Shown: positions 1-64,000 of the stretch, in pieces
Layout of the letters: each line of letters opens with the position of its first letter
Numbering within the stretch: the stretch's first letter is position 1
Assembly: GCF_000745235.1 (NCBI RefSeq)
Contig: NZ_JQNL01000001.1
Coordinates: 1,984,001 to 2,048,000, forward strand
Source: Luteibacter mycovicinus
Lineage (GTDB): Bacteria; Pseudomonadota; Gammaproteobacteria; Xanthomonadales; Rhodanobacteraceae
Reading direction: 5' to 3'
DNA length: 64,000 bases
The notes under the pieces: model-generated
The model's input: the letters and a program-made list of their open reading frames with translations, nothing else
What the model was told of the DNA's origin: nothing
The model's database searches: none
Made by a program: the position numbers and the translations under genes

Positions 1-1099
1 ACAGGCGGTCGCGAGGCGCGCGACTCTGCACGAAAGCGAACAGCGGGACGACGTAGAAGCCCGCGAAGGCTCCGATCATGGTCAGGTCGAGCGCGGCGCG
101 CCACGCTCCAGGCACGGCGAGAAAGGCCAGCCAGTCGAGCGAGGCGCCGGGCGTCACACCGGGCCGCGCGAAGAACAGATCGACAGCGAATACAGTCAGG
201 CCGAACGCGCCCATGGGCACCAGGCCGATCTCGACGCGTTTGCCCGACAGCCTCTCGCACATGAGCGAGCCCACGCCCGTACCCAGCGAAAACAACGTCA
301 GCACGAGCGTATTGACCGAACCGTCCCCGCCGAGGATGTGGCGCGTGTAGTTCGGCAGCTGCGCGATCATGACGGTGCCGAAGAACCAGAACCACGAGAT
401 GCCGAGCACGGCGTTGAAGACCGCGCGATCGGCGTTCGTGATCTTCAGCACCCGCCAGGTTTCGCTGAGCGGGTTCCAGTTGAACTTCAGATCGGGCGCG
501 GTCGCGGGCGCGGGAGGTACGGACCGGCTGACGAGGTAACCGGTCACCGCGATCGCGATGGTCGTCAGCGATGCCGCGAGCGTTCCGTAGCCGGCGATCA
601 GCATCAGCGAGTTGCCGACGATCATGCCGATCAGCATCGCAAGCTGCGTACCCATCTCGACCAGCGCATTGCCACCGACGAGTTCGCTACGATCGAGGGT
701 CTGCGGAAGAATGGAATACTTGATCGGGCCGAAGACGGTCGAATGGATACCCATCAGAAACAGGACGACGAGCAGCAGCGATACGTGGTGAGTGAAGAAG
801 CCGACGGCCGCGATGGTCATCGCTGCGATTTCGAAGAGCTTCACGTAACGGATGATCCGGGTTTTCTCGAACTTCTCGGCCAGCTGTCCCGCCGTGGCGG
901 AGAACAGGAAATACGGCAGGATGAAGAGCGCGGGCGCGAGGTTCGTGTATAGCGAGACCTCGGCGTCCGGCAGGCTCATCTGGAAGGCGACCAGCATCAC
1001 CATCGCGTTGCGGAACGCGTTGTCGTTGAAGGCGCCCAGCGCCTGGGTCCAGAAAAAAGGTGCGAAGCGGCGCGTGGCGAGCAGTGAGAACTGGGACAT
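1..1099 (-). CDS. MFS transporter, LplT/YgeD-like (3' part beyond window)
   Basis: Reading the minus strand from the ATG at 1099 gives an open frame of 366 codons to the window edge. It begins MSQFSLLATRRFAPFFWTQA and continues with GAFNDNAFRNA, the N-terminal signature of the lysophospholipid transporter LplT/YgeD branch of the major facilitator superfamily. Many hydrophobic helices follow, with a loop containing GIHSTVFGPIKYSILPQ, also typical of this group. In many proteobacteria this MFS unit is fused to a PlsC-type acyltransferase and an acyl-ACP synthetase that re-acylate lysophospholipids. Whether it is fused here cannot be seen because the 3' end lies outside the window. It is transcribed divergently from the secreted protein gene at 1296. 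Confidence 0.85.
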   Translation of the reverse strand, partial: MSQFSLLATRRFAPFFWTQALGAFNDNAFRNAMVMLVAFQMSLPDAEVSLYTNLAPALFILPYFLFSATAGQLAEKFEKTRIIRYVKLFEIAAMTIAAVGFFTHHVSLLLVVLFLMGIHSTVFGPIKYSILPQTLDRSELVGGNALVEMGTQLAMLIGMIVGNSLMLIAGYGTLAASLTTIAIAVTGYLVSRSVPPAPATAPDLKFNWNPLSETWRVLKITNADRAVFNAVLGISWFWFFGTVMIAQLPNYTRHILGGDGSVNTLVLTLFSLGTGVGSLMCERLSGKRVEIGLVPMGAFGLTVFAVDLFFARPGVTPGASLDWLAFLAVPGAWRAALDLTMIGAFAGFYVVPLFAFVQSRAPRDRL

Positions 1100-1295
1100 C
1101 CGTGATCGACCCTCTGATTTTTCCGGAGTGTAGCTGAGACGTGGGTCACCGTGGCCGGCACACCCGGTCTCGTCGCGGTGCGCTGCGTTTTCAGGAAAAA
1201 CCTCACGGACAGCAACGTCGGGTTCCTACCTCGCCGCCTGCCAGCAGATGCCATCCTGACCGGCATGATTGCCCACGATCCAAGGAAGACATCCC

Positions 1296-2813
1296 ATGAC
1301 AAGAAGGAAGAGAGCACCGGACCGCACGCGCCACCCCGAACCCTGGCTTGTCGCCACCGTGCTCGCGGCGGCGCCTTTCGCGGCCGTCGTCGCCCAGGAC
1401 GCGCGCACCGTCGGCGGATACGTGCCACGCCTGGAAGTACGCGACAGTGACGTCTTCGACAACGGCCGGAGCATCCACCACGACATCGTCGTCGTCCGGG
1501 AAGTGAGTCCGAGCGTCGACGAGAAGGTCGTCATCGTGAAGACCGTCGTCAACCAGCTGCCTACAGTGCAGGGTCTCCACATGTGGGGCGGGCGGGAGAG
1601 CGAAGACAACTACGGAAACATTCTGACCCTGCCCCTGCATTACGAGGTGGAAACCACCCTGACCGCACCGGACCTGCAGGACGGACAGGTGCGCCTGATA
1701 TCGCAGGCACCCCGTTCGGATGGCGCGACCGATCGCACCTTCGTGGACAAGGTCGGCGTGAAGACCAGCGTGGGCGCGGGCGCGAGTACGGAACTGACGG
1801 CGGCCGTGTCGAAAGACAGCGGTTTCTCGTGGGGAAAACTGCCTGTCTCGTTCAACGCGGGATTCGAGCAGACATCGGAGCGCAGCGTCACAATGACGCT
1901 GAAAGATTACTTCACCGAGAGCGCCGTCACGAAGAACGCCGCAGGTGAGGCATCGGCGCTGTGGCGATTCCGGCTGGCGCCCGACATCGCCAACGACGTT
2001 TGGTATTCGTACTCGCACTATCGGGTGGGGCCAGGCTGGCTGTTCACGCTCCCCACGACGACTCCGATGATGCAGCGAGCCACGATCGAGACCGTCTCGG
2101 AGTGGCGCCTCCCGGGTGGCTACAGCGGTCCCATCGACATCGCCACGCGCAGCTCCGTGGACAACTCCACGCGGCTCGCGCCGACGTCATCGATGGAGAC
2201 ATGGCGCGACGACGACGCCGGCATCGGCCATCTGACGCGCATCGACCTCGGCTCGCCGCATCTCGAACGGCAACCCGTCGTGAGATTGCAGTCCCTCGCA
2301 GGCGAGGGCCATTGCCTCACCCAGCCTCAGCGGGACCAGCCTGCCGTGGCGTTGGCGCCGTGCAAAGGCGGCACCGACGGTGCGGAGCAGCAGTGGTATC
2401 TCGACAGCGACCATACCTACCGCAACGTCGCGAGCCGGCTCTGCCTTGCCGCGGATCCGGCGGGTGGCGGCGTCAGGACCGAATCCTGCGCAGGCTCCAT
2501 GCTGAACAAGCAGTGGCAGTGGCGCGCCGACCGCCTGCACTCCACTTACATGGACGGAGGTTCCTGGCGCCTTCATGTACGCGACGGCGTACCCCGGGCT
2601 ATCTTCGATCCCGTGCGACACCAGGAGATCGGCAGCAACCCGTTCCATCATCTGCTGCGACCGTGGTCGTCGTATCCGCAGGCACCGACACCGGGCGATG
2701 TCGTCCCGGCTGTCGCGGGTGCCTCACCCGCCATCTCCCAGGGACTGCTGCGGCACAAGGCGGTCAGTGCGGAAGAACGTTGGCAACCCTTGCCGATCGA
2801 TTCAAACCGTTAG
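1296..2813 (+). CDS. Secreted protein with ricin-type lectin-like domain; candidate leukocidin-family pore-forming toxin
   Basis: Protein of 505 residues. The ATG at 1296 is chosen because AAGGAAG lies 7 nt upstream; a TTG at 1269 is possible but has no such site. A signal peptide covers about residues 12-33 (hydrophobic stretch ending near AAVVAQ). The middle (about 60-290) is Gly/Ser/Thr-rich and beta-like, with an amphipathic stretch (KTSVGAGASTELTAAVS, then SVTMTLKDYF) and aromatic-rich WYSYSHYRVGPGWLF. The C-terminal part (about 340-440) has repeats like a beta-trefoil: GHCLTQ...QQWYL and SRLCLAA...KQWQW, matching the QxW lectin pattern. A beta-pore domain followed by a trefoil lectin is the layout of Vibrio cholerae cytolysin. 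The lectin call is fairly firm; the pore-forming call is an inference. It stands alone between an MFS gene and purD. Confidence 0.5.
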   Translation: MTRRKRAPDRTRHPEPWLVATVLAAAPFAAVVAQDARTVGGYVPRLEVRDSDVFDNGRSIHHDIVVVREVSPSVDEKVVIVKTVVNQLPTVQGLHMWGGRESEDNYGNILTLPLHYEVETTLTAPDLQDGQVRLISQAPRSDGATDRTFVDKVGVKTSVGAGASTELTAAVSKDSGFSWGKLPVSFNAGFEQTSERSVTMTLKDYFTESAVTKNAAGEASALWRFRLAPDIANDVWYSYSHYRVGPGWLFTLPTTTPMMQRATIETVSEWRLPGGYSGPIDIATRSSVDNSTRLAPTSSMETWRDDDAGIGHLTRIDLGSPHLERQPVVRLQSLAGEGHCLTQPQRDQPAVALAPCKGGTDGAEQQWYLDSDHTYRNVASRLCLAADPAGGGVRTESCAGSMLNKQWQWRADRLHSTYMDGGSWRLHVRDGVPRAIFDPVRHQEIGSNPFHHLLRPWSSYPQAPTPGDVVPAVAGASPAISQGLLRHKAVSAEERWQPLPIDSNR

Positions 2814-2832
2814 CCGATGTGGCGTGGCTGCC

Positions 2833-4116
2833 TTACGTTCGCGAGAGCGCGCGGTGTGCGATGTCGTGGCGGAAATACATGTCGGCGAACCGCACGCTGC
2901 CGAGCGCCTCGTAGGCCGACGCGCGGGCGGCCGCCACGTCCACGCCCAGCGCGCAGACGGTGAGTACCCTGCCCCCGGCGGTGACGGCCTGCCCGTCGGC
3001 ATTGTCGGCCGTACCCGCATGGAACACCTTCACGTCCGCACCGAAGTCACCCTCCGCGCCGGTGATCACATCGCCGGCGCGGACCTTGCCCGGATAGCCG
3101 CCCGCGGCGAGCACCACGCCCAGCGAGGGGCGCGGATCCCACTCGGCGGTGACGTCGCCGACGCGGCCATCCAGCGCCGCCTCGATCAGATCGACCAGGT
3201 CCGAACGGAGGCGAAGCATGATCGGCTGCGTTTCCGGATCGCCAAAGCGCACGTTGAACTCGATGACCTTCGGCGCGCCCGCCTTGTCGATCATCAGCCC
3301 CGCATAGAGAAACCCGGTGAACGGCGCACCGTCGGCGATCATGCCGTCGAGCGTGGGCTGGATGATCTCGCGCATGACCCGTGCCGAGACCTCGTCGGTC
3401 ACGACCGGGGCAGGCGAATACGCGCCCATGCCGCCCGTGTTCGGGCCGAGATCGCCGTCGTCGCGCCGCTTGTGATCCTGGCTGGTCGCCATCGGCAGCG
3501 CATGCCTGCCATCGGCGATGACGATGAAGCTGGCTTCCTCCCCGTCGAGGAATTCTTCGATGACCACACGGGACGAAGCGTCACCGAAGGCCTGCTGACC
3601 GAGCATGTCCTCGAGCGCGGCTTCCGCGTCGGCGAGCGTCATGGCGACCACCACGCCTTTACCGGCGGCGAGGCCGTCGGCCTTGATGACGATCGGGGCG
3701 CCGGTACCGCGCACATGCGCGAGCGCAGGCGCCAGCTCGGTAAAGACCGCGTAGTGCGCCGTAGGAATGCCGTGGCGGGCGAGGAAGTCCTTGGCGAAGG
3801 CCTTGCTGCCCTCCAGCTGCGCCGCGGCGGCGGACGGGCCGAAGCAGCGCAGGCCTTCGGCGGTGAAGCGATCGACCACCCCGGCGACGAGGGGAACTTC
3901 GGGGCCGACCACGGTGAGGCCTACGCCTTCGGCTTTCGCCAGGGCCACGAGACCGTCGATGTCGGTGACCGGGACCGCCGCGTTACGGAGGCCCTGCTCA
4001 CGTGACGTACCCGCATTGCCGGGAGCGACGATGACCTCGTCGACGCGGCCCGACTGGCCGAGTTTCCAGGCAAGCGCGTGTTCGCGACCGCCGCCGCCGA
4101 TAACGAGGACCTTCAT
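2833..4116 (-). CDS. purD: Phosphoribosylamine-glycine ligase (GARS)
   Basis: A cytosolic ATP-grasp enzyme that joins glycine to phosphoribosylamine in the second step of de novo purine synthesis. The 427-residue protein has the family's usual length. It starts MKVLVIGGGGREHALAWKL, the conserved N-terminal loop, and carries VVGPEVPL, the ATP-grasp stretch VIKADGLAAGKGV, GEEASFIVIADG, and the metal and substrate region FNVRFGDPETQ. The gene lies 33 bp downstream of the acyl ligase at 4150-5514 on the same strand, so it may be read from the upstream housekeeping run. It converges with the lectin-like gene ending at 2813, with only 19 bp between them. Confidence 0.97.
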   Translation of the reverse strand: MKVLVIGGGGREHALAWKLGQSGRVDEVIVAPGNAGTSREQGLRNAAVPVTDIDGLVALAKAEGVGLTVVGPEVPLVAGVVDRFTAEGLRCFGPSAAAAQLEGSKAFAKDFLARHGIPTAHYAVFTELAPALAHVRGTGAPIVIKADGLAAGKGVVVAMTLADAEAALEDMLGQQAFGDASSRVVIEEFLDGEEASFIVIADGRHALPMATSQDHKRRDDGDLGPNTGGMGAYSPAPVVTDEVSARVMREIIQPTLDGMIADGAPFTGFLYAGLMIDKAGAPKVIEFNVRFGDPETQPIMLRLRSDLVDLIEAALDGRVGDVTAEWDPRPSLGVVLAAGGYPGKVRAGDVITGAEGDFGADVKVFHAGTADNADGQAVTAGGRVLTVCALGVDVAAARASAYEALGSVRFADMYFRHDIAHRALSRT

Positions 4117-4149
4117 GCTGCTTCTCCCGACAAGTAGCCGGAGATTCTA

Positions 4150-5514
4150 TCAGCCGCGTGCGGCCAGCATTTCCAACAGGAGGCCGCGCGGCAGTTTGCC
4201 GGTCTCGTTGCGCGGCAGCGCCTCCACGACGCGCAGCGGGCGCGGCAGAAACACCGGGTCCATCGCCTGGCGCAAGGCGGCCAGTACGGCCTGCTCGGTC
4301 ATCCCCGGCGCTACCACGAGGCCCGCGATGCGGCGGATGCCGGAGGCGTCGGCATCGTCGAGCTGGAACAGTACGCCGTCGCGCACGCCGTCGATGGCCA
4401 GCAGACGGCGATTGAGGTCGCCCAGCGAAGCGCGCTTGCCGGCGATCTCGAGCAGATCGGTGTTCCGGCCGCGGAGCTGGAAGCGGCGCCCGCCGTCGTG
4501 CAGCGAGACGATGTCGGCAAGGGCGATCGGTTCAGCGAGCTGCGGCGCGTCGACCAGGGTCCCGTCCGGCTGCGGATGCAGCGTCACACCCTGGTAGAGC
4601 GACCAGTCGTCGTCGGTCGCGGTGCGTCGACTGGCGAAGACGCAGGTTTCGGTCGAACCGAACACCTCGTGCAGGGGTGCGCCGAAGCGCTCTTCCGCCG
4701 CACGCGCCAGCTCCACCGGCATCGGTGCGGTCGCGGAGACGAACGCGGCGAGGCTCGGCAGAACGACGCCGGATTCGACCAGCGCGCGAAGGTGCACGGG
4801 CGTCGTCACGAGTGCGCGCGGTTCCGGCATCGAGGCCAGCGCGGCGGCGACATCGGCCGGGAAAAACGGACGCCCCGAATGGACGCTCACTTCGGACAGC
4901 AACGGCATCAGGACCGACATCTCCATGCCGTACATGTGCTGCGGGGGCACCGTGGCGACGACATCGAAGGCGCGTCCGATGGTGCCACCGAGCATTGCGG
5001 CGTTACCGGCATTGCTGGCGACGAAGCTGCCCCAGGTCTTTACATTGGGCTTGGGCCTGCCGGTGGACCCGGAGGTGTAACCGATGGCGACCACGGCGTC
5101 CGTCGGGATCGAGGGCACCTCACCGCCGGCCAACGACGTATCGTCCAGCGTCGGCATGCGCAGGTAGCCGGCCGGTGCGGGCGCCAGGGCCAGCTCGCCG
5201 ATGGCGTAGGAGCCCGGGTGGCTGGCCATGACCTCGTCGACCGCATGCGTCGCGCGCGAAGGGGGCAAGAGGTTGATCTGACCACGCGTGACCAGCGCCG
5301 CGAAGGCGACGAGGAAGGCGTAACGGTCCTCGCAGAGGTTGACGGCGCTGTCGGCCTCGGGAAGCAACGCGGCCACCTGGCGGACGTGGGCCAGGAAGGT
5401 GGACGCGGTGACGGCCCGGCCGTCACGCCAGGCGATCGCGCGCGACGGCGCGCCTACCAGCAGCGGCAACGATGGCGCGGTCTCGCGCCCGGTGATTTCG
5501 TAAACGGTCGACAA
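4150..5514 (-). CDS. AMP-dependent acyl-CoA/acyl-ACP synthetase family protein
   Basis: An ANL-superfamily adenylating enzyme of 454 residues, shorter than typical fatty acyl-CoA synthetases (about 550). Visible motifs are the phosphate-binding loop GYTSGSTGRPKP, the aromatic/acyl site FGSTETCVF, the hinge-side block LRGRNTDLLEIAGKR, and the C-terminal catalytic lysine motif NETGKLPR. The TTG at 5514 is chosen because AGGGGG precedes it by about 7 nt; an open frame continues upstream but would overlap tsaC. Short acyl ligases of this type act in aryl polyene or xanthomonadin-type pigment pathways, but no other pigment genes are present, so the substrate is unknown. It sits 14 bp after tsaC and 33 bp before purD. 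Confidence 0.8.
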   Translation of the reverse strand: MSTVYEITGRETAPSLPLLVGAPSRAIAWRDGRAVTASTFLAHVRQVAALLPEADSAVNLCEDRYAFLVAFAALVTRGQINLLPPSRATHAVDEVMASHPGSYAIGELALAPAPAGYLRMPTLDDTSLAGGEVPSIPTDAVVAIGYTSGSTGRPKPNVKTWGSFVASNAGNAAMLGGTIGRAFDVVATVPPQHMYGMEMSVLMPLLSEVSVHSGRPFFPADVAAALASMPEPRALVTTPVHLRALVESGVVLPSLAAFVSATAPMPVELARAAEERFGAPLHEVFGSTETCVFASRRTATDDDWSLYQGVTLHPQPDGTLVDAPQLAEPIALADIVSLHDGGRRFQLRGRNTDLLEIAGKRASLGDLNRRLLAIDGVRDGVLFQLDDADASGIRRIAGLVVAPGMTEQAVLAALRQAMDPVFLPRPLRVVEALPRNETGKLPRGLLLEMLAARG

Positions 5515-5528
5515 CGTGATTCCCCCTG

Positions 5529-6098
5529 TCAGGCGCGGATGATAGCGCCGGTGAGGGCGTCGCGTATGGTGGTCGGGCGCTCCTGGCCGCCCAGCGGAGC
5601 GTCCAGCGCACCATCGAGGCGGTCGCCGAAATAGCGCTCGAGGGTCGCTACGTCGCGAGCGGGCGGCTCGCCATGCGGGTTCGCGCTGGTCGACACCAGC
5701 GGTGCGCCGAACGCCCGGCAGAGCGCCGCCGATGGCTCGTGCGCCGTCACGCGCAGGGCGATGCCGGCGTGTGCGCCCGCCACCCATGCGGGTACGCGCG
5801 CGCTACGCGGAAACACCCAGGTATGTGGACCTGGCCATGAGCTGCGGACATCGCGAAGGATCTCCGAAGAAACGGCGGCTACGTCGATATACGGCTCGAC
5901 CTGCGCGAAGTCCGCCGCGATGAGCAACACGCCCTGGGTCGGCGGACGCCCCTTCAGCGCGAACAGACGCTCGAACGCGCCTTGATCGTGGGGATCGCAA
6001 CCGAGGCCAAAAACGGCCTCGGTGGGGTAGGCAATGACGCCACTCTCGCGAAGCCGGTCGGCGGCCAGGGCGACGTCGGGAAGAGTGAAACGTCGCAT
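5529..6098 (-). CDS. tsaC: Threonylcarbamoyl-AMP synthase (TsaC/YrdC/Sua5 family)
   Basis: A cytosolic enzyme that makes threonylcarbamoyl-AMP from threonine, bicarbonate and ATP, the first step of t6A37 modification of ANN-decoding tRNAs. The 189-residue protein has the single-domain TsaC size. It shows GVIAYPTEAVFGLGCDP near the N-terminus, the basic binding segment ALKGRPP, WPGPHTWVFP, and the conserved STSANPHGEPPAR with the active-site Ser/Asn. Its start codon lies one base from the topA stop, so translation is very likely coupled to topA. The pairing of dprA, topA and tsaC is common in this group of bacteria. Confidence 0.95.
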   Translation of the reverse strand: MRRFTLPDVALAADRLRESGVIAYPTEAVFGLGCDPHDQGAFERLFALKGRPPTQGVLLIAADFAQVEPYIDVAAVSSEILRDVRSSWPGPHTWVFPRSARVPAWVAGAHAGIALRVTAHEPSAALCRAFGAPLVSTSANPHGEPPARDVATLERYFGDRLDGALDAPLGGQERPTTIRDALTGAIIRA

Positions 6099-6099
6099 A

Positions 6100-8637
6100 T
6101 CAGTCCGCGGCAGGCGCCGCCGTTTTCGATGCCGGGGCCGCGGTTTTTTTCACCGCCGCCTTTTTGGTTGCGCTTTTCTTCGTGGCGGCCTTCTTCGCGG
6201 CAGTCTTCTTCGTGGCCGTCTTCTTCGTCGCGGTCTTCCTGGCGGCCGTCTTTTTCACGGCCGTCTTCTTCACCGCGGCGTCCTTGGTCGTTGCCGTCTT
6301 CTTTGCCGCGGCCTTCTTTGTCGCGGTTTTCTTGGCGGCGCGACCACCACGCGGCTTCTTGACCGGTGCGGCGGCGAGCAACTCGCGACATTCGGCCTCG
6401 GTCAGCGACTTGGGCTCCTTATCCTTCGGGATGCGCGCATTCTTCTCACCGTCGGTGATGTACGGCCCGTAGCGGCCGTTCAGCACCTGCACGCCGTCAC
6501 CGAAGTCGGTGATGATGCGGTTCGCGATGGCTTCGAGCTTCTCCTGAACGAGCTGCAGGGCCCGCGGCAGCTCGATGGTGTACGGGTCATCTTCCGGCTT
6601 GAGCGAGGCATAGGTGCTGCCCTGCTTCACGAACGGCCCGAAACGACCGACACCGACCGTGACATCGTCACCGGCTTCCGACTGGCCGAGGTTGCGCGGC
6701 AGCTTGAACAGCTCCATCGCCTCTTCGAGGGTGATGGTATGCATGCTCTGGCCGGGGCGCAGGCTGGCATAGGTCGGCTTGGCCTCGTCGTCCTTGGTGC
6801 CGATCTGGGCGTAGGCGCCGTAGCGGCCCAGGCGCACCGACACGGGCTTGCCCGATTTCGGATCGTCGCCCAGTTCTCGCGCACCGGTAGCCTCGTTTCG
6901 GTCGACCGATTCGGTCTTGTCGTCGACCAGCGTCTTGAACGGCTGCCAGAAGCGCTCGAGCAGCGGCACCCACGCCTCCTCACCGCGGCTGACGGCGTCG
7001 AGCTCGTCTTCCAGCCGGGCGGTGAAGTCGTAATCGACGTACTGCGTGAAGTGCCCCGACAGGAACTGGCTGACCGCGCGGCCGACGTCGGTCGGCTTGA
7101 AGCGCCGGCTTTCGAGCAGGACGTATTCGCGACTGAGCAGCACCTGGATGATGCTGGCGTAGGTCGACGGACGACCGATGCCGTATTCCTCGAGCGTCTT
7201 GACCAAGCTCGCTTCCGAGAAGCGCGGCGGCGGCTCGGTGAAGTGCTGGTCGGCCACGATGGCGGCGACAGGCACCACCTCGCCCTGCTTCAGGCGCGGC
7301 AGACGACGCTGATCTTCATCCTCGTCACCCTTCTGATCCTTGCCCTCTTCATAGACGGCCAGGAAGCCGGGGTCGATGACCGTGGTGCCCGTGGCGCGGA
7401 ACGCGGAGTCGCCGACCGGAAATTCCACGGAAACCGTATTCAGCGTGGCGTGGATCATCTGGCAGGCGACGGTGCGCTTCCAGATCAGCTCGTACAGCTT
7501 GCGCTGGTCGTCATTGAGGAACGACGCGACGCTGCGCGGCGTACGCATGGCTGAGGTCGGGCGGATCGCTTCGTGCGCTTCCTGGGCATTCTTGGACTTG
7601 GACTTGTAGACCTGTACCGCGTCAGGCAGGGCGTTCTTGCCGTATTCGCTGGCGATCAGCCCGCGCAGCTCGGCGACCGCGTCATCGGACAGCGCCACGG
7701 AGTCCGTACGCATGTAGCTGATGAGGCCGACGTTGCCCTCGCTGCCGATGCTCACACCTTCGTAGAGGCCCTGGGCCACGCGCATGGTGCGGCTGGTCGA
7801 GAAACCGAGCTTGCGCGCGGCCTCCTGCTGCAGGGTGGAGGTGGTGAACGGCGGCGCGGGACGGCGCTTGCGCTCCTTGCTGGCGACCTCGCCCACCGTG
7901 AAATTGCCGGCGGCGGCACGCTCGAGCGCGGAACGCGCGGCGGTGGCATCGGCCTCGTTGGTGAGGTCGAACTGCTCGAATTTCTTGCCGTCGAGCCGCA
8001 CGAGGCGGGCGTCGAACGCACCGTCCTTGTGGTTCAGGTTGGCCTGGATCGTCCAGTACTCGCGGGCCTGGAACGCTTCGATCTCGAGCTCGCGCTCGAC
8101 GATCATCCGCAGCGCGGGCGACTGCACACGGCCAGCCGACAGGCCGCGCTGCACCTTGCGCCAGAGCACCGGCGAGAGATTGAAGCCGACCAGGTAGTCC
8201 AGCGCGCGACGCGCCTGCTGGGCGTCGACCATGTCGTGCGAGAGCTGTCGCGGATTGGCGACGGCTTCCTTGATGGCCTTGGGCGTGATTTCACTGAAGA
8301 CCACCCGCTGGACGTCCTTGCCCGCCAGCAGGCCGCGTTCGCGGAGGATCTCGCTGATGTGCCAGGAAATGGCCTCACCCTCGCGATCCAAGTCGGTCGC
8401 GAGATAGATGCTGCTTGCCGCCTTGGCCGCCTTGGCGATCGCATCGACGTGTTTCTCGTTGCGTTCGATGACCTCGTAAGCCATGGCGAAGCCGTGTTCC
8501 GGGTCGACCGCGCCCTCTTTGGGTCGCAGATCGCGCACGTGACCGTACGACGCCAGCACCTGGAAGTCGGCCCCCAGGTACTTGTTGATCGTCTTGGCCT
8601 TGGCCGGCGACTCGACGATGAGGAGGTTCTTTGCCAT
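6100..8637 (-). CDS. topA: DNA topoisomerase I with lysine/alanine-rich C-terminal tail
   Basis: A type IA topoisomerase that relaxes negative supercoils. The 845-residue protein begins MAKNLLIVESPAKAKTINKY, the Toprim start, followed by YLATDLDREGEAISWHI with the metal-binding DxD. The active-site tyrosine lies in GLISYMRTDS. Glycine-rich C-terminal repeats of the type found in Xanthomonadales enzymes follow (LGRYGAYAQIG, VGRFGPFVKQG, NGRYGPYITDG) in place of clear four-cysteine zinc fingers. The last 80 or so residues are almost only K, A and T in histone H1-like KKTA/KKAA repeats, probably a nonspecific DNA-binding tail. The start follows a gene-free 100 bp that separates it from dprA. Confidence 0.97.
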   Translation of the reverse strand: MAKNLLIVESPAKAKTINKYLGADFQVLASYGHVRDLRPKEGAVDPEHGFAMAYEVIERNEKHVDAIAKAAKAASSIYLATDLDREGEAISWHISEILRERGLLAGKDVQRVVFSEITPKAIKEAVANPRQLSHDMVDAQQARRALDYLVGFNLSPVLWRKVQRGLSAGRVQSPALRMIVERELEIEAFQAREYWTIQANLNHKDGAFDARLVRLDGKKFEQFDLTNEADATAARSALERAAAGNFTVGEVASKERKRRPAPPFTTSTLQQEAARKLGFSTSRTMRVAQGLYEGVSIGSEGNVGLISYMRTDSVALSDDAVAELRGLIASEYGKNALPDAVQVYKSKSKNAQEAHEAIRPTSAMRTPRSVASFLNDDQRKLYELIWKRTVACQMIHATLNTVSVEFPVGDSAFRATGTTVIDPGFLAVYEEGKDQKGDEDEDQRRLPRLKQGEVVPVAAIVADQHFTEPPPRFSEASLVKTLEEYGIGRPSTYASIIQVLLSREYVLLESRRFKPTDVGRAVSQFLSGHFTQYVDYDFTARLEDELDAVSRGEEAWVPLLERFWQPFKTLVDDKTESVDRNEATGARELGDDPKSGKPVSVRLGRYGAYAQIGTKDDEAKPTYASLRPGQSMHTITLEEAMELFKLPRNLGQSEAGDDVTVGVGRFGPFVKQGSTYASLKPEDDPYTIELPRALQLVQEKLEAIANRIITDFGDGVQVLNGRYGPYITDGEKNARIPKDKEPKSLTEAECRELLAAAPVKKPRGGRAAKKTATKKAAAKKTATTKDAAVKKTAVKKTAARKTATKKTATKKTAAKKAATKKSATKKAAVKKTAAPASKTAAPAAD

Positions 8638-8737
8638 GCGTTAACCGATTCCAAAGGCCGCCGGGGCGAGTGGACCCCAGGGCATGTATATATTTAGTGG
8701 GGGCATACCACCGTGATGCCTGTCAAGCGCCGGATGC

Positions 8738-9880
8738 TTACATCACGCGCTGATAACGGTTTCCGGGGAGGCTTGCGACCTCACCTTCCAGCTCCAGCAT
8801 CAACAACATGGAAGACAATGGCCCCGCAGCGAGACCCGTCGTGCCCACCAGGGCGTCCAGAGAAGCGGGATCGTACCCCATGACGTCGAGCAGGCGGCGA
8901 TATTCCTCATCCTCGCGCCAGTCGAAGGGGCCGCGCTTCGCCCGCCCGGTGGCCGGCTTCGCCTCGCCGGCGGCCAGCCGCTCACGCAGCTGAGCCCCCA
9001 GTTCCATGGCCGCGGGCGCCAGCGCCGCGAGGACCTCGTCGGGACGCTGGACCAGACGGGCGCCTTCGGCGATCAGCGAGTGACAGCCCTCGGCCAGGGG
9101 ATTGTGGATGGAGCCAGGCAACGCGAAGACGTCCCTGCCCTGCTCCCCGGCGACGCGCGCGGTGATCAGCGAGCCCGAGCGCAGGCCGGCCTCGATCACG
9201 ACGACGCCCAGGCTCAGGCCGGCGATGATGCGGTTGCGCTCGGGGAAATGGCGGGGCAGCACGGCGGTACCGGGCGAATATTCACTGACGATGGCCCCGT
9301 GGGCCGCGATACGGCGGGCCAGGGCGTGGTGTTTGCGCGGGTAGACCCGGTCGGGGCCGGTGCCGATCACGGCGATGGTCGGCTGTCCGGCGTCCAGAGC
9401 CGCCTCGTGCGCCGCGCCGTCGATGCCGTCCGCCATTCCGCTGGTCACCACGAGGCCACCCTCGGCCAGCCCGGCCGCGAACCGCCGTGCATTGGCGAGT
9501 CCCGGGACCTGAGCCTTTCGTGCGCCGACGATGGCGACCTGGGGTCGCAGGAGCAGCGAAGCGTCACCCTTCACGAAGAGCGCCGCGGGCGGATCCGGGA
9601 TGGCCTCCAGCTGCGGGGGGAAGTCTTCTTCCGTGCACAGCAGCAGGCGCTGGTCGTCGGCGCACTTCACCCAGGCCAGATCGGCGGCCAACGCAGCCTC
9701 GTCCGGCTGAGCCAGCCAGTCGCGGCCCTCGGGTTTCAGGGAGCTCTCGTGCCGGGTCAGCCAGCCCAGCAACGCCGATGCGCTGCCACGTGCGACGAGC
9801 CCCTCCCGCAGGTTTCGCGGCGTGAGGCCCGGGGTCCGCAGAAGGATCAGCCAGGCGCGAAGGTCTTCGGTGTCGGTCAT
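8738..9880 (-). CDS. dprA: DNA-processing protein DprA (DNA uptake, RecA loader)
   Basis: A cytosolic protein that binds incoming single-stranded DNA during natural transformation and loads RecA. The 380-residue protein has an N-terminal SAM-like helical region (about 1-75) and a Rossmann-like core with VAIVGARKAQVPG, VTSGMADGIDGAAHEAAL, AVIGTGPDRVYPRKH and FPERNRIIAGLSLGVVVIEA, the diagnostic DprA blocks. A C-terminal winged-helix domain (about 315-380) ends in EGEVASLPGNRYQRV. It lies downstream of the LysM gene (62 bp gap) and upstream of topA. Its presence is compatible with natural competence, but no other competence genes are in the window. Confidence 0.96.
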   Translation of the reverse strand: MTDTEDLRAWLILLRTPGLTPRNLREGLVARGSASALLGWLTRHESSLKPEGRDWLAQPDEAALAADLAWVKCADDQRLLLCTEEDFPPQLEAIPDPPAALFVKGDASLLLRPQVAIVGARKAQVPGLANARRFAAGLAEGGLVVTSGMADGIDGAAHEAALDAGQPTIAVIGTGPDRVYPRKHHALARRIAAHGAIVSEYSPGTAVLPRHFPERNRIIAGLSLGVVVIEAGLRSGSLITARVAGEQGRDVFALPGSIHNPLAEGCHSLIAEGARLVQRPDEVLAALAPAAMELGAQLRERLAAGEAKPATGRAKRGPFDWREDEEYRRLLDVMGYDPASLDALVGTTGLAAGPLSSMLLMLELEGEVASLPGNRYQRVM

Positions 9881-9942
9881 CCGCGCAGTGTAGACACTGC
9901 GCGGCGACTTACTGTCAGCGGGCGGCTTGACGCCACCGCCGA

Positions 9943-11094
9943 TTATTCCGGCAGAACGAGCTTCTCGCCTTTCTTGATCGGCCGGAGCGCATCCATCACG
10001 AGCGCGTAGCTCACGTGGTCGAACGTGCGGAAAACCATGATGTGGCCCGCGAACTCGTCCGGCAGCTTGACCTTCGGCGACGTGTCGCGGCGCTTGTAGT
10101 TGCCCCTGACTTCGTCGGGAATGACTTCGCCCTGGTCCATCACCGTGAAGGTGGCACCGTTGTCGACGCCGTCGGCCGAGCCGGCGGAAATCGATACGAC
10201 CTGGCGGCTGCCGGCGTAGTTGCCGTCCGCGATGCCGATGACGCGGCCGTCCGCCGGCACGCCCTTTGCGGCGTGCGGATAGAAGTACGGGTCGTAGGGT
10301 GTGTCGTCGATCTGCGTAAGGCGATCACCCTTGCGGATTTCCAGGGTCGAATCGACCAGGACCAGGCTCGTCACGTCGCCCTTGGTCGCGATGACTTCCG
10401 CCGTGCCGATGACCGATACCTCGACACCGCGATCGTCACCCTTGCCGGTGTGCGTGTCGTGACGCGAATCTTCCTGCCAGGGGCTGTTGGCCATCGAGGC
10501 ATCGCTGTCCAGTTCGTCCGCGACGAACGAACCGTGGCCCGGGTTGTTCAGCATGTCCAGACCACCGGGGTTTCCGCCATGGTCGCGGAAGCGATTGGTC
10601 GGGCGGACGATGGCCCAGCGCTGACCCAGCTGCGCCGAGTCCAGATCACGGGCGTAGATCTTGTTGCCCGGCGAGGCGCGCAGATGCGATTCCTCGAACC
10701 CGACGAGGTACGGCAGCTGTTCGACCGCGTCGGCGTCCATGACACGCATTTCCTTCAGGAACATGCGCAGGTCGCCGAGCGGGATGGCCGCGACCGCTTC
10801 GTCGTCACGGCGGATGCCCGGCTGCAGGCCGACACGCGGACCGCCTCCGGCCATCGAAAGATTCAGAACGTCACCCGGGTAGATCAGGTGCGGATTGCGG
10901 ACCTGGGGATTGGCCTGCCAGATTTCCGGCCACAGCCATGGCTTGCTCAGAAAGCGGGCGGAAATATCCCACAGCGTGTCACCCTTGCGGACCGTATAGG
11001 TATCCGGATGGTCGGGACGTAGCTGGGCCGCTGCGGCATAAACGGCCACAGTGAAGAACATGCCGCCGAGCAGCATGGCGAACTTCTTGATCAT
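9943..11094 (-). CDS. LysM-domain envelope protein
   Basis: Protein of 383 residues. The ATG at 11094 is chosen because GGGGGAAA lies just upstream and a signal peptide follows directly ([20 protein letters not shown]). A single LysM domain occupies about residues 32-82 ([17 protein letters not shown], then [13 protein letters not shown]) and should bind peptidoglycan. The remaining 300 residues are a conserved unnamed region, rich in Asp and Gly, seen in LysM proteins encoded next to dprA in Lysobacterales. It is transcribed divergently from def; the 209 bp between them should hold both promoters. The role beyond cell-wall binding is unknown. Confidence 0.85.
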
Positions 11095-11303
11095 GCGGGA
11101 TTTCCCCCTTCCCCGGTGCTGTCGCGAGTGTAACTGAATCGTTAACGGGCACAATACGTGGCGTCGCTCGCCCGGCCCCCGGCGCGCGCGTAGAATACAG
11201 GCTCATCCTACAGGTTGCCGCTGGTTGGATTTCGCCGATTTGCCCGCAAATTTGCGGTCAGGCAGGCGCCGCAGTGGCCCGCGCATACGTTCAAGGTGAC
11301 ACC

Positions 11304-11807
11304 GTGTCCACCCTCACCATCCTCGAATTCCCCGATCCCCGCCTGCGTACCGTCGCGGCGCCGGTCACCGTCTTCGACGCCGAACTCAAGCAGTTCGTCG
11401 CGGATATGTACGAGACGATGTACGCCGCGAACGGCGTCGGGCTGGCCGCCACCCAGGTCAACGTGCACCAGCGCGTCCTCGTCGCCGACATGAGCGACAA
11501 CCGTGACGAGCCGATGGTGCTGATCAATCCGGAGATCCTCGAGAAGGACGGCCAGCAGGTCTATCAGGAAGGTTGCCTGTCGTTTCCCGGCATCTATGCC
11601 GACGTGACCCGTGCGCTGCACGTCAAGGTTCGCGCGCAGGATGCCGACGGCAAGGAAATCCTCGTGGACGTCGAAGGCCCGCTCGCGGTGTGCATCCAGC
11701 ATGAGATGGACCATCTCGCCGGCAAGGTCTTTGTCGACTACCTGTCGCCCCTCAAGCGCGGCATGCTGCTGAAACGCATGGAAAAGCAGCGCAAGGCAAG
11801 CGCCTGA
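11304..11807 (+). CDS. def: Peptide deformylase
   Basis: A metalloenzyme that removes the formyl group from the N-terminal methionine of new proteins. The GTG start at 11304 is chosen because AAGGTGA lies 5 nt upstream and gives a 167-residue protein of normal length starting [15 protein letters not shown]. The three family motifs are intact: [13 protein letters not shown] with the metal-binding cysteine, and QHEMDH with the two metal-binding histidines and catalytic glutamate. It is the first gene of the def-fmt-rsmB operon, with 2 bp between its stop and the fmt start. Confidence 0.97.
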
Positions 11808-11809
11808 GC

Positions 11810-12757
11810 GTGGCCGGTCGTCCTCTGCGTGTGGTGTTCGCCGGAACACCCGACTTTGCCGTCCCGTGTTTTGAGGCCTGCCGCACTTCCGGCGCCGACG
11901 TCGTGGCCGTATACACGCAGCCCGACCGGCCCGCCGGCCGCGGGCGCAAACTCGCCGCCAGTCCGGTCAAGGAAGCGGCGCTCGCCGCCGGGGTCCCGGT
12001 CGAACAACCGGAATCGTTCAAGGCCCAGGCCGACCGCGATCGCCTGGCTGCCCACGCACCCGACCTCATGGTCGTGGTCGCTTACGGGCTGATTCTTCCC
12101 CGCAAGGTACTGGCGATTCCACGGCTGGGCTGCTGGAACGTCCACGCGTCCCTGCTGCCGCGCTGGCGCGGCGCGGCGCCCATCCAGCGGGCGATCCTGG
12201 CCGGCGACGAGGAGTCCGGCGTCGACCTGATGCAGATGGAAGCGGGCCTGGATACGGGTCCCGTACTGATCGAGCGGCGCACCCCGATCACCGGCGACGA
12301 CACGGGCGGCAGTCTGCACGACCGGCTGTCCGCGCTCGGCGCGGACGCGCTGGCCGAAGGCCTTCGTCGTGTCATGAACGGCGAAACCCTTGTCGCCCGT
12401 ACGCAGGCGGAAGACGGCGTGGAGTACGCGCACAAGCTCGACAAGGCCGAGGCTCGCCTCGACTTCTCGCTGACGGCGATCGCGCTGGAACGCAAGGTGC
12501 GGGCGTTCGATCCATGGCCCGTCGCGGAAGCCGATATCGCGGGCGAACGCCTGCGTATCTGGTCGGCGCGCGCGATCGACGCGGAGACGGCCGGCACCAC
12601 GCCGGGACAGGTACTGCGCGTCTCGCGCGAGGGCATCGACATCGCCTGCGCCGACGGTGCCCTGCGCCTGCTTGCCGTACAGCGGCCCGGTGGCCGCCGG
12701 ATCGGCATCGTCGACTACCTCAATGCGCGTCCGGAGCTGAAGCAGGCGGTCTCGTGA
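11810..12757 (+). CDS. fmt: Methionyl-tRNA formyltransferase
   Basis: The enzyme transfers a formyl group from 10-formyl-THF to initiator Met-tRNA. The protein is 315 residues with a GTG start, close to the E. coli length. The N-terminal Rossmann domain starts RVVFAGTPDFAVP, contains the tRNA-specific loop YTQPDRPAGRGRK, and carries the formyl-THF and catalytic block NVHASLLPRWRGAAPIQRAI with the conserved Asn and His, followed by the catalytic Asp in MEAGLDTGPVL. The C-terminal OB-like domain recognises the tRNA acceptor stem. Its stop overlaps the rsmB start as GTGA, indicating translational coupling. Confidence 0.98.
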   Translation: MAGRPLRVVFAGTPDFAVPCFEACRTSGADVVAVYTQPDRPAGRGRKLAASPVKEAALAAGVPVEQPESFKAQADRDRLAAHAPDLMVVVAYGLILPRKVLAIPRLGCWNVHASLLPRWRGAAPIQRAILAGDEESGVDLMQMEAGLDTGPVLIERRTPITGDDTGGSLHDRLSALGADALAEGLRRVMNGETLVARTQAEDGVEYAHKLDKAEARLDFSLTAIALERKVRAFDPWPVAEADIAGERLRIWSARAIDAETAGTTPGQVLRVSREGIDIACADGALRLLAVQRPGGRRIGIVDYLNARPELKQAVS

Positions 12758-14061
12758 GTCGGACGATCTCGGTCCGTGCCCTGGCCGCCGAAGCGCTGGC
12801 CGATATCGCCCTGTCAGGGCACTCGCTGCGCGAAGTGGCCGACCGGGCTCTCCCCCGTCTCCCCGATGCCCGTGACCGGGCGCTTCTCACCGCCCTCCTC
12901 AATGAAGGTGCGCGCTGGTGGCCCCGGTTCGACGCCGCGCTCGACCGCCTCCTGGCCAAACCCATTCGGCGGAGCGAGCCGGTCATCCACGCCCTGCTGG
13001 TGACCGCGCTGGTCCAGCTCGAGATCCTCGAGATGCCGGGTTATGCCGCCGTGGCCGCCACGGTGGAAGCCGTGCGCGAACTACGCCGCCCGCGACTTGC
13101 CGGCATGGCCAACGCCGTACTGCGCCGCTGGCAGCGCGAGCGCGAGGCCCTGCTGGCCGACCTCGATGCGACGCCGGCCACGCGGCATGCTCATCCGGCG
13201 TGGCTGGCCAAGGCTATCGCGCGCGACTGGCCCGGCCACGCGGAGGCGGTCATGGCCGCGGCCAATCACGAGCCGCCGCTGATGCTGCGCGTGAATCGTC
13301 GACGCGCGGGGCGCGACGAGGTCGCCGACCGCCTGCGTGAGGCCGGTCAGGAGATCGCCGCGCACACGTGGCTGGCGGACGGTCTGGTACTCCCCCACAG
13401 CACCGATGTGACACGCCTGCCCGGATTCGCCGAAGGCCATTTCGCCGTCCAGGACGGCGCCGCCCAGGTGCCGGCCGACCTGCTCGATCTGGCCAGCGGC
13501 CAGCGCGTGCTCGATGCCTGCGCCGCCCCCGGCGGAAAGGCCTGCCACGCGCTGGAACGCTCGGACATCGCCCTCGTCGCCGTGGAATCCGAGGCGCGAC
13601 GCGCACTGCGCATCACCCAGAATCTGGAACGCCTCGGCCTCGCTGCCGACGTCATCGTCGGCGACGCGGGCGACGTGCGGGCCTGGTGGGATGGCAAACC
13701 CTTCGATCGCGTCATGATCGACGCCCCCTGCTCGGCTACCGGCGTCATTCGCCGGCGACCGGACGTACGCCTGCATCGCCGCGCCGCCGACATCGATGCG
13801 CTCGTGGCACTACAGAGCCGCATCCTCTCCGCCTGCTGGGAAACCCTGGCACCCGGCGGCACGTTGCTTTACGTCACCTGCTCACTGCTGCGTGCCGAGA
13901 ACGAGGGTGTGGTCGGTGCCTTCGTCGACGGTCGCGCCGATGCCTCCGTGCTGCCATTGACTCTGCCCGTGGGCCAGGCGGCCGCCATCGGCTGGCAGAT
14001 CCTGCCCGGCGACGGCGACCTCGACGGCATGTACTACGCCCTGCTGCGCAAACAGGGCTAA
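12754..14061 (+). CDS. rsmB: 16S rRNA (cytosine-967-C5)-methyltransferase
   Basis: A SAM-dependent rRNA methyltransferase of 435 residues. The GTG start overlaps the fmt stop in the GTGA configuration; a longer frame upstream is only the shadow of fmt. An N-terminal NusB-like RNA-binding region (about 1-130) starts RTISVRALAAEALADIALSG. The C-terminal methyltransferase domain contains LDACAAPGGKACHAL (SAM binding), IDAPCSATGVIRRRPD with one essential cysteine, and LLYVTCSLL with the catalytic second cysteine, the NOL1/NOP2/Sun family pattern. It ends 4 bp inside the convergent glycosyltransferase gene. Confidence 0.96.
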   Translation: MSRTISVRALAAEALADIALSGHSLREVADRALPRLPDARDRALLTALLNEGARWWPRFDAALDRLLAKPIRRSEPVIHALLVTALVQLEILEMPGYAAVAATVEAVRELRRPRLAGMANAVLRRWQREREALLADLDATPATRHAHPAWLAKAIARDWPGHAEAVMAAANHEPPLMLRVNRRRAGRDEVADRLREAGQEIAAHTWLADGLVLPHSTDVTRLPGFAEGHFAVQDGAAQVPADLLDLASGQRVLDACAAPGGKACHALERSDIALVAVESEARRALRITQNLERLGLAADVIVGDAGDVRAWWDGKPFDRVMIDAPCSATGVIRRRPDVRLHRRAADIDALVALQSRILSACWETLAPGGTLLYVTCSLLRAENEGVVGAFVDGRADASVLPLTLPVGQAAAIGWQILPGDGDLDGMYYALLRKQG

Positions 14062-15191
14062 CCCGGCAGCGTGGCGAGCCTGAGTTCGCGGTAGAACGCT
14101 TCGGTGGCGTCGATGAAACGCTCCAGTCCGAACTCGGCCTCCGCATGTGCTCGCGCCGCGAAGCCCATCGCGGGCAGTTGGTCGCGCTCCTCGACCAGCC
14201 GGCGCAGGGCGGCGGCGATCGCATGCCGGTCGCGGGCCGGCACGATCCAGCCGTCTTCGCCCTGACGAATGTTTTCGGGCAACCCGGCGTAGTCGCTGAC
14301 GAGCACGGGCTTCTCCATCGCCATCATTTCGCGGCAGGCGAAGGAAATCGTTTCGACGTCCCAGGAAAGGACGAATCCGGCATCGAGCGTCGCCACCAGC
14401 GGCCGGACGTCGTCGAGCCGGCCGGCAAAGTGCACCTGCGATGCCACGCCCAGGGCTTCGATACGGCGGCGGTCTTCCGCGTCGGGAAGACCGCCGGCAA
14501 GGACGACACGAAGGCGATCGCGCCAGGCCGGTTCCAGCGACGCCAGCGCTTCGACGAGATCCATCCACCCCTTGTAGCTGGCCGTACCCGCATTGCTGCC
14601 AATCAGCAGCGGTGCTTCCGCGGTGGCAGGCGCCAGCCATCCGGCACGAAGCGTCGTATCGGCAGGTCGCGGCGCGAAGCGATCGATGTCGACCCCATTG
14701 AAAACGGTGACCACACGGCAGCGCGCATAAGGCGAAGCCATCACCTGCCGGTGCACGTAGTCGCAGACGGCAATGACGCCATCGGTGCCGACGCGGGCCC
14801 GCCAGGCGTTTCCGATGCCGGACATCGGCTTGGAGTTGTGCTTGGTGAGCACGATGGCCGGGCGACGGCGCAGTCCACGCACGGCGGCAATGACCAGACG
14901 ATGGTCGGCGGAGCCATTGACGTGGATGACGTCGAACCGATGCTCAGCCAGATAGGCCGACAACTGCTGACGCGCGCGGCGCCGTGCCGGCAGCTTGCCC
15001 AGGCCATTCGGATAGGGCTGGTCGAGCACATGCACGCCGGCAAGCGCGCGGGCCTCGCGATTCAGACGGCTACCCGGCGGCGCGGCGACGTGCACCTCAT
15101 GCCGGCCCGACAGTCCGCGCGCGAGGCTGATCAGGTAAGTCGTATGGCCGCCACCGTCGCCGGCGTGGAAATTGGTAAACAGGAGCTTCAT
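14058..15191 (-). CDS. Glycosyltransferase, GT4-like (LPS/core polysaccharide)
   Basis: A 377-residue two-domain GT-B enzyme. The N-terminal glycine-rich loop FHAGDGGGHTTYLISLARGL is typical of LPS-type transferases. The C-terminal half has TVFNGVDIDRF (GT4 mid-motif), LLIGSNAGTASYKGWMDLVEA, and FVLSWDVETISFACREMMAM, equivalent to the EX7E nucleotide-sugar site. It is transcribed away from the O-antigen ligase gene, so the two probably share the divergent 160-bp region at 15192-15353. The likely role is adding a sugar during core oligosaccharide or O-chain assembly on the inner face of the inner membrane; the sugar cannot be told from sequence. Confidence 0.85.
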   Translation of the reverse strand: MKLLFTNFHAGDGGGHTTYLISLARGLSGRHEVHVAAPPGSRLNREARALAGVHVLDQPYPNGLGKLPARRRARQQLSAYLAEHRFDVIHVNGSADHRLVIAAVRGLRRRPAIVLTKHNSKPMSGIGNAWRARVGTDGVIAVCDYVHRQVMASPYARCRVVTVFNGVDIDRFAPRPADTTLRAGWLAPATAEAPLLIGSNAGTASYKGWMDLVEALASLEPAWRDRLRVVLAGGLPDAEDRRRIEALGVASQVHFAGRLDDVRPLVATLDAGFVLSWDVETISFACREMMAMEKPVLVSDYAGLPENIRQGEDGWIVPARDRHAIAAALRRLVEERDQLPAMGFAARAHAEAEFGLERFIDATEAFYRELRLATLPG

Positions 15192-15353
15192 CGCCCGGGC
15201 GGGTCCTTACGGAAGCTGAATTGGCGCCGCTCACCCGGAACCGCACGGAGAGGCATCCGCGATCCGTTAAAGTACCATGCCCTCGCGCCGCCCCGGCGGC
15301 ACGAGCCGGTGACGGCGAGGCCGCCGCGCCGTTCCGATCCCAGCAGGTGCCGA

Positions 15354-16610
15354 GTGCTCGACAAAACGAATCCGTGGCGCGTGTGGATCCTCTCGCTGCT
15401 CATCGCGATCATGCCGCTGTCCTTCGCCTTGCCGGTCAAGGCCAAGGCGGTCCCTGCGCTGATCCTGTTTCTGACGGGGCTCTGGGTGCTCGCGACGCGT
15501 GCCGACGTCCGTCAGGCCTATCGCCGCGCGGCGCCCGTCCTGGCACCCGCCGCCATCGCCTTCGTCTTCTGGGCCGTCAACGTCGGCGCCCACGGGGTGA
15601 ACTGGCGCGAGTTCGACGTCACGTCGCACATCCTTGCGTTTCTGGTCATCGCGGCGACGTTCGCCCTGCCGCTGCGGACCGCCGCCCTTCGCTTCGGCTT
15701 CAGCGGATCGGCGGGCGTTCTGGGCCTGATCTGCGTCGAACAGCATTACATCGAGCATATCGACCGCGCCTACGGCATCAACAACGGCGAATGGGGTGCC
15801 ATCGAATTCGGCATGTTCATGCTGGTGCTGTCACTCATCGCCATCGTGCAGGCCCTGCGGGGTGAGCTCCGATCGCGCGAGCGCGCGATGCATGCGGTCT
15901 TCGCCGTCATGGGCTTCTATGGCGCGCTGCTGACGCAGAGCCGCGGCCCCCTGCTTGCGTTCGTCCCCGTCTTTGCGGCACTGATGCTGATCCAGGGTCG
16001 CCGGACAGGACGCTGGCGCCAGAGCGTGTTGGCCCTGGTCATCGGTGTGGCCGCCGCCGGCCTGGCGGCGACGACGCTGCACGGCGAGATGGTGGAGCGC
16101 CTGGCCGCCGTGAAAGACGAAGTAGCCACCTACAGCGAACAGGACGCCACCGGCGCCGTGCGTGAGCGCCTCGAAATGTGGCGCACCGCACGAATGGCCG
16201 TGATCGCGCACCCCGTCACCGGCGTCGGCATGAACCAGTTCGGCCCCTTCGCCCGGGCGCGGATCGCCGATGGCGAGGTCAATCCGTCGGTCGTCCGCTA
16301 TGACCATCCGCACAGCGAGTACCTCGAATGGGCGGCGACGGGCGGCATCCCGGGCCTGCTGGTCCTCGTGCTGCTCTTCGGTGGTTCGCTGATCTATTTC
16401 GGGCGGCATGCGCTGAACCGCGATAACGCCATCGCCATGCCGGCATGCGCCGGATTCTCGACGACGGCCATGTACGCGCTATGCGCCCTCACCGACAATG
16501 TCTTCTATCGGGCGATGCCGCACTCGTTGTATTTCTTTCTCACGCTGGGACTCGCCGTTTACGTCGGACGCGCGCTCGATCGGCACCGCACCGGCGCAGG
16601 AGCCTCCTGA
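15354..16610 (+). CDS. O-antigen ligase/polymerase family membrane protein (Wzy_C)
   Basis: A 418-residue integral membrane protein with about 10-12 hydrophobic helices. The GTG at 15354, preceded by AGCAGG, is chosen because it places the first helix (WILSLLIAIMPLSFALPV) right after a short positive N-terminus; the open frame continues far upstream only as a shadow of rsmB and the GT4 gene. The Wzy/WaaL periplasmic loop is visible: GVGMNQFGPFA, then RYDHPHSEYLEWAATGGIPG, containing the His essential in O-antigen ligases, as well as TQSRGPLLAF. It either ligates O-chain to lipid A-core or polymerises O-units. A glycosyltransferase gene follows one base later. Confidence 0.88.
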   Translation: MLDKTNPWRVWILSLLIAIMPLSFALPVKAKAVPALILFLTGLWVLATRADVRQAYRRAAPVLAPAAIAFVFWAVNVGAHGVNWREFDVTSHILAFLVIAATFALPLRTAALRFGFSGSAGVLGLICVEQHYIEHIDRAYGINNGEWGAIEFGMFMLVLSLIAIVQALRGELRSRERAMHAVFAVMGFYGALLTQSRGPLLAFVPVFAALMLIQGRRTGRWRQSVLALVIGVAAAGLAATTLHGEMVERLAAVKDEVATYSEQDATGAVRERLEMWRTARMAVIAHPVTGVGMNQFGPFARARIADGEVNPSVVRYDHPHSEYLEWAATGGIPGLLVLVLLFGGSLIYFGRHALNRDNAIAMPACAGFSTTAMYALCALTDNVFYRAMPHSLYFFLTLGLAVYVGRALDRHRTGAGAS

Positions 16611-16611
16611 G

Positions 16612-17610
16612 ATGGCCCACATCAACCTCATCGCCTGGGACAACGGTCGCGGGCTCACGCACGATATCCGCCTCTTCGAGAACGCATTGCGCGAACTCGG
16701 TCACCAGGTGACGGTGACGCGGACGCCGCAGCGGAATCATGGATGGCCGTGGCGGGCCTGGGCGCAGCGTGCCGCCATGTTCGGGCGCTGGCTGACCGGC
16801 CGCGGTCCGCGGCGCTACGACCTCGGCCTGACGATCGAGCACGTGCACCCGGGCTACCTGCCGATGTCCCGGCGCAATGCGCTCATTCCCCATCCGGAAT
16901 GGATGAGCAAACGCGACCGCCGCCACCTGCATCGTTTCGACACCATCCTGTGCAAGACCGACAGTGCCATGAAAACGTTCGGCGGGATGGGGCTGCGCAC
17001 CGCCCACATCGGATTCATCAGCACGGACTGCCGTCGTGAAGGTGTCGCACGCGACCGGGCCTTCCTGCATCTTGCCGGCGGCAGCCGTATGAAGGGTACC
17101 GAGCGCCTGCTCGACGTCTGGCGCCGGCACCCGGAGTGGCCGACCCTGCATGTGCTCCAGTCACCGTCGGTGGCCGCACCGGACCGACCGCCGGCCGCAC
17201 CGAACCTCGATCACCAGGTGACCTTCCTGCCCGACGTGGAATCGATCTACCGCCTGCAGAACGCACACCGTTTCCACCTCTGCCTGTCCGAGGCCGAGGG
17301 CTGGGGCCACTACATCGTCGAAGCCATGAGCTGCGGTGCCGTGGTACTGGTCACCGACGGTGCGCCGATGAACGAACTGGTCGACGACACGCGAGGGATG
17401 CGCGTCCCCGCGCACGAAAACGGCACGCTCAACGCCGCCACGTTGTGGAAGTTCGACGAAGAGGGGCTCGAAGCATGCGTCGAGCGTATCGTCGGTATGT
17501 CCGATGCCGAGGTCGAAGCCCTTGGCCAGGCCGCACGCGACTGGTACGACGCCAATCAGGCCGGGTTCCCCGCGCGTCTGGGGCACGCCCTGGACACGTT
17601 GCTCCGGTGA
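16612..17610 (+). CDS. Glycosyltransferase (GT1/GT4-like)
   Basis: A 332-residue protein starting at ATG 16612, with AGGAG 9 nt upstream, one base after the ligase stop. It begins HINLIAWDNGRGLTHDIRLF, an N-terminal nucleotide-binding-like fold. The C-terminal donor domain shows HLAGGSRMKGTERLLDVW and CLSEAEGWGHYIVEAMSCGA, the EX7E motif of retaining GT4 enzymes, followed by VLVTDGAPMNELV. It lacks a clear membrane anchor and is probably a peripheral transferase on the cytoplasmic face. Co-transcription with the O-antigen ligase gene is very likely, suggesting a role in LPS or exopolysaccharide assembly. Confidence 0.85.
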   Translation: MAHINLIAWDNGRGLTHDIRLFENALRELGHQVTVTRTPQRNHGWPWRAWAQRAAMFGRWLTGRGPRRYDLGLTIEHVHPGYLPMSRRNALIPHPEWMSKRDRRHLHRFDTILCKTDSAMKTFGGMGLRTAHIGFISTDCRREGVARDRAFLHLAGGSRMKGTERLLDVWRRHPEWPTLHVLQSPSVAAPDRPPAAPNLDHQVTFLPDVESIYRLQNAHRFHLCLSEAEGWGHYIVEAMSCGAVVLVTDGAPMNELVDDTRGMRVPAHENGTLNAATLWKFDEEGLEACVERIVGMSDAEVEALGQAARDWYDANQAGFPARLGHALDTLLR

Positions 17611-17638
17611 AGCGTTTAGAATTCCTGATCCCTTAACG

Positions 17639-19594
17639 GTGACGACGCCCTTGTCCAACAGCGCCTATACCCGATCGGAACATGTCCGCGCCCTCTGGCC
17701 ATGGCTGCCCCTGTGGGCCGCGATGGCGTTGCTCGCGATCTTTTCCCACGGTCCGATGCCGATGTTTTCCACGCGGACCCTCGCGGTCGCCTGGGAAATG
17801 TGGGCGCACGGTCACTGGCTGGTGCCGTACATCAACGGCGAGCCGTACAGTGAAAAGGTGCCGCTGCTGTTCTGGATGATCCACGCCGGGTGGGCCGTGT
17901 TCGGGGTCAACGATGTGTGGCCGCGCCTCCTCGAGGTCCTCTTCGGCGGCACGCAGCTCGTACTGGCCTCCGTTCTGGCCGGGCGCCTCTTTCCGGCGCG
18001 CCCGTGGGTGGCCAAGGCCACGCCGTGGCTGCTGATGGGCTTCGCCTACGCGTTTCTGTTCGGCCTGCAGATCATGTACGAGGTGCTCCTCGTCGTCTGG
18101 GTACTGGCCGCGCTGCTCACCCTGACCCCGACCGCCACGCGTGCGGAGCCCCGCTGGTGGCTGTTCGGCCTGTTCGTCGGCGCGGGCCTGCTGACCAAGG
18201 GGCCGGTGATGGCCCTGCACGTGCTGTTTCCCCTGCTCTTCGGCCCGCTGTGGAACGACTGGGCGCGGCAGAACAAGGCACGCTGGTACGGCTTCGGCGT
18301 GCTCGGCCTGCTGCTCGGCTTCGCGATCCTGCTGGCCTGGGCACTGCCGGCCGGGCAGGCCGGTGGCGAGGCTTACCGCCAGCGTCTGTTCTTCACCCAG
18401 ACCGCTGGCCGGGTGGTCGAAACGCATAACGCCGACCTGCAGAACCACGCCCGTCCCGCCTGGTACTACCTGGTTTTCCTGCCGGTCATCGTGTTCCCGC
18501 TCAGCGGCTGGCTGCGCGGGATCGTCGCGCTGCCGACGGCACTGTTCCGCAAACCATGGCGCGCCGGCACCGGTGGGGCGATCGCCTGTGCGGTCGTCGC
18601 CCTGGTGCTCCTGCTGATTTCCGCCGCGTTCGCGCATTTCCCGCCGCTGGCCGAGAAGCTGCTGCTGATCCTCGTGATCGCGCCGCTGTTTGTCGCGCTG
18701 ATGCGACAGCCGCTGGAGACGGGACTGCGTTTCCTGCTGGTCTGGCTGCTGCCGGCGCTGCTGGTCTTTTCACTGGTCACCGGCAAGCAGCTGTACTACC
18801 TGCTGCCCGAACTGGCCGGTGTCACGATGCTGGTGGCCGCGTCGGTGGCCGACCTGCGCGAGCGCCACAAGGCGCTGGCCACGAGCTATGCCCTGGGCAC
18901 CTGGCCGCTCTCGGTCGGCGCCTTCCTGCTCGCCATCGCCTTGTTCGCCATGCCGTCCGTGGTGCCTTCGCGCTTCCCGGACAACATGTGGCTGACCGGC
19001 ATGGCGCCGTATGCGCGCTTCTTCGGTGTGATCTTCATCGTGCTCGGTGCGCTGTTGCTGCTGCGCGGCCGCGGCGAAATGCGCCGGCTGGCCTTCGCCG
19101 GCCTGATCGGCACCGTGTCGCTCAATGCCCTGTTCACGCTGGGCCTCTGGTACCGCTACGACCTGGCGCCCGCCTCCCAGTTCCTGGCGCAGGCCGACGC
19201 GGCCGGGCGCCCCATCGGCAATCTGGGCGTCTCGTATAACGGCCAGTACCACTTCGCCGGCCGCCTCATGCACCCGATCGCACGCATCAACGTCGTGCCC
19301 GGTATGGCGGCGCCCATGGAAGACGACGAAGACGACGCCGTGCACGACGGTGACAGCCTCGACGACTTCGCGCGCCATCACGCCGACGGCGTCATCATCT
19401 CCTACGCCAAGCATCCGCCCGCGGAAGCCTTCCGCTACGCCCGGCTGATCCAGCCGTCGCGCACCGGATGGCTCATGATCTGGGATGCCGGCACGCTGGC
19501 CGCGCTGCAATCCGGACGGGCTCCGCCCGAGCCGAAACAGCCGACCCTGCTCTACCCGCAGGAGTATTGGCGCACGCGGACGGCAGTCCGGTGA
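17639..19594 (+). CDS. ArnT/PMT-like membrane glycosyltransferase (GT83/GT39 type)
   Basis: A 651-residue multispanning protein that should transfer a sugar from a lipid carrier on the periplasmic side. The first loop after helix 1 carries the family pattern W...G.WLVPYINGEPYSEKVPLLFWM, with FGVNDVWPRLLEVLFG after it. A dozen or so hydrophobic helices follow, and a soluble periplasmic C-terminal region covers about 520-651. GTG 17639 is used as start; TTG at 17651 is an alternative with a GGTGA nearby. It is 28 bp after the glycosyltransferase gene, and its stop overlaps the TPR gene start. Possible substrates are lipid A (as in ArnT) or an O-unit; this is not decidable from sequence. Confidence 0.85.
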   Translation: MTTPLSNSAYTRSEHVRALWPWLPLWAAMALLAIFSHGPMPMFSTRTLAVAWEMWAHGHWLVPYINGEPYSEKVPLLFWMIHAGWAVFGVNDVWPRLLEVLFGGTQLVLASVLAGRLFPARPWVAKATPWLLMGFAYAFLFGLQIMYEVLLVVWVLAALLTLTPTATRAEPRWWLFGLFVGAGLLTKGPVMALHVLFPLLFGPLWNDWARQNKARWYGFGVLGLLLGFAILLAWALPAGQAGGEAYRQRLFFTQTAGRVVETHNADLQNHARPAWYYLVFLPVIVFPLSGWLRGIVALPTALFRKPWRAGTGGAIACAVVALVLLLISAAFAHFPPLAEKLLLILVIAPLFVALMRQPLETGLRFLLVWLLPALLVFSLVTGKQLYYLLPELAGVTMLVAASVADLRERHKALATSYALGTWPLSVGAFLLAIALFAMPSVVPSRFPDNMWLTGMAPYARFFGVIFIVLGALLLLRGRGEMRRLAFAGLIGTVSLNALFTLGLWYRYDLAPASQFLAQADAAGRPIGNLGVSYNGQYHFAGRLMHPIARINVVPGMAAPMEDDEDDAVHDGDSLDDFARHHADGVIISYAKHPPAEAFRYARLIQPSRTGWLMIWDAGTLAALQSGRAPPEPKQPTLLYPQEYWRTRTAVR

Positions 19595-19914
19595 CCGATC
19601 CCCTCGTCGAGCGTCTGCGAGCTCAGGTGGGCGGCCCGAGGGACGGGGCGCTGCTGCGCTTCTCCATCGGTAACGCGCTTCTGGGCGACGGGATGTACGA
19701 CGAGGCCGCCACGTCGTTCCGCGAGGCGCTGGCGTTCGACCGGGACTACTCCGCGGCGTGGAAACTGCTCGGCAAGGCGCTGCTCGCGAAAGACGACGAG
19801 ACGGGCGCGGCCGACGCATGGCGCGAGGGGGTCGACGCGGCCACGCGTCGCGGCGACATTCAGGCCGGCAAGGAGATGACCGTTTTCCTCAACCGGCTGT
19901 CGCGGAAGAGCTGA
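19591..19914 (+). CDS. Small TPR-repeat protein
   Basis: A 107-residue protein starting with GTG in a GTGA overlap with the upstream membrane transferase. It has two tetratricopeptide-like units: LRFSIGNALLGDGMYDEAATS followed by AAWKLLGKALLAKDDETGAAD, and an Ala-rich third helix pair. There is no signal peptide. It probably acts as a cytosolic scaffold for the transferase operon, but no specific function is known. Its last 26 bp overlap the convergent acyltransferase gene. Confidence 0.8.
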   Translation: MTDPLVERLRAQVGGPRDGALLRFSIGNALLGDGMYDEAATSFREALAFDRDYSAAWKLLGKALLAKDDETGAADAWREGVDAATRRGDIQAGKEMTVFLNRLSRKS

Positions 19915-20794
19915 CCTTGTAGGGATCGGGGCGGTCGTGCGCCGTGAACCGCTTGTAGTGCCACTGGTACTGCGGAAAGGCACGTTCCACGCATTGCTCG
20001 ACGCCACGATTCAGTGCCGCACAGGCGACTTTCAGGTCCGTGCTGTCGATGCCTCCGGGCGCCGGCAGGATGTGGATTCGAAAGCCTTCGCCATCGGCCA
20101 GGCGCTCGGCGAAGCTGAAGAGCACCGTCGCGCCGGTGCGAGCCGCAAGACGCGGCAGCAGCACCATCGTCAGCGCATCCACGCCGAAGAAGGGCGCGAA
20201 CTCGCCCTCGCCTTCGCGCGGTTTCTGGTCGGGCAGGATGCCGACCGTGCCACCGGCACCGAGACGCTTGAACAGCGTGCGCACACCGGCGCCCTCGGCC
20301 CGCACCTGCTCCGGCGCCAGCTTGCCCCGCACCTTGCGCAACAAGGCCTCGATGGCCTGAATACGTGGCGGGCGATACAGAATGGCCATGGGCGTCTTGC
20401 TGCACAGCCAGTAATTGAGCAGCTCCCAGCAGCCGAGGTGTGGCGCGGCGATGATGGTGCCCTTGCCGGACGCGAGCGCCGCCTCGAACAGCTCGCCGCC
20501 GACCACTTCGCGGACCAGGCCGAGCGACTGGTCGGCGCCGGCGCCCCAGATCGCCGCTACCTCCGTGACCGACTTGCCGGACTCTTCCATGGTCTGGACG
20601 AGAAGCCGTTCGCGATCCCCTGCCGACAGCTCCGGCCGGGTCAGTCGCAGGTTGACCGCGCTGTAGCGGGCGCTGCGCGACTTCGAGCGCAGCGAACGGC
20701 GCCCGATCCACGCGCCTGCACGGTGAACGATCCGCAGGGACAGCAGGCTGACCAGACGGAGCAGGAGGTAGAGGAGATAGATATCCGGACGCAT
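19889..20794 (-). CDS. Lipid A biosynthesis-type acyltransferase (LpxL/HtrB family)
   Basis: A 301-residue inner-membrane protein with an N-terminal hydrophobic anchor ([19 protein letters not shown]). The catalytic HX4(D/E) motif is present as HLGCWE, preceded by GKGTIIAAP, and later blocks fit the family: [34 protein letters not shown] and the C-terminal YQWHYKRF. These enzymes add secondary acyl chains to lipid A. Length is typical (about 300). It converges on the TPR gene and overlaps it by 26 bp, and lies next to O-chain genes, which fits an envelope-LPS block. Confidence 0.9.
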
Positions 20795-20894
20795 CCGGAG
20801 AAGTGTAAGGCAAGGCGGCCCGGGCCGACTCCGCCGCTGTAAAGCCTCGCGCGCACGCTTTAAGCTTGGCGCCCCCTGGCCGTTAAATCCCTAC

Positions 20895-21335
20895 ATGATT
20901 GCATTGATTCAGCGTGTCGAATCCGCGCGCGTCGACGTCGACGGGCAGACGGTGGGCGCCATCGGCGCCGGCCTGCTTGTTCTCGTCGCGGTGGAGCCGG
21001 GCGACGGCGAGGCCCAGTGCACCCGGATGCTCGAGCGGCTGCTTGGCTACCGTGTGTTCTCCGATGCCGAGGGCAAGATGAACCTGGCGCTGTCGGACAC
21101 CGGCGGCGGACTGCTGCTCGTCAGCCAGTTCACCCTGGCGGCCGATACCCGGAAGGGCATGCGCCCCAGCTTCACCACCGCGGCGCCGCCGGAAGAAGGC
21201 CGGCGCTGGTTCGACCGGCTGGTCGATCTGGCCCGGGTGGCCCACCCGGGGGTGGAAACCGGACGCTTCGGTGCCCATATGAAGGTTCACCTGATCAACG
21301 ATGGCCCGGTCACCTTCCGTCTGGAGGTGCGCTGA
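20895..21335 (+). CDS. dtd: D-aminoacyl-tRNA deacylase
   Basis: A 146-residue homodimeric enzyme that hydrolyses D-aminoacyl-tRNAs and glycyl-tRNA(Ala). The protein starts [17 protein letters not shown] and has the conserved motif [17 protein letters not shown] with the catalytic threonine. The C-terminal [10 protein letters not shown] carries the Gly-Pro of the cross-subunit motif. Length and all blocks match the family. Its own promoter should lie in the 100 bp after the divergent acyltransferase start. Confidence 0.97.
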
Positions 21336-21456
21336 GGCGTCAGTGCGCGGGGCTTCGTCCCCGTCTCCCTCCTTATCGTGGCGCGATCGCCCGGCCTCCA
21401 GCGGCCATCTGGCGCGATTCTTGCGTGATCCCGATGAGTCCGATCCACTTGAAAAC

Positions 21457-21485
21457 TGGTCAAAAAATCATCAAATGACTATACT
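21457..21485 (+). promoter_or_regulatory. Putative sigma70 promoter of rpoD
   Basis: TGGTCA at 21457-21462 and TATACT at 21480-21485 are separated by 17 bp, a fair -35 and a good -10 match. They sit 30 bp before the rpoD start, in a stretch noticeably more AT-rich than its surroundings. TTGAAA at 21449-21454 is a better -35 hexamer but is spaced 25 bp from the -10. Prediction by eye only. Confidence 0.5.
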
Positions 21486-21515
21486 GATCGGTTCCTGTAA
21501 CCCGCGGCGGTCGGC

Positions 21516-23381
<1,866 letters not shown>

Positions 23382-23402
23382 TATCGGGTCACCGGTCGAT
23401 GC

Positions 23403-23432
23403 GAAAACGCCCGCTTACGCGGGCGTTTTCTT
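23403..23432 (+). terminator. Rho-independent terminator of rpoD
   Basis: A perfect 12-bp stem (GAAAACGCCCGC / GCGGGCGTTTTC) with a TTAC loop lies 22 bp after the rpoD stop. The 3' arm ends in TTTTCTT. The A-rich 5' arm means it could also work in the other direction. Confidence 0.92.
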
Positions 23433-23456
23433 ATGTCTTGCCAGGAACCTGCTCTG

Positions 23457-23479
23457 GTAGGAGCCAGCCCCGCTGGCGA
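23457..23479 (+). repeat. REP-like palindromic repeat, copy 1
   Basis: A 23-bp unit starting GTAGGAGCCAGC, with the inner palindrome CCAGC-CCC-GCTGG and ending GCGA. The same unit occurs inverted at 62707-62729 with a single base difference. Size, intergenic placement after a terminator and the GTAGGAGC head match REP elements of pseudomonads and xanthomonads. The following bases (23480-23630) hold a degraded reading frame on the minus strand. Confidence 0.75.
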
Positions 23480-23491
23480 TTGGGAAACCCC

Positions 23492-23617
23492 TCACCCTTC
23501 ACCCCTCCCCTCCGCCCGCTCCCGAGTCACCACCCCCGCGCGCAACCCCATCGGCCGAAGCAACTTCGCCACCGTATCCAGCGTCGGACTTTGCTGTCTA
23601 ATGGCGACATACCCAAC
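23492..23617 (-). pseudogene. Remnant of an XRE-type antitoxin C-terminus
   Basis: The minus strand encodes VAIRQQSPTLDTVAKLLRPM followed by GLRAGVVTRE. This is the second half of a Cro/C1-type helix-turn-helix as found in HigA-like antitoxins, in which a short 'PTLDTL.KLL..LGL' block ends the HTH. No N-terminal half or partner toxin gene is nearby, and the region upstream is occupied by the plus-strand secreted protein gene. It is probably a decayed antitoxin tail; the evidence is one motif only. Confidence 0.4.
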
Positions 23618-23637
23618 TGGGCTTAAGGAAATTGCAT

Positions 23638-24183
23638 ATGTCGTATTACCGCCCCGCTTCGATGATCGCTTGCGCCCTGATGGCGACGCTCTCGGCAGAG
23701 GCTTATTCAGCGCCTCCGCAAACTGCACCAGCGGCCGCTACCCCCTCGTCCCAGAGCCCCATCGCCAAGGACCTGAAGAGCCTGCCCCTCGCGGACCAGA
23801 AGCGGTTCGCCGCCGGTCGCTTCCTTGGCTTCTACACGCTCAACGGGCGCACCACGGGCGACGTATGCCGTGCGGAGGGCGTCGACCTCTCCGCCTACGT
23901 GCAGGCGTTCCAGCGCAAGCACGACGCCGAGTACGAGCGGGCCGACAAGATCATGGTGGCATCGGGCTTCTCCACAGCCGAGATGGCAGCCGCGACCGAT
24001 GCCAACCGTGGCCGGCTCGAGGAGAAGGTTCGCCAGTCGATGCAGGACCTCGCCGGCGCGCTACACAAGACCACGGTGGCCGAGGCCTGCGCCTATATCG
24101 CGGCCCACGTGAGCGACGCCGTGGCGGGACAGTCGTTCGCCCAGCAAAACCCCGAGATCGAAGCGGTCCTGATGTCGAACTGA
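23638..24183 (+). CDS. Small secreted alpha-helical protein, unknown function
   Basis: A 181-residue protein. The ATG at 23638 follows AAGGAA by 7 nt. A signal peptide covers about residues 1-25 (SMIACALMATLSAEAYSA), then a Pro/Ala/Ser linker (about 26-42). The mature part is helical and charged, with two cysteines (about 82 and 146) that could form a disulfide, and the segment FLGFYTLNGRTTGDVCRAEG. It resembles no family I can name. It stands alone between the rpoD terminator region and a tRNA gene. It is probably periplasmic. Confidence 0.75.
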   Translation: MSYYRPASMIACALMATLSAEAYSAPPQTAPAAATPSSQSPIAKDLKSLPLADQKRFAAGRFLGFYTLNGRTTGDVCRAEGVDLSAYVQAFQRKHDAEYERADKIMVASGFSTAEMAAATDANRGRLEEKVRQSMQDLAGALHKTTVAEACAYIAAHVSDAVAGQSFAQQNPEIEAVLMSN

Positions 24184-24247
24184 CAAGGGCTGTAGGCGAA
24201 TGGGCATTTCGGTGCCCTGCGCCAACCGTTACACTTCGCAGCCGTGC

Positions 24248-24323
<76 letters not shown>

Positions 24324-24586
24324 TTTGATTCAGCTGCACATGGCTGATTCGCCCGGTCGAGGCGCCTCTCGCGGTGCCATCGCCTCGGACTGACGCCGTC
24401 CGCTACCTTCGCACCAGGCGCATCGCTCGAAGCCCCGCTTGCCGGCGAACGGTTCACGGACGAGTACCGCCGAAGGCAATGGCCGCCACGCTACTTCGGT
24501 CTGGTAGATAAGAGTCCCTTGGCGGATCGGATGCTGGACCGGCGACGTATGGAGATCGCCATGCGTACGAAGGCGACGGACTGCTG

Positions 24587-24832
24587 TCAGGAGTTGACCT
24601 GTCGGTCGCGATCCCTCCTTGCGCGGAAATCCGCCAAAGGCAAGCCGCTCTGTCCGATATCTTCGATTTCGTGTTCCTGAAAGAGAACGATCGTGTCGTC
24701 ATGGGGCTTGCCCATGACGCCGAACAGCAGGTCGGCAATGCCTTTGTAAACGGCCGACTTCTGCTCCTGAGTGGTTTTTTCTGCGCCAGGACGTGTGCCC
24801 TCACGGGTCACGAGAATGTTCACGATCGGCAT
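24587..24832 (-). CDS. 4-oxalocrotonate tautomerase family protein
   Basis: An 81-residue protein. The ATG at 24832 is chosen because it puts proline at position 2 (MPIVNILVTREG), the catalytic Pro-1 of the tautomerase superfamily after Met removal. The central KSAVYKGIADLLFGVMGKPH and the C-terminal beta segment TIVLFQEHEIEDIG fit the family. It keto-enolises small 2-oxo acids in aromatic degradation or acts as a promiscuous tautomerase. It lies 47 bp downstream of an SDR gene on the same strand and is probably co-transcribed with it. Confidence 0.88.
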   Translation of the reverse strand: MPIVNILVTREGTRPGAEKTTQEQKSAVYKGIADLLFGVMGKPHDDTIVLFQEHEIEDIGQSGLPLADFRARRDRDRQVNS

Positions 24833-24879
24833 AACGACTCTCCCGAATAAAGGGGACGCCAAACGCCCCCATGGTTTGC

Positions 24880-25590
24880 TCAGCGACCGGCGATCAGGCC
24901 GCCGTCGACATGAAGGATTTCGCCTGTCGAGAAGGCGGCGTCTTCGAGGTAAAGCACCGCGCGGACGATGTCTTCGACTTCGCCCAGCTTGTTCATCGGG
25001 TGGAATGCGGCCAGCTCATCGACAAGCTTCGGATCGTGCATGGGTGTACGGATGACTCCGGGCGCCACGGCGTTCACCCGAATGCCGCGCGTCGCGTACT
25101 CGATAGCGAGGCTCTTCGTGGCGGAGTTCATTCCGCCTTTGGTAAGCATGGCGATGAAGGCGGGCCCCCGGGAGCTGGCGAATTCGGCCGTTGACGCCGT
25201 GATCTGTACCAGATGGCCGCTGCCCTGTTTCAGCATCACGGGGACGACCTGCTGGGTAGTGAAGAAAAACCCGTCGAGATTGGTCTTCAGCTTCAGCCGA
25301 TAATCTTCTTCGGTGTAATCGACGAACGGCTTACCGATGAAGATCCCGGCGTTGTTCACGAGGGTGTCGATGCGACCGAACGTGTCCACCGCAGCGGCAA
25401 CGAGGCGCCTTGCGGTCTCCGGATCGCCGATGTCACCCGCCACGGTGAGAAGGTCCGGATCGGTCGAGGGCTTGATGGAGCGGGACGTGGCCACCACGGC
25501 GTAACCGCGTGCTCGAAATCCTCTGACGATGCCTTCGCCGATACCCTGCGACGCGCCGGTGACGATGGCTACTTTCTTGGTGTTTGACAT
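24880..25590 (-). CDS. Short-chain dehydrogenase/reductase family protein, catalytic Tyr replaced
   Basis: A 236-residue Rossmann-fold protein. The NAD(P)-binding motif is TGASQGIGEG, the structural NNAG is present (LVNNAGIF), and the catalytic Ser fits ITASTAEF. The YxxxK active site is altered: the lysine is in MLTKGGMNSATKSLAIEYA, but the residue four before it is Ala, not Tyr. The C-terminal part (RVNAVAPGVIRTPM, ILHVDGG) is normal. It is therefore either a variant subfamily with a changed mechanism or a non-catalytic member. It is transcribed divergently from the LysR gene at 25670, which probably regulates it, and is followed by a tautomerase gene. Confidence 0.9.
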   Translation of the reverse strand: MSNTKKVAIVTGASQGIGEGIVRGFRARGYAVVATSRSIKPSTDPDLLTVAGDIGDPETARRLVAAAVDTFGRIDTLVNNAGIFIGKPFVDYTEEDYRLKLKTNLDGFFFTTQQVVPVMLKQGSGHLVQITASTAEFASSRGPAFIAMLTKGGMNSATKSLAIEYATRGIRVNAVAPGVIRTPMHDPKLVDELAAFHPMNKLGEVEDIVRAVLYLEDAAFSTGEILHVDGGLIAGR

Positions 25591-25669
25591 GGCTGTGGTC
25601 CGTTCTGCTTGCGGGATGGGCAGAACTTAAGGCACTGTCGCTCCTTCGAAAATTAGCTATCTTCGATCA

Positions 25670-26554
25670 ATGACTGAGCAAAAACGCACAGACCTGGATT
25701 GGCAGGATGTCCGGGTCTTCGTGGCCCTGGCGCGGCAGGGCAGTCTCTCCGCAACGGCTCGGATGCTTTCGGTCAATCACGCGACCGTTGCGCGCAGGGT
25801 GCAGTCGCTGGAACAGGCGTTGGGCGAAAAGCTCGTCGAGCGGCGACCGGAAGGCTACGTGCTTACGACGGCTGGGACGCAGGCGCTTATGGCGGCCAGC
25901 GACATGGAGCAGGCAGCGCAAACCCTCAGGCGAGGCGTGGCCGACGGGTCGCCGAGCGGGCTGGTCCGGATCAGCTCGTCACCAGGCTTGTCAGCCGGCT
26001 TTCTCGCCTCGCGCCTTGCCCCTTTGGCGTTGCGATATCCACAGCTCGATATCGATCTTGCCCATACCCTGCGGTCAGTCAGCCTTGAACGGCACGAGGC
26101 GGATATCGCCATCCGGGTCGACAAACCCAAGGACGGTGACATCGTTGCGCGCCCGCTAACCACCATGGGTTACGCGTTCTATGGGACCGAAGAGACATGT
26201 CGCTCGGTCGAAGCCGGCGGCGAGCCGGTGTTGATTGGCTTCAACGAAGCGGACGGGTATATCACTCAGGCCGTATGGATGTCGCAGCGCTTCCCCCGGG
26301 CGCGGGTGGCGTTCCGCGCGAAAGACCAGTTCCTGCAATCGATCGCTGCACAGGCGGGCGTGGGCCTGGCGCTCATCCCGCACTACATCGGCCGCAGTAC
26401 ACCCCTGCTCCGTATCTGCGATCTCGGATCGGTACCGGCTGCCAGGGACGTGTATCTTCTGACCCGAAGCCGCGACCGCAAGGACGCGTCGATTCGAGTC
26501 ATCGCCGACGAGATCGTCAGCATGTTCAAGCAGGCGCGCGATCTTTTTCGATAA
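25670..26554 (+). CDS. LysR-family transcriptional regulator
   Basis: A 294-residue regulator. The N-terminal winged HTH (about 8-66) starts LDWQDVRVFVALARQGSLSA and contains RMLSVNHATVARRVQSLE. The C-terminal effector-binding domain (about 95-290) has the two-lobed periplasmic-binding-like pattern (VRISSSPGLSAGF, DIAIRVDKPKDGDIVAR). The 79 bp between it and the divergent SDR gene is the expected operator region, a classic LysR arrangement. The effector is unknown. Confidence 0.93.
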   Translation: MTEQKRTDLDWQDVRVFVALARQGSLSATARMLSVNHATVARRVQSLEQALGEKLVERRPEGYVLTTAGTQALMAASDMEQAAQTLRRGVADGSPSGLVRISSSPGLSAGFLASRLAPLALRYPQLDIDLAHTLRSVSLERHEADIAIRVDKPKDGDIVARPLTTMGYAFYGTEETCRSVEAGGEPVLIGFNEADGYITQAVWMSQRFPRARVAFRAKDQFLQSIAAQAGVGLALIPHYIGRSTPLLRICDLGSVPAARDVYLLTRSRDRKDASIRVIADEIVSMFKQARDLFR

Positions 26555-26603
26555 GTGAAGATTCTAATCGACTGCGCTCGTGGCCACATGTCAGGCTTAA
26601 GTA

Positions 26604-26963
26604 TGTCGTCCCCCCGTTAATTAGCACCAACCATAACCAGGGGCAGCCGGATCGTTTTGTTGCCTGAATTCGGCGGACGTCAGCCCGCCACGACTGTCGT
26701 GTGGGATCTCGCGTTTGTAGTCAGCTAGCCATAGCTGTCCCTGCTCTCGCACTTCCGTCAGGTTCCGAAAGACGCGCATATCCGTTGCGCCCCGCCGAAG
26801 GCTGCCGTTGAAACGCTCGATGAAGCCGTTCTGCATCGGTCTACCGGGCTCGATGACATCCAGGAAGATCCCTTAGATCCTTTGGCGGCGAGCGTAGTTG
26901 TTCACCTCTGCTCCGAAGGCTTCCGAGCGACCCGGACTGCGGTCACCTGCGCGCGATGGCGTC
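26604..26963 (-). mobile_element. IS3-family element, right-end half (transposase OrfB C-terminus, inactive)
   Basis: The minus strand encodes the last third of an IS3-type OrfB: a DRSPGRSEAF block in place of the usual DNGPEF, then VNNYARRQRI, a stop codon, FLDVIEPGRPMQNGFIERFN, VFRNLTEVREQGQLW and a degenerate 'RPH.SLGGLTP.EF' end. It is inactive: the catalytic Glu block is changed and a stop interrupts the frame near 26875. TGTCGTCCCCCCG at 26604-26616 matches 11 of 13 bases with TGTCGACCCACCG at 27853-27865, suggesting the two inverted ends of one element type. Confidence 0.8.
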
Positions 26964-27046
26964 ACCGGTTTGGCAAATCGGCCTTCCAACCGCTAAGGTC
27001 ACGTATAACAACAAGCCTAAGAGTTGCGAATCCTGACTGTGGCATT

Positions 27047-27655
27047 TCACTCAGCTCGGCGGATCAACTCAATCTGCCGGTAATTCAGCTCAAGGACGCG
27101 CCGCCGAAGCTGAGAGGCAAGAGGCTCCGACTGCGCGCTCGACGCCGCAAGGAAGAAAAGATCGTCTTGCATGCGATTCAACTCGAGCGATAGCAGCGAA
27201 GTGGGCCCCTGAACTAAACGATGATCGTCACCCACGCCATCCTCATCCAACAACCTCTGGGTTGCCAAGTCGAGCGTATCAAGCTGGACCTGCGTCGCCG
27301 CCACGATCGACCTAATGTCTTTCGCGTGAATGAAGTCGAGCAAGCTACAGCAAATGTCCACAGCATCGAGCGCCGCCGAGGTATAGAACGAATCATAATC
27401 CTCCGAATCCGGCATGACCTTCTCACACTCATTACTGGTCAGGAAGGCCGGCTCACCCCACCGGCCATCCTCCATGGTCTTCCAGCATGCCGCCAATGAA
27501 GCCATCACTTCGCCCATGCCAGCATGATTCGTCTCCGCCTGGAACGCGTAGAACATGGGTAACGCACGCTCCAGCAGACAGATCCCGAAGCCAAGTCGCT
27601 CCAGATCGCTAAGCTCGATCAATTTCTCTTCAAACTGCGCAATATCGTAGTCCAT
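27047..27655 (-). CDS. DUF416 family protein, probable immunity protein of a displaced toxin tip
   Basis: A 202-residue protein starting at ATG 27655, with GGAAG just upstream. The N-terminal half has KLIELSDLERLGFGICLLER followed by ALPMFYAFQAE, the DUF416 (YjaG-like) signature, and the rest is helical with many acidic residues (DSEDYDSFYTSAALDAVDIC). DUF416 proteins occur both as stand-alone genes and as immunity partners behind Rhs and other polymorphic toxins. Here it directly follows, 22 bp away, a toxin-tip fragment with a deaminase-like signature, so the immunity role is a reasonable inference. Base composition is lower in GC than the core genes. Confidence 0.75.
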   Translation of the reverse strand: MDYDIAQFEEKLIELSDLERLGFGICLLERALPMFYAFQAETNHAGMGEVMASLAACWKTMEDGRWGEPAFLTSNECEKVMPDSEDYDSFYTSAALDAVDICCSLLDFIHAKDIRSIVAATQVQLDTLDLATQRLLDEDGVGDDHRLVQGPTSLLSLELNRMQDDLFFLAASSAQSEPLASQLRRRVLELNYRQIELIRRAE

Positions 27656-27677
27656 CACACTTCCAAGGCGGGTTTCA

Positions 27678-27853
27678 TTATTTAAGGGGTGACAGCGTAT
27701 CGATGCCCTCACGATCTAGAGTTTGCACGCATGATGGGCAAATAGGGCGGCTGGCAGCGGTACCCGTTGGAGTCAGTCCCATTTCCCTTGCCGCGTTCAC
27801 GCCATTGACTTCAGCATGCATCCTCGGAACGCTTTTTCCGTAAACCTGCCCCT
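27678..27853 (-). pseudogene. C-terminal fragment of a deaminase-like polymorphic toxin
   Basis: About 58 codons survive on the minus strand, ending at the stop near 27678. They contain RMHAEVNGVNAAREMG, then about 10 residues later RPICPSCVQTLDREGID. HAE plus PxCxxC with this spacing is the zinc-site signature of the cytidine deaminase-like fold used by bacterial nucleic-acid deaminase toxins. The 5' part is lost: the IS3-type left end starts exactly where the tip sequence stops (27853). A DUF416 gene follows as the likely immunity gene. The deaminase assignment rests on the motif only. Confidence 0.55.
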
Positions 27854-28690
27854 GTCGACCCACCGTAAACTTACGCCAGACATAAACCGAGGTCTCCGGG
27901 CGAAATATCCCCAAGGAGACCTACGAAGCGCAAAAGCAAATTCACCGAGAGCCAGATCGTTGCGACGCTAAAGCAGGTCGAAGGCGGCAGGCAGGTCAAG
28001 GACATGTGCCGGGAGCTGGGCATTTCCGAGGCGACCTATTACACCTGGAAATCGAAGTAGGGCGGCATGAAAGCGTCGGACGTTCATCGCCTGCGCGACC
28101 TGGAAGCAGAGGACAACAAGCTCAAACGCATGTACGCAGATTTGGCGATAGAGAACCACGGGCTTAAGGATCTCATTGCAAAAAAGCTGTAGACCCGGCG
28201 CATAAGCGCCCGCTCATCTCCTGGTCTGTCGAACACCATGGATGGAACGAGCGCCGGGCATGTGAGGCACTGGGCTTCTCGCGATCCACGCTGCGCTACA
28301 AGGCTCGCCCCGATCGGGATGAGCCCGTCATCGCTCTCTTGGCTGAGCTGGCTGAGCGATTCCCCGAGCGCGGCTTCGACAAGCTGTTCCAGATCATCCG
28401 TCGGCGTGGTCTGCCGTGGAACCACAAGAGGGTCTGGCGCGTGTATTGCCAGATGCAGTTGAATCACCGCCGACGCGGCAAGAGGCGTGTTCCGACGCGC
28501 CACCCGCTACCGTTGGTCGCTGGCGAAGCGATCAATGGCAGCTGGTCGGTCGACTTCATGTCTGACGCGCTCTGGGACGGTCACCGGTTCCGCACGTTCA
28601 ATGTCATTGATGACTTCAACCGCGAAGCACTCGCCGTGGAAATCGATCTCAATTTGCCTGCATCGCGCGTTGTTCGCACCCGAGGTTTCG
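27853..28690 (+). mobile_element. IS3-family element, left-end half (OrfA and OrfB N-terminus, inactive)
   Basis: After the end-like TGTCGACCCACCG, an AAGGAG site precedes what should be the OrfA start, but the codon is ACG. OrfA reads KRKSKFTESQIVATLKQVEG, then MCRELGISEATYYTWKSK, with a stop codon where IS3 relatives have Tyr, and continues to KKL-stop at 28191. OrfB follows (RRACEALGFSRSTLRYKARP, SWSVDFMSDALWDGHRF, VIDDFNREALAVEI), giving the first two Asp of the DDE triad, then loses similarity near 28680. The element is dead by three separate lesions: start codon, internal stop and lost 3' half. Confidence 0.88.
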
Positions 28691-28804
28691 CGATTCGTGC
28701 GCGTGCCGAAGCATCGGAAGACGTGCCCATGCACGTTCGCCCATGCCACTCACTCGATCGAGGGGGACGGCGCCGTTTTGAGACCTCTTTCCCCCGCACG
28801 ATGC

Positions 28805-29200
28805 TCAGTTCACAAGTCGAGAAGCAACTGACGATGAGTCCACAACAACGGAAACCCTGGTGACGCTACTTTTAGAGTCCACCCAAACCGATACCCTAAC
28901 GCTTCCAGGCGATACTTCCTGATCAAGCACTCGATCGATTTCGGCAGTAGCTATTGCGATGATGCCATTGGGCACAAGCAACGAATGACTGGCCACCAAT
29001 TCGAGACCTTTGGTTGGCGCCACTTCTGACAAAGACACTTCAACATCACCATCCATGTAGGGCCTTACCGCAACCGAAATGCATGATTCTGTTGCCGAGA
29101 CTATTTCGTCGTCTTCATATTCCGGAACGATCGCATCTTTGTTCCTTGGATCTACGATGAAAATAATGCCATGTTCCGCACTGATCACAACGCTCTTCAT
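28805..29200 (-). CDS. Hypothetical protein, probable immunity partner of the adjacent toxin tip
   Basis: A 131-residue acidic, beta-rich protein beginning MKSVVISAEHGIIFIVDP, with alternating hydrophobic strands (VRVSVWVDSK, VTRVSVVVDS) and no signal peptide. I recognise no family. Its ATG overlaps the stop of the preceding toxin-tip frame by 4 bp (ATGA), the usual toxin-immunity arrangement, so an immunity role is inferred from position. The 3' end borders IS3-derived sequence. Confidence 0.6.
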   Translation of the reverse strand: MKSVVISAEHGIIFIVDPRNKDAIVPEYEDDEIVSATESCISVAVRPYMDGDVEVSLSEVAPTKGLELVASHSLLVPNGIIAIATAEIDRVLDQEVSPGSVRVSVWVDSKSSVTRVSVVVDSSSVASRLVN

Positions 29201-29635
29201 TCCTGATTCCTTAATTTCTGCTGTCTAACTTCTCCACCCTGACGGCGCATGCAGCTCATGCAGTGTGGATAAAACTCAGTGGCCTTTCCCAACGATTGCG
29301 GCGGTTGATGGTCAACGACCGCATTTCCAGATGTGGTCCCAGAATCCTTGGTACCACACGTGTCGAACTGCCCGCGGCCAGACCCATGGGGTCGCTTTGG
29401 ACATAGCGCCCGTCGAGGGCTCGTAATAGCGATGCCCGTTGTAGACCAGCCCGCTTTCGGCATCGGCATACTGCCCCGCGAATCGAAGGTTGAGCGTCAG
29501 CGTACCGATCGGCGATGCCTCGTCAAACGCGTTCGACTGCAACGGCCACGACCACACCAACTGACCCGTCGCGTTGGTCACCGCGCGCGGGGCGTCAGAG
29601 CCGTCCGCATACATGAAAGATACCCACCTATCGAT
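29197..29635 (-). pseudogene. Rhs core end plus zinc-nuclease-like toxin tip, frameshifted
   Basis: Reading minus from about 29635: YADGSDAPRAVTNATGQLVW, LNLRFAGQYADAESGLVYNG and HRYYEPSTG are the end of an Rhs core. One base is then missing, and GRYVQSDPMGLAAGSS continues in the next frame. A second shift leads into the tip, which contains NAVVDHQPPQSLGK and, about ten residues on, YPHCMSCMRRQGGEVR, before stopping at 29197. DHQPP with HCxxC and QGG is a treble-clef/HNH-like pattern seen at Rhs tips. The gene is dead through two frameshifts and loss of everything upstream, but the tip and its partner gene are intact. Confidence 0.6.
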
Positions 29636-29639
29636 GGTG

Positions 29640-29900
29640 GCCTTCACCCGCCAGCGGGACCGTTTTCGCATGTATGCCACCGAAGGCGACCTAGAGCAGA
29701 TCCGCGAACGGCTGGGCCTGGACCGGCTCAAGGCCAATGCGCTGGAGGAAGGCCGTTTCAACGCCAAGCCCACCGCGCTGGAGCGCTTCCGGGGGCCTTG
29801 GCGAACTCGATCAGGCGGTGCGTGCCAAAATCGAACGGCTGCGCCATGTCATCGTCGCGCGGCACCCTGGGCTGGGCCAAAAACCCCGCCTCTCCATGGG
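29640..29900 (+). pseudogene. Degraded plus-strand frame, unknown origin
   Basis: The plus strand reads RFRMYATEGDLEQIRERLGL, then KANALEEGRFNAKPTALERF, and after a one-base shift near 29795 LGELDQAVRAKIERLRHVIV. Together this looks like one continuous helical protein broken by a frameshift, perhaps from a plasmid or phage given the relaxase fragment nearby. I cannot name the family. It is inserted directly behind the Rhs core fragment on the opposite strand. Confidence 0.35.
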
Positions 29901-29905
29901 CTCGA

Positions 29906-30184
29906 ATGACCACCCGGGAAAAGGCCCTATCGCTCTACAGCCAAGGCCTGCGCTGCTCGGCTATAGCCCGGCAACTTGGGGTGAGTCGGCAACGGGTCGG
30001 CTACATCGTGGCGCACGATGCGGCAGCGGGAGGCACCCCCATGGCACGCGTGGTTGAGCGGCGCCGTGCCGTCACCGCACGGCACCCGGCCGGGGTTACG
30101 GCCGCACAACTGGCGAGCCAATGGGGCGTCAGCATGGCAACGATCAGACGGGATCTTCGGGCGACCCGGCGCGCGTTCGGCTGA
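29906..30184 (+). CDS. Small protein with two helix-turn-helix segments
   Basis: A 92-residue protein. Residues about 1-40 form a resolvase-type HTH (TREKALSLYSQGLRCSAIAR, then QLGVSRQRVGYIV). Residues about 62-90 form a second, DeoR-like one (VTAAQLASQWGVSMATIRRD). There is no ribosome binding site of note before the ATG. It is probably a regulator or transposon-associated DNA-binding protein left from a mobile element; it follows the degraded frame at 29640-29900 on the same strand and may be its 3' continuation. Confidence 0.5.
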   Translation: MTTREKALSLYSQGLRCSAIARQLGVSRQRVGYIVAHDAAAGGTPMARVVERRRAVTARHPAGVTAAQLASQWGVSMATIRRDLRATRRAFG

Positions 30185-30545
30185 CCCCATAGCCCAGACG
30201 TTCCATCACCTCTGCCACCGCAGCGGTGATGGCCTCTGGACCCACGCCAGCATCGACAGCAACCTGCAGCGTCAACTCCACGCCGATTGCAGTGCCGAGC
30301 ACAGAGCGCTGCGGCCGGCGAGTGCCGATGAAAGCGGAAGCACCAAGCCGAGGCGGTAAACGGGAACCTGGAACCAAAGTCGATCGATACGCGAAAGCCG
30401 GATGAAAACCGACGGATGATTGAGCAGATCGACAGCAGCGGACGCCGGGCGGGTCGCGCGGCTGGTTATCCAGCACCCGCATCCAACGCCTGGAGTTGTT
30501 GATCAATCGATACTGTCCCAGGAGCGTCCCAGCAGTAAGGTTTTT
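30185..30545. other. Intergenic island DNA without a supported gene
   Basis: A minus-strand frame here contains VELTLQVAVDAGVGPEAITA, which looks protein-like, but it has no ribosome binding site, no recognised family and an arginine/proline-rich N-terminus typical of shadow frames. It may be a fragment of a lost gene. I see no repeats, RNA or promoter that I can support. Confidence 0.3.
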
Positions 30546-31130
30546 CTAGTGTGTCCGCGCGACGCTCTGCGCTGGCAGGATCTTCCAACTGTTGATCTCG
30601 CGCGCCAAAGCTGGATCCCTGCGAAGCTCGTCTAACAGCTCGGCAATCTTTGCGTCCTTCCCTCGCCGCCGACGAAGTGGGTTCAAAAGTAACACGCGAT
30701 GGGGCAGCTCTTGATTTCGGATCAACTCAATCAGTTCTCCCAGTCGGTTGGGAGGACAACTTGCGGCGACTGCGGCAGCTAGGCCCATTTCGAAGTCACC
30801 CCCGTCTTGCGCCATTCGGTTTCGTTCATGCACATACAACGCACGGAGGTCGTCCCAATAATCTTTCGCTTCTTGAGTTGCCAGCGCGCGTGCGATCGAT
30901 TCAAGAGTCGCTTCCGAATATTGATTGTGCAAGTGCCGAGCCAGAATGGGAATTGCCGCGGTATATTCTTTCGTTGGAATCATGGGCAGAAGGTTGACCA
31001 TATCCACTTTGACGCCAACCGCCAAAAGCTCCGATAGGAGAGCGCGTTGCTCATTTTTTCCGCGAGTCATCCGCTCTTGCACTTTTGCTTCGAGATCAGC
31101 TTTCTTTCTCTTTCCATCTTCAGTCAACAT
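30546..31130 (-). CDS. Helical-repeat protein, probable immunity protein for the nuclease tip
   Basis: A 194-residue, all-helical protein with HEAT-like repeats: VNLLPMIPTKEYTAAIPILA, NQYSEATLESIARALAT, FEMGLAAAVAASC and LGELIELIRNQELPHRVLLL. There is no signal peptide. Its start lies 14 bp after the stop of the PD-(D/E)XK-like toxin tip at 31145, on the same strand, which is the toxin-immunity order of Rhs loci. HEAT-like immunity proteins are known in polymorphic toxin systems. The exact family cannot be named from the sequence alone. Confidence 0.6.
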   Translation of the reverse strand: MLTEDGKRKKADLEAKVQERMTRGKNEQRALLSELLAVGVKVDMVNLLPMIPTKEYTAAIPILARHLHNQYSEATLESIARALATQEAKDYWDDLRALYVHERNRMAQDGGDFEMGLAAAVAASCPPNRLGELIELIRNQELPHRVLLLNPLRRRRGKDAKIAELLDELRRDPALAREINSWKILPAQSVARTH

Positions 31131-31144
31131 AGGTGATCCGAGTA

Positions 31145-31560
31145 TCAGTTCATTGGCAACCGGAAGTGATTGACTGTCCCCGCATCGATCAGTTCCTGGA
31201 GAGGCTGTGTGATCTTAGTGCTCTCGTTGGTATAAAGATTGAACGGAACTTCACGACTTGCGGCTATCTGAATATAGTCACGCAGCTGCTCGGTCAATCC
31301 CTGAGTTGCAACATTCTTCACCTCGCTTAGCGATCGGCCCGAAATGAAGCCATCCGGAATCCGCATCCGCCCATTGACATTGACGGCGACCTTATCGCCG
31401 ATGTCCACCATTTTGCGCACCGCCTCTTCACCCCTGCGGCCCTTAGAGGCGATCTGAGCCATGCGCTCGCCGGCATTAAGAGCACGACTGGCACCGCGTA
31501 ACTCGCCACGAGGCGTGTGGCGAGCGTGTGGCGAGTTGAGCCCGAAGGAGATACTCGACG
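31145..31560 (-). pseudogene. Rhs-type toxin tip with PD-(D/E)XK-like nuclease domain, lacking its Rhs body
   Basis: The minus-strand frame ending at 31145 encodes RRGEEAVRKMVDIGDKVAVN, RMRIPDGFISGRSLSEVKNV, LTEQLRDYIQIAASREVPFN and LYTNESTKITQPLQELIDAG. IPDG followed by SEVKN is the catalytic D...E-x-K core of the restriction-endonuclease fold found at many Rhs and CDI tips (Tox-REase-like). The frame extends upstream without a convincing start and runs into DNA that in another frame is a MobA/MobL relaxase, so the Rhs body has been replaced. The tip itself looks undamaged. Confidence 0.65.
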
Positions 31561-31565
31561 TGAAA

Positions 31566-31890
31566 TAGGAAGGAGGTCGGCAGCCCCCTCCGGAACGCCG
31601 CGCGGAACGGGGATGCGGTAGTCCCGAGCGATTTGCGAGTCTTTGCGCTGTTCCGCGGCTTCGACGATGTTCCACAGCAAGGCCGGGTCCGTCGCCCACG
31701 CTGGGGATCCCGCTGGCGCGATGGTGTTGGCAAAGATGACCCTGTCGACATGTCGGCGCGGCCGGTAATCGCGCCAGCGTTTGGCGCGGTCGTCGAAGAG
31801 TCGCAAGCGCATGCGGTAGGCCGCACCCGACACAGCGGAGTGGCGCCGAGAGCGCGAATGGACGGAAAGATGGGGGCGAGCGTGATGCAT
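31566..31890 (-). pseudogene. MobA/MobL-family relaxase, N-terminal fragment
   Basis: From the ATG at 31890 the minus strand reads HARPHLSVHSRSRRHSAVSG, AAYRMRLRLFDDRAKRWRDY, VIFANTIAPAGSPAWATDPA and LLWNIVEAAEQRKDSQIARD. This is the start of the MobQ/MobA-MobL relaxase domain of mobilisable plasmids. Similarity stops after about 108 codons (RIPVPRGVPEGAADLL), before the HxH metal motif, where the toxin-tip DNA begins in another frame. It is a truncated gene with no transfer function, but it shows that plasmid DNA recombined into the Rhs locus. Confidence 0.7.
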
Positions 31891-32996
31891 GCGGCTTCCT
31901 TGTGCTTATGATGATGGGAATATTTCTTCAGCGCAGACGGTCGAACAATCTGAAGGGCGCTGGCGCGCTGCGACGGAAAGAGCACGCCGCCTCGCATGTC
32001 CATTCAAGCATCGGGGCCGAAAACGTCAATTGCACAAATCCGGCGAATCACGGAATTTGTGAGGCCAAACCATTGCGCGAATCGATGTCCAAACGGTGTC
32101 CGCCCGGAGGCGTTGGTGCAGGCCGACAGACGCGTGAGCGGGCCTGCGGGTGTCGCAAGAACGTACAACCCGTAGGGGTTGTCCCCAAAGGGCGCGTTGT
32201 TCGGAGAACAAGTAGACGCGCACTGCACCACGTAAATCGTCCTACTCTGCGTCGACTCCGCTTATGCCAAATCTACTTAAGAAGACTGGCGGTTGCAGTT
32301 GCTGACGAAACCAAGGATGGCGCAAGCATGCGGGAACGCAACGGCATCGCCCCGTCACCGCTCGCGCCAACTGCGGTCCGTATGCCTCGAAAAGGAAGCG
32401 GCCAGGCCATGACATGCGCGTGCTTCCCCTCGCTGCTCCCGGCGTGGGCGTATTAAGAGTGGCTCTTTCGCGCGTCCTGGGCACACTGGAACTGCTGAAT
32501 GTGGCAACGACACTGAACGGTCAGGAACGCTATCAGACTATTTGACAGCGACGTGTACTACGAAGTGTTCAGCCGAGCGCCTCGCCTGTCGTCGGTCACG
32601 CCATCACAAGCCATGGCCCCGGTGATGCCGTCGGGTTCTTTGCACCGGCAACGAGTTGCCGATACTTCGCCGAGTCACGACCGCCCGGCGTGGTGCCCTT
32701 ATGGCGGGGATCGTCGACAAGGTGTCGCCCTAGGCAGCGTGTTGGCCACCTTGCTCGTGGCCTGTGCAACCCCAGCCCGCGGCGCCGTGTCGCCGTGTCG
32801 CCCCGCCCAGGCGGTTCAACGAGCGCAATCCCCAACCTGGACTACCCGATGACTTCAGCAGCATCGAGCCCGGCCTTGTACTCGCTCACACTGGTTGACC
32901 AGGGATCTCGAAGAGAGTTACCGCATATTCGAAAATGCTCGCTGGAATCGCCCTACCTACGCAACGGTGAACGGTTCCTACCTTGACCATCAATTT
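31891..32996. other. Gene-poor island DNA
   Basis: Short frames occur on both strands but none has a ribosome binding site, known motif or protein-like composition. One minus-strand frame ends FAQWFGLTNSVIRRICAIDV (about 32006-32100) and could be the tail of a lost gene. GC content is lower and more variable than in the core. No tRNA, inverted repeat or attachment site was seen. Confidence 0.5.
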
Positions 32997-33335
32997 TCAA
33001 CCGATGATTGGGGCGCCCCAGCCGTCGTAACTCACCTGGAAGAGCGCGGCAATGCACGTCATGAATCCCGACACCGAAAGAATGACTTGCTGCTCGACCG
33101 ACATAGAAATCGTCGCGACAACGCGGTAGTCGCCGCCGCTCGATGTCAGCATCGTCGTGGCATATTGATAGTCACTCAAGAATCCGGCTACGGCCGACGC
33201 TTGGGCTTCGTCTTCCGAGACGAAGACGAAATCGACTGATCGATGGCGAGCAAACACGTCGCCCTGTCGGTCACGAAGCCGCAGCAAATCGATATCCGCT
33301 TGGGCGTTGGATGCCAAGTCTTTCACGATGCTCAT
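32997..33335 (-). CDS. RraB-like (regulator of ribonuclease activity B fold) protein, probable immunity gene
   Basis: A 112-residue protein with LRLRDRQGDVFARHRSVDFV and FVSEDEAQASAVAGFLSDYQ at the N-terminus, and CIAALFQVSYDGWGAPI at the C-terminus. The 'R..D....R..DF.F......A..VA.FL' start and the 'L......YDGWG.P' end are the RraB fold signature. RraB of E. coli inhibits RNase E; related small proteins are found behind toxin genes as immunity factors. It starts 29 bp after the Imm26-like gene on the same strand, in the Rhs operon. No signal peptide, hence cytosolic. Confidence 0.65.
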   Translation of the reverse strand: MSIVKDLASNAQADIDLLRLRDRQGDVFARHRSVDFVFVSEDEAQASAVAGFLSDYQYATTMLTSSGGDYRVVATISMSVEQQVILSVSGFMTCIAALFQVSYDGWGAPIIG

Positions 33336-33364
33336 CGCACACCCCTAAGCGACCCATCTACCGG

Positions 33365-33835
33365 TCAAATAGCATCTATCTGCAGGGAGAGAAGCCATTT
33401 GTTCTCGCGACCAGCATATTGATCTCGAATGCGGTCTTCAACATGTTCAGCGTCCCACACCGCTGTTCGCTCCAAGGCCGAACACTCGGCGCGCGTGGCC
33501 GGCCGCATAATACCGGCATCATAAATCTGAAATTTCTCAGGATTGATCGGGTCTTGAATGAAGGTTGGCGGCGCCTTCAACGCTGCAACGCGCTCGGGAC
33601 GAGCAGTAACAAAGGGCCACCGGCCGGTTGTAACTGCGCTGTTCATGACCGAAACATAAAACATCGGGGCCTGCCGAATGACCTCATCAATTTCCGAAGC
33701 GTTTCGACCGTCGAAGAAGGCAAATTGAGATTTCTCAAGGACGACAGCATAAGCTGTAGTCCCGGCTTCATCGAGTGCTATCGACACTACATCACCGACC
33801 CGGGGGCGCCCACCACGCTTCTTCGATTCATTCAT
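33365..33835 (-). CDS. Imm26-like immunity protein
   Basis: A 156-residue protein. After a basic N-terminus, GDVVSIALDEAGTTAYAVVL and EKSQFAFFDGRNASEIDEVI match the start of the Imm26 family, which is common in polymorphic toxin loci. The C-terminal part contains FQIYDAGIMRPATRAECSAL. Its ATG overlaps the stop of the Rhs core/toxin gene by 4 bp, so it is the first candidate for the cognate immunity protein against that nuclease tip. A second immunity-type gene (RraB-like) follows. Confidence 0.7.
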   Translation of the reverse strand: MNESKKRGGRPRVGDVVSIALDEAGTTAYAVVLEKSQFAFFDGRNASEIDEVIRQAPMFYVSVMNSAVTTGRWPFVTARPERVAALKAPPTFIQDPINPEKFQIYDAGIMRPATRAECSALERTAVWDAEHVEDRIRDQYAGRENKWLLSLQIDAI

Positions 33836-34830
33836 TCACCGAACTCCGTTCGTGCGGCTTTGATGTATTCGTCAATCGAATCATTTGTGGGACTTATGCC
33901 ATTAATTGCGTTTCCGGAGGTCCCTCCGGATCGCTGGGAACCGCCGTAATTGTCGATCATAATTTGCTCTTGGCCACGAATGGCGTTGGGATTCGACGAA
34001 GAATACATGAGGATGGCCGGACCGAACCCCTTTCCCGTCATGTGGTGATTGGCATCACGCCGAGCGACATTCTCGGTCGGCGACCGCGTCCCGCTCGTTC
34101 GACCCGTGTATATCTCGCGCGTGGCAGAGTTTGTCTTGATATAAATCTGATAGGTTTTTTCAGCTTTCGATTCTGTCTTAGGTAAATTTTCACCAACGTC
34201 TGTGCGCTGCTCCAGGCCTAGTTCCTGAGCAACTTGGTGTTCTGGAAATGTTTCCGGCAGCAGACCAGGCGCAAGGGTTGCGGGAGGCGTGAAGCCCGGA
34301 GCCGCCATGTTTGGACCAATTGGCGGATTAAGCCTGGACAAGGCCGCCCGAGTCTCAATGTCCAACTCATCTGCGTCAACTTCCTGCTGACCGTTCGGAT
34401 CAACCATACGAACAGGATTGGTGATGGCGTAGGTAAAGCGCCCAAATCGCAGTGCGTTGCCCGCTGTGGTGCCGACCGGGTCCGCTGAAAGAAAGCGACC
34501 CACGCTCGGGTCGTAGTATCGGGCTTGCATGTAAACCAAGCCCGAATCGACATCGTTTACATGCCCCGTATATCCCGGCCCCTGCTCCGGCGTACCCAGC
34601 GCCTGCGTACCGTAAGGCCGGTAATCCGCACTGCTAAGGATATTTCCCGACGCATCGGCCTTGGCCAGCACCGTACCCTGAGGACTGGTGTAGTAGTAGG
34701 TCACGGTCTCCGCAGCGCGCGCCGATCCCGAGGCGGCGAACAGAAGTGCCAGAAGCAGCAGCGCCGCTGTGATCCAGTTCGGACCTCGCCGGCGTGATGA
34801 ACGGACAGTGGTCGGAGAGACGGTTTCCAT
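33832..34830 (-). CDS. Short secreted Rhs core protein with URI/GIY-YIG-like nuclease tip
   Basis: A 332-residue protein. The ATG at 34830 (AGGAG 7 nt upstream) is preferred over that at 34851. A signal peptide follows a basic start: WITAALLLLALLFAASGSARA. A short Rhs core lies at about 40-145 (YYYTSPQGTVLAKADASGNI, GPGYTGHVNDVDSGLVYMQA, RYYDPSVGRFLSADP, MVDPNGQ). A linker and the tip follow (about 215-332): YQIYIKTNSATREIYTGRTS, ENVARRDANHHM, AIRGQEQIMIDNYGG and NAINGISPTND. This resembles the URI (GIY-YIG-like) toxin domain with its R...D..H and RGxEQ blocks. Such tips are normally fused to a large Rhs shell; here the shell is the separate upstream gene. Confidence 0.75.
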   Translation of the reverse strand: METVSPTTVRSSRRRGPNWITAALLLLALLFAASGSARAAETVTYYYTSPQGTVLAKADASGNILSSADYRPYGTQALGTPEQGPGYTGHVNDVDSGLVYMQARYYDPSVGRFLSADPVGTTAGNALRFGRFTYAITNPVRMVDPNGQQEVDADELDIETRAALSRLNPPIGPNMAAPGFTPPATLAPGLLPETFPEHQVAQELGLEQRTDVGENLPKTESKAEKTYQIYIKTNSATREIYTGRTSGTRSPTENVARRDANHHMTGKGFGPAILMYSSSNPNAIRGQEQIMIDNYGGSQRSGGTSGNAINGISPTNDSIDEYIKAARTEFGE

Positions 34831-34847
34831 GGAGGCACTCCTGATCG

Positions 34848-37583
34848 TCATGGCGTCACACTCCGCGCGGGGCTGTAAGCCGAGCAGCCCACGGCGTTGC
34901 AGGCACGAACCATGTAGGTGATGCTGACGGTCTTGTCGTGCAGCGAGCTGAACGACAGGTCGGGTCCGTTGTAGACCAGCTGATTGTTCTCAAGCAGCTC
35001 GTAGCGTGTGGCATAGGGTTGGGCGACCCACTTGACCAGCACCGTCACCTTGGTGCCATGGTAGGTGTTCGTGAACGTGGGTCCGGGAGGAGCCGGCGGG
35101 ATATTGGAGACGGTGACGACGGCCTGCCCGCTGTAGGGGCCGCATCCGCCGCCGTTGCACGCCTGCACCTGGTAGACATAGGTGCCATCCCCCCGGCCGC
35201 TGGTGGACCAATTGGTGGCGCCATTGTTCTGCACGCCGGTCCAGCCGCCTCCGTTCACGGACTCGATGAGGTTGTAGGACGTCGCTCCACCCACGCCAGT
35301 CCACGAGATGGTGTAGGCACCGCTATTGGTGGTTCCACCGCCGGCGATCGAAGGGGCCGACGACGGAGGTACGGTGACGATCACCACACCGCTGGTGGCA
35401 TACCCGCTGCATCCGTTACCGTTGCATGCGCGGACGCGGTAGTACCAGTTGCCCGACGCCGGTTCATTGATCGTCGCGCTGGTCGCGGCACCGGCGAAGA
35501 CCTGGACCCAGTTGCCATCCTGGCTGTGCTCGACCTGATACGAGGTGGCATAGCTGGAGGCGGCCCAGCTCAGCGCCACGGCGCCTGTCGAACTGCCCGG
35601 CGCCGTGATGTTCGCTGGCGCTGGCGGCACATGCGCGACCGTCACCGTCGAGGAAGCGGTGGGCGTGCTGCAACCGTTCGCATTACACGCTGCCACACGG
35701 AATTGATAACTGCCGTCCGCCGGGCCGCTGACGGTCGTGCTGGTGGACGCGCCGGTGTAAAGCGTGGCCCAGGCGCCACTGTTGACCGACTGCTCGACCG
35801 TGTAGCTGGTCGCATGGCTCGCGGCCGACCAGCTCACGGCAATGCTCGACAGGTCCTGAGCCGCGGCCGCCGTGACGGTAGCGGGCGCGCCGGGGGCCAG
35901 CGTCGACGGCGGCACCACGAAGGAACCCGACCCTGAGAGCAGCGTGTTCTCACCGCCGACGGGCGAGATGCCGTGGACGTAGATGGCCTCGCCCGCGTAC
36001 TCGCCGCGCTGCTCTTCTGTGAGCGGGATGCTGAAGCGATGCTTGGTGCCGGTCGAGTGGCAATCGGCCTGGATCGTCTCCTCACTATCCAGGTTGGCGG
36101 TGAACGCACCGATACCCGTGCCGGAACCGGCCGGACCGCCGACGTAAAGGTGCACATCCACCGACGCGGCCAGTCCGCTGGCGCATGCCCATCCCGTGAT
36201 GACTGCGTCGGTGCCGGTGCTTACGCCTTCGATGGTCCCGAGGATGACCGAGGTGGCAGCTTTGCGGCTGGCCACCAGCTTCTTGCCCAGATAGACAAAA
36301 CTGGTGCCCGCCGTGGTCGCGTTGTCGTATTGCCACATCAGCTGCCCTGCGCTGTTGTAGGCGTAGTAGGTCGTGCCTTGAGGCGTTACCGCCTTCACCC
36401 GGTGGCCCGACGCGTCGTAGAGATAGTCGCCCTTTCCGTCGACGGACAGCAGTCGATTGGCCAGGTCGAAGGTCATCGCCTGCGTGTCTTTCTTGGTCGT
36501 ATTGCCCTGGGCGTCGTAGGTGAAACTGTGCACCGTCGCCCCATTGTTGCTGATCGAGGCCAGGCGATTGTTCGCGTCGTAGGTGTAGGTGTTCGTCCCG
36601 TTGCTGTCGGTCAGGCTGCGGATGTTGTTGAGGGTATCGTAGGTGTAGCTTTCCGTACCCCAAAGATTGTGGGCGGTGACCGACATCAAGCGACTCAGAC
36701 CATCGTAGGTCATGGTGCGCGTGCGTTGATCCGACCCCGACTGGTCGGTGATGCCGACGATGTTCCCCACGGCGTCGTACGTCATGTCTTCGCTCACCGC
36801 CGGCTGAGCGGCAGAGCCAAAACTGAAATTCAGCAGGAGCTTGCGATCGTTTTGTTCGGCGGAATAGACCGCGCCGTTGCCCAGCGTCGCCGCTTGCAGC
36901 TCTCCGTTGGCAAAATAGGTCGCGCCCGTCGCATACGCACCTGCCGTCGTCGGCTGACCCAGCGCGTTCGGCGTGGCCGCAACGGTGGTGCCATCGGGAT
37001 ATTGCGTGCTCGCCAGGCTTCCGTTGCCGTCGTAGCCATAGCCCAGGGTCCACGACCAACCGTCCACCGAGAGCACCTCGGCCGTCAGTAGCCCAAGCTT
37101 GTTGCGACCGTATGCCCACGATGCCGAACCGGTGGCATTGGCGTTGCTTCCGGAGCTGGCCGAGACGGCCGATGCAAGCTTACCGAGCGCGTCGTAGGTG
37201 AAGGTGGTCGCCAGCGAACCGTTCGGATAGGTGACCGAGGTGACGCGATTCATCGCGTCGTAGGCACTGACCGTCTTTGCCGAGTCCGCGACCTGATCGT
37301 AGCCACAACCATCCCCGTTGAAGGGCTGACCCGCCGCGGTCCACACCACGTTATCCGCCGCATCGTAGGCGGTCATCGTGCTGCCGGTCTCTGGCTCCCA
37401 GGACCGGCACACCCGATGCTGTCCGTCGTAGGTCATGGTCCGGGTGAGATCGCCTTGCACGACTGCCAGCACGTTGCCGTAGATGTCGCGAGTGATCGTT
37501 TGAGTGACGCTTTCCGGCGCTTCCACCTTCACCACGTTGTCGAAGCCCGGTTGGTCAAACACCTGGAAGTGACTGGTCGTCAC
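34848..37583 (-). pseudogene. YD-repeat/Rhs protein, downstream part, with C-terminal FN3 domains (split by frameshift)
   Basis: A 911-codon frame that could begin at GTG 37583 but has no signal peptide. It continues the YD repeats of the upstream gene (ITRDIYGNVLAVVQGDLTRT, MTYDGQHRVCRSWEPETGST, many YDA.N.V units), then ends with four fibronectin type III-like modules (each with 'ATSYTVEQS...W' and 'YRVRACNGNGCSGYATSG'-type strands) and stops at 34848. No Rhs core terminus or toxin tip is present in this protein. One extra G in a GGGG run at 37588-37591 separates it from the upstream half; repair would give a protein of about 1822 residues. Confidence 0.8.
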
Positions 37584-40317
37584 ATTGCCCCTTCGGGTCG
37601 GTTACGGTGCGCGCCCCACCGGCCGGGTAGGCCGTCGTAGACACCAGATTGTTCAGTTCGGAAAACTGGGTGGTGGTCACCGGACGCCCCAACACGTCGT
37701 AGGCGGTTCGGGTGCCCTGTACCAGCGCACCAAGGTCGAGCGTGCCCGACTGGGGATATGACTCGAACGTCTTGCGTCCAGCCCAGTCGTATTCGGTGCT
37801 CGACGAGACCGCCAGGGCACCGGTGGTGGCATCGGACCTTGTCGCCAGGACGGGACGCAGGAGAACGTCGAAGTCGGTCCGCTGACTCAGGTTGCCCTGC
37901 GTGATCGTGCGGACCCAATGGCTGCCGCCCAGCCCACGAGCATCGGCGGAAAACACATACGCGTAGGTCTTAGGCGCCCATGCGGTGCTGTCGCCCGCCG
38001 GGTAATCCACACGTGCAATGCGCCCGATGGCGTCGTAACCATAACTTGTCGTGGAACCGGCCTGATCGGTGATTGCAGCGATCTGCCCCAATCCATCGAC
38101 AGCCACCGTCTGGCTGGTGCTGTCGGGGTAGCCAATGGTGGTGGGAATGCCGCGGACGTAGCTGCCCAGCGTGGTGGTCTTTCCATTGCCATCGGTGAAG
38201 CTGGCGAGCTGGCCTTGCGCGTCGAACGTGTAGTCCATGACCTTCACGCCAAAGCTGTCGCGTTCGACCGGTGTCGCGGTGCCTGGGTCATAGACAGTCT
38301 TGCTGACTGTCTCGCCGCTCGTCAGGTTGTCTGTCTGCGAGGGAAGTCCGAGCACCCACAAGGCGGTGTTATCCGTGGCGGTCGACCGCTCACTGACGCT
38401 GTAGCCGAAGTTGTTGGATCGGGTCACATCCTGCGGTCGCGCAAAGACATCAAAAGCGGTGACATTCCACAGGTAAATGTCGGGCGTCGCGTTGGCTGCG
38501 GGGTCGACCGTCGTCTGTCGCGTCGTCATCGGCAGTTGCTCTTGCAACTGAGCCGTGTTGATGCGCTGCTGGGGCGCATAACCCCAGGGGTGAACGTAGG
38601 CTGCTGCCCGCGCGTCCAGTGTCGCATCGGGGTTCACATAGCTGTACGAGGTCGTGCGACGCAAAGCGGTGGTCGTGTCGCCGTCGAAGACCTCTTCCTT
38701 GAGCAGCTGGCTCTCCGTCCAGTCGTACCGGTTGGAGAAGGTGCTGCGCTCCACATGACCATCGGGATACGCCACATCGGTAGACACGGTCGTGGCGCAG
38801 GCCACCGTCGTGCAGTCTTGTGCCCAACTCTCGTTGGCCGCCGAGTAGCTGTAGCTCCACCCCAACCCATTCGGCGGCAGGCCCGTGCCGGTCAGCACCC
38901 GCTGCGTGATGGCCATGCTGTAGGACGCGTTGGGGATAGCCGCCCAGGTGCCCGGATAATTGGGCGTGGCAGGCACGTTCGGCCCGGACATGCACTCTTG
39001 CGGCACATACGAGCGCCCTCGTTTGAGCGGCGCGACGGTGTAGCTCGCTGCCAGGCCCGAGGGGTGCGTCACCGTGGCGGTGATCGGCGGGCTGTCCATG
39101 TTGCCCGGCACGCCAATCGCGCCGCAGGTACCTCCGGACGTACGAGAATCGATCCATGCGCCATTGAGCGGGTCGAGGTTATACCCCCAGCTACTCCCGT
39201 CCGGTTGCTGCACCGAGGTCAGCGTGTAGACCAGATTCGCGGTCGACTTCACATAACTGTAGGTCCACGTCCGCGTGCCCGCATCGCCGCCCTGGACGGT
39301 GATCGTGCTGACACGATGGCTGCTGGCCCCGGTGTCCGGATCGGTCTCGTACGTGAGGGTGACATGGCGACCGTCCGACGCAGCGATGTCGGTGACATCA
39401 TCCCCGCTGTAGGTGTAAGAAACCGAATTACCGAAGCGGTCTTCGATGCGGGTCACAAGCATCCGGCCTTCGCGGCGGGTGATGAAGTCCTCGGCGGACG
39501 CAAAGATGTGGATCCCGGCAAACGTCTCCGGGCCGGAACCGAGCGGACGCGTCAACGACGGCATGTATCGATAGGCGATGTGGTCCAGCCAATATTTGGT
39601 GCCATCCGGTGACACGGCCAGGAAGCCTTCGATGGATGCATCGTTAGCCGCCTGCGGCAAACAGCCCACCGCCCAGTTGGCGCGGGTCACGATGGGGTAA
39701 GCGAGCCCCGCCACGCCAGGCGTGGCCGTGTTCGCCGCAGACCGCGTCAGCAGATCCTGGTTGCCCTGACCCGGGATGCGCAGTTGGTAGCCCTGCCACC
39801 AGGTCTTTGGCTCCCAGTCGGCGCGCTCCGAATCGCCCGTGGGGGCGGCAACGCTGGGCGGTGGCCCGAAGCTCGAGCAGATCGCGTTGGGATTGCTCGC
39901 CGCGACCTGCCATCCGGTGACGTTGTTCTGGTCCGCCGTGACCGTGAAGATCTGGGGTAGTTCGATATCCCAGTCGCCGAAAGCGCGCGCCTGAAGATCG
40001 GGGCGATCTTCCACGCCGTGAAGCGCGAACGTGCGGCCGATGGTCAAGGCAGGTCCGGTGCCTGTCAGGGAGACGTCGGTCTGGCTGAAGCTGAGCGAGC
40101 CATCTTGCAACCCGATGCGTTCGCCGAACGGCGTGTCACCCAGCGGCTGGATGTCTTCGTTGACCTTGATGAGCTTTTTGTACTCATCCTCAGGCTTGGC
40201 GGTGGTCTGGCCGAGCGCAACGGTAGGCACGCCCGCCACGCACAACAGCATGACTATCCACAGCCCGCGCATCATCGGACGCGCATGGCGCGTCCACCCC
40301 TGATTCGTCCCTTGCAT
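37555..40317 (-). pseudogene. YD-repeat/Rhs protein, upstream secreted part (split by frameshift)
   Basis: A 920-residue frame starting at ATG 40317 (GGGGAA upstream). A signal peptide is visible at about 15-38 (MRGLWIVMLLCVAGVPTVAL). The N-terminal block GDTPFGERIGLQDGSLSFSQ, TDVSLTGTGPALTIGRTFAL is the usual start of secreted Rhs proteins of xanthomonads. Rhs/YD repeats follow (NSVSYTYSGDDVTDIAASDG, ITDQAGSTTSYGYDAIGRIA). The frame ends in GARTVTDPKGQCDDQSLPGV, where the last 10 residues come from the shifted frame: relatives would read DPKGNVTTSHF, which is the next frame. It is probably exported by Sec and forms the Rhs shell together with the downstream half, if intact in vivo. Confidence 0.85.
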
Positions 40318-41077
40318 CGCTTTCCCCAGCCAGTGGCCCCCTATCGAGCGTCCGACTTTAGAAATCAATTCGGGACGAGTACAAGCGTGTTCGTCTATGT
40401 CAAGAGCGAGTGAAAGCCATCAGCGTCGGTGCAAAACGTTTGCAGTACAGTGGGTTGCTTCGTACTTTCCTAGTGGCTGTAGGGTTTCGCCTACACAACG
40501 CGGTGGACGACACCTACAAGTCGCGACTCTTCTGCTGAGTACGGCACCGGGTGCAGGCGGGAATGCGAACGAAGGGAACGGTTGCCTATCGATCGTCAGT
40601 CGCAGACGCGGCGATCTGCGCGCCTCGGGATGCAATGAAGATCACAGCGCTATCGGTTCAACGCGTCTAGACTTGCCTGAGCCACCCTGACAGAGCACCG
40701 CGGCTTTCAAAGGAACCAAAAGCTCACCTGGTTCGTCCTGAAAGCGTCGGTCTATTCACCGCGTTCAAGTTTTGCTGGTCGCAGAAGGCAATCGAAACGC
40801 CTCGACAAGGGCGATAGCACTTGATGTAACTCTGAATATCGCCGCAAGCTTCTTGCACGGAGCGTTTAACTTACGCCTCCGCACCCTCACCTGCCATCGG
40901 CTCTGAGCGCCACTTGGCATTAGGCAAGTTCGAGTCCCATCTCCCTTTTTCACGTCGGCAGTCCCGAATGCCTCCATCGAGGGCGTGCCACGTTCAGTAA
41001 GAATCCCAGACATGTCCCGCTTGCCGACAGCCCCGGCCTGCTGCATATTTCGCCCTCTTCCCGACTGAGGCACGCGC
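40318..41077. other. Gene-free stretch between the Rhs locus and the LysR gene
   Basis: About 760 bp with no frame that has a ribosome binding site, family motif or protein-like composition. It contains the upstream region, and thus presumably the promoter, of the Rhs operon, and the start region of the LysR gene at its right end. No tRNA, repeat or IS end was recognised. Confidence 0.5.
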
Positions 41078-41944
41078 ATGGAATGGAGCGACGTCCGCAT
41101 ATTCCTTGCCGTGCTCAGAAGCGGCTCCTACGGTGAGGCGGCACGTCGTCTCGGGGTAAGTCACCCTACGATCGGGCGGCGGATCAAGGTGCTTGAAGAC
41201 GAGGCGGGGCAAGCCTTGTTCCGGCGGACCTCCGACGGACTTGTCCTGACCGATGCCGGCGATGGCATCGTAAGTGCCGCTGAGGCGATGGAGCAGTCCG
41301 CGCTGTCGATGGAGCGCCGTCTCCTGGGAAACCACGAACGATTGGAGGGCATTCTGCGCATTGGATGTGCCGACTGGTTCGCGGCTCACGTGCTCGCGCC
41401 GGTGTTCATGGCACTGATCGGCCAGCATCCCGCCGTGGTTCCGGAGGTCATCGCGGGATACCGTTTGTCGGATCTCGCTCGTCGCGATGTGGACATCGCT
41501 TTTCGCATCGTGCCGTTTACCGAACCGGACGTGGTTCAGCGTCGCCTGATGAGCATGCCCTACGGACTTTATGGATCGCCCGCGACGATGAAGCAAATGG
41601 CCGACGACGCTGCATCCGTCGGCCTGATCGTCATGAATGAAGCACAGTCGCACTTTCCTGATGTTGCATGGATGCGCGACCGATTTCCCGGCGCTCGCCT
41701 CGCGTTCGCCAGCACCAGTCGGTCGGTGCAGGCGCAGATGTGCCTCCGGGGCGCGGGTCTGGCGGTCCTCCCACGCCCGCTGGGCGACGCTACGGCAGGC
41801 TTGCTGCGCGTCGATACCGGTGAGGCGCCACCCAGCCGGGACGTGTGGGTGGGATACCACCAGGATCTCAAGCGGATGGACAGGCTTCGCGCGTTGATCG
41901 AGATCGCGGACGCCATGCTCTCGACCCCCGATCAGGCCTCATGA
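41078..41944 (+). CDS. LysR-family transcriptional regulator
   Basis: A 288-residue regulator. The N-terminal HTH (about 1-60) reads MEWSDVRIFLAVLRSGSYGE, ARRLGVSHPTIGRRIKVLED. The C-terminal ligand-binding domain (about 88-285) includes LRIGCADWFAAHVLAPVFMA and DVDIAFRIVPFTEPDVVQRR. It converges on the EthD-SDR-VOC-hydrolase gene set on the minus strand and is 33 bp from it, so it is a candidate regulator, although not in the usual divergent position. Confidence 0.92.
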   Translation: MEWSDVRIFLAVLRSGSYGEAARRLGVSHPTIGRRIKVLEDEAGQALFRRTSDGLVLTDAGDGIVSAAEAMEQSALSMERRLLGNHERLEGILRIGCADWFAAHVLAPVFMALIGQHPAVVPEVIAGYRLSDLARRDVDIAFRIVPFTEPDVVQRRLMSMPYGLYGSPATMKQMADDAASVGLIVMNEAQSHFPDVAWMRDRFPGARLAFASTSRSVQAQMCLRGAGLAVLPRPLGDATAGLLRVDTGEAPPSRDVWVGYHQDLKRMDRLRALIEIADAMLSTPDQAS

Positions 41945-41977
41945 CGCACTCCGGTTGCCCTGTCTTACGCTTCGCGC

Positions 41978-42280
41978 TCAGAACTCCCTGAAGAGACTAC
42001 GAAGCACCACGGTCGAATCGGTGAAGTTCTTCACGTCATCCATCACTTGCCGGGTTTTCGGGTTAGCCAGGGCGTCGTGTACACCCTGCTCTGACGAAAA
42101 GGTGTAGACGCCGATCGAGATCCAGTTTCCGCCCTCGGCGTACGGGAAGAATGCTTCCGCCGATTGAAGCCCATGCTCGCCCCAGCACGCCCTGGCCAAC
42201 GGAAGGTGCTCGTTGGCGTAGTAGTCCCGGTCGAAGCGCGTCCCGGCATCACCCGTGCAGATCACCATCATCTTCGTCAT
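41978..42280 (-). CDS. EthD family protein
   Basis: A 100-residue ferredoxin-like (dimeric alpha/beta barrel) protein: MTKMMVICTGDAGTRFDRDY followed by YANEHLPLARACWG, the HLPL segment typical of EthD proteins, then WISIGVYTFSSEQGV. EthD-like proteins assist degradation of ethers and related compounds, or act as small cofactor-free oxygenase-like proteins. It is the last gene of a four-gene minus-strand set (hydrolase, VOC, SDR, EthD). Confidence 0.85.
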   Translation of the reverse strand: MTKMMVICTGDAGTRFDRDYYANEHLPLARACWGEHGLQSAEAFFPYAEGGNWISIGVYTFSSEQGVHDALANPKTRQVMDDVKNFTDSTVVLRSLFREF

Positions 42281-42325
42281 CGTCTTTCACCTGTGTTTTT
42301 GCCGCCCTCGAAAAGGGGCGAGAGC

Positions 42326-43078
42326 TCATGCGGCGATGCCGCCGTCGACGAGAATGCCCGAGCCTGTGACGTAGGCAGCCCCAGGACCCGCGAGGAAGGC
42401 AACGGCTTCGGCGACCTCCTGGGTCTTCCCGTAGCGGGGAATGGAAAGGCTCGGGAGAATGGACGCGGCGAGAGAGCCATCGGCAGGGTTCATATCGGTG
42501 TCGATGGGACCCGGACGAACCAGATTGACGGTGATGGCACGAGCGCCGAGCTCGCGGGCGAGACCGCGGGTGAAGCTTTCCATCGCGGACTTGGTTGCCG
42601 CGTAGACCGCGATGCCCGCAAACGGAACGGTCAAACCCGCATTGCTTCCGATCGTGATGATACGCCCGCCGTCCGGGATGTGTTTTAGCACCGCCTGGGT
42701 GGTTACGAAAACGCCGCGCACATTGACGTTGAGCAGCAGGTCCATGTCCTCGAGGGACTGGTCATGAAAAGGACCCGCGACGAGGACGCCAGCGTTATTG
42801 ACGAGGATATCGAGACCACCCAGATCGGCCACGGTGCGTTCGACCGCCGCGATCGAGGCTTCCGGATTTGCCGCGTCGGCCTGGATGGCGAGGGCTCGGC
42901 GGCCCAGGGCGCGCATGTCGGCGACGATGGCCTCGGCCTTCTCCATCGACTTCTCGTAGGTGATCGCGACGTCTGCGCCGTCGGCGGCCAGTTTCTTCGC
43001 GATAGCCGCGCCGATGCCGCGTGCGGCACCGGTAACGAGGGCACGTTTACCGGCCAGCGGAAGGGATGAGTCGTTCAT
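42326..43078 (-). CDS. SDR family oxidoreductase
   Basis: A 250-residue short-chain dehydrogenase starting at ATG 43078 with AGGAG 8 nt upstream. It has TGAARGIGAAI (cofactor loop), VNNAGVLVAG, IGSNAGL with the catalytic Ser, VYAATKSAM with Tyr and Lys of YxxxK, and VRPGPIDTDMNP. All catalytic residues are present, in contrast to the SDR at 24880. It probably oxidises or reduces an alcohol/ketone intermediate in the same pathway as the neighbouring hydrolase. Confidence 0.93.
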   Translation of the reverse strand: MNDSSLPLAGKRALVTGAARGIGAAIAKKLAADGADVAITYEKSMEKAEAIVADMRALGRRALAIQADAANPEASIAAVERTVADLGGLDILVNNAGVLVAGPFHDQSLEDMDLLLNVNVRGVFVTTQAVLKHIPDGGRIITIGSNAGLTVPFAGIAVYAATKSAMESFTRGLARELGARAITVNLVRPGPIDTDMNPADGSLAASILPSLSIPRYGKTQEVAEAVAFLAGPGAAYVTGSGILVDGGIAA

Positions 43079-43146
43079 GGCAAGGACTCCTGTGGGCAAT
43101 CGCTTTGTCGCGGGAAGATCATGTCTCTCCAACCTTCTCGCATCGC

Positions 43147-43677
43147 TCAACCCTCGTCCTGCCACCGGCGAAGATCGGTCTGATCGTGGTAGGGCATGCG
43201 ATCCGGTGTGGTGATGAATTCCATCGTCGTACCCCAGGGCATCCGGCAATAGCAGACCTTGTTGCCGGGGCCTTTCTCGGTCGCATAGGGAATGGGGCGC
43301 GGTGCGGTAAGCGGCTTGCCGCCCGCGTTCTCGAAGCGCGCCACGGAGGCGTCGATATCGTCGGTGTACAGCGCGAAATGCGTGATACCGAAGTCGCTCG
43401 CGCGGATGGGCTGTGCCTGCTCCGGTCCGTGCATCTCGAACAGTTCGATATCGGGGCCGGTCCCGATCTTCATCATCGCCTGAGCCCGGACGACGGTGCC
43501 GGGATAGGCGCCCACTGCCCGCTCGAACTCGGGGCCTTGTCGCGGCGGATCCTGCGGACCGAAGGACTGATACAGAAGCTCGGCGCCGAAGGCCGCCATG
43601 AGGAAGGCTTTCGCTGCCTCGATGTCCGGAACGGTGATACCGACGTGATTGACGCCGCGAATTTCAGGAGCGGACAT
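43147..43677 (-). CDS. VOC (glyoxalase/dioxygenase) superfamily protein
   Basis: A 176-residue protein starting at ATG 43677. It has two beta-alpha-beta modules: RGVNHVGITVPDIEAAKAFL with the first metal-type His, and GITHFALYTDDIDASVARFE with the second His, followed by KVCYCRMPWGTTMEFITTP containing the Glu of the metal site. His, His and Glu placement fits a metal-dependent VOC enzyme. The substrate is unknown; it lies between the hydrolase and the SDR genes (67-68 bp gaps) in one direction. Confidence 0.88.
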   Translation of the reverse strand: MSAPEIRGVNHVGITVPDIEAAKAFLMAAFGAELLYQSFGPQDPPRQGPEFERAVGAYPGTVVRAQAMMKIGTGPDIELFEMHGPEQAQPIRASDFGITHFALYTDDIDASVARFENAGGKPLTAPRPIPYATEKGPGNKVCYCRMPWGTTMEFITTPDRMPYHDQTDLRRWQDEG

Positions 43678-43744
43678 GATGGTTTCCGTTTGAGATGAGA
43701 GTTGGAATCGTGAGGAAAGGACTCGCTGGCGCACTTTCCAGGGA

Positions 43745-44605
43745 TCACGTGGCTTCGAGAAAACCGAGCAGCGCCGCGGCAACCTCTCCGGGCTGCTCAT
43801 CGACGACATAGTGACCACACCTCTCGATCGAGCCGCCCGTCACGTTCGTCGCGAACTCTCTCAGCATCGACACCATGCGCGGTCCGAACCGCCGGTCGCC
43901 GCCCAGGGCAAGAACCGGCATGTCGAGCGGCTGCGTCTTGTACTCCAGCGCAGCCGCGTGATCGCCAGCGAGCGTTCGGTACCACTCCATACCGCCGCGT
44001 GTGCGCCCTGGAAGCGCCATGGCTTTCGCGAAGATATCGATATCGATCGGATTGAAGCTGCCGTGGTCGTAAAAACGCTCCGCCATGAAGGCCGCGACGT
44101 AGTCGTATTCCCGGCCATGGATCATCCGTTCCGGCAGATCGCGATTCATATGGAACGAGAAGTGCCAGAGCCTTGCAATGGTCTCCTCCCACTCACTCCA
44201 ACCCGGGAGGGGAACGTCGAGCACCGCGAGATGACTGACCGCATCCCGGAACAACGCCGCTTGCGCCAGCGCGACCATGCCGCCTATATCGTGCCCGCAT
44301 ACCGCGTAGCGCTCATGGCCGAGGGAACGCATGACCTCGTGTGCGTCGCGTGCCATCGTCGCCTTGTCGTAGCCATCGAGCGGGCAATCGGAGAAGCCGG
44401 CGCCGCGCAAATCGATAGCGACGACACTGAGATGCCCGGCGAGTAACGGCATCACGTGATGCCACTCCCACCAGGTTTCAGGCCAGCCGTGCAGGAGAAG
44501 GACGGGCGGACCTTTGCCGCCGGTGACGGCATGGATCCTGATGCCGTTTACCGTCATCAGCTGTTGGCTGAAGCCCGCTACGGTCGGATATATGTCGAAC
44601 TTCAT
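43745..44605 (-). CDS. Alpha/beta hydrolase, epoxide hydrolase-like
   Basis: A 286-residue alpha/beta hydrolase. The oxyanion loop reads LLLHGWPETWWEWHHVMP, the HGxP form seen in epoxide and haloalkane hydrolases. The nucleophile elbow is CGHDIGGMVAL, with Asp in place of Ser, again as in epoxide hydrolases. The catalytic His fits ERCGHYVVDEQP. There is no signal peptide, so it is cytosolic. It is the first gene of the four-gene minus-strand set; the substrate cannot be told. Confidence 0.9.
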   Translation of the reverse strand: MKFDIYPTVAGFSQQLMTVNGIRIHAVTGGKGPPVLLLHGWPETWWEWHHVMPLLAGHLSVVAIDLRGAGFSDCPLDGYDKATMARDAHEVMRSLGHERYAVCGHDIGGMVALAQAALFRDAVSHLAVLDVPLPGWSEWEETIARLWHFSFHMNRDLPERMIHGREYDYVAAFMAERFYDHGSFNPIDIDIFAKAMALPGRTRGGMEWYRTLAGDHAAALEYKTQPLDMPVLALGGDRRFGPRMVSMLREFATNVTGGSIERCGHYVVDEQPGEVAAALLGFLEAT

Positions 44606-44808
44606 CGAAGAATGGCCTTGGTTTGCACCGGCGGGTCGCGCCGATGCCTTTTAAGCTACCAAGAGGCGTTTGCTTCGAGCACTGACAAAGCTGCGCATTG
44701 AATGTGCAGATATGTTCGGGGCGGATACAGCGAACGACGGCGCCGTGAACCGGCCTTCCGGACAACTCACTGGGGAGAAGGCGTCGCGTGACCCACATCA
44801 CGACCCTG

Positions 44809-45912
44809 TTATCGCGCGGAAAGCTCCCACTTCATCTGCTTCAACCAGAGTTTCAGTCGTTTCACGTCATCGAAAGAACGAAGATCCTGTTCGAACGCCT
44901 TGATGTAATGGCGCAGGTCGGTGAGGCTCGCGGTGAGATGGCGCTTCACGCTCGCCGGCGACACCGTCGCCATCGGGCTCAGCCCGCATCGGGCCAGGTA
45001 TTCGAACTGCACCTCGGAAAGCTCCTGGTCGAGCCCACGCAGCTGCTCCTTGAGGATCGTATTCCAGCGTTTGAGGCGTTCCTCGCCGATGCTATCCAGC
45101 GCCGTCTGGTCGATGTGTTCCAGTTCGAGCTGGATCGCGAGCAGGTCCAGCAAGCTGCGGCTGGCGTAAGCTCCGTTGACCCGCTGCATCAGGACTGCCT
45201 TGCGTTCGCGTTCCACGGGGTCGGGTTCGCGGTCGGGATGCAGCATGCTGGCCAGCTTACGGTAGACCTCGCGCAGGGACTGGTGGACTTCCGCCTCCTC
45301 GGTACGCGCGCGCTCCTCGGCGGCTTTCGGCTTCTTTGCCTTCTTTCGCTCTGCGTGAAACTCCTCCTTCGCTTCGCGATGCCTGCGCTCGGCATCTTCC
45401 TGCTCGTCGAGTTGTCTCTGGATATGACGGAGCACGGCTTCGGGCGAATTCAGGTCGACGTCGTCGGCGATATCGACACCGAACTCGGTCTCCAACGTTT
45501 GCTTCAGATCCGCCAGGGCCTCGGCGCTCTTCGCGTCGTCCGCCCCGCTGTAGCGACGATAGAGTTCCTCGACGGCGGGATCGTCGCTTGACTCCATGAG
45601 GTCGCCGGCGATGTGACTGATGAGATCCTCGATCGTCTGGCGCTCGCCCTTGGTCAGCCCCTTTGCGTCGTGCGACTGATCGAGCTTATGCAGCATCTGA
45701 ATGCGTATTGCTTCGAAGCTGTTCTGCAGCGGCACGACTTCATCGGTGTACCGGCGCCGGAAGTCGGTGCCGAAGACCTCCCACTCGGCCAGCGTCGCAC
45801 GGCGCCTGGCGATCTTCTCGCTGAGCGTGTTGAAGGCTTTCTGGCCCTTTGACAACGGCTTTTCGTTGCCATCGCCGGCGACTTTGATAGCGTTAATCGT
45901 TTTCTTCGTCAT
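44809..45912 (-). CDS. J-domain-like protein in an overlapping operon with a nucleotidyltransferase
   Basis: A 367-residue, highly charged helical protein. A central coiled-coil-like stretch (DEQEDAERRHREAKEEFHAE and following Lys/Glu-rich residues) leads into SLREVYRKLASMLHPDREPD (about 222-241), which has the YRKLA...HPD signature of a DnaJ J-domain, followed by LMQRVNGAYASRSLLDLL. Its start codon lies 20 bp inside the nucleotidyltransferase gene, so the two are translationally coupled. A J-domain would recruit DnaK. The function of this arrangement is unknown. Confidence 0.75.
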   Translation of the reverse strand: MTKKTINAIKVAGDGNEKPLSKGQKAFNTLSEKIARRRATLAEWEVFGTDFRRRYTDEVVPLQNSFEAIRIQMLHKLDQSHDAKGLTKGERQTIEDLISHIAGDLMESSDDPAVEELYRRYSGADDAKSAEALADLKQTLETEFGVDIADDVDLNSPEAVLRHIQRQLDEQEDAERRHREAKEEFHAERKKAKKPKAAEERARTEEAEVHQSLREVYRKLASMLHPDREPDPVERERKAVLMQRVNGAYASRSLLDLLAIQLELEHIDQTALDSIGEERLKRWNTILKEQLRGLDQELSEVQFEYLARCGLSPMATVSPASVKRHLTASLTDLRHYIKAFEQDLRSFDDVKRLKLWLKQMKWELSAR

Positions 45913-46600
45913 GTAACCATTCCGACATGATCCTCAGGCGTCCAACAACGATTTCACTTCGTTCTGGCTCGGCAAGCAGACCGGGTAACGTATTGATAAA
46001 ATCCGGATTTACAAGCAGGTTGGCAAAGGTGCGTCCTACCGCGTGGCGGACAGCAATAGGAGCCGTCGTCAGCTCCCGAACCAGTTCCTCTCGGCCATCA
46101 ACAATATTCAGTACGTCTTCGAGGTCGTGACTGGCGGCAATATCACAAGCGCCGCGATCGGCAAACGCCTCCAACTTCGTCGCGACGAACGCAACGGCAC
46201 TGGCCACACGGATCGCAAGCTCGTCGCCGAGGTTGAGAACTTCTGCTGTCGCCACTGTAAACGGGTACCACCGGTTCGAAAATCCCAGCACTCCGGCGTC
46301 CACAGGCATCAGATCAAAGATGACCCCGGACTCGCGATGGATCCAGCGGCAAATGACGCCGCTGTCCACATCCCGGCGAAAGCCTCGCTCGGCAACGCGC
46401 TCCTCCACTCGGTGAAACTGCGCACGCGCTGCTTGCACTACCGCATCGACATCTCTCGTCGCGCGAACGCTTTCGGCCAGCGGATCGGTAATCAGCAAGC
46501 CAGCAACCGCACCTCCAATAAAGACGACTTGCTCGCGAAGATCGCCCAGCGCCTCGGCGACCAAACGTAGGTATGGAAGATTCGGATCATCCTGGCGCAT
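45893..46600 (-). CDS. Nucleotidyltransferase-fold protein (AbiEii-like)
   Basis: A 235-residue protein with the minimal nucleotidyltransferase core: VVFIGGAVAGLLITDP, then SVRATRDVDAVVQAA, the GG...DxD pattern of the AbiEii/AbiGii type, and a third acidic strand around SGVIFDLMPVD. The C-terminal half is helical (FVATKLEAFADRGACDIAAS, HDLEDVLNIVDGREELV), as in AbiEii-like toxins. It overlaps the winged-helix gene by 14 bp upstream and the J-domain gene by 20 bp downstream. AbiE-type pairs couple a winged-helix antitoxin with such an enzyme; that this is a toxin-antitoxin module is an inference. Confidence 0.75.
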   Translation of the reverse strand: MRQDDPNLPYLRLVAEALGDLREQVVFIGGAVAGLLITDPLAESVRATRDVDAVVQAARAQFHRVEERVAERGFRRDVDSGVICRWIHRESGVIFDLMPVDAGVLGFSNRWYPFTVATAEVLNLGDELAIRVASAVAFVATKLEAFADRGACDIAASHDLEDVLNIVDGREELVRELTTAPIAVRHAVGRTFANLLVNPDFINTLPGLLAEPERSEIVVGRLRIMSEWLHDEEND

Positions 46601-47120
46601 CGGCAGTTCTCAGTTCGTTGGCCAGATAGTCTGCCGCCAGAGAGCGTTCGCGCGCGCGGCCTGATCGCAGCGCGTCCTGTAGGGCGAGGAGGCGATGCAA
46701 CGTCGGATCTCTCAGCGCCGCGAACGGGACGGACCGATATAAAGGACTCAGGATTGGCCCCTTCGCGCTTCCGCCGATGTGTGCCCAGACCGGCGCTTCG
46801 CCGGGAACGGCGGTGATCGCATCAGACAACGGCTCAGCCCCAAAGCTGGTCGGGACCCCTCGCTTGACCGGCCCGAGGACCGCAGGCCAGACGTATCTAA
46901 CTCCGTGCAGGGCAAAATCCAACAACGCAGGTCGAACCGGCGACCAATCGCCACGGCCGGAGCTCACCGCTAGCCCCGACGCCACGGCGCGCTTCACGCT
47001 GGCATGCACCTCCGAGGGGCTCATCGAAAGTGCTTGACCCAGCGCGGCATACGTCCAGCGCTGCCGCGGATTAGCCGCGACTTTGAGCAGCACGAGAAGA
47101 TCCTGCGGTTTCAGTTCCAC
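46587..47120 (-). CDS. Winged-helix (MarR-like) protein, probable autoregulator
   Basis: A 177-residue protein starting with GTG at 47120. The N-terminal winged HTH (about 1-65) reads PQDLLVLLKVAANPRQRWTY, AALGQALSMSPSEVHASVKR, AVASGLAVSSG. The rest is a conserved region without a named fold. The start codon lies only 10 bp from a perfect 30-bp palindrome (47131-47160), the expected operator for such a protein. Its stop overlaps the start of the nucleotidyltransferase gene, suggesting an antitoxin or regulator role for that protein. Confidence 0.78.
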   Translation of the reverse strand: MELKPQDLLVLLKVAANPRQRWTYAALGQALSMSPSEVHASVKRAVASGLAVSSGRGDWSPVRPALLDFALHGVRYVWPAVLGPVKRGVPTSFGAEPLSDAITAVPGEAPVWAHIGGSAKGPILSPLYRSVPFAALRDPTLHRLLALQDALRSGRARERSLAADYLANELRTADAPG

Positions 47121-47130
47121 GGCGGCGCCT

Positions 47131-47160
47131 CATATTCGCTATTCGCGAATAGCGAATATG
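47131..47160. promoter_or_regulatory. Perfect 30-bp palindromic operator upstream of the winged-helix gene
   Basis: The arms CATATTCGCTATTCG and CGAATAGCGAATATG are exact reverse complements with no spacer. Each arm contains the heptamer TATTCGC (or its complement) twice in tandem, giving four half-sites. It is AT-rich in GC-rich DNA and ends 10 bp before the GTG start at 47120, so binding there would block both RNA polymerase and ribosomes. It is most likely bound by the winged-helix protein it precedes. Confidence 0.8.
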
Positions 47161-47295
47161 CGTTACCGGCGGGCTGCGATCAAGGCCTGATCCCGGCAAA
47201 GCGTGCTTCACAGCTCCTCTCGCGGCCTTAAACCGTCACCGGAATGACCACCGACACCGCAAGCAGCCGCCCCTCCCGCGGCGGAAGGCTTCTGC

Positions 47296-48867
47296 TCATT
47301 CCACGCGTGGCGGATTCCGTATCGGTCCTGACCACTGCTGGATAAGGCGCAACCAACGCCCGAACGGATCCGGATTCCACACGAAGGTGGCCACGCTCTC
47401 CGCAGGCATCCGGTACTCGAAGCGGTGGCCACCCTCTACCACCGACACGGTACGCGCCTCTGTGCGTATGTTGACCAAGACGAGCACGATCGATCCGTCG
47501 GCTTCGTTGCGGAAGGCCACATTGGCCAGTCCCATCTCCGCATCGGTGTCGTTGGACTTGATCCGCACGGCGCCGGGAAGGACGAAGCGGCTGAAATGCC
47601 CCAGCGCGTAGTACTCGTCATTCCGGCTCACGCGTCCCGTCGTCGAATCGACGGTGATCACGCCCTTGCACGCCGCACATCCGCCGAAGTGCGGCCCGTG
47701 ATTTTCGTCGAGGGCGAGATTCCAGTAGATGACGCCACGTGCCCATTGCCGGGTGCCCGTGACCAGAAGATTGCGCGTAAACCACAGCAGCTCGCCATTC
47801 ATGCTCAGCGGCCAGTCGCCTCCGGAGCATTCGGTGATGAACGTATCCTTGTCGGGATGCGCTCGATGGACGGTACCCTGTTCGTGCTGGCTGCCTTCGT
47901 AGCAGTGCCAGGCGACGCCGTCGACGTAGGGCGCCGCGTCGGGATCGCCGAGCACGGCCAGCGGCTCCTCGGGATGACTCCAGTTATGGTCCCACTCGAG
48001 GATCCGCGTACGTGGCGAGCGCCCGGCGAGCTTCGGCCCGAGGTATCGACCGATGATGCGCGCGCGTGTCTGGGGCGACATGGGCATCGCCAGGTAGCTG
48101 ATCGGAGAAAACCTCGGCTCGTTCTGCAAGGTCAGCGCGTAAATCGGAATGCCGTGGCGCCGATACGCGTCGACGTAGCGCACGAGATAGTCGGCATAAG
48201 CGCCCTCATATGTCTCGAGCAGTTCGCCGCCGATCAGGTTCTCGCTCGTCTTCATCCATACCGGTGCGCTCCATGGCGACGCGACGATCCGCAAGCCAGG
48301 GTTGATGGCGAGGGACTCCTGCACCACCGGGATCAGGTCGGGGATGTTCTCCGCGACATTGAAGTGTTTCAGGTCGGGATCGGTCGCACCGAACGGCAGA
48401 TCGTCGAGCGTGTAGAAGTGCGGCGAGAAATCGGACGCACCGATGGTCAGACGCATCATGTTGAAGTTGAGACCGGGCGGCGGTCCGTAAAGCTCCTTCA
48501 TCAACGCATCGCGCTGAACTTCGCCCAGCGTGTTGTGCAGAAGCCAGGCGGACGAGTCCGTCATCGCCGCGCCGAAACCGACGATGGACTGATAGGCGAC
48601 GTCGCTGTCGATCACGATGTCGGCAGGTGACGATGTAGCCTCCGTCATTGCAACGCTCGGCTCCGCCGTAAGTTTCTTTCGATGATCCGCCGTACTCAGC
48701 CAGACATCGACGATGGGCAGGATCGGACCGGCCGGCGGCATGACGTCGCTGCGGGCTATCGGCGGGCGCTGGGAGCGCGGAGCGTTGAGCACCGCCACCG
48801 TGATCGCCGCGATCAATACCGTGAAGAACACCGCCAACGAACGGGACGGCTCGCGCGCTTCACCCAT
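47296..48867 (-). CDS. GH30-family glycosidase (glucosylceramidase-like), membrane-anchored or secreted
   Basis: A 523-residue protein with an N-terminal hydrophobic segment (LAVFFTVLIAAITVAVLNAP) acting as signal or anchor. The (beta/alpha)8 domain starts YQSIVGFGAAMTDSSAW. The acid/base Glu is in YALTLQNEPRFSP and the nucleophile Glu in DTFITECSGGDW, the GH30 pattern. A beta-sandwich follows (about 420-510). GH30 enzymes cleave beta-glucosides, beta-xylans or sphingolipid heads; the exact substrate is unknown. It lies 33 bp downstream of the XRE/MmyB regulator on the same strand. Confidence 0.92.
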   Translation of the reverse strand: MGEAREPSRSLAVFFTVLIAAITVAVLNAPRSQRPPIARSDVMPPAGPILPIVDVWLSTADHRKKLTAEPSVAMTEATSSPADIVIDSDVAYQSIVGFGAAMTDSSAWLLHNTLGEVQRDALMKELYGPPPGLNFNMMRLTIGASDFSPHFYTLDDLPFGATDPDLKHFNVAENIPDLIPVVQESLAINPGLRIVASPWSAPVWMKTSENLIGGELLETYEGAYADYLVRYVDAYRRHGIPIYALTLQNEPRFSPISYLAMPMSPQTRARIIGRYLGPKLAGRSPRTRILEWDHNWSHPEEPLAVLGDPDAAPYVDGVAWHCYEGSQHEQGTVHRAHPDKDTFITECSGGDWPLSMNGELLWFTRNLLVTGTRQWARGVIYWNLALDENHGPHFGGCAACKGVITVDSTTGRVSRNDEYYALGHFSRFVLPGAVRIKSNDTDAEMGLANVAFRNEADGSIVLVLVNIRTEARTVSVVEGGHRFEYRMPAESVATFVWNPDPFGRWLRLIQQWSGPIRNPPRVE

Positions 48868-48900
48868 GCCGGACGCCTGTCCGCTCGACCGCGCGGCAAC

Positions 48901-49740
48901 TCACGTCGCTGAAGCCCGTCGTGCTTCGATGCGTTCGCGGATCCGTGCCGAGTCCGCACTCGACACCGCGTTGTAGACGAACATGCACAGGTCCGGCCGG
49001 CCATCCACGGCAAACGCCGAATACTCCAGCTCGAGCAGCCCGAGTTCCGGGTGATGAATGCGCTTGAGACCTTCGCCATGCGCGCGTACGTCGTTATCGA
49101 GCCACATCGCCTCGAACTCCGGACTGATGCGCGAAAGGTCTTCGACGAACTGGCCGATCTCCGCGGTCGCTCCGGCGCGCGCCACGTCCGCACGGAACGC
49201 ACCGACGACGAAGCGAGCCACGCTTTCCCAGTCGTCCTGGTGAGCACGCACGCGCTGGTTCGAGAACATCAGATGGAGGATGTTGCGCTGGTCGGGAGGC
49301 AGCAGCGCGTAGTCGGTCAGCACGGCGGCGGCGGCCTCATTCCACGCCACGACATCCCACAGAGCCGTCCGCACGATCGCGGGGCTGACCTCGAACGCAT
49401 CGAGCACGCGTTGCAGCCGCGGGGATACACCATTGGCCGCACGGTAGTGCACTTCAGGCAGCCGGCCGAGCCCGAGCATGAAAAGGTGCTCGCGCTCCGG
49501 CTCGGTCAGCATCAGGCCGACGGCGATGCGGTTGAGTACGTCGGCGGATGGCGCACCGCCCCGGCCCTGCTCCAGCCACGTGTACCAGGTGGGACTGATG
49601 TTGGCGCGCTGGGCGACTTCTTCGCGACGCAGGCCCTTCGTGCGCCGCCGGCCGCCGACGAAACCGAATGTGGCGGGGTCCAGCCGGGTGCGCCGGTCGC
49701 GCAGGAAGGTACCGAGTGGATTGTCGACAGGGACGGACAT
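48901..49740 (-). CDS. XRE-family regulator with MmyB-like ligand-binding domain
   Basis: A 279-residue regulator. The N-terminal HTH (about 8-75) has LGTFLRDRRTRLDPATFGFV, GLRREEVAQRANISPTWYTW and LEQGRGGAPSADVLNRIAVG. The C-terminal MmyB-type domain (about 105-265) includes SPAIVRTALWDVVAWNEAAA. This family usually binds a lipid-like or small ligand and controls a divergent oxidoreductase gene; here a divergent epimerase-like gene starts at 49839, with 98 bp between. Confidence 0.92.
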   Translation of the reverse strand: MSVPVDNPLGTFLRDRRTRLDPATFGFVGGRRRTKGLRREEVAQRANISPTWYTWLEQGRGGAPSADVLNRIAVGLMLTEPEREHLFMLGLGRLPEVHYRAANGVSPRLQRVLDAFEVSPAIVRTALWDVVAWNEAAAAVLTDYALLPPDQRNILHLMFSNQRVRAHQDDWESVARFVVGAFRADVARAGATAEIGQFVEDLSRISPEFEAMWLDNDVRAHGEGLKRIHHPELGLLELEYSAFAVDGRPDLCMFVYNAVSSADSARIRERIEARRASAT

Positions 49741-49838
49741 AGCGATCCTGTTGGTTCCTATACCACGATAACGTCACTACTTTAACAGTATGAGCGACGC
49801 GCCCATCGTACTCCTACAACGAATTGGGAGCAGCACTC

Positions 49839-50735
49839 ATGCGTATCTTTCTCACCGGCGCCACCGGCTTCATCGGCTCACGAATCGTGCCGGAACTGAT
49901 CGCCGCCGGACACCACGTCCTCGGCATGACCCGTTCGGACTCCGGCGCGCGGGCGCTGCAGGCGGCGGGCGCCGACGTACACCGTGGCGAGCTTGAGGAT
50001 CTGGAGAGCCTCCGCGCTGGCGCGGCGCAGGCGGATGCGGTCATTCACACGGCGTTCGACCACAACTTCGCGAACTTCGTCGCCAACTGCGAGAAGGATC
50101 AGCGGGCGATCCGCGCCCTCGGCTCCGCCCTGATCGGCTCGGACCGGCCGCTGCTGATTACATCGGGTACGGGCATAGGCAGCCCGGGCCATGGCGAGCT
50201 GGCCCGCGAGGACGTGTTCAATGCGGCGCACCCGAACCCGCGCACGCTCACGGAGATCACCGGTAACGAACTGCTCGACAAAGGTGTCGCCGTGTCGGTG
50301 GTGAGGTTGCCTCAGGTGCACGACCCGGTTAAGCAGGGCCTGATCACGCCGCTGCTGGACATCATTCGCGCCAAAGGAGTCTCCGCTTATGTGGGCGACG
50401 GACAAAACCGCTGGCCCGCGGCTCATGTGCTCGACGTGGCACGCCTGTACCGTCTGGCGATCGAACAATGCAAGCCGGGTACGCGCTACAACGCGGTGGC
50501 CGAAGAGGGTATCACGGCCCGCGCCATCGCCGAGGCGCTGGGCGAAGGCCTCGGCATCCCGGTGAAATCGATCGACGCGAGCGAATCCGCCGCCTACTTT
50601 GGCTGGATGAGCGCCTTCATGAGTATGGATCTTTCGGCGTCCAGCGCGTGGACGCGTCAAGCCCTGGGATGGAACCCGGCGGGCCCGACGCTCCTCGAGG
50701 ATCTCAGGCGTATGGATTACTCCGTCGCCGCCTGA
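49839..50735 (+). CDS. NAD-dependent epimerase/dehydratase-like SDR protein
   Basis: A 298-residue extended SDR starting at ATG 49839 (GGGAG 9 nt upstream). MRIFLTGATGFIGSRIVPEL gives the Rossmann TGxxGxxG motif; ADAVIHTAFDHNFANFV and NRWPAAHVLDVARLYRLAIE match the extended SDR pattern of stress-linked NAD-binding oxidoreductases. No clear YxxxK motif is seen, so the active site may be altered. Probably controlled by the divergent XRE/MmyB regulator. Confidence 0.88.
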   Translation: MRIFLTGATGFIGSRIVPELIAAGHHVLGMTRSDSGARALQAAGADVHRGELEDLESLRAGAAQADAVIHTAFDHNFANFVANCEKDQRAIRALGSALIGSDRPLLITSGTGIGSPGHGELAREDVFNAAHPNPRTLTEITGNELLDKGVAVSVVRLPQVHDPVKQGLITPLLDIIRAKGVSAYVGDGQNRWPAAHVLDVARLYRLAIEQCKPGTRYNAVAEEGITARAIAEALGEGLGIPVKSIDASESAAYFGWMSAFMSMDLSASSAWTRQALGWNPAGPTLLEDLRRMDYSVAA

Positions 50736-50753
50736 GCAGGGTCAGAAGCGCAA

Positions 50754-50858
50754 TCAGTGCTGGTTGCGCTTCTTCTCGTCCTTCGCCGCCTTCTTTTCCT
50801 TCATGGTCTTGGCGGGCTTCTTCTTGTCGCTCTTCTTTGAATCCAATCCCTTGCTCAT
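50754..50858 (-). CDS. Tiny lysine-rich protein
   Basis: A 34-residue protein starting MSKGLDSKKSDKKKPAKTMK and continuing with more Lys/Glu residues. The ATG at 50858 has GGGGAAA 5 nt upstream. Small 'KKPAKTxKEK' proteins occur widely in beta- and gammaproteobacteria; no function is known. It could bind nucleic acids. It is convergent to the epimerase-like gene and 71 bp from the esterase gene. Confidence 0.7.
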   Translation of the reverse strand: MSKGLDSKKSDKKKPAKTMKEKKAAKDEKKRNQH

Positions 50859-50929
50859 GACGTTTCCCCGGTGATTGCCACGGCGGATCGCCGTCGCATG
50901 CACCGAGGTTACGCCGATTGCGTGGCGAG

Positions 50930-53242
50930 TTACACGCTGCCGAACAGGCCGCGCGCGTATTCGTACTCGGCCAGCATTTCCTCGAAGCTGAGCGCACGGT
51001 TCCACACCGCGGCATAGCGGGTCAGCACCGCGCCCTGCCCCGTCGCATCGCCGCCGTCCTTCCAGGCATTGATCAGCACCTTGCCGTTGAGCGGACGTGT
51101 CGCCAGTCCCGGATAGCGCTGCTCACGCAGGTTGTCCTCATACGCCGGGCAGAGGAAGCGCACGCTGCCACTCACCGCGTCGACCGAGACGATGGCGAAG
51201 CGCGGCTTGTAGCGCGTGTCGAGCGACTCGCTCGGGCCGCTGGTCACGGCCTTCTGGCTGCCCGTGAGGGCAAGACGGAAGCTGGTGAGCTCGGAGTTGG
51301 CGACACCGGTGTCGTACGAGTGCTGCAACGCCAGACCCGCCTGACGCGGACTGAAGCCCTGGAAGGTGCTGATCGCACGCCCCGCGTTGCTACCCGGGCC
51401 CACGGCATACGGGCTGCAGAAGATCGCCGCGAACGTGATGCTGGCGGTCTCGTCGATGTCGGTCTGGAAACCCTGCGTACCGTTCGCCGACTGCGTACCC
51501 GACGCGGTGAAGCTCGGCCGCCCGATCAGCGTGAGCGCGGCGCGACCGCTACCCGACTGATCGACGACGTCGCTGCGCGCATTGCCGTTGAAATGCCACT
51601 CACCGGTCGGCTGCACACGATTGACCCAGCTAAGCGCCACATCGGCGACCAGTGCGTAGTTATGCATCGGACGCGTCTTGCCCGTGCTGGCGATGTACAG
51701 ATCGGTGTCGCCGGCGCTGTCACGGATGTTGGTACGCGGGCCGCCTTTACGTCCGGCGATCGATGCGGGCTCGGACGGGTCACCCCAGCCGAGGGAAATC
51801 TTGGCGGCGGTATCGGGAAGATCCGCTTTGAGCGTCACCTGCAGGGTGTCGCGGGAGATGACCTTCACCGCGGCGATCAGATTGTTGTCGGTGGGGCTGG
51901 CCGGAACGATCTTGTTGTTCGCATCGCGGACGTCCAGACCGTAGTTGCGCGTCGCCGCCACCCAGCTCGTATCCAGGGTGAGCACGCCGGCCGGCACGTT
52001 GAAGGCCAGGTTGATCGTACGCGCGTTGACCTTGACCGCCGCCGCGACATCGAGCGCGGGGTTGCGCAACGCGACGCCCGCCGAACGATCCTGGATCAGC
52101 TGGTAGAGCGCACGGGCGAAGTAGCGCCCCTGCCATCGATGGCTCTCGTTGGTCAGGTGCAACATCGGCTGATCCGCCGCCGCCTCGTCCGCGTAGTCGA
52201 ACATGTATTGCGGGTTGACCATGCGCAGGTAAGGACTGGCCAGGCAGGCGTCGCGCTGCGCGAGCGCGATGAACGGATTGCAGAATGCGGGGCTGGTGGC
52301 GCCGTAGCTGTTGTGGCTGGTCACCTGGCCGATCAGCCATAGCGGACGCCAGCTCTGCTCGGGCAGGTTGACCTGGCAGAGCTTGAGCCAGTGCGCGCGT
52401 TCGAGTGCGGTGAGTTTGGTCTTGTAGCTGGCACGGGTTTCCGAAAGGCCTGTGGAGTCGGCCTCGCCCTGCTGCCACGTGGTGGCCAGCCAGCCGATAT
52501 TGCTGCCGTCCTTCTGGCCTTCGGCACGCATCAGCCCGAGCATCGCTTTCAGACGCAGCGCACTGTTGTCCCAGCCCTGGTAGCCACCGAGATTGCTGTC
52601 GTCGAGGAAGCTGGCGAAGTAACCGATCGGACGGCCACCTTCCGCGCTGGTAAACGCGCTGTAGCGGCTGTACTGCGACGCGGCCGGTACGCCGGTCAGC
52701 GCGGCGGTGTATTCCACCAGCCCGTCCGCGCAGGCATTGGTACCGACTTCACCGCCGGTGCCGTGACCGCCGTCGTATTCCACGAGAGGTACGAGACCCG
52801 TCATGGCGGTCGCGTCGGTACCGGGACGTACGCCACCGTTGAACGTCACGTTCGCATAGATCTGCTGCAGCGTGAGCGCGGGGCGGCCACCGGTGCCGAC
52901 CGCGTTCGACTGGCCGTGGAACATGATCAGCTCGCGCCGCGAACGGATGATGGTTTCCGCCGCGGCGATGGCATTGGCTTCGGGAAACATGCTGCCCGTG
53001 ACGAGCGTGCCTGCCTTGGCGGGTGAGCTGAACAGCCACGACAGGCCGACCGTACCGGTCATGCTGGCCAGACCCAGGCCGCCGGCGGCCGTGGCGCTGT
53101 TCCGCAGGAACTGACGACGGGCGCTGTCGGGCTCGGTGGCACGGGCCGCGCTCACGTCACTGTGCCAGGGCCGCAGGTCGAGGCTGCCATCGGCGCGACG
53201 CAGGTTCAGGGAGACACGCTTGAAGATCCAGGGTTGTTTCAT
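50930..53242 (-). CDS. Tat-exported SGNH-type esterase with laminin-G-like C-terminal domain
   Basis: A 770-residue protein; the ATG at 53242 is chosen because it leads into a Tat signal (SARRQFLRNSATAAGGLGLA) at about residues 40-75. The SGNH/sialate O-acetylesterase-type core has FHGQSNAVGTGG (Ser block), LATTWQQGEADSTG (block III) and LTNESHRWQGRYFA, which supplies the His of the last block. The C-terminal part (about 530-760) is beta-rich with GEWHFNGNARSDVVDQSGSG, like a LamG/concanavalin binding domain. It probably deacetylates a polysaccharide after folding in the cytoplasm and export by Tat. Confidence 0.75.
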   Translation of the reverse strand: MKQPWIFKRVSLNLRRADGSLDLRPWHSDVSAARATEPDSARRQFLRNSATAAGGLGLASMTGTVGLSWLFSSPAKAGTLVTGSMFPEANAIAAAETIIRSRRELIMFHGQSNAVGTGGRPALTLQQIYANVTFNGGVRPGTDATAMTGLVPLVEYDGGHGTGGEVGTNACADGLVEYTAALTGVPAASQYSRYSAFTSAEGGRPIGYFASFLDDSNLGGYQGWDNSALRLKAMLGLMRAEGQKDGSNIGWLATTWQQGEADSTGLSETRASYKTKLTALERAHWLKLCQVNLPEQSWRPLWLIGQVTSHNSYGATSPAFCNPFIALAQRDACLASPYLRMVNPQYMFDYADEAAADQPMLHLTNESHRWQGRYFARALYQLIQDRSAGVALRNPALDVAAAVKVNARTINLAFNVPAGVLTLDTSWVAATRNYGLDVRDANNKIVPASPTDNNLIAAVKVISRDTLQVTLKADLPDTAAKISLGWGDPSEPASIAGRKGGPRTNIRDSAGDTDLYIASTGKTRPMHNYALVADVALSWVNRVQPTGEWHFNGNARSDVVDQSGSGRAALTLIGRPSFTASGTQSANGTQGFQTDIDETASITFAAIFCSPYAVGPGSNAGRAISTFQGFSPRQAGLALQHSYDTGVANSELTSFRLALTGSQKAVTSGPSESLDTRYKPRFAIVSVDAVSGSVRFLCPAYEDNLREQRYPGLATRPLNGKVLINAWKDGGDATGQGAVLTRYAAVWNRALSFEEMLAEYEYARGLFGSV

Positions 53243-53811
53243 CGTGACGACTCGGATAACGCCGGGGTGAAACACCCTGGGCGACGGAAGGGGAGGAGGA
53301 TGGCGTGCAAGCCCGGCAAGCCAACCGTCAAAAAGTCGACGACTGACGTTTTTATGACCCGCAATCACGATGTATCACGCGCGTCGGCCGGCGTGTCTCT
53401 TCGTATTCGGCAAGAAGGCCATCCAGACGTCCTTTTGTGAGCCACGCCGCACTCTGTCCTCATGACTCGTAAGCCGCGTGACAGCGGCGTTACGGCCGCT
53501 CGTGGCCCTCGGCCGCGTCAGTCCCGTGCGTCGCTGAGACGCACGTAAGCCCGACGCCGTACGAAACGATCGGCGAAACATTGCCGTCGCATGTGAATGG
53601 GCACCCCATACTTGTGGCCAGCGACCTTCCACCACCCTCAGGGTGTGCGTTTCCTTAAAGTACGCGCGCCGGACGCCAGGATGCGAAGGGACGAGAAGGG
53701 GGAACAGGGATGCGCAGGAACGCGCAGGGAGGCGCCAGGGATGCAGCGGATGCAGGCACGCGCGCAAGGAGGCGCAGGGATGCGCGACGCGCGCAGGGAT
53801 ACGCCGGGATG
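53243..53811. other. Intergenic stretch with purine-rich imperfect repeats
   Basis: About 570 bp without a supported gene between the esterase and the AraC gene. At about 53690-53815 the plus strand carries imperfect copies of GCGCAGGGATGC and AGGAGGCGCAGG. These give arginine-rich, low-complexity frames on the plus strand that do not look like protein. The rest shows no RNA, IS end or operator that I can support. Confidence 0.5.
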
Positions 53812-54756
53812 CTATTCCGATCCCGGCGGATGCCCGAACCGCGCCTTGAAGGCGTTGGCAAAATTGGCCGGGTTGGAATAGCCGACCCGGTAGGCGATCT
53901 GGCTCACCTGCCATTTGCCCTGCCGCAACATCTGCCGCGCGACTTCGAGACGTCGATCTCTCACGTGCTGCAGCATCGAGCAACCGAACTCCCGCCGGAA
54001 GATACGTCTGAGCGTCGTTTCGCCGACGCCGAGGTCACGGGCGAGTTCGTCGACAGCGGGCGGACGGGCGAGGTTGTCGTCCAGTAAGCGCCGGGCTTCA
54101 TGGGCGAGGTCGCGATGGGCCCTCAGCGTGCGCGTCGCCCCCTGACGCGAGGCGCCCAGCTGCACGGCCAGCTCGACGAGAATGCCGAGACTGAGGCTCT
54201 CCCTGTGCAGCCGCTGCAACGCGCCGGTATAGGGCGAGTGGTAGAGGCGCTCGAACAGTGACGCGATGGCCTTGCTGTCGCGCACGCGTTCGAAGCGAAG
54301 ATGATGTTTCTGCAACGCCAGCAGCGGCGCCAGCGTGCGGTCGCCCTCCTCGATCTGGTCGCGCAGGAAGGCGCCCGAGATACGCAGGCCACCCAGTCGC
54401 ACGTGGCTGCCGCCAGGCAGTGTGTCCACGACCTCCGCCGGCTCGCTGAGGCTGAGTAAGGACAGCGCCTCCGGCGTGTACTGGTCGAACATCTCGCGAT
54501 CGACGCGGTGACGCCAGCGGCCGGCCATGACCTGCACGATGGAGATGCTGTCCGGCAGGACCTTGTCGATGCGCAGCGGGTCGATGAAGTGCAGGTCGCA
54601 GTCGAAATACTGCATGGATGGCCGCACCAGCGTCGCACGGTAGTGCCCGATGGCGCGCCCGGCCACGGCGCGCGCCTCGATGAGATTGGCGCGGTCCAGC
54701 GACTCCGGCGCGTCGAAGCTGACTTCCGTGTCGCGGTAAGGCGTCCACACGGCCAC
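53812..54756 (-). CDS. AraC-family transcriptional regulator
   Basis: A 314-residue regulator starting with GTG at 54756 (CAGGG upstream). An N-terminal sensor region covers about 1-200. Two HTH motifs form the AraC DNA-binding domain (about 215-312): ELARDLGVGETTLRRIFRRE and VSQIAYRVGYSNPANFANAF, followed by KARFGHPPG. It lies 5 bp after the DUF2127 gene and could be co-transcribed with the motor-like operon upstream; the ligand is unknown. Confidence 0.9.
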   Translation of the reverse strand: MAVWTPYRDTEVSFDAPESLDRANLIEARAVAGRAIGHYRATLVRPSMQYFDCDLHFIDPLRIDKVLPDSISIVQVMAGRWRHRVDREMFDQYTPEALSLLSLSEPAEVVDTLPGGSHVRLGGLRISGAFLRDQIEEGDRTLAPLLALQKHHLRFERVRDSKAIASLFERLYHSPYTGALQRLHRESLSLGILVELAVQLGASRQGATRTLRAHRDLAHEARRLLDDNLARPPAVDELARDLGVGETTLRRIFRREFGCSMLQHVRDRRLEVARQMLRQGKWQVSQIAYRVGYSNPANFANAFKARFGHPPGSE

Positions 54757-54761
54757 CGGGA

Positions 54762-55256
54762 TTACCCTGCCTGCGCCGCCGGCGTAATCGCGACACCGCC
54801 GCGGGGCCGAAGCGCCAGCCGGACAAGGTAGACCACGATCAGGACATTGGCGACGAGAATCGCGACCTTCAGCCAGCCGAAGCGAACGATGCACTCGTAG
54901 ATCTCCACCGGTACGAGCGAACCGGTGGCGATCACCGTGAACCACTCGGCCCAGTGCTTGCGCATCCACAGGCCGATGCCTTCGGTGGCGAAGATGGCGG
55001 CATAGATCAGCGCGACGATGCCGACGGCCTCGACCTTGGCCGGCCCCATCTGCTGGAGCAGATGCACCAGGCTCCAGCGCAGGTCATTGCTATCGGTGAG
55101 CTGAAGATGCTCGAGCCACTGCACCAGCTGCCTGAAACTGTCTTCGCGGTCCAGATGGAACGCGGCGCTGGCGATGAGGATCAGGCCGACCGTCTTGACC
55201 GCCTTGTAGACGGCGATGATGCGCAGGCCGGCAGGGTGCTTGGTGTCGGAAGTCAT
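54762..55256 (-). CDS. DUF2127 family membrane protein
   Basis: A 164-residue protein starting at ATG 55256. It has four hydrophobic helices: GLRIIAVYKAVKTVGLILIA, VEAVGIVALIYAAIFATEGI, WFTVIATGSLVPVEIYECIV and VAILVANVLIVVYLVRLALR. The pattern LxLIAxYKxxKTxxLIxxA and GLW...WAEW...E.YE is that of DUF2127. The function is unknown. It lies 48 bp after the DUF2894 gene on the same strand. Confidence 0.85.
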   Translation of the reverse strand: MTSDTKHPAGLRIIAVYKAVKTVGLILIASAAFHLDREDSFRQLVQWLEHLQLTDSNDLRWSLVHLLQQMGPAKVEAVGIVALIYAAIFATEGIGLWMRKHWAEWFTVIATGSLVPVEIYECIVRFGWLKVAILVANVLIVVYLVRLALRPRGGVAITPAAQAG

Positions 55257-55304
55257 CGGCGAACTATAGAGCGCCGTGGCGACGAAGTAATGAATCCGCC
55301 TCAA

Positions 55305-55856
55305 CTATTTGCGAGGTTTCTTCCGGGCGCGCTTGCCGATGGTGGCCGGCTGGAGCGAGCCCGCGGGGCCCGCCACACCGTCTCCGACGCGCTCCATCCA
55401 CGACAGGTCGTCGACATAGGCGAGGAAGTGCTGGAGGTAACCGGGCGACGACTCGCGCATCAGCGCGATGGCGCGATGGACCAGTGCCGAGGAGTTGAGC
55501 GGCCCGGCGTTTTCGGGGACCGGAGCCATCGACTGGCGCAACTGGCTCTCGGTGCGGACCCGGGACCATATGCGGCGAAAGGCGTCGAGGGAAGGCAGCT
55601 CGGGGTAAGCCGCGCGCTCAGGTGACGGCTCGCGATCGCCGGCGGCCAGCGCGTCGACCAGCTCGCCAAGCGTGCCGCGGACGGCCGTCGGGCCGACACC
55701 GGGCCGGTCGCCCTCGACGCGCCCGACGTCCGCGGCACGCAACAGCGCGAGCCGCCGGTCGAGGATCTGGCGCAACTCGCCTTCCTGTCCGGCGGCTCGC
55801 CGCTCCATCGCCTCGATGAGGTGGCGGCGTAGCGTGTGGGTCGACGAAGCGCTCAC
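55305..55856 (-). CDS. DUF2894 family protein (motor-like operon)
   Basis: A 183-residue protein with an N-terminal helical region (LRRHLIEAMERRAAGQEGEL), and a conserved core ELPSLDAFRRIWSRVRTESQ, LRQSMAPVPENAGPLNSSAL, MRESSPGYLQHFLAYVDDLS. It ends in a basic tail. No signal peptide or membrane segment, so it should act in the cytoplasm. The start overlaps the OmpA-like gene by 4 bp. DUF2894 genes recur with DUF802 and OmpA-like genes in related proteobacteria, which suggests a soluble accessory to that membrane complex. Confidence 0.85.
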   Translation of the reverse strand: MSASSTHTLRRHLIEAMERRAAGQEGELRQILDRRLALLRAADVGRVEGDRPGVGPTAVRGTLGELVDALAAGDREPSPERAAYPELPSLDAFRRIWSRVRTESQLRQSMAPVPENAGPLNSSALVHRAIALMRESSPGYLQHFLAYVDDLSWMERVGDGVAGPAGSLQPATIGKRARKKPRK

Positions 55857-56497
55857 GGGGTCGCCGCTGCCGGCGCCGACGGCCTGGGCATCGGTGCGAT
55901 CTCGACGCGGCGATTTTTCGCCCTGCCCTCGTCGCTGGAGTTGGCGCTGACCGGCTGCTCCGAGCCGAACGCCGCGGCGAAGACCGACGAGGGCGGCACG
56001 CCATCCGCGATCAGGGCGCGCGTCACGGTCAGCGAGCGCTGGGCGGAAAGCTCCCAGTTATCGGCGAAATGCCGGTTACCGTCGCGGACCGGCTGATCGT
56101 CGGTGAAACCGCTCACCATCAGCACCTCGTCGCGGGTCTTGAGATAGCCGGTGAGTGGCCCGGCAAGGCTCTTCAGCACCTCGAGGCCTTCCGCTTGCAG
56201 CTGATCGGAATTGAGAGCGAAGAGCACGCTGCCGCGGATGCCGATGCGCCCGTCCACCAGCGTCACACGTCCGGCCGCGAGCGGCGCGGCCAGCGCCTGC
56301 TCGAGGGTGACACGGCGTTGCTCTTCGGCCTGCTTCTGCTTCACCGCTTCGTCCAGCTTGCTGGTGAGCTGCAGCTGCATGCCGATCACACCGACGAGGA
56401 TCAGCACGAAGGCACCGAGCAGGACCGACATCAGGTCGCCGAACGCGGCCCAGATCGGTGTACCGGCTTCGCCTTCGAGCTCGAAGTCGTCGCTCAT
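55853..56497 (-). CDS. OmpA/MotB-like protein with single N-terminal membrane segment
   Basis: A 214-residue protein. The N-terminal helix is TPIWAAFGDLMSVLLGAFVL, with an Asp at the start of the membrane segment in the place of the proton-binding Asp of MotB/TolR/ExbD proteins. A short coiled coil follows (KLDEAVKQKQAEEQRRVTLE). The C-terminal OmpA domain (about 85-205) has VLFALNSDQLQAEGLEVLKS, VSGFTDDQPVR, NWELSAQRSLTVTRALIADG and AKNRRVEI, which bind peptidoglycan. It overlaps both neighbours by 4 bp. Together with the DUF802 protein it forms a MotA/MotB-like pair. Confidence 0.88.
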   Translation of the reverse strand: MSDDFELEGEAGTPIWAAFGDLMSVLLGAFVLILVGVIGMQLQLTSKLDEAVKQKQAEEQRRVTLEQALAAPLAAGRVTLVDGRIGIRGSVLFALNSDQLQAEGLEVLKSLAGPLTGYLKTRDEVLMVSGFTDDQPVRDGNRHFADNWELSAQRSLTVTRALIADGVPPSSVFAAAFGSEQPVSANSSDEGRAKNRRVEIAPMPRPSAPAAATP

Positions 56498-58590
56498 GCG
56501 CTGCCCGCTCCGCTGGACAGACGCTGGCTCGCGACATGCTGCATCTCTTCGATGATCTGCTTCTGCGACAGCACGCTGAGGTCGACCACTTCCCGCGCCT
56601 GCGCCACGTAATAGGCCAGCTGCTCGTCACTGCGCGCAAGCGACGTATCGAGGGCGCCAGCGATGAGTTGCAGACGCTCCATCAATGCTTCGTTGGACTG
56701 ACCGAACAGCTGCACGGCGGCACCGAATGCCTCACCCAGGCTTGCCACCTCGATGGCGCTGCCGGTGAGTTGTGCCGCGACGCTGCCGAGTTTGCCGGTC
56801 TCCGCCTCCACGTGGTCGCTGAAGCGCGTACTGACGCGTTCGAGCAGATCGGCCGATGTGGTGACCAGTGCGTCGACGGCGGTGCGCTGCTGGGTGGACG
56901 CATGATTGACGGCGTCGAGCAGGGTCTCGAGCGTCGCCAGCAGACGGCTGCGTTCTTCGAGCATGGAGGTGTCGCGGACCATACTGTCGGAAAGTTTCTG
57001 ACGCAGTTCGGCGACGACCTCGGCGGCGACGCGCGGCGCTTCCGATGCGGCGTCGACCAGCCGCGAAATCTCCGCGATGGTTTCGCCCGCATGCGCCTGG
57101 GTGCGTGCCGAGACATCCGTCGCCGTGCGCTCCAGCGTGTCGCAGATCGCCTGCTCGCGGGCGGCGGCCTGCTCGGCCGTCTTTACCCACTGCGCACTCA
57201 GCGAGTCGGTCATGGCGGCGAGGGACGCGGTCCAGGCGGCGAGACGTTCCTCGTCACGCGCGGCGAGGGTCGACTGCAGATCGGCGTGCGACTGAGCGAC
57301 GGTGCGTACGAGCGACCCGGCCTGGTCGTCAAAGATGGTCGCCGCGGAGGCGAGCGCGTCCTGATGGCGTGTGACCAGTGCTTCGTTGGCCGCCTCCTGT
57401 CGCGACAGGGCGTCTTTCCATGCGGCCGATGTGGCCGATGCCGATGCGTCGAGACGGGTCGCGACGGCATCGACCAGATCCGACGAGCGCTCGCCGAAAC
57501 CGTCGACGAACCCGTCCAGTGAGGCGCGCAGATCCGCCGCCATCGCGTCGTTGGACGCCTGCTGCCGGACCAGAGCGTCGTTCCACAGGGCGGCCACATT
57601 CGACGTACTCAGCTGGAAGCCCGCCGACAGGCCTTCCAGCTGCTGCTGCACCGCACGGGTCACCGTGTCGTGCAAGGCGGCTGTCTCGCGGGCAAGGCCG
57701 GCCATCGTCGACTCCATGACCGGCTGAAAGGCCGCGCTCGCGGCGCGTGCGCTCTCGGTGACACTGTCCTTCAGCGACTGCTCGACGGAGCCGGCGAGGC
57801 GCGTGTAGATCGTCGCGGTGGCCGCGTGGAAGGCTTCCTGGCTGGCTAGCTGACGCTCGCTCGCGGCCACGTTGTGCGTTTCCATGGCGGTCATCATCGC
57901 CTGCAGGCGATCCATCAACGCCGGCATGGCTTCCGTCTGCTGCTGGAGCAGCCGGAACGACTCGTCGCGCTGATGCGACCGCGAAAAGACGCGCAGTGTC
58001 GTGGCGGCTTTCGCATCCAGAGCCTGTACGGCGTGCAGGCGCTCGCGGCGTACCAGCGCCGAGAGCAGGCCGAGCATCGCCGACGTCGCGACACCGGCGA
58101 TCGACGTACCGAACGCGAAGCCCAGGCCTTTCACGGGCGCGGCGAGCGAGCTGCGGATGGCCTGCAGGTCGGTCGCGCTTTCCAGCGCCAGCCCCGTACC
58201 GCGCAACGTCGCCATCATGCCGAGCAGCGTACCCAGCATGCCGAGCAGCACCAGCAGACCGACAAGATACGGCGTAAGCGCCGGTGTCGGCAGCGCCACG
58301 CGCTCGCCTTCGACACGCAGGCGCACGGCGTTGCGCAGGCTCGGATGCAGGCGATCCAGCCAGCCGGCCAGACCGGACGGAGCCACCTCGAGTTCGCCCA
58401 CGGCCTGACGGAGCGTGGTGGTCGCCTGATGGTATCGATACAGCTCGAGAGCGCCGGCGAGGTAACACGCGGCGATCAGCAGCGCGACCGCCGCGCCAAG
58501 CGGGTTGGAGCCCACATAGCCCGCACCGATCCAGATGACGGCCACGAGGCCCACGAGGAACACGGCGAGATGAAGAAAGTTTCTGAACAT
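56494..58590 (-). CDS. DUF802 protein: MotA/TolQ-ExbB-like membrane unit with long cytoplasmic tail
   Basis: A 698-residue protein. Residues 1-55 hold two helices (LHLAVFLVGLVAVIWIGAGY, LGAAVALLIAACYLAGALEL). About 105-180 hold two more: TPYLVGLLVLLGMLGTLLGM and KGLGFAFGTSIAGVATSAML, which is the MotA/TolQ/ExbB pore pattern. The remaining 480 residues are a helical, Ala/Ser/Asp-rich tail of repeated segments (such as MTAMETHNVAASERQLASQ and LWNDALVRQQASNDAMAADL), typical of DUF802. A MotA-like pore plus a very long tail is also the layout of ZorA of Zorya defence systems. Its stop overlaps the MotB-like gene by 4 bp. Confidence 0.85.
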   Translation of the reverse strand: MFRNFLHLAVFLVGLVAVIWIGAGYVGSNPLGAAVALLIAACYLAGALELYRYHQATTTLRQAVGELEVAPSGLAGWLDRLHPSLRNAVRLRVEGERVALPTPALTPYLVGLLVLLGMLGTLLGMMATLRGTGLALESATDLQAIRSSLAAPVKGLGFAFGTSIAGVATSAMLGLLSALVRRERLHAVQALDAKAATTLRVFSRSHQRDESFRLLQQQTEAMPALMDRLQAMMTAMETHNVAASERQLASQEAFHAATATIYTRLAGSVEQSLKDSVTESARAASAAFQPVMESTMAGLARETAALHDTVTRAVQQQLEGLSAGFQLSTSNVAALWNDALVRQQASNDAMAADLRASLDGFVDGFGERSSDLVDAVATRLDASASATSAAWKDALSRQEAANEALVTRHQDALASAATIFDDQAGSLVRTVAQSHADLQSTLAARDEERLAAWTASLAAMTDSLSAQWVKTAEQAAAREQAICDTLERTATDVSARTQAHAGETIAEISRLVDAASEAPRVAAEVVAELRQKLSDSMVRDTSMLEERSRLLATLETLLDAVNHASTQQRTAVDALVTTSADLLERVSTRFSDHVEAETGKLGSVAAQLTGSAIEVASLGEAFGAAVQLFGQSNEALMERLQLIAGALDTSLARSDEQLAYYVAQAREVVDLSVLSQKQIIEEMQHVASQRLSSGAGSA

Positions 58591-58600
58591 GATTTCTCAG

Positions 58601-59296
58601 TTATCGGGTACGGAGCGCGGCGAGCAGCGCCTCGACCGGTTGGAAACGAACATCGACTTCGGCCAGCAGCACGGCCTGCATGTCCTTGCGGAAGGCATCC
58701 AGCCATGCCCCGGCATCGTCGGGGCGGGCCGCCTGGCGCAGCCGGTCGAAGTGATGGGCGAGCAGGGCGGGCACGTTGCCCATCAGCGACTGCTCGCGAC
58801 CGCTCAGCGCGAGCTCCATGACGGCGTCGACTTCCGCGAGGCGGGCCATCTCATCCGATGAGGCCGCCAGAATGTCCCGCAAACGCCCACGCAGGTGCCC
58901 GGTGTGGGACTGCATGGACCTCTGGAGCGTGGTGTAGCGCTGCCGAAGCGGCGCGAAGTCGGGCGTCGTGCCCGCGACGATACCCCGGGCGACGAGCTCA
59001 CGGGCTCCGGTGATGGCCTGGACCAGCGTTTGCCTGACCCGGGCGCACTCGGCCGCTTCGTCGTCGACGGGGTGCGACACCTCCGCGGCGATCGCTTCCA
59101 CCTTCCCGTCCAGCGCCGCCGACAAGGCAAGCGCATGGGTCCAGTCGAGCCACTGGCTCAACCGGTCCGGCAACGCGGCGTTCGGGCGACCCGTATCAAC
59201 GTCGGTGAGACGCGACAACAGGCGGATGAACGTGGGTCCACGGACGCTGGTCCGCTGGTGTGCTTGCACGGGTTCTGCTGGCGAAAAAACGCCCAT
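58601..59296 (-). CDS. DUF3348 family protein (first gene of the motor-like operon)
   Basis: A 231-residue soluble helical protein. The ATG at 59296 gives RTSVRGPTFIRLLSRLTDVD, LPDRLSQWLDWTHALALSAA and LDGKVEAIA near the N-terminus, the DUF3348 signature, followed by RQRYTTLQRSMQSHTGHLRG and LLAHHFDRLRQAARPDDAGA. No obvious ribosome binding site precedes this ATG, so the start is less certain. The stop lies 10 bp before the DUF802 start. Divergent from the GH13 gene; the 146 bp between them should hold both promoters. Confidence 0.83.
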   Translation of the reverse strand: MGVFSPAEPVQAHQRTSVRGPTFIRLLSRLTDVDTGRPNAALPDRLSQWLDWTHALALSAALDGKVEAIAAEVSHPVDDEAAECARVRQTLVQAITGARELVARGIVAGTTPDFAPLRQRYTTLQRSMQSHTGHLRGRLRDILAASSDEMARLAEVDAVMELALSGREQSLMGNVPALLAHHFDRLRQAARPDDAGAWLDAFRKDMQAVLLAEVDVRFQPVEALLAALRTR

Positions 59297-59442
59297 TTTA
59301 CACGCGAATGGCAACGCCCCGTATCGATCGACAGGCCAGACCGGCCCTGAGCAAGCCGCCACCCGGCTTGCGCGTTCGTCGGCATCTGGCCACGGGAGCC
59401 CTGCGTTACTATCGGCGGTCTTCCAGTCAGGGGATGTGGCCA

Positions 59443-61185
59443 ATGGGTATCTTTCGCCGGCTCGCGGGTGTCGCTGGCTCGCTTTGTCTTTTCTGGGCGG
59501 CACTGGATGCGACGGCGGCGGATACGACGGCACCGTGGTGGAAACACGCTCTCGTCTATGAGATCTACCCCCGCAGCTTCGGTGACAGCAACGGCGACGG
59601 TGTCGGCGACCTCAACGGAATCAATGCCCATCTGGATGACCTGCAGAAGCTCGGAGTAGATGCGATCTGGATCGCGCCCATGTACCCGTCGCCGCAGGCG
59701 GATTTCGGCTACGACATCTCCGACTACCAGGCCATCGACCCGCAATACGGCACGATGGCGGACTTCGATCGCCTGCAACAGGCCGCAAAGCAGCGCCACA
59801 TCCATGTCATCCTCGACATGGTGATGAACCATACGTCCGATCACCACGCGTGGTTCGTCGAATCCGCCAGTTCACGGAATAACCCGAAATCGGACTGGTA
59901 CGTGTGGAACGACGGCATCCCTGCCGACACCGCGCACCTCTCCGCCGTGCAGCGGCGGAACATCCATGACGGCAAGGCGCCGCCCAACAACTGGGAGTCG
60001 ATGTTCGGCGGCTCGGCATGGCAGTGGGTGCCGGCGCGCCACCAGTTCTATTACCACCGCTTCTACATCCAGCAGCCGGATCTCAACTGGCGCAATCCCG
60101 ACGTGGAGAAAGCCATGTTCGGCGCGATACGCTTCTGGCTGGATCGCGGCGTGGACGGCTTCCGGCTCGATGCCATCTCCGTGCTGTTCGAGGACACGAA
60201 GCTACGGAACGATCCCGAACGTCCTGGTACGAATGCGCAGGGCGAGCCGAACCTCAACTACCTCTACAGCGACAAACTGCCCGAGGTCCATGGCGTGATG
60301 AGACGCCTGCGTGCACTGGTCGACAGCTATCCGGGCCAACGCGTGCTGATCGGCGAAACCTACGAGCCCAACATCAAGCTGCTGGACGAGTGGTATGGCA
60401 CGAAGGAAGTGCCGCAACTGCAGTTGCCGATGAACCTGCAGCTGGGCTTCGGCTGGCAGGCAAGCTTCGACGCCACATGGTTCCGCACGCGCCTTCAGGA
60501 GTCGCAACAGGTTCACGGGCAACCGTTGCTCGTTGTCGATAACCACGACAATCCACGTTCGATCGATCGGTTTGGCGATGGCACGCATGACGTGGAGCGC
60601 GCGAAGGTCGTCGCGGCGGCGCTGCTGACGTCCCGCGCTGTCGCCCTCACCTACTACGGCGCTCCCATCGGCATGACCACCGCGACACCCACGCGGGTCG
60701 AAGACGTGCGCGATCCGGTCGGCGTCACCGGCTGGCCGAAGGACAAGGGGCGTGACGGTGAGCGCACGCCAATGCAGTGGACGCCGGGGCCGCAGGCCGG
60801 CTTTTCGACGAACCCCAGAACGTGGCTGCCGGTGAATCCCAACCACGCAACGGTCAACGTCGAGGATGAGCGGAAGCAACCCGAGTCGTTGCTCAACTGG
60901 CATCGTCAGCTGATCGCGCTTCGACGGGACAACCCGGCATTGCGCGATGGCGCGATGACATTTCTGGATACCCGCGATCCGAACGTCCTGATCTATCGAC
61001 GCGAGGGAGAACATCCGGTGCTGGTGATGCTCAACTTCAGTGGTTCGGCGCAATTGGTGCCGAAGCGGCTGATGCAGGGCAAGGTCAGGACGCTTGCGGC
61101 AAGTGAGGTTTCCCTGCGTGGGCTGGAAACGCTGGACGGGGCGTCACTTCCCGCTTACTCGGCCTGGATTGTCACACCGGATTGA
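59443..61185 (+). CDS. Secreted GH13 alpha-glucosidase
   Basis: A 580-residue enzyme starting at ATG 59443 (AGGGG 9 nt upstream) with a signal peptide (LAGVAGSLCLFWAALDATAA). The barrel has YEIYPRSFGDSNGDGVGDLN, VILDMVMNHTSDHH, QQPDLNWRNPDVEKAMF, VDGFRLDAIS with the nucleophile Asp, VLIGETYEPN with the acid Glu and VVDNHDNPRS with the third acid. The QPDLNW segment points to alpha-1,4/1,6-glucosidase or related activity rather than alpha-amylase. It probably acts in the periplasm on maltooligosaccharides. No sugar transport genes are near. Confidence 0.93.
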   Translation: MGIFRRLAGVAGSLCLFWAALDATAADTTAPWWKHALVYEIYPRSFGDSNGDGVGDLNGINAHLDDLQKLGVDAIWIAPMYPSPQADFGYDISDYQAIDPQYGTMADFDRLQQAAKQRHIHVILDMVMNHTSDHHAWFVESASSRNNPKSDWYVWNDGIPADTAHLSAVQRRNIHDGKAPPNNWESMFGGSAWQWVPARHQFYYHRFYIQQPDLNWRNPDVEKAMFGAIRFWLDRGVDGFRLDAISVLFEDTKLRNDPERPGTNAQGEPNLNYLYSDKLPEVHGVMRRLRALVDSYPGQRVLIGETYEPNIKLLDEWYGTKEVPQLQLPMNLQLGFGWQASFDATWFRTRLQESQQVHGQPLLVVDNHDNPRSIDRFGDGTHDVERAKVVAAALLTSRAVALTYYGAPIGMTTATPTRVEDVRDPVGVTGWPKDKGRDGERTPMQWTPGPQAGFSTNPRTWLPVNPNHATVNVEDERKQPESLLNWHRQLIALRRDNPALRDGAMTFLDTRDPNVLIYRREGEHPVLVMLNFSGSAQLVPKRLMQGKVRTLAASEVSLRGLETLDGASLPAYSAWIVTPD

Positions 61186-61639
61186 TCATCTCGGTTCGGC
61201 AAACGACATAAAGCGTGCCGGCTTCATCGCCTGCTGCTCCGACGGCGAAGCCTGTTCCTTCGAGGGCATCGGCAACCCAGCCGGGCACGCTTTTTTCCCA
61301 TTCAACCCGATCGAACGTGTGCGGGTAGTTGGCCTTGTTCGGACTCGGCGAATGCAACCAGACCGCATTGTTCGATGGGTCGTCACAGAGGGTGGCAAAG
61401 ACCTGTATCGGTTGAGTACGGGTCTTCGCGAGCGTATCGAACGCACGGAGCCAACTCACCGTAGTCGAGGCCGCGAGATCCTGATTCTCCGGATGGTGGC
61501 GCCGCGATCGCAAACCTGCCGGGTGGGCATGCCAGTAGTCGAACCAGCCGTGGATGTCGATAGAGTCCATGTGCCGCCTGACACGCTTCTCCTGACGCTG
61601 CCAGAACCTCTCGATCTTCTTTCTATATCGATGATCCAT
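61172..61639 (-). CDS. Hypothetical protein
   Basis: A 155-residue protein starting DHRYRKKIERFWQRQEKRVR, with SIDIHGWFDYWHAHPAGLRS as its most distinctive segment; aromatic-rich and without signal peptide or membrane helix. I cannot name the family. It overlaps the convergent GH13 gene by 14 bp. The composition looks like a real protein, and the start has a plausible ribosome binding site region. Confidence 0.65.
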   Translation of the reverse strand: MDHRYRKKIERFWQRQEKRVRRHMDSIDIHGWFDYWHAHPAGLRSRRHHPENQDLAASTTVSWLRAFDTLAKTRTQPIQVFATLCDDPSNNAVWLHSPSPNKANYPHTFDRVEWEKSVPGWVADALEGTGFAVGAAGDEAGTLYVVCRTEMINPV

Positions 61640-61731
61640 ATCGGCAATCCTTTTGATGGGTCATGGGGCGAGATTGTAAATTAGACCGGGGCGGAGTCGC
61701 CCCCGGCCTGGGGGCGGCGGAGGAAAATGAA

Positions 61732-62079
61732 ATGACGAACGAAGTCATCAGCGCGATTGTGGTCGGATGGCTGCTCCTTTTCCTGATCACGCGAAAACGC
61801 GCACGTCGACAGCCATTCGCCGCGCAAACCTTTACCTGCCATCGGTGCGGCACGATCACCCCGCACAATGCAAGAACCATCGGCGCGCTGCGAGATGGGA
61901 AATCGCGATTCTTTTGCCGCCCCTGCCATCTCAAATGGCTTAAGACGCAGCCCCCGGGCATCGGCAAGCGGCGGCCGCTTTCGAGCCGCCGTAGCGAATC
62001 GCAGGGCGGTTGCCTGGGATTAGTCGCGCTGCTCGTCTCCGTGCCGTTGCTGGGACTAGCAGCGTGGACGTGGCTCTAG
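61732..62079 (+). CDS. Zinc-ribbon membrane protein
   Basis: A 115-residue protein starting at ATG 61732 with GGAGG 9 nt upstream. The N-terminal helix is EVISAIVVGWLLLFLITRKR and the C-terminal helix LGLVALLVSVPLLGLAAWTW. Between them, TCHRCGTITPHN and FFCRPCHLKWLK form a CxxC...CxxC zinc ribbon. The order is helix, ribbon, basic region, helix. The function is unknown; trxC follows 68 bp downstream on the same strand, also with an N-terminal zinc ribbon. Confidence 0.75.
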   Translation: MTNEVISAIVVGWLLLFLITRKRARRQPFAAQTFTCHRCGTITPHNARTIGALRDGKSRFFCRPCHLKWLKTQPPGIGKRRPLSSRRSESQGGCLGLVALLVSVPLLGLAAWTWL

Positions 62080-62147
62080 CAGATACAAGACCGCAGATCA
62101 TGACCGGCTAAGCTTGAGCATGGGCCACCTGCCATACGGACGATGCC

Positions 62148-62594
62148 ATGACCGACTCACCTATCCTTCTCGCCTGCCCGCATTGTGGAACGATGAACCG
62201 CGTGGCACGGGAGCGCCTCGGCGCCGCGCCGAACTGCGGCCATTGTCACCAGGCGTTGTTTACCGGCAAGCCCGCGGTTCTGACCACGTCAACGTTCGAC
62301 AAGCACGTGCAGCGCAGTGAACTGCCCTTGCTGGTCGACTTCTGGGCTACCTGGTGTGGGCCCTGCCTGTCGATGGCGCCGCATTTCGAATCGGCGGCGA
62401 AAACGCTGGAGCCGAGGTTTCGTCTGGCGAAGGTGGACTCCGATGCAAACCCCGATCTCAGTGCGCGCTATGGCATCCGGAGTATCCCGACGATGATTCT
62501 GTTTACCGGCGGGCGCGAGGTGGCGCGGCAGTCGGGGGCTGTGGGTAGCGCGCAAATCGTGGCATGGGCGGAGGCGAAGTTGTCCGGAGGGTAG
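62148..62594 (+). CDS. trxC: Thioredoxin 2 (zinc-binding thioredoxin)
   Basis: A 148-residue cytosolic thioredoxin. The N-terminal zinc-binding region has LACPHCGTMNRV and NCGHCHQALF, the two CxxC pairs of TrxC that sense oxidation. The thioredoxin fold follows with the active site FWATWCGPCLSMAP and the cis-proline loop RSIPTMILFTGG. Length matches TrxC (about 140). It reduces disulfides, often in oxidative stress. A long AT-rich hairpin follows the stop. Confidence 0.95.
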   Translation: MTDSPILLACPHCGTMNRVARERLGAAPNCGHCHQALFTGKPAVLTTSTFDKHVQRSELPLLVDFWATWCGPCLSMAPHFESAAKTLEPRFRLAKVDSDANPDLSARYGIRSIPTMILFTGGREVARQSGAVGSAQIVAWAEAKLSGG

Positions 62595-62612
62595 GTAGTT
62601 ATTAAAGCTTAG

Positions 62613-62657
62613 GCCCTTAAAGTTTAATAAGGGTTTGCCTTATTAAAATTTAAGGGC
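62613..62657. terminator. Long AT-rich hairpin, probable bidirectional terminator
   Basis: The arms GCCCTTAAAGTTTAATAAGG and CCTTATTAAAATTTAAGGGC pair over 20 bp with one G-A mismatch and a GTTTG loop. It lies 18 bp after the trxC stop and before the convergent aldo-keto reductase gene. It has no terminal U-run of the classical kind, but the AT-rich arms could serve in both directions. The composition is very unlike the surrounding GC-rich DNA. Confidence 0.65.
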
Positions 62658-62706
62658 GCTATACGCTGCGACGGATGGGGGTCGGCTTCTCCGCTTTGTT
62701 GGCTTT

Positions 62707-62729
62707 TCGCCAGCAGGGCTGGCTCCTAC
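62707..62729 (-). repeat. REP-like palindromic repeat, copy 2
   Basis: Inverted copy of the element at 23457-23479. On the minus strand it reads GTAGGAGCCAGC and ends GCGA, differing from copy 1 by one base in the loop. It lies between the hairpin after trxC and the end of the aldo-keto reductase gene. Confidence 0.75.
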
Positions 62730-62768
62730 CGACAGCGTCGCCCCGCGATTTTGAGAGATCGAGGTGGA

Positions 62769-63800
62769 TCAGAGCTCGGCCGATTCTTTCCAGAGGTCCG
62801 TGCCGCCGTCGCTGGCGTAGCGATCGATTTCCGTAAGTTCGGCGGCGGTGAAATCGAGGTGCTTCACGGCGTCCAGCGAGTTGTCGAGCTGTTCGACCGT
62901 GCGGGCCCCGATCAGCGAGGAAGTGACGCGCGGGTCGCGCAGGGTCCAGGCAATGGCCATCTGGGCCAGCGTCTGGCCACGGCTTTCGGCGATGGCGTTC
63001 AGAGCGCGGATGCGCTCGAGGTTTTGCTCGCTGAGCTGTTCCTTGCCGAGTGAACCTTCGCGCGTAACGCGTGCGTCCGCAGGGATGCCCTTGAGGTACT
63101 TCGATGTCAGCAGGCCCTGCGCCAGCGGCGAGAAGGCGATGCAACCGGTGCCCAGGTCTTCCAGCGTGTCGAGCAGGCCGTCTTCGATCCAGCGATTGAA
63201 CATCGAATAGTTCGGCTGATGGATGAAGAGCGGCACGCGCTCTTCGGCGAGGATGGCCGCGGCCTTGCGCGTGAGTTCCGGCGAGTAGCTGGAAATACCG
63301 ATGTACAACGCCTTGCCCTGACGATGCAGATGCGCGAGCGCGCCCATGGTCTCTTCCAGCGGCGTGGTGGGGTCGACACGGTGCGAGTAGAAGATGTCGA
63401 CGTAGTCCAGACCCATACGCTTGAGCGACTGGTCGCAGCTGGCGATGAGGTACTTGCGGCTGCCGCCGATGCCGCCGTACGGGCCCGGCCACATGTCCCA
63501 CCCGGCTTTGGACGAGATGATCAGCTCGTCGCGGTACGGCGCGAAGTCGCTCGCCATCACGCGGCCGAAGTTCTCCTCCGCCGAGCCATACGGGGGGCCG
63601 TAGTTGTTCGCGAGGTCGAAGTGCGTGACGCCGCGGTCGAAGGCGCGACGCAGGATGGCCCGGCCGGTTTCGAAGACGTCGGCTCCGCCGAAGTTCTGCC
63701 AGAGGCCAAGCGAGATCGCCGGCAAGTCGATACCGCTGCGTCCGCAGCGGCGATAGGGCATGAGGTTGTCGTAGCGGTTGGCGGCTGCCTGGTAGGACAC
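62769..63800 (-). CDS. Aldo-keto reductase (YghZ/Gpr-like)
   Basis: A 343-residue NADPH-dependent reductase starting with GTG at 63800 (GGAG upstream), close to E. coli YghZ in length. SLGLWQNFGGADVFETG and FDLANNYGPPYGSAEENFGR contain the catalytic Asp and Tyr. ELIISSKAGWDMWPGPYGGI has the Lys, DYVDIFYSHRVDPTTPLEET the His, and SSLIGARTVEQLDNSL the cofactor site. This branch reduces L-glyceraldehyde 3-phosphate and methylglyoxal-like aldehydes. The 200 bp upstream to the window end show no gene. Confidence 0.92.
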   Translation of the reverse strand: MSYQAAANRYDNLMPYRRCGRSGIDLPAISLGLWQNFGGADVFETGRAILRRAFDRGVTHFDLANNYGPPYGSAEENFGRVMASDFAPYRDELIISSKAGWDMWPGPYGGIGGSRKYLIASCDQSLKRMGLDYVDIFYSHRVDPTTPLEETMGALAHLHRQGKALYIGISSYSPELTRKAAAILAEERVPLFIHQPNYSMFNRWIEDGLLDTLEDLGTGCIAFSPLAQGLLTSKYLKGIPADARVTREGSLGKEQLSEQNLERIRALNAIAESRGQTLAQMAIAWTLRDPRVTSSLIGARTVEQLDNSLDAVKHLDFTAAELTEIDRYASDGGTDLWKESAEL

Positions 63801-64000
63801 GGTGGGGCTCCGGTTCGTACTCGAAAGCCCCGATGGTAAGCGATGGCTGTGTGAACAGCTTGACGGTTCATGCGCGCGCCTGCTCAAGGTTTCTTCGCCC
63901 GGGGTCGCGAATCCTTTATTCTGCTGAGCTGTTCCGGGAGCCGGGCCCAGGTGTCAAGCACAGGCGAAACAACGCGGATGCCGCGCACGGCTACTTTCGC

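Follow-up and report, generated by a model that had tools for sequence, protein, structure and literature searches.

The window analysed here, a stretch of 64,000 nucleotides of Luteibacter mycovicinus, carries at positions 55305-59296 what is very probably a complete and intact-looking Zorya type III anti-phage operon with a ZorAB motor. Its identity as type III is near certain, and homology with types I and II makes the ZorAB motor mechanism likely.

Gene layout of the operon

The host genome is a single contig of 4.63 Mb, and the four genes follow one another on the minus strand in the order DUF3348, ZorA3, ZorB3 and DUF2894:

58601-59296, minus strand: DUF3348 gene, 231 aa; Pfam PF11828 (1.4e-73), PADLOC PDLC00658 (7.6e-83)
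56494-58590, minus strand: ZorA3 gene, 698 aa; PADLOC PDLC00649 (E=0, 1133 bits, 698/698 residues), DUF802 in two stretches (3e-25)
55853-56497, minus strand: ZorB3 gene, 214 aa; PADLOC PDLC00651 (1.7e-112, positions 1-210 of 215), OmpA (2e-17)
55305-55856, minus strand: DUF2894 gene, 183 aa; Pfam PF11445 (4.9e-41), PADLOC PDLC00652 (2.6e-59)

The gene set DUF3348-DUF802-MotB/OmpA-DUF2894, which a first-pass annotation had read from the bare sequence, is real, since Pfam matches were obtained for all four proteins and the coordinates agree. The spacing it gave was likewise borne out by the gene coordinates, with a 10 bp gap between DUF3348 and ZorA3 and overlaps of 4 bp both between ZorA3 and ZorB3 and between ZorB3 and DUF2894. 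The DUF3348 gene starts with the ATG at 59296, and an alternative longer GTG frame reaches 59533. The divergent alpha-amylase-family gene (59260-61185) has a longest frame that runs into the beginning of the DUF3348 gene; the true start of the amylase-family gene probably lies further inside its frame, and 59437 was used for the context comparison. The amylase-family protein also matches a GlgB-like PADLOC model (2.3e-37).

Identity as Zorya type III

The PADLOC type III models match all four proteins of the operon. According to Payne et al. (2021, PMC8565338), Zorya type III is defined by ZorAB flanked by DUF3348 and DUF2894 genes, and an example from Stenotrophomonas nitritireducens DSM 12575 protected E. 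coli from phage; the two DUF proteins were proposed there to regulate ZorAB in place of ZorC, ZorD and ZorE. Compared by components and HMM families, that system has the same four components as the locus described here and no difference between the two was found. DUF3348 is named ZorF and DUF2894 ZorG in both Payne et al. (2021, PMC8565338) and Mariano et al. (2025, PMC11890865), whereas the naming is reversed in PADLOC-DB 2.0.0 (DUF3348 as ZorG3 and DUF2894 as ZorF3); the DUF names are used below.

The locus had been put forward earlier as an uncharacterised machine, set apart from Zorya by its DUF3348 and DUF2894 partners. Neither description can be kept, as its composition is the published definition of type III, phage protection in E. 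coli is in print, and these very partners define the type. The locus matches a system which was named and shown to block phage in 2021; it is therefore real, yet an ordinary case of a defence system already known in kind. What seemed a machine of its own can now be named; its kind has been tested against phage in print and is listed in catalogues of defence systems. In genome annotation the Zorya identity is hidden, because NCBIfam calls the ZorB family found here a hypothetical protein (PRK09040) and Pfam gives DUF names to three of the four proteins. Among the matches listed from the open-licence literature, a body of text with subscription papers mostly outside it, no paper on the type III mechanism was found.

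Among the matches listed (80 loci), ZorB of the Stenotrophomonas loci is 75-78% identical to that of the window. One record titled Bacillus subtilis SK7B5 (L086, JAHREJ010000010.1) has a ZorB3 75% identical to that of the window and ranks among the Stenotrophomonas loci; it is probably a contaminated assembly.

Distribution and integrity of the four-gene unit

A strong ZorA3 match (E 6e-171 or better) was found in 54 of the 147 genomes of the family, and DUF3348 (54/147) and DUF2894 (54/147) occur in the same 54, with the three genes together on one strand in every case (54/54). This upholds the fixed gene set proposed for the locus at first sight. The remaining 93 genomes have neither DUF3348 nor DUF2894 and no ZorA3 match above 44 bits; they include the other 32 of the 86 ZorA3-matching family genomes, whose matches of at most 44 bits lie nearly all within the membrane core. 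Within the genus, strong ZorB3 is present in 21 of 23 genomes. In a class-wide sample of 229 genomes DUF3348 occurs in six, the window's own genome counted, and in the other five a ZorA relative adjoins it.

The comparison took in 133 loci outside the window, some genomes being counted more than once (e.g. L021, L036 and L142). All four genes lie on one strand in 128 of these loci, of which the scripted order check passed 125. The check flagged the other three (L012, L052 and L063), and we read their coordinates to mean that this came from sorting overlapping stop-to-stop frames by their starts. The five loci without DUF3348 each end at a contig edge. The four-gene arrangement is not due to chance. 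One DUF2894 match within the genus (G112:C1:276535-276897) has an internal stop codon, and this copy may be broken or misread.

Motor anatomy and the rod of ZorA3

ZorB3 has a single membrane helix (residues 22-40 by hydropathy), with D21 immediately before it, and a periplasmic OmpA/MotB domain. D21, D133 and R154 are each kept in 134/134 sequences (the window and the 133 loci). Within the OmpA fold we take D133 and R154, from work on OmpA, to be the peptidoglycan-binding Asp-Arg pair. Loss of the membrane Asp among relatives, which the first-pass annotation had set as grounds for giving up its reading, was not seen, and the stator-like anatomy and the peptidoglycan-binding-type domain which it had recognised are upheld by the Pfam OmpA match and by the match to MotB structures.

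The MotA-like membrane pattern and long tail ascribed to ZorA3 were also confirmed, as hydropathy gives four helices (about 5-23, 30-48, 109-127 and 158-180) and no further helix over the remaining 500 or so residues. In the core, T121, T162, S163 and S170 are invariant in the rows which have a residue at these positions, the gaps being in 5 to 7 of 130 rows. A Ser/Thr ring has been described for types I and II (PMC11890865), and the conserved core residues of ZorA3 would fit such a ring.

Conservation along the tail is uneven. In the 130-row alignment, columns conserved at 97% or more number 7 of 245 in the middle tail (236-480) and 52 of 195 in the distal tail (481-675), and the median identity to the window is 51% and 77%, respectively. 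In this count no column reaches 97% in either the first 104 residues or the membrane core, in part owing to core gaps in 5 to 7 of the 130 rows. The length of ZorA3 ranges from 625 to 1046 residues across 129 relatives and is exactly 698 in 51 of them (four shorter contig-cut rows were left out of this count, and L136, which was retained, is likewise cut off by the end of its contig). Of the 12 insertion points of at least 20 columns, 11 fall at 237-465 and one at 503. DUF802 stretches number 0, 2, 2, 2, 2, 2 and 5 in the seven relatives scanned with Pfam; since their number varies in this way, DUF802 does not mark a new machine but is a segment repeated in the tail. Copy number accounts for some of the length differences, the longest form (1046 residues) having just two stretches. 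A length-variable ZorA3 rod under far better conserved distal 195 residues is the small new point of our study.

Proposed mechanism and the question of a nuclease

To the composition, gene order, all-or-none presence, conserved residues and rod variation observed here can be added a course of events which we infer for this locus, from phage sensing to the last step. By analogy with types I and II, whose 5:2 ZorA:ZorB motor has been solved by cryo-EM (Mariano et al. 2025, PMC11890865), an inner-membrane motor driven by ions would be built from five ZorA and two ZorB. ZorB would sense when an infecting phage disturbs the peptidoglycan, to which it would then anchor, and the ion flow past D21 would rotate or rearrange the ZorA pentamer with its long cytoplasmic rod. 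The critical Asp of ZorB is D24 in type I and D21 in type II (Mariano et al. 2025, PMC11890865). DUF3348 and DUF2894 would stand in for ZorC and ZorD or for ZorE, docking most likely at the rod's conserved distal cap and not at the length-variable shaft; DUF3348 would probably be a helical adaptor, and DUF2894 would probably meet nucleic acid through its basic tail. It is the conservation of the cap which suggests docking there, and this placement, together with the roles given to the two proteins, is rather doubtful. As the rod length varies under a conserved cap, docking of both partners at the cap is directly testable.

The locus shares with Zorya I (ZorABCD) and Zorya II (ZorABE) the MotA/MotB-like pair, the membrane Asp, the peptidoglycan-binding-type domain and the long ZorA tail. 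Unlike these types, it has no adjoining ZorC, ZorD or ZorE, and its partners have no detected nuclease or helicase family. Among the seven neighbouring proteins of the operon (DUF2127, AraC, the amylase-family enzyme and four others) no match to ZorC or ZorD and none to the ZorE nickase was found, and DUF3348 and DUF2894 contain no HNH family. Type III is the Zorya without a recognised nuclease.

A nuclease may still be brought to the rod as in types I and II, where this is part of the published model (PMC11890865), with DUF2894 or DUF3348 being a nuclease of an unrecognised kind or recruiting one of the host. The basic tail of DUF2894 and its invariant residues, which include W97, N121, R128, Y140 and D149 in a 53-row alignment, speak for this possibility; a net charge of at least +5 over the last 25 residues is found for DUF2894 in 110 of 133 relatives, for ZorB in 22 of 133 and for DUF3348 in 0 of 128. 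Against it, neither protein gave a nuclease family in Pfam (to E=10) or in NCBIfam (to E=1), and among solved structures neither has a relative beyond chance (best E 0.26 for DUF3348 and 0.47 for DUF2894), endonuclease III (E 0.98) being one of three chance-level matches of DUF2894. Moreover, DUF3348 is predicted to be a plain helical bundle; its AlphaFold2 model is all-helical (pLDDT 75.6, pTM 0.71), and no solved structure matched it above the level usual for helical bundles. The model of DUF2894 is helical but unreliable (pLDDT 62.8, pTM 0.30). On this evidence a nuclease at the rod is possible, with the balance somewhat against it.

The opposite can also be speculated, namely that type III is nuclease-free and the motor itself is the weapon. 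Protection would then come from motor work or an ion leak and not from DNA cutting, and DUF3348 and DUF2894 would couple the rotating rod, with its clade-specific length, to incoming phage DNA or to the nucleoid through the basic tail of DUF2894. This form of the mechanism is considered unlikely.

Relation to MotAB, TolQR and ExbBD stators

With flagellar MotAB and with TolQR and ExbBD, the locus has in common a subunit with an Asp on a single helix and an OmpA/MotB domain which matches solved MotB chains (3khn, 6.5e-17). It differs from them in the long tail, in the fixed DUF3348 and DUF2894 partners and in ZorA3 having no significant match to MotA_ExbB (Pfam PF01618: E=4.9, 7.3 bits, under the cut-off of 22.9). 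Type III could have arisen independently from a MotAB/TolQR-type pair, the long-tail layout being a convergence with types I and II. The best stretch which ZorA3 shares with the ZorA1 model covers only about 80 residues of the membrane core (ZorA2: about 200), and other OmpA-domain proteins of the genus fit the ZorB3 model better (up to 82 bits) than ZorB3 fits the PADLOC ZorB1 model (62.8 bits). The ZorB3 model also finds matches in 4 of 14 control genomes. As PADLOC holds defence models only, the cross-matches to ZorA1 and ZorB1 say little. NCBIfam also contains models of MotA, TolQ and ExbB. There the sole ZorA-like model to match ZorA3 is that of an anti-phage ZorA (antiphage_ZorA_2, 2.9e-7, below the model's own cut-off), which tells against a separate origin. 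Independent descent is regarded as improbable.

Defence or housekeeping

The evidence was weighed in favour of defence over housekeeping. A housekeeping envelope machine of Xanthomonadales and Burkholderiales, serving force transmission or stress signalling and affecting phage only as a by-product, is the least probable of the alternatives and very unlikely. It draws on the near-fixed state of the operon in the genus (21/23), which is unusual for a mobile defence gene, and on the report that in R. solanacearum type III Zorya counts among the highly conserved (core or quasi-core) defence systems (PMC13064858). Carriage on plasmids is rare (27 of 72,556 records, each of 366 kb or larger), 50,697 phage records gave no match, and the 27 non-Zorya proteins chosen for a PADLOC scan between 13.4 and 63.9 kb of the window gave three single matches and no second complete system. 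On the other side stand the patchy, all-or-none presence in the family (54/147) and the rarity across the class (DUF3348 in 6 of 229 sampled genomes), and a related system protected E. coli, outside its native host (PMC8565338). Further, in a comparison of 30 genomes the ZorA distances were only weakly correlated with those of RpoB (Spearman 0.24, a value reached by 26 of 1000 permutations) and strongly with those of ZorB (0.84); the nearest relative belongs to the same genus in 15 of 24 genomes for ZorA vs 21 of 24 for RpoB.

The context of the locus also differs between species of the genus, which again tells against housekeeping. In 20 regions of the genus (one of only 7 kb), the aldo-keto reductase of the window has a close copy near the operon in six and DUF2127 lies near it in four, while the amylase, DUF2127 and the reductase were all common with the window in one. 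For expression, a report on B. cenocepacia K56-2 infected with phage Bcep176 describes a change in no more than the first one or two genes of the Zorya I and Zorya III operons, and Zorya III is absent from the list of transcriptionally active systems given there by its authors (PMC12584637).

Other features of the window were noted beside the operon. A protein of 177 aa at 46587-47120, about 8 kb from the Zorya operon, matches the phage-defence candidate model PDC-M21A (2.3e-38), and the C-terminal 250 residues of the product of 21516-23381 match the MzaA defence model (1e-76). Two large RHS-repeat genes lie on the minus strand at 34848-40368, and one of them additionally matches fibronectin type III and chitinase A N-terminal families. 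At 28339-28863 there is a partial integrase-like frame with matches under the Pfam cut-offs; together the RHS genes and this frame look like an RHS- and insertion-rich segment.
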